Notes under the pieces: generated by a model
Databases searched by the model: none
What the model was told of the DNA's origin: nothing
Seen by the model: the letters and a program-made list of their open reading frames with translations, nothing else
Source: a virus
DNA length: 20,921 nt
IMG/VR virus record: IMGVR_UViG_3300009103_000182
Location: 1-20,921 of that record
Reading direction: 5' to 3' (one strand)
Made by a program: the position numbers and the translations under genes
In this document: positions 1-20,921 of the stretch, piece after piece
How positions within the stretch are numbered: position 1 is the first letter of the stretch
Layout of the letters: each line of letters starts with the position of its first letter

Positions 1-9
1 CCTAAAGAT

Positions 10-660
10 ATGTCTCAATATAATAAATTAGGTCTATTTGGAGAAGTACCAGAAGATTTTGAAGTGGATGAAAAAATTGTAGCAGATGATGTACCTATGG
101 CAAGAATGGATAGATGGACTGATCCTATTGAAGATGATTTAATGGGTTATAATGAACATTATACAATGGGTAGCGATGCACCCGGACCGTGGAACAATTT
201 TAATAGACCTACTTCTAATTTAGATAAAGTAACAAACCTTCAAACAAATATAGATTGGATGGGTGGGATGGAGAACACACCTTCAGATCTTGCTATGGAG
301 TACGATAGGTCAGGATTAGCAGAACATAGTGATGGCATGTCATTTTACGATTTTATATTAGAAAAGAGCAAAGAACCTGACACTGGAGGAGTTACTTCAA
401 TTAATAATAATTTGTCAGATATGATAGTACCAGTTGGAATAAATGCAGATCAAAAGAAACAAGCTTTAAAGGATATAGAATTTGGTGCGGAACCTTGGAC
501 ATCGTTTGCCAGACTACAAAACCTAGATGATACTAAATGGTGGGGAGGTAAGAAAGACACCCATATTAGACCAAACGAGTTTATTGAGTTGTGGGAATCA
601 CAAACAGGTCAACCAATGAGTGACTCCGACAAACAAAAAATATATAACCAATATACATAA
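10..660 (+). CDS. Uncharacterised acidic protein of the virion module, possibly 5'-partial
   Basis: Encodes 216 residues from the ATG at 10. The frame stays open to base 1 with no stop, and no Shine-Dalgarno site fits in the nine bases available, so this may be the C-terminal part of a longer protein. I do not recognise the family. The product is acidic and polar, rich in Asp, Asn, Met and Trp (for example the DDTKWWGGKK stretch near residues 173-182), with no signal peptide or membrane segment. Its stop overlaps the start of the next gene (TAATG at 658-662), so it is translationally coupled to a chain of virion-type genes. A structural or assembly role is inferred from position only. Confidence 0.6.
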   Translation: MSQYNKLGLFGEVPEDFEVDEKIVADDVPMARMDRWTDPIEDDLMGYNEHYTMGSDAPGPWNNFNRPTSNLDKVTNLQTNIDWMGGMENTPSDLAMEYDRSGLAEHSDGMSFYDFILEKSKEPDTGGVTSINNNLSDMIVPVGINADQKKQALKDIEFGAEPWTSFARLQNLDDTKWWGGKKDTHIRPNEFIELWESQTGQPMSDSDKQKIYNQYT

Positions 661-833
661 TGGCACAGAAAATAGTTAGACTCGGATTTCCAAAAGCTAG
701 ACCTGAATATACACCAAGTCAGCTAGATCAACTAATGGATACACTAGAACAATTAATACAACAATTAAACACTACTTTCTCTAATGAAATACCAGAGAAT
801 ACTAGTGCACAACAAGCATGGTTTTTTAAATAA
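660..833 (+). CDS. Small helical protein, 57 aa
   Basis: A 57-codon gene starting at the ATG that shares its A with the previous stop, and ending in a TAA that shares its last A with the next ATG (TAATG at 831-835). The product begins MAQKIVRLGF, then has a Gln- and Leu-rich stretch at about residues 21-40 (QLDQLMDTLEQLIQQLNTTF) with helix-forming spacing suited to a short coiled coil, and ends in QAWFFK. Start-stop overlaps on both sides and the exact fill of the 172-base gap between neighbours are the main reasons to call it real. The function is unknown; a small virion or assembly protein is plausible from its neighbours. Confidence 0.75.
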   Translation: MAQKIVRLGFPKARPEYTPSQLDQLMDTLEQLIQQLNTTFSNEIPENTSAQQAWFFK

Positions 834-1168
834 TGGCAAATACTTATAAGAATAATATAGCAAATATAACATCTACAGGATCAGACGTAGCTTTTTATAC
901 ATGTCCTTCAGATGCTACAGCTATTATTAATACTATTTTTGTCTATAATAGATCGGGAGGAGCAGCTACTTTCTCTCTTAAATTAACTGATACATCAGAG
1001 TCATCAAGTACAACGATCTACTACAACGCCTCTCTAGCTAATCTTACTACAGATACGGTTTTAGGTGATGGAAATGTTGTAGTTTTAGAGGATTCTGATA
1101 TATTGAAAATCAACACGGATGCACAACCATTAGATATTACGGTAAGTGTACTGCAAATAACAAGGTAA
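833..1168 (+). CDS. Small beta-rich putative virion protein
   Basis: Encodes 111 residues. The sequence is Thr-, Ser- and Ala-rich with alternating hydrophobic residues (TIFVYNRSGGAATFSLKLTD around residues 34-53, and DITVSVLQITR at the C-terminus), as in a compact beta-sandwich. There is no signal peptide, membrane helix or catalytic motif. Small beta-sandwich proteins of this kind in marine phages are often neck, head-decoration or fibre-related virion components, but no specific family can be named from sequence alone. It starts at a TAATG overlap with the 57-aa gene and is followed after one base by the 69-aa gene, so it belongs to the virion transcription unit. Confidence 0.7.
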   Translation: MANTYKNNIANITSTGSDVAFYTCPSDATAIINTIFVYNRSGGAATFSLKLTDTSESSSTTIYYNASLANLTTDTVLGDGNVVVLEDSDILKINTDAQPLDITVSVLQITR

Positions 1169-1169
1169 T

Positions 1170-1379
1170 ATGAGCGAAGAATATGTAATAGTAGATGGCA
1201 AAAAAGTCCCGGTTTTACCGGCTAAATCTACAGTCACTATCAAAAATAAAAGAACAGGAGCGGTTTATAATGATAAAGCGCATTTTGATTCTGATGTGGC
1301 TAACCCAGAAACAGATACAACTGATGATGATTTCAGACAAGATGTTAAAATTCAAGTAGCGGAGGTAGTAGCTAAATAA
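1170..1379 (+). CDS. Small conserved phage protein with KNKRTGAVY motif
   Basis: Encodes 69 residues. The centre reads VTIKNKRTGAVYNDKAHFDSD and then has an acidic stretch, ADVANPETDTTDDDFRQDV, ending in a short hydrophobic strand, KIQVAEVVAK. From memory, small proteins with an IKNKxTGxxY core followed by an Asp/Thr-rich segment and xRDVxVxV recur in cyanophage and pelagiphage genomes as uncharacterised, probably virion-associated proteins. The ATG at 1170 follows the previous stop by one base, and the stop at 1377-1379 lies one base before the next ATG. Coupled position supports structural or assembly use; the biochemical role is unknown. Confidence 0.7.
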   Translation: MSEEYVIVDGKKVPVLPAKSTVTIKNKRTGAVYNDKAHFDSDVANPETDTTDDDFRQDVKIQVAEVVAK

Positions 1380-1380
1380 T

Positions 1381-2694
1381 ATGCAAAGTATAAACATGCC
1401 ACAAGCAGCATTACTAGCAGGAATGCAACAAGGTCAAGGTCAAAATCCTTTGATGCAACAAGGATTTAGAGGTGGTGGTGTAGCTTCTTTACGTCCAATG
1501 TATAGAGGTGGTGGCACTATTGGTGGTGGAATTATTCATGGTACTCCAATGGGAAGTAGAACTGGATATTTTAAACCTTGGAAAAAAGCAAAGAAAGCTT
1601 TAAAAAAAGTAACTAAACCTTTTAAAAAAATCGCACAAAAATTAGTACCAAAAGAATTAGCTCCGGCTATGACTTGGGCTGCACCTTTCATGGGTCCTAT
1701 TGCAGGTCCATTAATGGGTGGTCTTGGTTCATTAAAAATGCATGGCAAACTTGATCCACGGATCATGTTGGCTGCAACATTACCACATATGAGATTTGGT
1801 ATGCCTACTAAAACTGGTAGTGGTTTTGGTTATGGAAACTGGAACGTTGGAAAAGGAGGATCTTCTCTTAGAAATATTTTAACTGGAAAAGGACAAGGTT
1901 TTAGTGATGGAATTTTAAATACTAGATTCGGTAACTTTGGAACTCAGTTAGATGAAAAATTATTTGGAAGAGCACCTAGCGTTCAAAGAAGCATGAGCCA
2001 AGATGGTTTAAGAACATCAGTTATCCCAGGTAAAAAAGGTTGGTTAATGGATATTAAAGGCGGAGCTTTACCAGAAGGTCAAGGAAGCTTTGCAGAAATT
2101 ATGAAAACTTTGACAGGTGCTAGAGGTCAGGAAGGTGGATTTAAAGAAACATTAGAAGTTGTAGGGACTATTATAGGTTCTTCTACTTCTTACGCTGAAG
2201 CATTAGAGATGGCAAACCAAGCTGGTGTTGGAGAACATATGCCAGGAACTGAAGAAGAATATAATGAACTAAAAAGAAGGAGAGATGAGCAAACCAAAGA
2301 TTTTTGGAAAGGAACTGAAGCTGAAAACTATAGAACTGGTGGAAGAGTAGGATATGCTATGGGTAGCGCACAGTTTCCACCGCAAAGAAGAACAGGTTTT
2401 CAATGGGGAAGTGATCAAGGCGAAGGTCTTGGTGGAGAGGAAGTTGAAGCAGACATGAGATACACTGGTGGATTTATGCCTTATGGTGAAGAACCTAAAG
2501 CAGATGATGTACCAGCAAGATTAAGTAAAGATGAATTTGTATTTACTGACCAAGCAGTAGCAGGTGCAGGGGATGGAGATATTGAACTTGGAGCAGAACG
2601 TCTATATAATGTTATGAAAAATTTAGAACAAGGTGGAAGACTTTCTGAAGAAACTCAGGGAGAGATGGGACAAGGAATAGGAACAATAATATAA
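1381..2694 (+). CDS. Glycine-rich virion protein with cationic amphipathic segment and C-terminal DDVPARLSKDEFVF motif
   Basis: Encodes 437 residues. The N-terminus is Gln/Met/Gly-rich with GFRGGGVASLRPMYRGGG at 29-45. Residues 65-92 are strikingly basic (11 Lys within 65-87) and look amphipathic; a Pro/Gly hinge and a hydrophobic stretch (about 95-118, rich in Ala, Met, Gly and Pro) follow. Near the C-terminus, about 374-393, is ADDVPARLSKDEFVFTDQAV, a motif I know from structural and internal proteins of marine phages, commonly with an SPGEFV variant. It is followed by GAERLYNVMKNLEQGGRLS. There is no enzyme motif. It lies directly upstream of the YMxPY-type internal protein and overlaps it (TAATG at 2692-2696). 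An internal virion protein that touches DNA or membrane during ejection is a reasonable inference, not shown. Confidence 0.75.
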   Translation: MQSINMPQAALLAGMQQGQGQNPLMQQGFRGGGVASLRPMYRGGGTIGGGIIHGTPMGSRTGYFKPWKKAKKALKKVTKPFKKIAQKLVPKELAPAMTWAAPFMGPIAGPLMGGLGSLKMHGKLDPRIMLAATLPHMRFGMPTKTGSGFGYGNWNVGKGGSSLRNILTGKGQGFSDGILNTRFGNFGTQLDEKLFGRAPSVQRSMSQDGLRTSVIPGKKGWLMDIKGGALPEGQGSFAEIMKTLTGARGQEGGFKETLEVVGTIIGSSTSYAEALEMANQAGVGEHMPGTEEEYNELKRRRDEQTKDFWKGTEAENYRTGGRVGYAMGSAQFPPQRRTGFQWGSDQGEGLGGEEVEADMRYTGGFMPYGEEPKADDVPARLSKDEFVFTDQAVAGAGDGDIELGAERLYNVMKNLEQGGRLSEETQGEMGQGIGTII

Positions 2695-3617
2695 TGGCAG
2701 ACACAGTAACAAATATAAACCAACCATGGGCACCCATAGGAACAGGAATTTCAAAAGCTATTGATCTAGGAACAACAGCTGTTGGTAAAACACCACCAAC
2801 AACGGCCTTGGGTTTACCACAACAAGCAGGTGTAGATCAATTTACACAGCAAGCACAAGATTTAGCAGCTAGTCAACTAGGACTAGGTTCATTTACTAGA
2901 GACCCAACTACTGGAGCTGTAACTGGTATTGGAACAGGTACAGGGGTTGCAGGTTATGCTCCTTACTTAACAGGTACAGGAACACAGGCTGGCGCAGCGC
3001 AATTAACGGGTACTGGAGCAGGAACAGGACTAGGTTCTATTTCTTCTTATATGTCTCCTTATGCAACAGATGTTAAGGCTACAGCACTCAAAGAATTCGA
3101 TGATCAAAGATTAAGAGACCAACAAGGTTTACAAGCGGACGCATTAAAAGCAGGAGCTTTTGGTGGTGGTAGACATGGGTTAACAGAATCAGATTTCTTA
3201 CAACAATCTCTAATAGACAGAGCAAGATTAGTATCTGGTCTAGATGCAGATGCTTTTGCTGATGCAAGAAAAGCAAGAACAGATGACAGAGATGCATTAA
3301 TGGATCTAGCTAAACAACAACAAATAATGAAGTCCGGTGACATTGCACAACTTGGTCAACTAGGTCAAGCTGGACAATTGTATGGACAAGCAGGTTTAGA
3401 TACTGCAGCTCAAGCGGCTAAGCAAAAATGGTCAGAACCAATGGATAGAATAAGTTGGTATGCTAATTTACTTGGTGGTTTAGGTGGAGGACTAGGTCAA
3501 TCTGCTCCTTTTGGAGGTCCAATGGCTCAAACACCTTCTCCAGGTATGCAAGCAGTAGGAACAGGACTTGGTTCATTAAATATAATGGATTACTTAGGTA
3601 AAATTTGGAACCCGTAA
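2694..3617 (+). CDS. Internal virion protein of the marine-phage YMxPY / GAFGGxR family
   Basis: Encodes 307 residues. The N-terminal third is Gly/Thr-rich and low in complexity (GTGTGVAGYAPYLTGTGTQAG, roughly 80-100). The core carries YMSPYATDVKATALKEFDDQ (119-138), then a helical Gln/Asp/Ala-rich segment with LKAGAFGGGRHGLTESDF (151-168) and LDADAFADARKARTDDRDAL (183-202). The YMNPY ... GAFGGSR combination recurs in podovirus-type marine phages in proteins placed among internal virion or DNA-ejection proteins. The tail has Gly-rich repeats (LGQLGQAGQLYGQAG, about 220-234) and SWYANLLGGLGGGLG. It sits between two other putative internal proteins, as T7 gp14-gp15-gp16 do. The role is inferred from family memory and gene order; no direct sequence homology to T7 gp14 is claimed. 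Confidence 0.78.
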   Translation: MADTVTNINQPWAPIGTGISKAIDLGTTAVGKTPPTTALGLPQQAGVDQFTQQAQDLAASQLGLGSFTRDPTTGAVTGIGTGTGVAGYAPYLTGTGTQAGAAQLTGTGAGTGLGSISSYMSPYATDVKATALKEFDDQRLRDQQGLQADALKAGAFGGGRHGLTESDFLQQSLIDRARLVSGLDADAFADARKARTDDRDALMDLAKQQQIMKSGDIAQLGQLGQAGQLYGQAGLDTAAQAAKQKWSEPMDRISWYANLLGGLGGGLGQSAPFGGPMAQTPSPGMQAVGTGLGSLNIMDYLGKIWNP

Positions 3618-3624
3618 GGATAAT

Positions 3625-4863
3625 ATGGCAACAGTTTTAAAAAGACCGATGTTTAGATTAGGCGGACCCAGCTCCGATGGAGTTGGTATTACGTCCGGTC
3701 TAAGACGTTATGGATTTGCAGATCCTGAAAAAAAGAGCCCGGAACTTGTGGAGGCTGAACAAGCAATTTTAAATCCAGAGAAACCTAAATATGGTTTTAA
3801 AGAATTAATATCTGATGCTTATAGAACTTCTAAAGGTGCAGTTACTGGTATGGATTGGTTGGAGAATGCAGCTGATTTAGCATTGGAAAGAGGTGATGAA
3901 GAAAAAGTTAAAGCAGAAGCTAAGAAGCTATCAGATTTAGAACTACTGCAAAAAATTAGAGCTGATAAATTGGCAAGACAAGATAAAGCGTTTGATCAAA
4001 AGACAACTTTAAGATCATTAGATCAAGTCGATGAACAAATCGCTCAATCTCAAGCTGATTTTGAATGGAAAAAAAATATAGACAACCAAAAGCTAGAAAT
4101 AGAGAGAGAAAAACTAGCAGCTGGTGATCCTACAATTAAAGCACGTTTAGATTTACTGGAAGATGTAATGGTCTCAATGGATGAGTGGAGAAAAGCTAAT
4201 CCAGGAAAAAGTGTTCTTGATTGGATGCAAGGTGGAGATATGTTTAAAATAGATGCTAAAATAAGAAACGCTAACCCTGCATTTCCAGGAATACATCGTA
4301 TTCTTGAAGAGATAGAATCTGAACTTAGAGCGTTTGATCCAGGAGCTTATGATGATAACGAACTAACTCTTCCAAAAGATAAATGGGAAGTTGAAAATGA
4401 AAGACGTAGACTTATTCAATCAAAACTAGGTTCTTATTTAAGTTTTACTGGAGAAAATATCGAAATATTAGATGAAACTTGGAAAGGCGCTAGAGGTGGT
4501 AGACCTGGATACAACATGGGCATGGGTCCTGTAACGGATCAACAAACAGATATGTCTATGACTGAAAATATTGACACACCACAAGGTGATATGTCTATGA
4601 CTGAAAATATAGATGTAAATCAAATAGCACAAGCGCAAGGCTTTCCTTCACAAACTTTACCTAGTGACGATCCTTATGTTTTATTAAGAGCAAGATTACC
4701 TGAAGAAATTTCTGATGATGTTGTAAGACTAATTGCATACAACCCTGATGCATTCGCAGACTTTGCGGATATTGAAACTCAAGATGATGTTATAGCATTC
4801 AATAAAAAATGGGGAGTTGAATTAGTTGTTAACACTGATGAAATGTCAGGTGCTATAGCATAG
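3625..4863 (+). CDS. Putative internal virion protein with central coiled coil and short internal repeat
   Basis: Encodes 412 residues and is preceded by a moderate AAGGA site. The N-terminus, VLKRPMFRLGGPSSDGVGI, resembles the MFRxGGxxxxG opening common to marine podovirus internal proteins. Residues about 85-175 are Lys/Glu/Gln-rich with heptad-like hydrophobic spacing, indicating a long helix or coiled coil. RGGRPGYNMGMG follows near 290-300, then two copies of DMSMTENID encoded by a 23-base direct repeat. The C-terminal 80 residues are acidic (DDPYVLLRARLPEEISDDVV). There is no enzyme motif or membrane segment. It lies immediately upstream of the 1572-aa giant, so it occupies the position that gp15 occupies in T7. 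Confident as a gene; the virion role is inferred. Confidence 0.75.
   Translation: MATVLKRPMFRLGGPSSDGVGITSGLRRYGFADPEKKSPELVEAEQAILNPEKPKYGFKELISDAYRTSKGAVTGMDWLENAADLALERGDEEKVKAEAKKLSDLELLQKIRADKLARQDKAFDQKTTLRSLDQVDEQIAQSQADFEWKKNIDNQKLEIEREKLAAGDPTIKARLDLLEDVMVSMDEWRKANPGKSVLDWMQGGDMFKIDAKIRNANPAFPGIHRILEEIESELRAFDPGAYDDNELTLPKDKWEVENERRRLIQSKLGSYLSFTGENIEILDETWKGARGGRPGYNMGMGPVTDQQTDMSMTENIDTPQGDMSMTENIDVNQIAQAQGFPSQTLPSDDPYVLLRARLPEEISDDVVRLIAYNPDAFADFADIETQDDVIAFNKKWGVELVVNTDEMSGAIA
4549..4610 (+). repeat. 23-base direct repeat inside the coiled-coil virion gene
   Basis: Bases 4549-4571 and 4588-4610 are identical over 23 positions, 39 bases (13 codons) apart. They encode two copies of DMSMTENID separated by TPQG. 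Identity at codon third positions points to a recent duplication in frame rather than old sequence constraint. Confidence 0.85.
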
Positions 4864-4871
4864 GAGGTCCA

Positions 4872-7800
4872 ATGGCATCTCTCTACGAGAAATTCTTTAA
4901 CAAGAAACCCCCACTATCTGGAAAATCCAAATTTCAAGAAGAAGCTGAGAACCCACCTGGAATTCTTTCTAGGGACTACATAAAAAAAGTTCAAAACTTT
5001 ACACCGGAATCTAAGGAAGACATCCGAAGATTCATGCACCTATTTAGTAGAAATCTTAAGCCTTTAGAAATGTATATAGATCAGATGGCAACTGAAGGTC
5101 GTTCTGATATTAAAAATTTTTCTAAATTCATGCACCCTGAAGATAAGATGAAATGGGCTGACTATAATTATTTAGGAAAGAAAACTTACGATATGACCTA
5201 TCGTAAAGATACTAAGAGAGGTCAACAAATACAAAAAGAATTTACTAAAAGTCCATGGTTACAGATTCCAGCCGGAGTTAGTACAGGAGTCTGGAATACA
5301 ATAGCAGGGACCGCGGAACTTGGAGCTGCGCTATCCGATTTAGCATTAGATACAGAATATTTACCAATCATAGAAAAAGCTTTACCAGCAGTAGAGTTAA
5401 TGGATATCTATGGGGACAAAGCTGGCTCAGTTGCTAAGTTTACATCTATCTTAGTCCAATATGGTTTAGGTTGGGGTATTGCTAGAAAGATAGCACAAAA
5501 AGTTATTGGTAAACTAGCTAAAAGAAAACTAGCACAGAAAACTGCTGGAATGTTAGACAAGGTTAAGATCCCTAATCTTTTCGGTGGTAAAACTGGAATG
5601 GACATTGCAAGGTTCGGTGGCTACTGGGTATTACCAGCTGCTGTTGGTGATGCGATGGTTTCTAACCAAGCGAATATGACAATGGGAGATGTCTTTGGTA
5701 AAGAAGATGCTACCGGTGTGACAGCTCCTTTAAGAAAGTTATTAATGAATTCTAAATCTGAAAGTCTTGAAGGACTAACAGGTAAAGAAAGAGCGGCAGC
5801 TATTCTTAGAAACAAATTAAAATTTGGAGCTGAAGGTGCAGCGTTATTTGGTGGTATGACTTTGATAGGACCATCATTAAAGTTAGCGGCTAAAACTAGT
5901 GGAAAAATATTAGCAGGGCAACAGCTACCTAAGTCTTTACAGATGGGTCCTATTAAAAAGATTCCTGGCTTAGCTGATATGACATTAGGTTTAGGTAGTA
6001 AAATTATGTCCGCACAAACTAAAGGTGGCATTGGAATACCAGGTCTCTTTAGATTAGCTAAGAAAGGTTGGACTAAAGGTATGACTAAACTTGGTATACC
6101 TAAAAGAGAATACTGGAAATTCTCTGACTTTAATACTGTCAGAAGATTAATAGACGACTGGGTTCTAGCCCCGCTTACACCTAGTTGGAAATTTGATAAG
6201 GGTTCTGCAACAGCCATGAGACTACAACAAAACATGGTTAGAAAAGTTAAAAAGAATTTTGATATATGGCAAAGACAATTAGATAGAGCTATGTATGGTT
6301 TAGTTAAAGCAGGTTTTAGTGACATTGCATTTAACAGTCGAACATCTGTAGCTGCTATGAGTTACTGGGATGATGTTTTAAAAGTTTTAAAAGGTGAAAT
6401 GAAACTAGATAAGATTCCTAAGTCTTTAAGAACAGGAACAAGAGCTATAAGAAAAATGATTGATGATCAAACAGAAGCTCTTCAACCTATTATTAGAGAC
6501 CTCGATGTAAGAGAAGAAATGATTAAGAACATGGGTAGATATCTACACACTAGCTATGAAATCTTTAAGAACTCTAAGTGGAGAGCTTCAAAAGAGGTAG
6601 TGGATGAAGGTATTAAATACTTTATGAATTTATTAAGACAAAGTGATCCAAGATATGTAGGTGCTAGAAAAGGAAGTGAATCTTACAAAAGATTGGTTGC
6701 TGATGCAACAGAAAAAGTAAACTCTATTCTTGCTATTGGTAGAAGAGAAGGAACTACTCCAGCTATGAGATTAAAAGAAATTATGAATCAAGCTGCTTCT
6801 ATTAGAGTACCAGCTAATATATTTAAAGATGTTAAGAATATTCCAGAGGAGATAGCAAACCTATTAGGTAAAGTAAGAGATCCTAAAAGTATTATATTAG
6901 ATACCTTGGTTGAACAAGCTAACACTATTCACTCTTTTAATGCGTACAGAGAAATGGCACAACAAGGATTAGGTAAATGGATATTTAGAAATAGAAATGA
7001 ATACTTAGATTTTGTAGCTAAAAATAATATTGTTAATCCTAGATCATTAAAAGAAATAACTGTTAAAAAACCATACAACATGGACCTTGAAGATATATTT
7101 AAAAATAAAGATGGAAGTAACATGTTGGCTCCTCCTGAAATGGTAAAGGCTATTAGTGATCAAACATTATTAATAGATCAAGTCTTAAAACTTCCATTCT
7201 ATAAAAGTTTATTAGCTATTAAAGCTGCAACACAAATTAATAAAACTGTTCTTTCATTAATGACTCAAATGAGAAACATAACAACTGCGAGTTCATTTGC
7301 TATGGCTAATGGACATGTAGGTTCAGGTGCATCGGTAGCAGATAACTTTGAAATGCTATGGAAAGAAATGGTAGGTAAGACTGATGATCCCAACGCTTTA
7401 AGAGAATTGATGGAAGAAGCTTTAGAGATGGGAGCCTTAGATAATTCTACTATTGCAAGAGAATTGGAAGACTTAATACCTGAGCTAATTGGTTCAAGTA
7501 AGGTCCCTAACATATCTAAAACAGCAGAACAAGTAATTAAAAAAATAAGAAAAGGAGATAGAATAGATATTACCGAGGATGTTGTAGGTAGAACGGTTAG
7601 TGATACTGCTAAATTAGGTCCAGTAACTGATGAAATATTTGAAAGATTATTAACTAACAAAGGAATGATTGGAAAGTTAGTTCAAAAATCTTTAGAAGCA
7701 TATCAATTAGGTGATAACGTTTGGAAATTATTTGGTTATCAATTTACTAAGTCTCAATTACAACCTGCATTTAAAAGTTTAGATGATGTTAAAACATACT

Positions 7801-9590
7801 TTAGAGAAGTAGAAGGTTTTGAATGGAACCCACTTAAATCTGGATCATTAACTGCTGGAAAAAATGGACAGAATTTAAAAACTATTGATGATGCTATTAA
7901 AGAAGTATCAGGATTAATAGTTAGAGATGTTTATCCTAACTACTCAATGGTACCAAGAGCTGTACAAACTGTAAGAAAAATTCCTTTCTTTGGAAACTTC
8001 GTAGGTTTCACATCAGAAATGTGGAGAAACTCTTATCAAATATTACGAAGAGGTTCAGCTGAAATGGCATCTAGCAACCCTTACATAAGACAGATGGGAG
8101 CAAGAAGATTGATGGGTTATATGATAACAGTCCCTACAATGGTTCCTGTAGCATACAACACAGCTCTATGGATGACAGGTGTACCAGCTGAAATAATAGA
8201 AGCATACAAACAAAGATTTGCACCTGAGTTCCAAGCGGGACATACTTTAATTCCTCTAGCTAAACAAGATGAAAAGACTAAAAAAATTAAATTTGTAGAT
8301 GCAGATACATTAATGCCTTACTCAGATGTTATAGTTCCTTTTAAATTATTTCTTGAAAACTGGAATGCTGGAAAGAAAACAGATCAATCTACTTTAAATT
8401 TATTTGCAAAATCTATGATTGATTCTACCATGAAAGCAATTGAACCATTTATTACTAAAGCAATCTGGTATGAAACATTGGAAGAAATTACTCCTGATAA
8501 AAACGGAGTAGCTAAAACTAAAAACAAATCAACAATTGCTGATTGGAAAAATGATGTAGATCCATTTAGTAGAACTCTTTATCATCTATACTCTAAACTT
8601 TTACCAACTACATTGAAGAGTGGTGAAAAAATATGGAGAGCATTTGAAGGACAAATAAGTAAGAGCGCCGTAGAATTTGATGCTATGGATGAAGTAGCAG
8701 CTACGATAGCTGGATTTAGAATGGGAGAAATCGATGCTTATAAATCTATGAAATATAAAGTAGGTCAAATTTCAGGAGAACTATCAGCAGCGAGAAGTAT
8801 ATTTATAAATAGGTCTATTGCTGCAAATAGTATGATGCAAGATTTTGCTAACATCGAACAAGGTCTTCCTCCAAAAAATATTAATACCAATTTTAATCAT
8901 TATCAAAAAAATAGATATAGAATTTGGTCAGAAACTTACAAAGATATAGAAGCGTTAAGAAAAATAGGTTATGCAGAGTATCAAATCATAGATATGTTAG
9001 AAGGAAGAAGAGCTTTCTCTAGTAGGGAAATTCAAATGTTAATGTTAGGCAGATTTGAACCTGCAAAAGTTCCTAAGATTGATTTAATGAATAAGAATGG
9101 TTTTTCTTCTCAAATCAACAACATTAATAAGGAAAAAGGAACTTACTACACCCCTAATCAATTTTATAATAAAGCAGAGCTTAATGAAATTTATAACGCA
9201 TGGAGAGCTGTGCCATTAGGAATGGATACTACTTTAATTGAAAAAGAAATTAAAGTTCCATTTGATATCAGAGCAAAAGAAATTAAAGAAGATGTTATAG
9301 GCTACCAAGATACAATCAAAGACCAAGATCAATTAATGAAAGAACAGATCAAAGAAGAAGCTGAAGGTTATGAAAAATCAATTAAGGACCAACAGTCCAA
9401 AGCGACGGCTCCGATCGGTACGCCACCATTGGAAACTGAAATTTTCACCGCGTCGCGCGTATATCCTACTATTTCTGGGAGTGAAGTAAACCAAGCAAGT
9501 GGATTAACTGGTACAGAGGAAGCTTTATTAGACCCTATGGAAAAATTAATAGCCCAAAGACAAAATCAAGGATTAGGGAGTTTATCGTGA
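4872..9590 (+). CDS. Very large putative internal/ejected virion protein
   Basis: Encodes 1572 residues, the largest protein in the window. It starts at an ATG with a perfect AGGAGGT (4862-4868) that overlaps the previous stop. Hydrophobic, membrane-active-looking stretches lie near residues 183-210, 247-265, 320-350 (AEGAALFGGMTLIGPSLKLA) and 1078-1110 (MGYMITVPTMVPVAYNTALW); the rest is mainly charged helix. A TQMRNITTASSFAMANG segment (about 797-813) and a GDNVWKLFGYQFTKSQL segment (about 950-966) resemble conserved pieces of large marine-phage virion proteins. The C-terminus ends in GLTGTEEALLDPMEKLIAQR, a tail motif recurring in such proteins. I see no clear lysozyme or transglycosylase active site. 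By size, position and helices it is a counterpart of T7 gp16-type ejection proteins, an inference. Codons near 9399-9462 are visibly GC-richer than the rest. Confidence 0.78.
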   Translation: MASLYEKFFNKKPPLSGKSKFQEEAENPPGILSRDYIKKVQNFTPESKEDIRRFMHLFSRNLKPLEMYIDQMATEGRSDIKNFSKFMHPEDKMKWADYNYLGKKTYDMTYRKDTKRGQQIQKEFTKSPWLQIPAGVSTGVWNTIAGTAELGAALSDLALDTEYLPIIEKALPAVELMDIYGDKAGSVAKFTSILVQYGLGWGIARKIAQKVIGKLAKRKLAQKTAGMLDKVKIPNLFGGKTGMDIARFGGYWVLPAAVGDAMVSNQANMTMGDVFGKEDATGVTAPLRKLLMNSKSESLEGLTGKERAAAILRNKLKFGAEGAALFGGMTLIGPSLKLAAKTSGKILAGQQLPKSLQMGPIKKIPGLADMTLGLGSKIMSAQTKGGIGIPGLFRLAKKGWTKGMTKLGIPKREYWKFSDFNTVRRLIDDWVLAPLTPSWKFDKGSATAMRLQQNMVRKVKKNFDIWQRQLDRAMYGLVKAGFSDIAFNSRTSVAAMSYWDDVLKVLKGEMKLDKIPKSLRTGTRAIRKMIDDQTEALQPIIRDLDVREEMIKNMGRYLHTSYEIFKNSKWRASKEVVDEGIKYFMNLLRQSDPRYVGARKGSESYKRLVADATEKVNSILAIGRREGTTPAMRLKEIMNQAASIRVPANIFKDVKNIPEEIANLLGKVRDPKSIILDTLVEQANTIHSFNAYREMAQQGLGKWIFRNRNEYLDFVAKNNIVNPRSLKEITVKKPYNMDLEDIFKNKDGSNMLAPPEMVKAISDQTLLIDQVLKLPFYKSLLAIKAATQINKTVLSLMTQMRNITTASSFAMANGHVGSGASVADNFEMLWKEMVGKTDDPNALRELMEEALEMGALDNSTIARELEDLIPELIGSSKVPNISKTAEQVIKKIRKGDRIDITEDVVGRTVSDTAKLGPVTDEIFERLLTNKGMIGKLVQKSLEAYQLGDNVWKLFGYQFTKSQLQPAFKSLDDVKTYFREVEGFEWNPLKSGSLTAGKNGQNLKTIDDAIKEVSGLIVRDVYPNYSMVPRAVQTVRKIPFFGNFVGFTSEMWRNSYQILRRGSAEMASSNPYIRQMGARRLMGYMITVPTMVPVAYNTALWMTGVPAEIIEAYKQRFAPEFQAGHTLIPLAKQDEKTKKIKFVDADTLMPYSDVIVPFKLFLENWNAGKKTDQSTLNLFAKSMIDSTMKAIEPFITKAIWYETLEEITPDKNGVAKTKNKSTIADWKNDVDPFSRTLYHLYSKLLPTTLKSGEKIWRAFEGQISKSAVEFDAMDEVAATIAGFRMGEIDAYKSMKYKVGQISGELSAARSIFINRSIAANSMMQDFANIEQGLPPKNINTNFNHYQKNRYRIWSETYKDIEALRKIGYAEYQIIDMLEGRRAFSSREIQMLMLGRFEPAKVPKIDLMNKNGFSSQINNINKEKGTYYTPNQFYNKAELNEIYNAWRAVPLGMDTTLIEKEIKVPFDIRAKEIKEDVIGYQDTIKDQDQLMKEQIKEEAEGYEKSIKDQQSKATAPIGTPPLETEIFTASRVYPTISGSEVNQASGLTGTEEALLDPMEKLIAQRQNQGLGSLS

Positions 9591-9808
9591 AGCACCCAAA
9601 AACAACAGGTGAGCACATAGTAGCTCTATATGGCCATATAAAGGGGCTCAAAACGTCTATAAACACCATAAAAACTAATGATTTAAGGCATATTCATAGA
9701 GATATTGAGGGTTTACATACTAAGAGTGATAGGTTAATATTCTACATTATAGGAGGTTTAGCCTCTACGGTGGGAATCATTGTGGGAGTGCTTTTCAAAT
9801 TACTATGA
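9587..9808 (+). CDS. Holin-like small protein with C-terminal membrane anchor
   Basis: Encodes 73 residues from a GTG start (9587) that overlaps the TGA of the preceding gene (GTGA). The first 45 residues are hydrophilic and helical; residues about 50-70 form one hydrophobic span (LIFYIIGGLASTVGIIVGVL) followed by Lys. A soluble N-terminal helix with one C-terminal membrane helix, directly before an endolysin, resembles XhlA-type lysis proteins and single-span holins. The next gene overlaps it by four bases (ATGA at 9805-9808), so it is coupled to the endolysin. Function is inferred from topology and neighbour; a spanin or simple tethering role is the alternative. The GTG start is supported because no ATG occurs in the frame before the membrane segment. 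Confidence 0.7.
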   Translation: MKHPKTTGEHIVALYGHIKGLKTSINTIKTNDLRHIHRDIEGLHTKSDRLIFYIIGGLASTVGIIVGVLFKLL

Positions 9809-10296
9809 AATTAAGTAAAAATTTTAGCTTGGCTGAGCTAACAAAAAGTCAGACAGCCACTAGGATGGGTCTAGATAATAACCCTAGTGAAGATGAGCAG
9901 GAGAACCTAAGATTGCTCTGTGAGAGGGTCCTACAGCCCGTTAGAGACCATTTTAACCACGTAGTGACCATTACCAGCGGTTATCGCAGCGAAATTTTGT
10001 CAAATAAGATAGGTAGCTCAAGCAAAAGTCAACATTGCAAGGGAGAGGCAGCGGATTTTGAGATATTTGGTACTCCAAATAATGAGGTATCTGACTGGAT
10101 CAAGGAAAACCTTATGTTTGACCAGCTGATCCTTGAATATTACGAGCCCGGACAACCTAATTCAGGGTGGGTTCACGTAAGCTATAAGAAAGACATAAAT
10201 TCTAATAGGAAAGAATACTTAATGGCCATCAAAGTTGATGGTAAAACACAATATAAACCCATACTTGGATTATCTACAGATAGATACGTCAAGTAA
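9805..10296 (+). CDS. Endolysin: M15-family zinc peptidase
   Basis: Encodes 163 residues. This is a peptidase M15A-type (D-Ala-D-Ala carboxypeptidase / L-Ala-D-Glu endopeptidase-like) domain that cleaves peptidoglycan peptides. It shows the family order: NFSLAELTKSQTA at the N-terminus (6-18), TITSGYRS (55-62), SQHCKGEAADFEI (75-87) with candidate zinc ligands His77 and Asp84, and GWVHVSY (121-127) with His124. There is no signal peptide, so export would need the adjacent holin-like protein. Length is normal for a single-domain phage endolysin. A strong AAGGAGGA follows its stop, opening the next small gene. The family is confident; the exact bond cleaved cannot be read from the sequence. Confidence 0.92.
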   Translation: MKLSKNFSLAELTKSQTATRMGLDNNPSEDEQENLRLLCERVLQPVRDHFNHVVTITSGYRSEILSNKIGSSSKSQHCKGEAADFEIFGTPNNEVSDWIKENLMFDQLILEYYEPGQPNSGWVHVSYKKDINSNRKEYLMAIKVDGKTQYKPILGLSTDRYVK

Positions 10297-10308
10297 AAGG
10301 AGGACTAT

Positions 10309-10431
10309 ATGATAGCAAAAATCTGGAACAAGTTTAATGATATATTTAATCATCAGCTTTTGGTTACCCTACCTAATAGGTATCAAGGCTTGATTTTATT
10401 CGTTATGCTACTTGTAATTTATTTAAAATAG
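10309..10431 (+). CDS. 40-aa single-span membrane peptide
   Basis: A short gene with one of the best ribosome binding sites in the window (AAGGAGGA, 10297-10304, five-base spacing strengthens the call). The product starts MIAKIWNKFNDIFNHQLLVT, then LPNRYQGL, and ends in a hydrophobic helix at about residues 27-39 (GLILFVMLLVIYL) with a final Lys. An amphipathic N-terminal half and one short membrane span fit an accessory lysis peptide, antiholin or small membrane toxin-like protein. It lies right after the endolysin and before hsp20. Function is unknown; the lysis link rests on position only. Confidence 0.7.
   Translation: MIAKIWNKFNDIFNHQLLVTLPNRYQGLILFVMLLVIYLK
10390..10418 (+). promoter_or_regulatory. 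Possible sigma70-type promoter for hsp20
   Basis: TTGATT at 10390-10395 and TGTAAT at 10413-10418 are separated by 17 bases, giving reasonable -35 and -10 matches. They lie inside the 3' end of the 40-aa gene and would give a leader of about 70 bases before hsp20. Such matches arise by chance in AT-rich DNA, so this is tentative. Confidence 0.25.
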
Positions 10432-10445
10432 AATATATTAGATAT

Positions 10446-10472
10446 TGGGTGCTTTAGGAGGCCCATTTTATT
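10446..10472 (+). terminator. Weak terminator-like hairpin before hsp20
   Basis: Bases 10446-10450 plus 10452-10454 can pair with 10458-10465 (arms beginning TGGGT and ending GGCCCA), with one bulged G, two G-U pairs and a three-base loop; a T-rich tail follows (10466-10472). It could end or attenuate structural/lysis transcription before hsp20. It also holds an orphan AGGAGG (10456-10461) with no ATG after it. The stem is short, so confidence is low. Confidence 0.3.
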
Positions 10473-10495
10473 AATCGTCTAAACAAGGAGGTTAA

Positions 10496-10903
10496 ATGAC
10501 ACATCTAATAAATCTTAACAATTTCCTAAATAACGCAATCGGTTTCGAAAGTATTTTCGATAGATTTCACCGTTTGCCTGAAATAAACTCTGGTTTTCCA
10601 CACTATAATATAAAGAAAGCTGGTAAGGATAAATACGTCTTGGAAATGGCTGTAGCTGGTTACACAAAATCAGATATAGAAGTCCAGGTTCAAGATGGAG
10701 TTTTATCTATCAAAGGCAAATCTACTGAAGATGAAGAAGATTTTGTTCATAAAGGAATAGCAAAACGTGCCTTTAGCAAACAACTTCAATTGTCTGAATA
10801 CGTGGAATGTAAAGGTGCGAAGCTAGAAGATGGTATGTTGAAAGTGGAATTATTCTATAATCCACCAGAAAACAAAAAAGCGAAAGTTATAAAGATAGGT
10901 TAA
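10496..10903 (+). CDS. Small heat-shock protein, Hsp20 / IbpA-like
   Basis: Encodes 135 residues. An alpha-crystallin domain spans about 35-122: FPHYNIKK (34-41), DKYVLEMAVAGYTKSDIEV (45-63), GVLSIKGK (68-75), GIAKRAFSKQLQLSEYVE (87-104) and GAKLEDGMLKVEL (107-119). The bacterial IbpA signature is clear, and the C-terminal IKI (132-134) matches the I-x-I anchor used for oligomer assembly. It binds unfolding proteins without ATP. Phage Hsp20 genes are known in marine cyanophages, where a role in virion assembly or host stress is suspected but unproven. It has a strong AAGGAGGT (10485-10492) four bases or fewer from the ATG. Its stop is fused with that of the convergent SNF2 gene. No Shine-Dalgarno-masking thermometer is evident in the leader. 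Confidence 0.93.
   Translation: MTHLINLNNFLNNAIGFESIFDRFHRLPEINSGFPHYNIKKAGKDKYVLEMAVAGYTKSDIEVQVQDGVLSIKGKSTEDEEDFVHKGIAKRAFSKQLQLSEYVECKGAKLEDGMLKVELFYNPPENKKAKVIKIG
10900..10903. other. Shared convergent stop, TTAA
   Basis: The four-base palindrome TTAA provides the TAA of hsp20 on the + strand (10901-10903) and the TAA of the SNF2 gene on the - strand (10902-10900). There is therefore no intergenic terminator between the two convergent genes, and their transcripts probably overlap at the 3' ends. Confidence 0.9.
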
Positions 10904-12330
10904 ATCCAATCTTTTAATTCTTCACCCATCACTTCTGATGCAATATTGATTTTTTTGCGGAGAGCTTTAACGATTTTATTATCGACTGTATCTTCCGCAA
11001 TTAAATCAATATAAGTAACAGGTTTCTTTTGACCTATTCTATGTATTCTGTCTTGGGATTGTAGTCTTTTCTCTAGATCATAACCATTAGAATAATAAAT
11101 CATGTTCGACGCTGCAGTAAGCGTGATTCCATAACCACCTGTAGCTGGTGTACCTACAAAGTATTTAACTGCATCATCGTTTTGAAATTTTTCTATATTG
11201 TTTTGTCTTATATCTTTAGGTGTTAATCCATAATAATCAACCACTGATCCCGGACCATGGACCTTTTGGATTTCCTTTATTATTTTTTTAACATCATATT
11301 GATAGTGAGCCCATATAACAACCTTGCCTTCTATCTCATCTAAAACATTCATTAATTCATCTAATCTATTATTCTTTATATCTTGTACTGAACCATCATC
11401 TGCAGTGAAATGACCGCATGTAATTTGATGCAATCTCATTATTTGAGTAAGAGCAGTTTTAGTTGTAACAACTTTTCCGTTTAACATGGCAAGTGCCATC
11501 TTTTTCATTTGAGCATATAGCTCTTTTTGTTCTTTACTTAATTCAATTACTCTTTTCATAAAAGTTTTTTCAGGAAGATCTAAACAATCTTCCTTTAAAA
11601 CTCTATAAGAAAACGGTTTTAATTTCTCTGCGAGTTCATCAAGATGTCGAAATCTGGCCACAATTTGAACACTTCTTCCATAGAAGTTAGCTGTTTTCAT
11701 TTCAGCATACCTGTTTCTAAATGCATAGTAAGACGCAAAGTCTAAACAATAAGGATCTAAAAATTCACATTGACTATATAAATCTAATGGGTTTTTAGTA
11801 ACAGGAGAACCAGTCATAATTCTTCTATACTTAGCAAGTTTAGAAAGTCTTAAAATATTTTTAGTTCTTTTTGCTTTAGGATTTTTAATAGTAGTACTTT
11901 CATCTATTGCCATTAAAGTTCTATGTGATGATAAAAATTTAGATGCAAAATCTACACCTTTTTGAGTACTTAAAGCTTCAACATTCATAATTAAAATATG
12001 TAGAGCTGTTTCTATTTCAAACAAAGATTTTAATTTTTCTTGTTGTTTTTTAGATATATTTGGCTGCCATAAAATGGTCACATTTTCGACATGATCGACT
12101 AAATGTGCTGGTAATTCTTGCTTATACCACGTACCTACTACACCCTTTGGTGCTATAATTAAAGCACCATCAATTTTTCCATTGTCATAAAGCATAGACA
12201 TATTATCTATAAGAACTTTTGTTTTACCAGTTCCCATTTCCATAAAATATGCATAGACTTCTTTATTCCAAGAAATCTCAAGAGCATCAAGTTGATGCTT
12301 ATAAGGTTTTGTTTTAAATTTATAATTCAT
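10900..12330 (-). CDS. SNF2-family (DEAD/DEAH superfamily 2) ATPase/helicase
   Basis: Encodes 476 residues from the ATG at 12330. An upstream in-frame ATG at 12357 would give 485 residues, but it lies inside the -10 box of the promoter read on this strand and has no ribosome binding site; the 12330 start is preceded by purine-rich AGAAAGAAAA. Motifs: KPYKHQLDAL (about 8-17), Walker A MGTGKT (32-37), DEST box (143-146), TGSP (173-176), TPATGGYGITLTAAS near 388-402 and QSQDRIHRIGQ (424-434), the SNF2 motif VI. These enzymes use ATP to translocate on dsDNA and remodel protein-DNA complexes; phage members are often placed with replication or recombination genes. It is the only leftward gene in the window. 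The substrate is unknown. The family call is firm. Confidence 0.9.
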   Translation of the reverse strand: MNYKFKTKPYKHQLDALEISWNKEVYAYFMEMGTGKTKVLIDNMSMLYDNGKIDGALIIAPKGVVGTWYKQELPAHLVDHVENVTILWQPNISKKQQEKLKSLFEIETALHILIMNVEALSTQKGVDFASKFLSSHRTLMAIDESTTIKNPKAKRTKNILRLSKLAKYRRIMTGSPVTKNPLDLYSQCEFLDPYCLDFASYYAFRNRYAEMKTANFYGRSVQIVARFRHLDELAEKLKPFSYRVLKEDCLDLPEKTFMKRVIELSKEQKELYAQMKKMALAMLNGKVVTTKTALTQIMRLHQITCGHFTADDGSVQDIKNNRLDELMNVLDEIEGKVVIWAHYQYDVKKIIKEIQKVHGPGSVVDYYGLTPKDIRQNNIEKFQNDDAVKYFVGTPATGGYGITLTAASNMIYYSNGYDLEKRLQSQDRIHRIGQKKPVTYIDLIAEDTVDNKIVKALRKKINIASEVMGEELKDWI

Positions 12331-12350
12331 AATTTTTTCTTTCTGTAGTC

Positions 12351-12378
12351 TTGACATTATATTAAAAAAATATATAAG
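12351..12378 (+). promoter_or_regulatory. Rightward sigma70-like promoter for the replication module
   Basis: A perfect -35 (TTGACA, 12351-12356) and TATAAG (12373-12378) are separated by 16 bases. Transcription would begin near 12385, about three bases before the ATG at 12388, giving a leaderless or nearly leaderless mRNA. It overlaps the leftward promoter completely. Confidence 0.6.
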
Positions 12379-12382
12379 TCAA
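12356..12382 (-). promoter_or_regulatory. Leftward sigma70-like promoter for the SNF2 gene
   Basis: Read on the - strand, TTGACT (12382-12377) and a perfect TATAAT (12361-12356) are separated by 15 bases. Predicted transcription start is near 12349, inside the first codons of the longer frame, which supports translation from the ATG at 12330 after AGAAAGAAAA. The spacing is shorter than the ideal 17, which lowers confidence slightly. Confidence 0.6.
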
Positions 12383-12387
12383 TAGTA

Positions 12388-12744
12388 ATGAAAGCAGAAA
12401 ATATAGTTTATGTTATTCAAGAAATTGCAGGTACCAGAGTTGGTCGACCTAAAATAAATATATTAGGTGCATCTGAATATGGTGAATTTAAATTTTTACT
12501 TCCAGAACTTTCACAAATAATTTTTTCTCCTGGTCCACTTATATTTAAGTTAAGACAAGGGTTAAAAAATTTTAGTGAAAATGATTATTTACTTTTAACT
12601 GGAGATCCGGCAATCATTGGGGTTGCATGTTCTATTGTTAGTGATATAACAAATGGAAAATATAAATTATTAAAATGGGATCAACAAGAAAGAAAATATT
12701 ATCCAATTAAAATTAACTTGTATGAAAAAGGAGAAATAGAATAA
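12388..12744 (+). CDS. Uncharacterised early protein, first gene of the replication module
   Basis: Encodes 118 residues. I do not recognise an enzyme motif. The sequence is mixed alpha/beta: MKAENIVYVIQEIAGTRVGR at the start, a hydrophobic middle (LLPELSQIIFSPGPLIFKLRQGL, 37-59), then NDYLLLTGDPAIIGVACSIV (65-84) and KLLKWDQQERKYYPIKINL. The GDPAIIGVA ... LKWDxQxxxY pattern is, from memory, shared with other uncharacterised marine-phage proteins. No Shine-Dalgarno site precedes the ATG and no other Met follows nearby, so the start is firm; the promoter position implies leaderless translation. It overlaps the next gene (TAATG at 12742-12746). As first product of the operon it may act in early infection, an inference. 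Confidence 0.72.
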   Translation: MKAENIVYVIQEIAGTRVGRPKINILGASEYGEFKFLLPELSQIIFSPGPLIFKLRQGLKNFSENDYLLLTGDPAIIGVACSIVSDITNGKYKLLKWDQQERKYYPIKINLYEKGEIE

Positions 12745-13295
12745 TGACAATAGATTTTGAAAAAGATCAAGAAGAAGTTCTAACTAGAACTAAGGATATA
12801 AAATCTTTATCAGATCAAGTCCTAAAACTTAGGGACTTGGAAGCAGAAGTAAAGTCTGATGAAGAAAGAATAAAGACAAAACAAAAAGAGATTGCAAGAA
12901 TTTCAGAAGATGTAATTCCAACTATGTTATCAGAGATGGGATTATCTCAATTGAAGTTAGCTGATGGTTCATCAGTTGACGTTAAACCTTTCTATAATGC
13001 AAGTATCTCTGTTGCAAACAGAGAGAAAGCTTATAAATGGCTTCGGGACAATGGCCTAGGTGACATTATTAAAAATGATGTGACCGTTTCCTTTGGACGT
13101 AACGAAGATAACAAGGCGGTAGATTATGCTAACCTTGCGAAGAGTCAGGGGTTCGAACCAACACAAAAGTTGAAGGTAGAACCCATGACTTTAAAAGCGC
13201 TAGTCCGTGAGCGTATTGAGGCAGGTAAACAAATGCCAATGGATATTTTTAACGTGTACGTAGGAAACCGTACCAAATTAACAAAGAAACAATAA
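12744..13295 (+). CDS. Coiled-coil protein of the replication module, function unknown
   Basis: Encodes 183 residues. Residues 1-55 are charged and heptad-like (LRDLEAEVKSDEERIKTKQK), a clear coiled coil. The rest is globular: MLSEMGLSQLKLADGSSVDV (61-80), then NREKAYKWLRDNGLGDIIKN and a C-terminal segment, PMTLKALVRERIEAGKQMPM DIFNVYVGNRTKL, that I associate with conserved phage proteins of unknown role next to ssDNA-binding and primase genes. No nuclease or ATPase motif is seen. It is coupled to the gene before and separated by two bases from the gene after. The second half has a higher GC content than the first. A role in DNA replication or recombination is inferred from context only. Confidence 0.72.
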   Translation: MTIDFEKDQEEVLTRTKDIKSLSDQVLKLRDLEAEVKSDEERIKTKQKEIARISEDVIPTMLSEMGLSQLKLADGSSVDVKPFYNASISVANREKAYKWLRDNGLGDIIKNDVTVSFGRNEDNKAVDYANLAKSQGFEPTQKLKVEPMTLKALVRERIEAGKQMPMDIFNVYVGNRTKLTKKQ

Positions 13296-13297
13296 CT

Positions 13298-14086
13298 ATG
13301 AACAACGAAGCAAAAAACGAGCAAAATGCGGTTATCCCAAAGATAAACGCTAAGCTTCCATCAGCTACATTATTTGAAGATGATGCGAACGCTGGCTTTC
13401 AGTCAATGTCGCAAGACGATCTTGCATTACCATTTCTGAAAGTTTTAGGTCAGCTGTCTCCAGAAGTTAATACGAGACATGCTAAACATATCGAAGGTGC
13501 ACAACCTGGTATGATCTTGAATACTGTCACAAATGAACTTTATGATGGTACAAAAGGTATCCAAGTAATTCCGTGTTTCTATAAAAGAGAATACGTGGAA
13601 TGGAAGGATAGAGGAGAATCAATGGGCGCACCAGTAGCAGTACATGCTGTGGATTCTAAGGCAGTAGCATCAGCTAAAAGAGATGCTATGAATAAAGATA
13701 GATTACCAAATGGTAATTATATCGAGAATACCGCAAGTCACTTTGTAATGTTACTAGGCGATAATCCTAGCACAGCATTGATTACCATGAAGGCTACTCA
13801 ATTAAAGACTAGTCGTAAATGGAATACAATGATGATGGGTATCAAACTACAAGGTAAATCTGGTTTATTTACTCCACCAACATATAGTCATGTATATAAA
13901 TTGACTACTGTTCAACAGTCTAACGACAAAGGAACATGGTTTGGTTGGGATGTAGATAAAGTAGGTCCTGTACAAGATAGAGCGATCTATGATCAAGCTA
14001 AAGGTTTTTCTTTGAGTATATCAAAGGGAAACGTTCAAGCTAAACATGGATCCGATTCTGTTAACTCGGAGTCAACTCCTTACTAA
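13298..14086 (+). CDS. Conserved replication-module protein, candidate ssDNA-binding protein
   Basis: Encodes 262 residues. The N-terminus is polar; the core starts with DDLALPFLKVLGQLSPEVN (40-58) and GAQPGMILNTVTNELYDGTKGIQVIPCFYKREYVEW (about 67-102), a beta-rich block with aromatic residues, followed by HFVMLLGDNPSTALITMKATQLKTSRKW. The C-terminus is flexible, with Ser and Asp/Glu, and ends in Tyr. Proteins with the LPFLKVLGQLSPEV ... IPCFYKREYVEW pattern recur beside primase and polymerase genes in marine and other phages, where I suspect ssDNA binding through an OB-like fold. This is not demonstrated and the acidic tail is weaker than in T7 gp2.5. Another recombination cofactor remains possible. 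The gene is certain; function is low-confidence. Confidence 0.72.
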   Translation: MNNEAKNEQNAVIPKINAKLPSATLFEDDANAGFQSMSQDDLALPFLKVLGQLSPEVNTRHAKHIEGAQPGMILNTVTNELYDGTKGIQVIPCFYKREYVEWKDRGESMGAPVAVHAVDSKAVASAKRDAMNKDRLPNGNYIENTASHFVMLLGDNPSTALITMKATQLKTSRKWNTMMMGIKLQGKSGLFTPPTYSHVYKLTTVQQSNDKGTWFGWDVDKVGPVQDRAIYDQAKGFSLSISKGNVQAKHGSDSVNSESTPY

Positions 14087-14146
14087 GCAATTCCTAAGGG
14101 AATAAGTTGCAACAAGAGGCGTTGAAGCGAGAGTGGAGACGCCTCT
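14087..14146 (+). promoter_or_regulatory. Tandem RNA hairpins before the primase gene
   Basis: The 70-base gap 14087-14156 holds two hairpins. The first begins right after the previous stop: GCAA (14087-14090) pairs with TTGC (14107-14110) and TTCC (14091-14094) with GGAA (14099-14102), loop TAAG, with a second TAAG bulged on the 3' side. The second has a perfect eight-base stem, AGAGGCGT (14115-14122) with ACGCCTCT (14139-14146), and a 16-base purine-rich loop. Only a weak T-run follows. The second stem ends ten bases before the primase ATG, which has no Shine-Dalgarno site. Candidate attenuator, processing site or translational control element. Confidence 0.55.
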
Positions 14147-14156
14147 ACTTTAAGTT

Positions 14157-15656
14157 ATGACAGAATTTGAAAAGATATTTGACGGATTAAAGAGGGCTCA
14201 CGGATGTACCTATATTAACACTGCTCCAGCAAATGGAGAGAAGTTAAAAGGAAAATCTTTTGTAAAAAGAGAACCAGTTACATCGAGTCATTACGAAAAT
14301 CATATTAAAGGTGTAGAACCTACACTAGGTATCATTCCTATTAATGAAAACAATCAATGTATATGGGGATGTATTGATGTAGATTCATACGCAGGTTTTG
14401 ATCACAAAAAATTATTAGCTAAAATTAAAATTTTAAAATTACCATTAGTAGTATGTAGATCTAAAAGTGGTGGCGCACATATATTTTTATTCTCACAAAA
14501 ATTTATAGATGCAAAAATAATGAGAGACAAACTCTTAGAGATAAGAGCTATATTAGGTTTTGCTAATGCAGAGGTCTTTCCAAAACAAATAGAATTAAAA
14601 TCAGAAGAAGATACTGGAAACTTTTTAAACCTTCCTTATTTCAAAGGAGATAACACAACGAGATATGCATTCAAAGAGGATGGTGCAGCAGCAAGTTTAG
14701 AAGAATTTTATAGAATCATAAATAATGTAAAACAACTAGATGTTGGTTCTATAAAAGTGCAGAGGCCTGAATCAGAATTTTCTGATGGGCCTCCGTGCAT
14801 AGAAACATTAGCAGCCGGAGGAATAAAAGAAGGTGGAAGAAATGCTTCTTTATTTCATTTTGGAGTCTTTGCTAAAAAGAAATGGAAAGATTGGAAAGAA
14901 AAAATTTCTTGGTTCCACAGAGAATATATGGAAGGAGATTTAGATCAAAAAGAAATAGATATTATTAAATCACAAATAGAGAAAAAAGATTGGGGATATA
15001 AATGTAAAGATGAACCAATGTGTAGTCATTGTGATAAAACATTATGTAAGAGAAGAAAGTATGGAATAGGTGATGCACCAACATTTCCAGAGTTAAGTGA
15101 CTTACAAGAAATTCAATTAGAACATCCTTATTATTATTTAAACGTAGATGGTAAAAGATTAAGATTAGATAGTCCAAAACATTTAAGACAACAATCATTA
15201 TTTGAAGAAGCATGTATAGCAGGAGTAGGAATGTTACCACCAACTTTAAAAACTAAAGATTGGAAACAATTAATAAACGGTTTATTAGCAGGGAGAGAAG
15301 TAATAGATGCACCGGAAGGAATGAAAACAGAAGATCAATTAAGAGAACACTTAGAAGATTATTGTAGTGATAGAAGACAAACAAAAAGAAAAGAAGATAT
15401 TGAAAGAGGGAATGTTTGGAGTGATGATGAGAATCATTACTTTAAATTTAGACACTTCTTTCATGATCATTTACAAAGAAGAAGATGGTCTCATGACTAT
15501 CAAAAAACTTCAGCCTGGATGAAAGAGTGGTTTGATGCCAAGATTAAAGTAATAGATGCTAGTGGTAAGAGTATTAAAGTTATGTATGTTAAAAAATTTA
15601 ATAATACAAAAACAGAATTTAAATCACCAGGATATAAACCTAAGGACCCATATTAA
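14157..15656 (+). CDS. Archaeo-eukaryotic-type primase (TOTE-like primase domain with C-terminal Cys cluster)
   Basis: Encodes 499 residues. The N-terminal domain fits an archaeo-eukaryotic primase (AEP) core of the TOTE/phage type: IWGCIDVDSYAG (69-80) with the DxD metal ligands Asp74 and Asp76, VVCRSKSGGAHIFLF (98-112) with the SxxxH pattern (Ser104, His108), and AEVFPKQIEL ... GNFLNLPYF (138-162), the usual third region followed by TRYAF. Residues 221-260 (GGIKEGGRNASLFHFGVFAK) resemble a PriCT-type helical domain, and Cys283, Cys289, Cys292 and Cys297 could bind zinc. The C-terminal 190 residues are unassigned. It would make primers for the family A polymerase downstream. No ribosome binding site is visible; a stop sits two codons upstream in frame, so the ATG is firm. 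Confidence 0.82.
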   Translation: MTEFEKIFDGLKRAHGCTYINTAPANGEKLKGKSFVKREPVTSSHYENHIKGVEPTLGIIPINENNQCIWGCIDVDSYAGFDHKKLLAKIKILKLPLVVCRSKSGGAHIFLFSQKFIDAKIMRDKLLEIRAILGFANAEVFPKQIELKSEEDTGNFLNLPYFKGDNTTRYAFKEDGAAASLEEFYRIINNVKQLDVGSIKVQRPESEFSDGPPCIETLAAGGIKEGGRNASLFHFGVFAKKKWKDWKEKISWFHREYMEGDLDQKEIDIIKSQIEKKDWGYKCKDEPMCSHCDKTLCKRRKYGIGDAPTFPELSDLQEIQLEHPYYYLNVDGKRLRLDSPKHLRQQSLFEEACIAGVGMLPPTLKTKDWKQLINGLLAGREVIDAPEGMKTEDQLREHLEDYCSDRRQTKRKEDIERGNVWSDDENHYFKFRHFFHDHLQRRRWSHDYQKTSAWMKEWFDAKIKVIDASGKSIKVMYVKKFNNTKTEFKSPGYKPKDPY

Positions 15657-15856
15657 TGAAGTTAAGATGTTTTATTGAAAGTTTTATTGATGTAGGTAGT
15701 GGATTAATTTTAGCAATCTTAATTCAATTATATATATTTCCATTCTTTGGATTATACCCAACGATATGGGATAGCCTACATATAGCATTAATATTTACAG
15801 CAGTTTCCATTATTAGATCATCAATATGGAGACATTTTTTTGGAAGGGTTAAATGA
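15656..15856 (+). CDS. Two-span membrane protein, DUF7220-like
   Basis: Encodes 66 residues. The pattern ESFIDVGSGLILAILIQLYIFPFFGLYP (8-35) followed by LHIALIFTAVSIIRSSIWRHFF (41-62) matches the small phage membrane family known as DUF7220: an E-S-x-x-[DN] start, a Q-x-x-x-FP-x-FG loop and a closing FTxxSxxRSxxxRxxF helix. Two membrane helices at about 12-30 and 41-57 are separated by a short polar loop, with basic residues at the C-terminus. It is coupled on both sides: TAATG with the primase and ATGA with the helicase. Function is unknown; its repeated placement among phage replication genes could reflect tethering of replication to the inner membrane, which is speculation. Confidence 0.8.
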   Translation: MKLRCFIESFIDVGSGLILAILIQLYIFPFFGLYPTIWDSLHIALIFTAVSIIRSSIWRHFFGRVK

Positions 15857-17346
15857 AAACAATAGTATTAGGACCTCCAGGGACAGGGAAAACTCACACA
15901 TTACTTAATAAAGTTGATGATTATTTAAAAGAAACTGATCCAGATAGAATAGGATATTTCGCTTTTACTCAAAAAGCTGCATACGAAGCAAGGGATAGAG
16001 CAATGAAAAAATTTAATTTAACTGAGGATGATCTACCACACTTTAGAACTTTACATTCTCTAGCATTCAGAAGACTTGGTTTAAAAAAAGAAAATGTAAT
16101 GCAACCGTTTCATTATAGAGATTTAGGAGAAAAATTAAAACTTCCTCTTTCTGTTCCTACATGGGAACATGACGAAGGGAATGCATTCTTTACTTCTAAT
16201 AGTGAAGAATTAAGTATTATAGATAAAGCTAGACATAAGGAAATAACTGTGATGGAACAATATGATTTAGGAGAACACACGAAAGAAGTTTCTAGAGAAA
16301 AACTTATTATCTTGGACCAGGAAATAAAAAAATATAAAAAAGAATATGGTCTTATAGATTTTCATGACATGATTACAGAATTTATTAAGAGTGATAAGTG
16401 TCCTAAATTTGATGTAACATTTATAGATGAAGCACAAGATTTATCTAAAGTCCAATGGCAAATGGCTCATAATATTTGGGATAATACACAAGATTCTTTT
16501 GTTGCAGGAGATGATGATCAGGCAATTTTTAGATGGGCAGGAGCAGATGTGGATAGTTTTATTGCATTAGATGGTAAAATAAATCAGTTAATTCAATCGT
16601 TTAGAGTACCAGCTAAAATTCATAAATTAGCGGCCAATATTGTACATCGAATCTCAAAAAGAATCAATAAGAATTGGTTGCCTTCTCAACGTGAAGGAGA
16701 GATAAAATGGTATGATAGTTTTGATCAAATAAATTTAAAAGAAGGAAATTGGTTAGTATTAAGTAGGACTAATCATCAACTAAATGATATTGAAAAAGTT
16801 TTATATGAAGATGGAATGTATTTTAAAAATAGAAATAAAAGAAATTACGAAGCAGATTTATATCAAGCAATAACTGATTATGAAAATTTAAGAAAAGGTC
16901 AGTTGGTTCCATACAAAGCTATAGAAAAAATTTATAGTTATATGACACCAACACATAAAGATAAAAAAGGATTGTTAGGTATGGCAAAAGAATCTTTTTA
17001 TGGTATAGATGCATTAAAAAATAAGCATGGTTTAAAAACTGATAAAGTTTGGTACGAAGCTTTTGACGATGCACCATACAGGAGAGTAGAATATATTAGA
17101 TCAATGAAAAATAATAAAGAGAAATTAAATACAGATCCTAGAATTAATCTATCAACTATACACGGAGCTAAAGGTGGCGAGTCAGACAATGTTGTCTTAC
17201 TAACTGATCTAACAGAAAACACAATGAAGGGTTATGAAAATAATCCTGATGATGAAGAAAGATTGTTTTATGTTGGAGCGACAAGAACTAAAAAAACATT
17301 ACATATTATAAGACCTAAAGATAATTACAAAGGATATAGAATATGA
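15853..17346 (+). CDS. UvrD/Rep-like superfamily 1 DNA helicase
   Basis: Encodes 497 residues with a full set of SF1 motifs: Walker A GPPGTGKT (7-14), motif Ia AFTQKAAYEARDR (37-49), TLHSLAFRRL (66-75), Walker B FIDEAQDLSKVQWQM (190-204), motif III GDDDQAIFRWAGA (219-231), motif IV SFRVP (249-253), motif V STIHGAKGGESDNV (about 434-447) and motif VI FYVGATRTKK (about 471-480). The family translocates 3'-5' on ssDNA using ATP. At 497 residues it is shorter than cellular UvrD or Rep (about 700), mainly in the accessory subdomains. No DnaB/T7 gp4-type replicative helicase lies in the window, so this protein or the SNF2 protein may supply unwinding for phage replication. Starts at ATGA overlapping the previous gene. 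Confidence 0.93.
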   Translation: MKTIVLGPPGTGKTHTLLNKVDDYLKETDPDRIGYFAFTQKAAYEARDRAMKKFNLTEDDLPHFRTLHSLAFRRLGLKKENVMQPFHYRDLGEKLKLPLSVPTWEHDEGNAFFTSNSEELSIIDKARHKEITVMEQYDLGEHTKEVSREKLIILDQEIKKYKKEYGLIDFHDMITEFIKSDKCPKFDVTFIDEAQDLSKVQWQMAHNIWDNTQDSFVAGDDDQAIFRWAGADVDSFIALDGKINQLIQSFRVPAKIHKLAANIVHRISKRINKNWLPSQREGEIKWYDSFDQINLKEGNWLVLSRTNHQLNDIEKVLYEDGMYFKNRNKRNYEADLYQAITDYENLRKGQLVPYKAIEKIYSYMTPTHKDKKGLLGMAKESFYGIDALKNKHGLKTDKVWYEAFDDAPYRRVEYIRSMKNNKEKLNTDPRINLSTIHGAKGGESDNVVLLTDLTENTMKGYENNPDDEERLFYVGATRTKKTLHIIRPKDNYKGYRI

Positions 17347-17594
17347 GTGATGATATATATAAAAAGCAGGTAGGTGGGACCCACTATAAATCCATGGTTA
17401 TTCAGCCATCAGAATTTATTAACAGAAATAATATTCCGTTTGCTGAAGGGAATGCTATAAAATATTTATGTCGACACAAACAGAAGAATCAAAAACAAGA
17501 TCTATTAAAAGCAAAACATTATATAGATATGGCTATTGATAGAGATTATCCTGAACAAGAAAAGAAATCAAACTCCTGGGGAATAGTTGGATGA
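17343..17594 (+). CDS. DUF3310 protein (T7 gp1.7-like domain)
   Basis: Encodes 83 residues. The DUF3310 pattern is complete: GGTHYKSMVIQPSEFI (11-26), FAEGNAIKYLCRHKQKN (33-49) and DLLKAKHYIDMAID (53-66). This domain is also found at the C-terminus of T7 gp1.7, reported to act as a nucleotide kinase in dNTP metabolism. Whether the isolated domain phosphorylates nucleotides is not settled, so the family name is safer than the activity. There is no Walker A loop. It overlaps the helicase gene by ATGA and the nuclease gene at its 3' end by ATGA, within the replication operon. Confidence 0.9.
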   Translation: MSDDIYKKQVGGTHYKSMVIQPSEFINRNNIPFAEGNAIKYLCRHKQKNQKQDLLKAKHYIDMAIDRDYPEQEKKSNSWGIVG

Positions 17595-17902
17595 AATTAA
17601 ATCATTTAAAAGATTCTGCACGAATTGGCACTATTTATGAACATGAGGCAGTAAATCATTTTTTAAAAAAAGGGTGTCATGTTTTTAAAAATGTGTGTCA
17701 ACATGGACCTTTAGATATAGTCGTAGTATATCCAACTGGAGAAATTGAATTATTGGATATTAAAAAACGTTCAATAAGAAAAAGAGATAATTTACCTATT
17801 CATCGTTCTCTGACCGAGGAACAAAAAAAATTAAATGTCAGATTATTTTATATTGATGATGACTATGAAGGTCATTATCACCCACCTAAAGGAGTCAAAT
17901 GA
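17591..17902 (+). CDS. PD-(D/E)XK endonuclease, Holliday-junction-resolvase-like
   Basis: Encodes 103 residues. The fold signature is present: an N-terminal helix with Glu17 (RIGTIYEHEAVNHFLKKG), then CQHGPLDIVVV (36-46) with Asp42, and GEIELLDIKKRS (50-61) with Asp56 and Lys58, giving the E ... D ... DxK layout of PD-(D/E)XK nucleases; a Gln/Lys helix follows (EEQKKLNVRLFYID). Phage members at this position, next to polymerase, resolve branched DNA or degrade host DNA, like T7 gp3 in role but not necessarily in ancestry. Overlaps the DUF3310 gene and polymerase gene by four bases each. Small size fits a homodimer. Substrate specificity cannot be read. Confidence 0.8.
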   Translation: MKLNHLKDSARIGTIYEHEAVNHFLKKGCHVFKNVCQHGPLDIVVVYPTGEIELLDIKKRSIRKRDNLPIHRSLTEEQKKLNVRLFYIDDDYEGHYHPPKGVK

Positions 17903-19752
17903 TACAAGTACCACTATTTAAACCACAAACAGAATGGCTACCACCAGAAGATTTTCCCGATCTATCTAAATATAAAGAGATAGCAATCGACTTGGAAACA
18001 AAAGACCCAGACCTAATTAAGATGGGTTCAGGTTCAGTAGCTAAACGTGGATGTATTACAGGTATAGCAGTGGCTGTAGAAGGTTGGTCTGCTTATTATC
18101 CAGTGGCCCACGAAGGTGGTGGAAACATGGATAAAACAAGGGTTTTTGACTACTTTAGAAATATTCTAAAGAGCGATGCTACCAAGATATTTCATAATGC
18201 AATGTATGACGTGTGTTGGTTAAAAGCTGAGGGACTTGAAGTTAATGGTCCTATTGTTGATACAATGATAGCAACAGCATTAGTAGATGAGAACAGAAGG
18301 AAGTATGATTTAAATTCTTGTTCAAGAGAATACATTGGAACAGGTAAAGATGAAGCTGCATTATATGAAGCAGCAAAGTCATGGGGAGTTGATCCTAAAG
18401 CAGAAATGTACAAACTACCTGCTATGTATGTTGGAGCCTATGCAGAAAAAGATGCACAAATAACTTTAGAGTTATGGAAGTATTTAAAACAAGAAATAAT
18501 TAATCAAGATTTAAAATCTATCTTTTCATTAGAGACTGACTTATTTCCTTGCCTCGTTGATATGCGTTTTTTAGGAGTTCGTGTAGACGTAGAACAAGCT
18601 CACATATTAAAAGACAAATTACTTGAACAAGAAAAAGAATGCTTATTAAAAGTAAAAAAAGAAACATCAATAGATGTTCAAATATGGGCTGCACGTTCAA
18701 TAGCGAAAGTCTTTCAAAAACTTTCCCTACCATATGACTCAACCGAAAAAACAAATTCTCCATCATTTACTAAAAATTTTCTTCAGAATCACGCCCACCC
18801 ACTAGTGAAACTGATTGCCCGGGCTCGTGAAATTAATAAAGCCCATACCACTTTTATAGATACTATACTAAAACATTCACATAATGGAAGGATATATTCT
18901 GAAATAAATCAGCTTAGATCCGATAATGGTGGTACAGTAACGGGTAGATTTAGCTACTCAAATCCAAATTTACAACAAATTCCTGCACGAAACAAGGAAC
19001 TTGGACCTGCTATTAGGTCATTATTTATACCTGAAGAAGGGTGTAAATGGGGAGTATTTGATTATTCACAACAAGAACCTAGATTAGTTGTACACTACGC
19101 AGCGCTTCAGGGATTGTATGGAGTGAATGAAGTAGTTGATGCATACAAAGAAGGTGATGCAGACTTCCATAGTATCGTAGCTGATATGGCAGAGATACCT
19201 AGATCACAAGCTAAAACTATTAACCTTGGATTGTTCTATGGTATGGGTAAAAATAAATTACAGGCCGAACTTGGAGTAAGTAAAGATAAAGCTGATGAAC
19301 TATTTAAAAAATATCATCAACGTGTACCGTTCGTTAAACAGTTAATGGATAACGTAATGTACAGAGCCCAAGATGCTGGTCGAATCCGTACATTGCTAGG
19401 ACGAGCGTGTCGTTTCCCTTTATGGGAACCTGCTCAATTCGGGATACATAAAGCGTTGAGTCATGAAGAAGCACTCAGGGAACACGGACCGGGGATTAAA
19501 CGTGCTTATACATACAAAGCTTTAAATAGACTCATACAAGGATCAGCAGCAGATATGACTAAAAAAGCTATGTTAGAGCTTTATAAAGAAGGTATTATAC
19601 CACATATTCAAGTGCATGATGAGTTGGATATATCAGTAGAATCTGATATAATGGCGGCCAAAATAAAACAAATAATGGAAAGTGCTGTAACACTTGAAGT
19701 TCCTAATAAAATAGATTATGAATGTGGCAGCAATTGGGGTAATATAAAATGA
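17899..19752 (+). CDS. polA: Family A DNA polymerase with 3'-5' proofreading domain
   Basis: Encodes 617 residues. The proofreading exonuclease occupies about 25-200: ExoI AIDLETKDP (Asp31, Glu33), ExoII IFHNAMYDVCWL (Asp104) and ExoIII YAEKDAQITLELW (Tyr181, Asp185). Polymerase motifs: TGRFSYSNPNLQQIP (348-362), motif A VFDYSQQEPRL (Asp388), motif B RSQAKTINLGLFYGMG (Arg435, Lys439, Tyr447) and motif C IQVHDELDISV (Asp574, Glu575). All expected catalytic residues are present. There is no 5'-3' exonuclease domain, as in T7-type replicative enzymes. The residue aligned with E. coli Pol I Phe762 is Leu443, a variant common in marine phage enzymes. Coupled by ATGA to the nuclease upstream and a 33-aa membrane gene downstream. 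It is the likely replicase. Confidence 0.97.
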   Translation: MIQVPLFKPQTEWLPPEDFPDLSKYKEIAIDLETKDPDLIKMGSGSVAKRGCITGIAVAVEGWSAYYPVAHEGGGNMDKTRVFDYFRNILKSDATKIFHNAMYDVCWLKAEGLEVNGPIVDTMIATALVDENRRKYDLNSCSREYIGTGKDEAALYEAAKSWGVDPKAEMYKLPAMYVGAYAEKDAQITLELWKYLKQEIINQDLKSIFSLETDLFPCLVDMRFLGVRVDVEQAHILKDKLLEQEKECLLKVKKETSIDVQIWAARSIAKVFQKLSLPYDSTEKTNSPSFTKNFLQNHAHPLVKLIARAREINKAHTTFIDTILKHSHNGRIYSEINQLRSDNGGTVTGRFSYSNPNLQQIPARNKELGPAIRSLFIPEEGCKWGVFDYSQQEPRLVVHYAALQGLYGVNEVVDAYKEGDADFHSIVADMAEIPRSQAKTINLGLFYGMGKNKLQAELGVSKDKADELFKKYHQRVPFVKQLMDNVMYRAQDAGRIRTLLGRACRFPLWEPAQFGIHKALSHEEALREHGPGIKRAYTYKALNRLIQGSAADMTKKAMLELYKEGIIPHIQVHDELDISVESDIMAAKIKQIMESAVTLEVPNKIDYECGSNWGNIK

Positions 19753-19850
19753 ATAAAATAAAAATTTTAGCTCAAAAACTATGGGTTGACTATAGAGGTT
19801 ATGTTATAGGAACCGCTATTGGTATAGTTATTGGCGTTGTATTGTTCTAA
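19749..19850 (+). CDS. 33-aa membrane peptide with glycine-zipper
   Basis: A 33-codon gene whose ATG overlaps the polymerase stop (ATGA, 19749-19752). The product is a basic N-terminus, MNKIKILAQKLWVDYRG, followed by one hydrophobic helix with Gly at 21, 25 and 29 (GTAIGIVIGVVLF), the GxxxGxxxG spacing that favours helix packing in membranes. Translation coupling and clear topology support it despite its size. It could be a pore-forming or regulatory membrane peptide; nothing more can be said from the sequence. Confidence 0.65.
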   Translation: MNKIKILAQKLWVDYRGYVIGTAIGIVIGVVLF

Positions 19851-19879
19851 TTAAACACTATAATTGAAGGGGAGAACTT

Positions 19880-19978
19880 ATGAAAAAACTTAAGTTACTC
19901 TGGATCAGATTTAAGGTACACTTGTTAAAAAGATATTTTGAAATGAATGGTATGATCCAAAAGAAGAGAAAAAAATGA
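19880..19978 (+). CDS. 32-aa strongly cationic peptide
   Basis: Begins after a good ribosome binding site (AAGGGGAG, 19867-19874, five-base spacing), the reason to accept a 32-codon gene. The product, MKKLKLLWIRFKVHLLKRYF followed by EMNGMIQKKRKK, has alternating basic and hydrophobic residues suited to an amphipathic helix that binds membrane or nucleic acid, and a Lys-rich tail. Its stop overlaps the next ATG (ATGA at 19975-19978), coupling it to the Cys-rich protein. The family is unknown. Confidence 0.65.
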   Translation: MKKLKLLWIRFKVHLLKRYFEMNGMIQKKRKK

Positions 19979-20142
19979 TTAGAAAATTAATTAATAAATG
20001 GATAGAATGGCTTTTCAGCTGGCAAAAATCTAAAGCTGAAGGGTGTGGTAACTGTGGTCATAAGTGCCACTGCACAGGGGCAGAAAAAGATTATCCAGAT
20101 TGTCTTAATACAGATTGCAAATGTATAGAATGTAATTGCTAA
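19975..20142 (+). CDS. Cys-rich metallothionein-like 55-aa protein
   Basis: A 55-codon gene coupled at both ends (ATGA at 19975-19978; TAATG at 20140-20144). Residues 1-17 (MIRKLINKWIEWLFSWQ) are an amphipathic, Trp-rich helix. Residues 24-55 contain nine Cys and two His: CGNCGHKCHC at 24-33, Cys43, and CKCIECNC at 48-55, so CxxC and CxC pairs dominate. This density and spacing fit metal (zinc or copper) binding, as in metallothioneins or a multi-zinc knuckle. No bulk hydrophobic core is present outside the N-terminal helix. A membrane-attached metal-binding peptide is the simplest reading; a disulfide-rich toxin-like protein is less likely because there is no export signal. Homology was not searched. 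Confidence 0.75.
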   Translation: MIRKLINKWIEWLFSWQKSKAEGCGNCGHKCHCTGAEKDYPDCLNTDCKCIECNC

Positions 20143-20393
20143 TGATGGAAAAGGTTTTAACCCTGTTAGTGGGACTCCTAATAGCATTAGGAGGATGGTC
20201 GTTATCTAGAACATTTGAACTTTCTACAACTCAAGCAGTACTTGAAAATCAAATTGATCAATTAGAATTTAGAGTACAGATGTTAGATGAGAAGATGGAC
20301 AAGATGATGGACTCTGATGAAGAGATCATGGACCAACATAAAAAACTATTCGAGAAACTTGAATCAGGAAACACGGGGTATAGTTATAACTAA
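20142..20393 (+). CDS. Single-span membrane protein with C-terminal coiled coil
   Basis: Encodes 83 residues from the ATG at 20142, chosen because it overlaps the preceding stop (TAATG); an ATG at 20145 is equally possible, while an upstream TTG is not needed. Residues 4-20 are a membrane helix (KVLTLLVGLLIALGGWS), followed by a hydrophilic helix with heptad-like Leu/Met spacing (VLENQIDQLEFRVQMLDEKM, 33-52) and an acidic tail. The layout (N-terminal anchor, long coiled coil) suits an i-spanin-like lysis protein or other envelope protein, but no second spanin partner is evident. Coupled to the next gene by TAATG at 20391-20395. Confidence 0.7.
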   Translation: MMEKVLTLLVGLLIALGGWSLSRTFELSTTQAVLENQIDQLEFRVQMLDEKMDKMMDSDEEIMDQHKKLFEKLESGNTGYSYN

Positions 20394-20812
20394 TGGCACT
20401 TAAAATTTCAGAAGAAGCAGCAGTACAAATGCCGATGAAAACGGTTGCCAGTTTGATTTGTATGGTCGCGATCGGGACCTGGGCTTATTTCGGGATTATT
20501 GAGACCCAAAACAAAATTCAAACAACAGTAGAGTTAATGCAAAAAGATTTAGTGGAGAATACAGATTTTAGAATCAAGTGGCCGCGGGGTCAACTTGGTT
20601 CGCTTCCTGCAGATTCCGAGCAATTCATGATGATCGAGGATCTTTACAAGACCACTGATAAGTTGAATGCACATATTGAGAATATGGCTTTAAATAAAGT
20701 AAACATAGAATTTTTAAGAAAACAAATGGATAAAGTTTTAGAAGATATAGAAAAACTTAAAGACCAAAATAGAGAAATGCATTATAAAAACGGAAATGGG
20801 AGTACACACTAA
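20393..20812 (+). CDS. Conserved marine-phage membrane protein (MALKISEE ... KWPRGQLGSLPADSEQFMMIE)
   Basis: Encodes 139 residues. One membrane helix lies at about 15-34 (MKTVASLICMVAIGTWAYFG), then NTDFRIKWPRGQLGSLPADS EQFMMIE (56-82) and a coiled coil at 84-128 (LNAHIENMAL ... LEDIEKLKDQ). From memory, the MALKISEE start and the FRIKWPRGxxGSLPADSEQF block are strongly conserved in many cyanophage and pelagiphage genomes as an uncharacterised protein, often next to the MIETVFAL gene that follows here. The central part is GC-richer than its surroundings. The anchor plus coiled coil suggests a role at the host inner membrane, but none is established. Confidence 0.85.
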   Translation: MALKISEEAAVQMPMKTVASLICMVAIGTWAYFGIIETQNKIQTTVELMQKDLVENTDFRIKWPRGQLGSLPADSEQFMMIEDLYKTTDKLNAHIENMALNKVNIEFLRKQMDKVLEDIEKLKDQNREMHYKNGNGSTH

Positions 20813-20921
20813 TGATTGAAACAGTTTTTGCACTACTGATGTTTGTAAACGGAGAGATTAAAGAACACCTTATCCAAGACTCAATGGCCCAATGCCTTCG
20901 CGGGAAACGTGAAGCGGAGAG
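20812..20921 (+). CDS. Conserved marine-phage small protein, 3'-partial (MIETVFAL...)
   Basis: The first 36 codons of a gene that runs off the right edge. It starts at TAATG overlapping the previous stop. The visible product is MIETVFALLMFVNGEIKEHL then IQDSMAQCLRGKREAE. The opening hydrophobic stretch (residues 4-12) and the MIETVFAL start match a small protein I know from cyanophage and pelagiphage genomes beside the MALKISEE gene; its role is unknown. The hydrophobic start could be a signal anchor or a buried strand. Confidence 0.75.
   Translation, partial: MIETVFALLMFVNGEIKEHLIQDSMAQCLRGKREAE

Follow-up and report, generated by a model that had tools for sequence, protein, structure and literature searches.

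A 32-base segment lying between a leftwards-transcribed SNF2-family helicase gene and a rightwards-transcribed replication operon probably acts as a compact bidirectional sigma-70-type promoter, in which two interlocked divergent promoters would drive both transcription units. The segment is part of a virus record 20,921 bases long, analysed at its full length (the window), which resembles the phages that infect Pelagibacter, a marine bacterium. Its interpretation is drawn from sequence comparison with related phages, in which both sets of promoter boxes are conserved although the distance between them changes repeatedly.

Genome context

The SNF2 protein encoded in the window shares 62-64% identity with those of the cultured pelagiphage HTVC027P and the uncultured phage 023Pt_psg01, and from these relatives we infer that Pelagibacter is the host. 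The features of the junction are as follows (+, rightward; -, leftward).

10900..12330, - strand: SNF2-family helicase gene (PF00176), probable true start ATG at 12330 (MNYKFKT...)
12339..12344, - strand: Shine-Dalgarno-like AGAAAG upstream of SNF2, with GAAAG at this place in 167/168 relatives
12349, - strand: predicted leftward transcription start (A, 7 nt past the -10)
12351..12356, + strand: -35 box TTGACA of the putative rightward promoter, TTGAC kept in 155/159 sequences
12356..12361, - strand: -10 box TATAAT of the putative leftward promoter, with a short N15 spacer
12373..12378, + strand: -10 box TATAAG of the putative rightward promoter, N16 spacer, final T missing
12377..12382, - strand: -35 box TTGACT of the putative leftward promoter, GTCAA arm kept in 155/159 sequences
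12384..12387, + strand: predicted rightward transcription start, 6-9 nt past the -10 and 1-4 nt before the ATG
12388..12744, + strand: Pam3 gp32-like gene (PF23992), heading the rightward replication operon
12744..19752, + strand: remaining rightward module (gp33-like, gp34-like, AEP primase, UvrD helicase and DNA polymerase A genes)

The SNF2 start is placed at 12330, which is kept among relatives, and not at 12357, because the longer open reading frame would begin within the leftward -10. SNF2 is convergent with an Hsp20-family small heat-shock gene (10496-10903), and the primase of the replication operon (14157-15656) has an AEP domain of the type that takes its name from TOTE conflict systems (PF22548). 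No annotated regulator adjoins the locus in the window or in HTVC027P 1-50000, where most genes are of unknown function.

The element in the window

Re-reading of the sequence gives exactly the box letters, spacers and coordinates that an earlier note had reported at 12351-12382, where the arms of a TTGAC...GTCAA dyad mark the two ends. That note described the promoters as face-to-face, a term that normally denotes a convergent arrangement; both in fact point outward, and they are better described as a divergent, overlapping (interlocked) pair. Its observation that each -35 overlaps or abuts the opposite -10 holds, with position 12356 and positions 12377-12378 common to opposing boxes, and it holds likewise in the 33-34 nt classes of relatives described below. 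The window copy is two bases shorter than the commonest form among relatives and is one of the weaker copies; its rightward -10, TATAAG, is weaker than the TATATT or TATAAT of relatives, and with this box on one side and an N15 spacer on the other, one direction could be weak.

Taken by itself the window says little. By chance, the dyad on its own (TTGAC N15-30 GTCAA) would occur 0.22 times per window, and it is present in 20/100 shuffles; accompanied by a TATA core 15-18 nt from each -35, it arose in 2/1500 Markov simulations of the 20.9 kb window. A standard promoter scan requiring N16-18 and T at position 6 misses both box pairs, the rightward one for want of the final T in its -10 and the leftward one for its 15-nt spacer, and it returns 59 matches in the window against 82 in shuffled DNA. 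With so few matches and the site itself unlisted, a single sequence proves little, and it is the conservation in relatives that settles that the arrangement is not due to chance. A search of Rfam gave no match for the element.

Conservation among related phages

Two IMG/VR scans yielded 160 related loci, of which 158 hold both genes, and the SNF2 and gp32-like genes are divergent in all 158. The TTGAC...GTCAA element is present in 155 of 159 sequences (the window included) as 102 unique forms 32-38 nt long; these are not independent, grouping into 25 clusters at 80% identity. Of the unique forms, 97/102 have a TAT core 16-18 nt from the corresponding -35 on the right, 76/102 on the left and 74/102 on both sides, compared with 20, 21 and 4 (maximum 11) respectively when the interiors are shuffled. 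In the psg01 clade the dyad is present in 75/76 sequences. When this clade is included there are 142 unique elements, 104 of which match the sigma-70 consensus at 10/12 or better on both strands with spacing of 15-18, against a mean of 5.7 and a maximum of 14 for shuffled interiors, a scoring that presumes an E. coli-like sigma-70, from which Pelagibacter preferences may differ, and in which a match does not prove activity. At least 9/12 is reached by 140/142, and five elements reach 12/12 both ways. The commonest form has TTGACA-N17-TATATT on each strand and is closer to consensus than the window copy. With a strict E. coli -10 matrix, which penalises a missing final T, the signal is weaker but still clear, the weakening being due to the many -10s in the family that lack that base; by this matrix the best site in the 33-37 nt classes is often at other spacings.

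The element is also closely tied to this locus. Among the matches listed for a strict symmetric pattern in the viral collection, 113 loci adjoin both genes, five adjoin SNF2 and none lies elsewhere. A degenerate pattern was not informative in this respect: 22 of the 119 matches listed in viral contigs are at the SNF2/gp32-like locus, and most contexts lack these genes. The earlier note had proposed that two overlapping promoters serve SNF2 and the replication operon, and had staked this on neither box being lost in close relatives that keep the gene order; both boxes are kept in them, at the frequency given above, and the proposal is supported accordingly.

Spacing changes and alternative layouts

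The length of the element has changed at least 19 times on a quick LG+G4 tree of 88 SNF2 proteins, in which the lineage with separated promoters is scored as one further state. Despite these changes the distance between each -10 and its -35 stays at approximately 17 nt. Among elements of the 34-nt class, 30/30 have the TAT core at N17 on the right and 29/30 on the left, and in the 38-nt class, where the opposite arm is displaced by four bases, the core is still at N17 in 11/14 and 10/14 respectively. That N17 is kept in both classes shows that a -10 moves together with its own -35, and such compensated spacing fits a pair of predicted promoters and not a palindromic operator.

Other relatives have different layouts. 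In three loci (L119, L122 and L124) the two promoters are intact but separated by tens of bases without overlap; the leftward boxes are TTGACA-N17-TATATT and the rightward ones TTGACA-N16-TATATT. On the SNF2 tree L119 lies within a set of interlocked relatives, and we conclude that in its lineage the overlap was lost and neither promoter was. These three loci form a naturally occurring control with which the consequences of overlap could be judged. In L049, sequence added between the promoter and SNF2 reads as a small leftward cysteine-containing open reading frame, and the promoter is kept.

The HTVC027P clade (junctions L161/L162 and L290-L348) is divergent in 53/53 members and has the dyad in 0/53. 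In 31/36 of its unique sequences the rightward -35 is of the TTTACT type with N18, the leftward boxes are TTGACT-N17-TATATA, the -10s overlap, and the predicted starts are 21 nt apart. The junctions of HTVC023P and DSL-LC04 contain no dyad; a rightward promoter is plausible in each, whereas the leftward sequence is ambiguous.

Start codons and leaders

The GAAAG to the left of the element plausibly represents the Shine-Dalgarno site of SNF2. A GAAAG is also found to the right of it in 120/120 members of the window's group (12390-12394 in the window), where it lies inside the first gp32-like codons. In 88/120 of these relatives the first ATG is 6-9 nt past the rightward -10 (12384-12390 in the window), which is approximately at the expected transcription start, and in most of these phages the message of the replication operon is therefore predicted to have little or no leader. 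L066, L108 and the psg01 and HTVC027P types have instead a rightward leader with a Shine-Dalgarno-like site.

Proposed function and alternative interpretations

From the boxes, their spacing and their conservation we infer promoter activity, the start sites, use of the host sigma-70 and steric exclusion. The host sigma-70 holoenzyme would bind in one of two orientations and make one transcript at a time, leftward binding giving the SNF2 helicase transcript and rightward binding that of the replication operon. As the footprints coincide, the two bound states would exclude each other; that one polymerase blocks the other, as the earlier note held, is indicated by the geometry and by the literature on comparable promoters (PMC4207663, PMC12825309). 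The most likely role of the element would be to serve both units with the least possible intergenic DNA, each of them being expressed when averaged over time, and competition for occupancy would have at most a secondary effect on their ratio. HTVC027P does not encode its own RNA polymerase and uses the host enzyme throughout infection (PMC12753301); directional RNA-seq exists for this phage (PRJNA1253180), which has the overlapping -10 design.

The symmetry of the element could alternatively reflect an operator, in which a symmetric regulator binds the TTGAC...GTCAA dyad and the promoter boxes are incidental. The arms are indeed the most conserved letters, and the dyad reaches 11 bp per side in the 34-nt class. 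However, the distance between the arms varies from 32 to 38 nt, the -10s follow their own -35 and not the opposite arm, and complementarity past the arms is generally not above the level given by promoter letters and column composition (in the 37-nt class it is lower; the 33-nt class is a mixture of two subtypes). Both promoters are moreover kept without the dyad in the split lineage and the HTVC027P clade. On these grounds we regard a palindromic operator as very unlikely and reject it. An origin of replication, or an iteron site, is more improbable still: although the element is AT-rich and palindromic and adjoins the replication genes, our search revealed no iteron array, just scattered short two-copy matches, the skew change at 11-12 kb would fit the reversed gene, and the conserved letters are those of promoter hexamers at promoter spacing. 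This candidate was rejected for want of iterons. Somewhat less remote, but still quite improbable, is a single working promoter, the hexamers of the other being a by-product of symmetry or AT-richness. The window lends itself to such a reading, with a rightward -10 that lacks its final T and a leftward spacer of 15, as does L008, in which the rightward TTGAC has been lost; across relatives, however, both sides are above shuffles, and both promoters persist when separated in L119, L122 and L124.

The interlocked promoters were described in the earlier note as a switch that makes expression of SNF2 and of the replication module mutually exclusive or competitively balanced. This is unsupported, given near-symmetric promoters, no known regulator, one lineage without overlap and another design in the HTVC027P clade, the closest with a cultured member. 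A true switch, with the overlap selected and the two expression states exclusive or set in ratio by polymerase blocking, seems unlikely to us. It would accord with the retention of overlap in nearly all relatives, with the different form of overlap in the HTVC027P clade, where predicted starts are close together, and with plasmid pLS20, in which the Pc/Pr pair uses box-on-box geometry as one layer of a switch; competition could also be real in relatives with 12/12 matches both ways, which are where it would be worth testing. Against it, the part of PMC4207663 that cites Bendtsen et al. gives unequal basal strengths and a regulator with opposite effects as requirements of a switch; the two phage promoters are nearly symmetric and have no known regulator. 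In measurements on E. coli, competition is absent from bidirectional promoters of basal strength and appears only once one direction is strengthened (PMC12825309). The un-overlapped lineage is nested among interlocked ones, and compaction accounts for the overlap.

Relationship to known promoters

The closest likeness is to the divergent Pc/Pr promoters of the Bacillus subtilis plasmid pLS20, which are superimposed such that the -35 of each falls on the -10 of its partner, and of which polymerase occupies just one at once (PMC4207663). pLS20 differs in having one strong and one weak promoter, the regulator Rco with its operators, and DNA looping, whereas the phage promoters are both near-consensus and similar, have no known regulator, and serve helicase and replication genes. 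Hexamers at approximately 16-18 nt in an overlapping divergent sigma-70 pair are found across the phage family, the window copy being marginal (N16 and N15). There is also a likeness to the bidirectional promoters described by Warman, Grainger and colleagues in E. coli and other prokaryotes, in which pseudo-symmetrical DNA gives divergent transcripts and the polymerases are mutually exclusive (PMC12825309, PMC10268837). These have a shared -10 and starts 7-25 bp apart, 18 being the commonest distance (PMC10268837). The interlocked phage elements have separate -10s and predicted starts 36 nt apart in the window and 31-38 nt apart in relatives, so that the window lies outside this class; the HTVC027P clade, from its predicted starts, falls within it.

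The SNF2/gp01 junction of HTVC027P resembles that of the window in having the same divergent genes and promoter-like boxes both ways, but differs in its boxes (TTTACT-N18-TATAAT rightward and TTGACT-N17-TATATA leftward), its overlapping -10s and its lack of a dyad. The Pseudanabaena phage Pam3 has a homologous helicase-gp32-gp33-gp34 module in the same neighbourhood, but its helicase gene and gp32 are co-directional and a divergent promoter is therefore not needed. We found no description of an interlocked promoter for these phages in the literature searched, of which coverage was partial; the suggestion in the earlier note that the design had not been described thus stands for these phages within that literature but not for the geometry, which is known from pLS20 (PMC4207663).

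Significance

Divergent promoters that overlap are known, but few studies have dealt with them. Relatives of HTVC027P, which are abundant marine phages, provide a natural series in which the promoters are interlocked (in seven lengths), overlap at their -10s or are fully separated, and this makes the conditions for polymerase competition testable on short DNA fragments. There is a small chance that the overlap is itself selected, with steric competition fixing the ratio of SNF2 to replication proteins without a regulator and with a leaderless rightward message; if this were true, a single small element would govern how the replication operon is transcribed and translated throughout a major SAR11 phage group. 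As a probable bidirectional promoter, the element provides a landmark in a group of phages about whose regulation little has been described, and it would account for expression of the reversed helicase gene without extra intergenic DNA.
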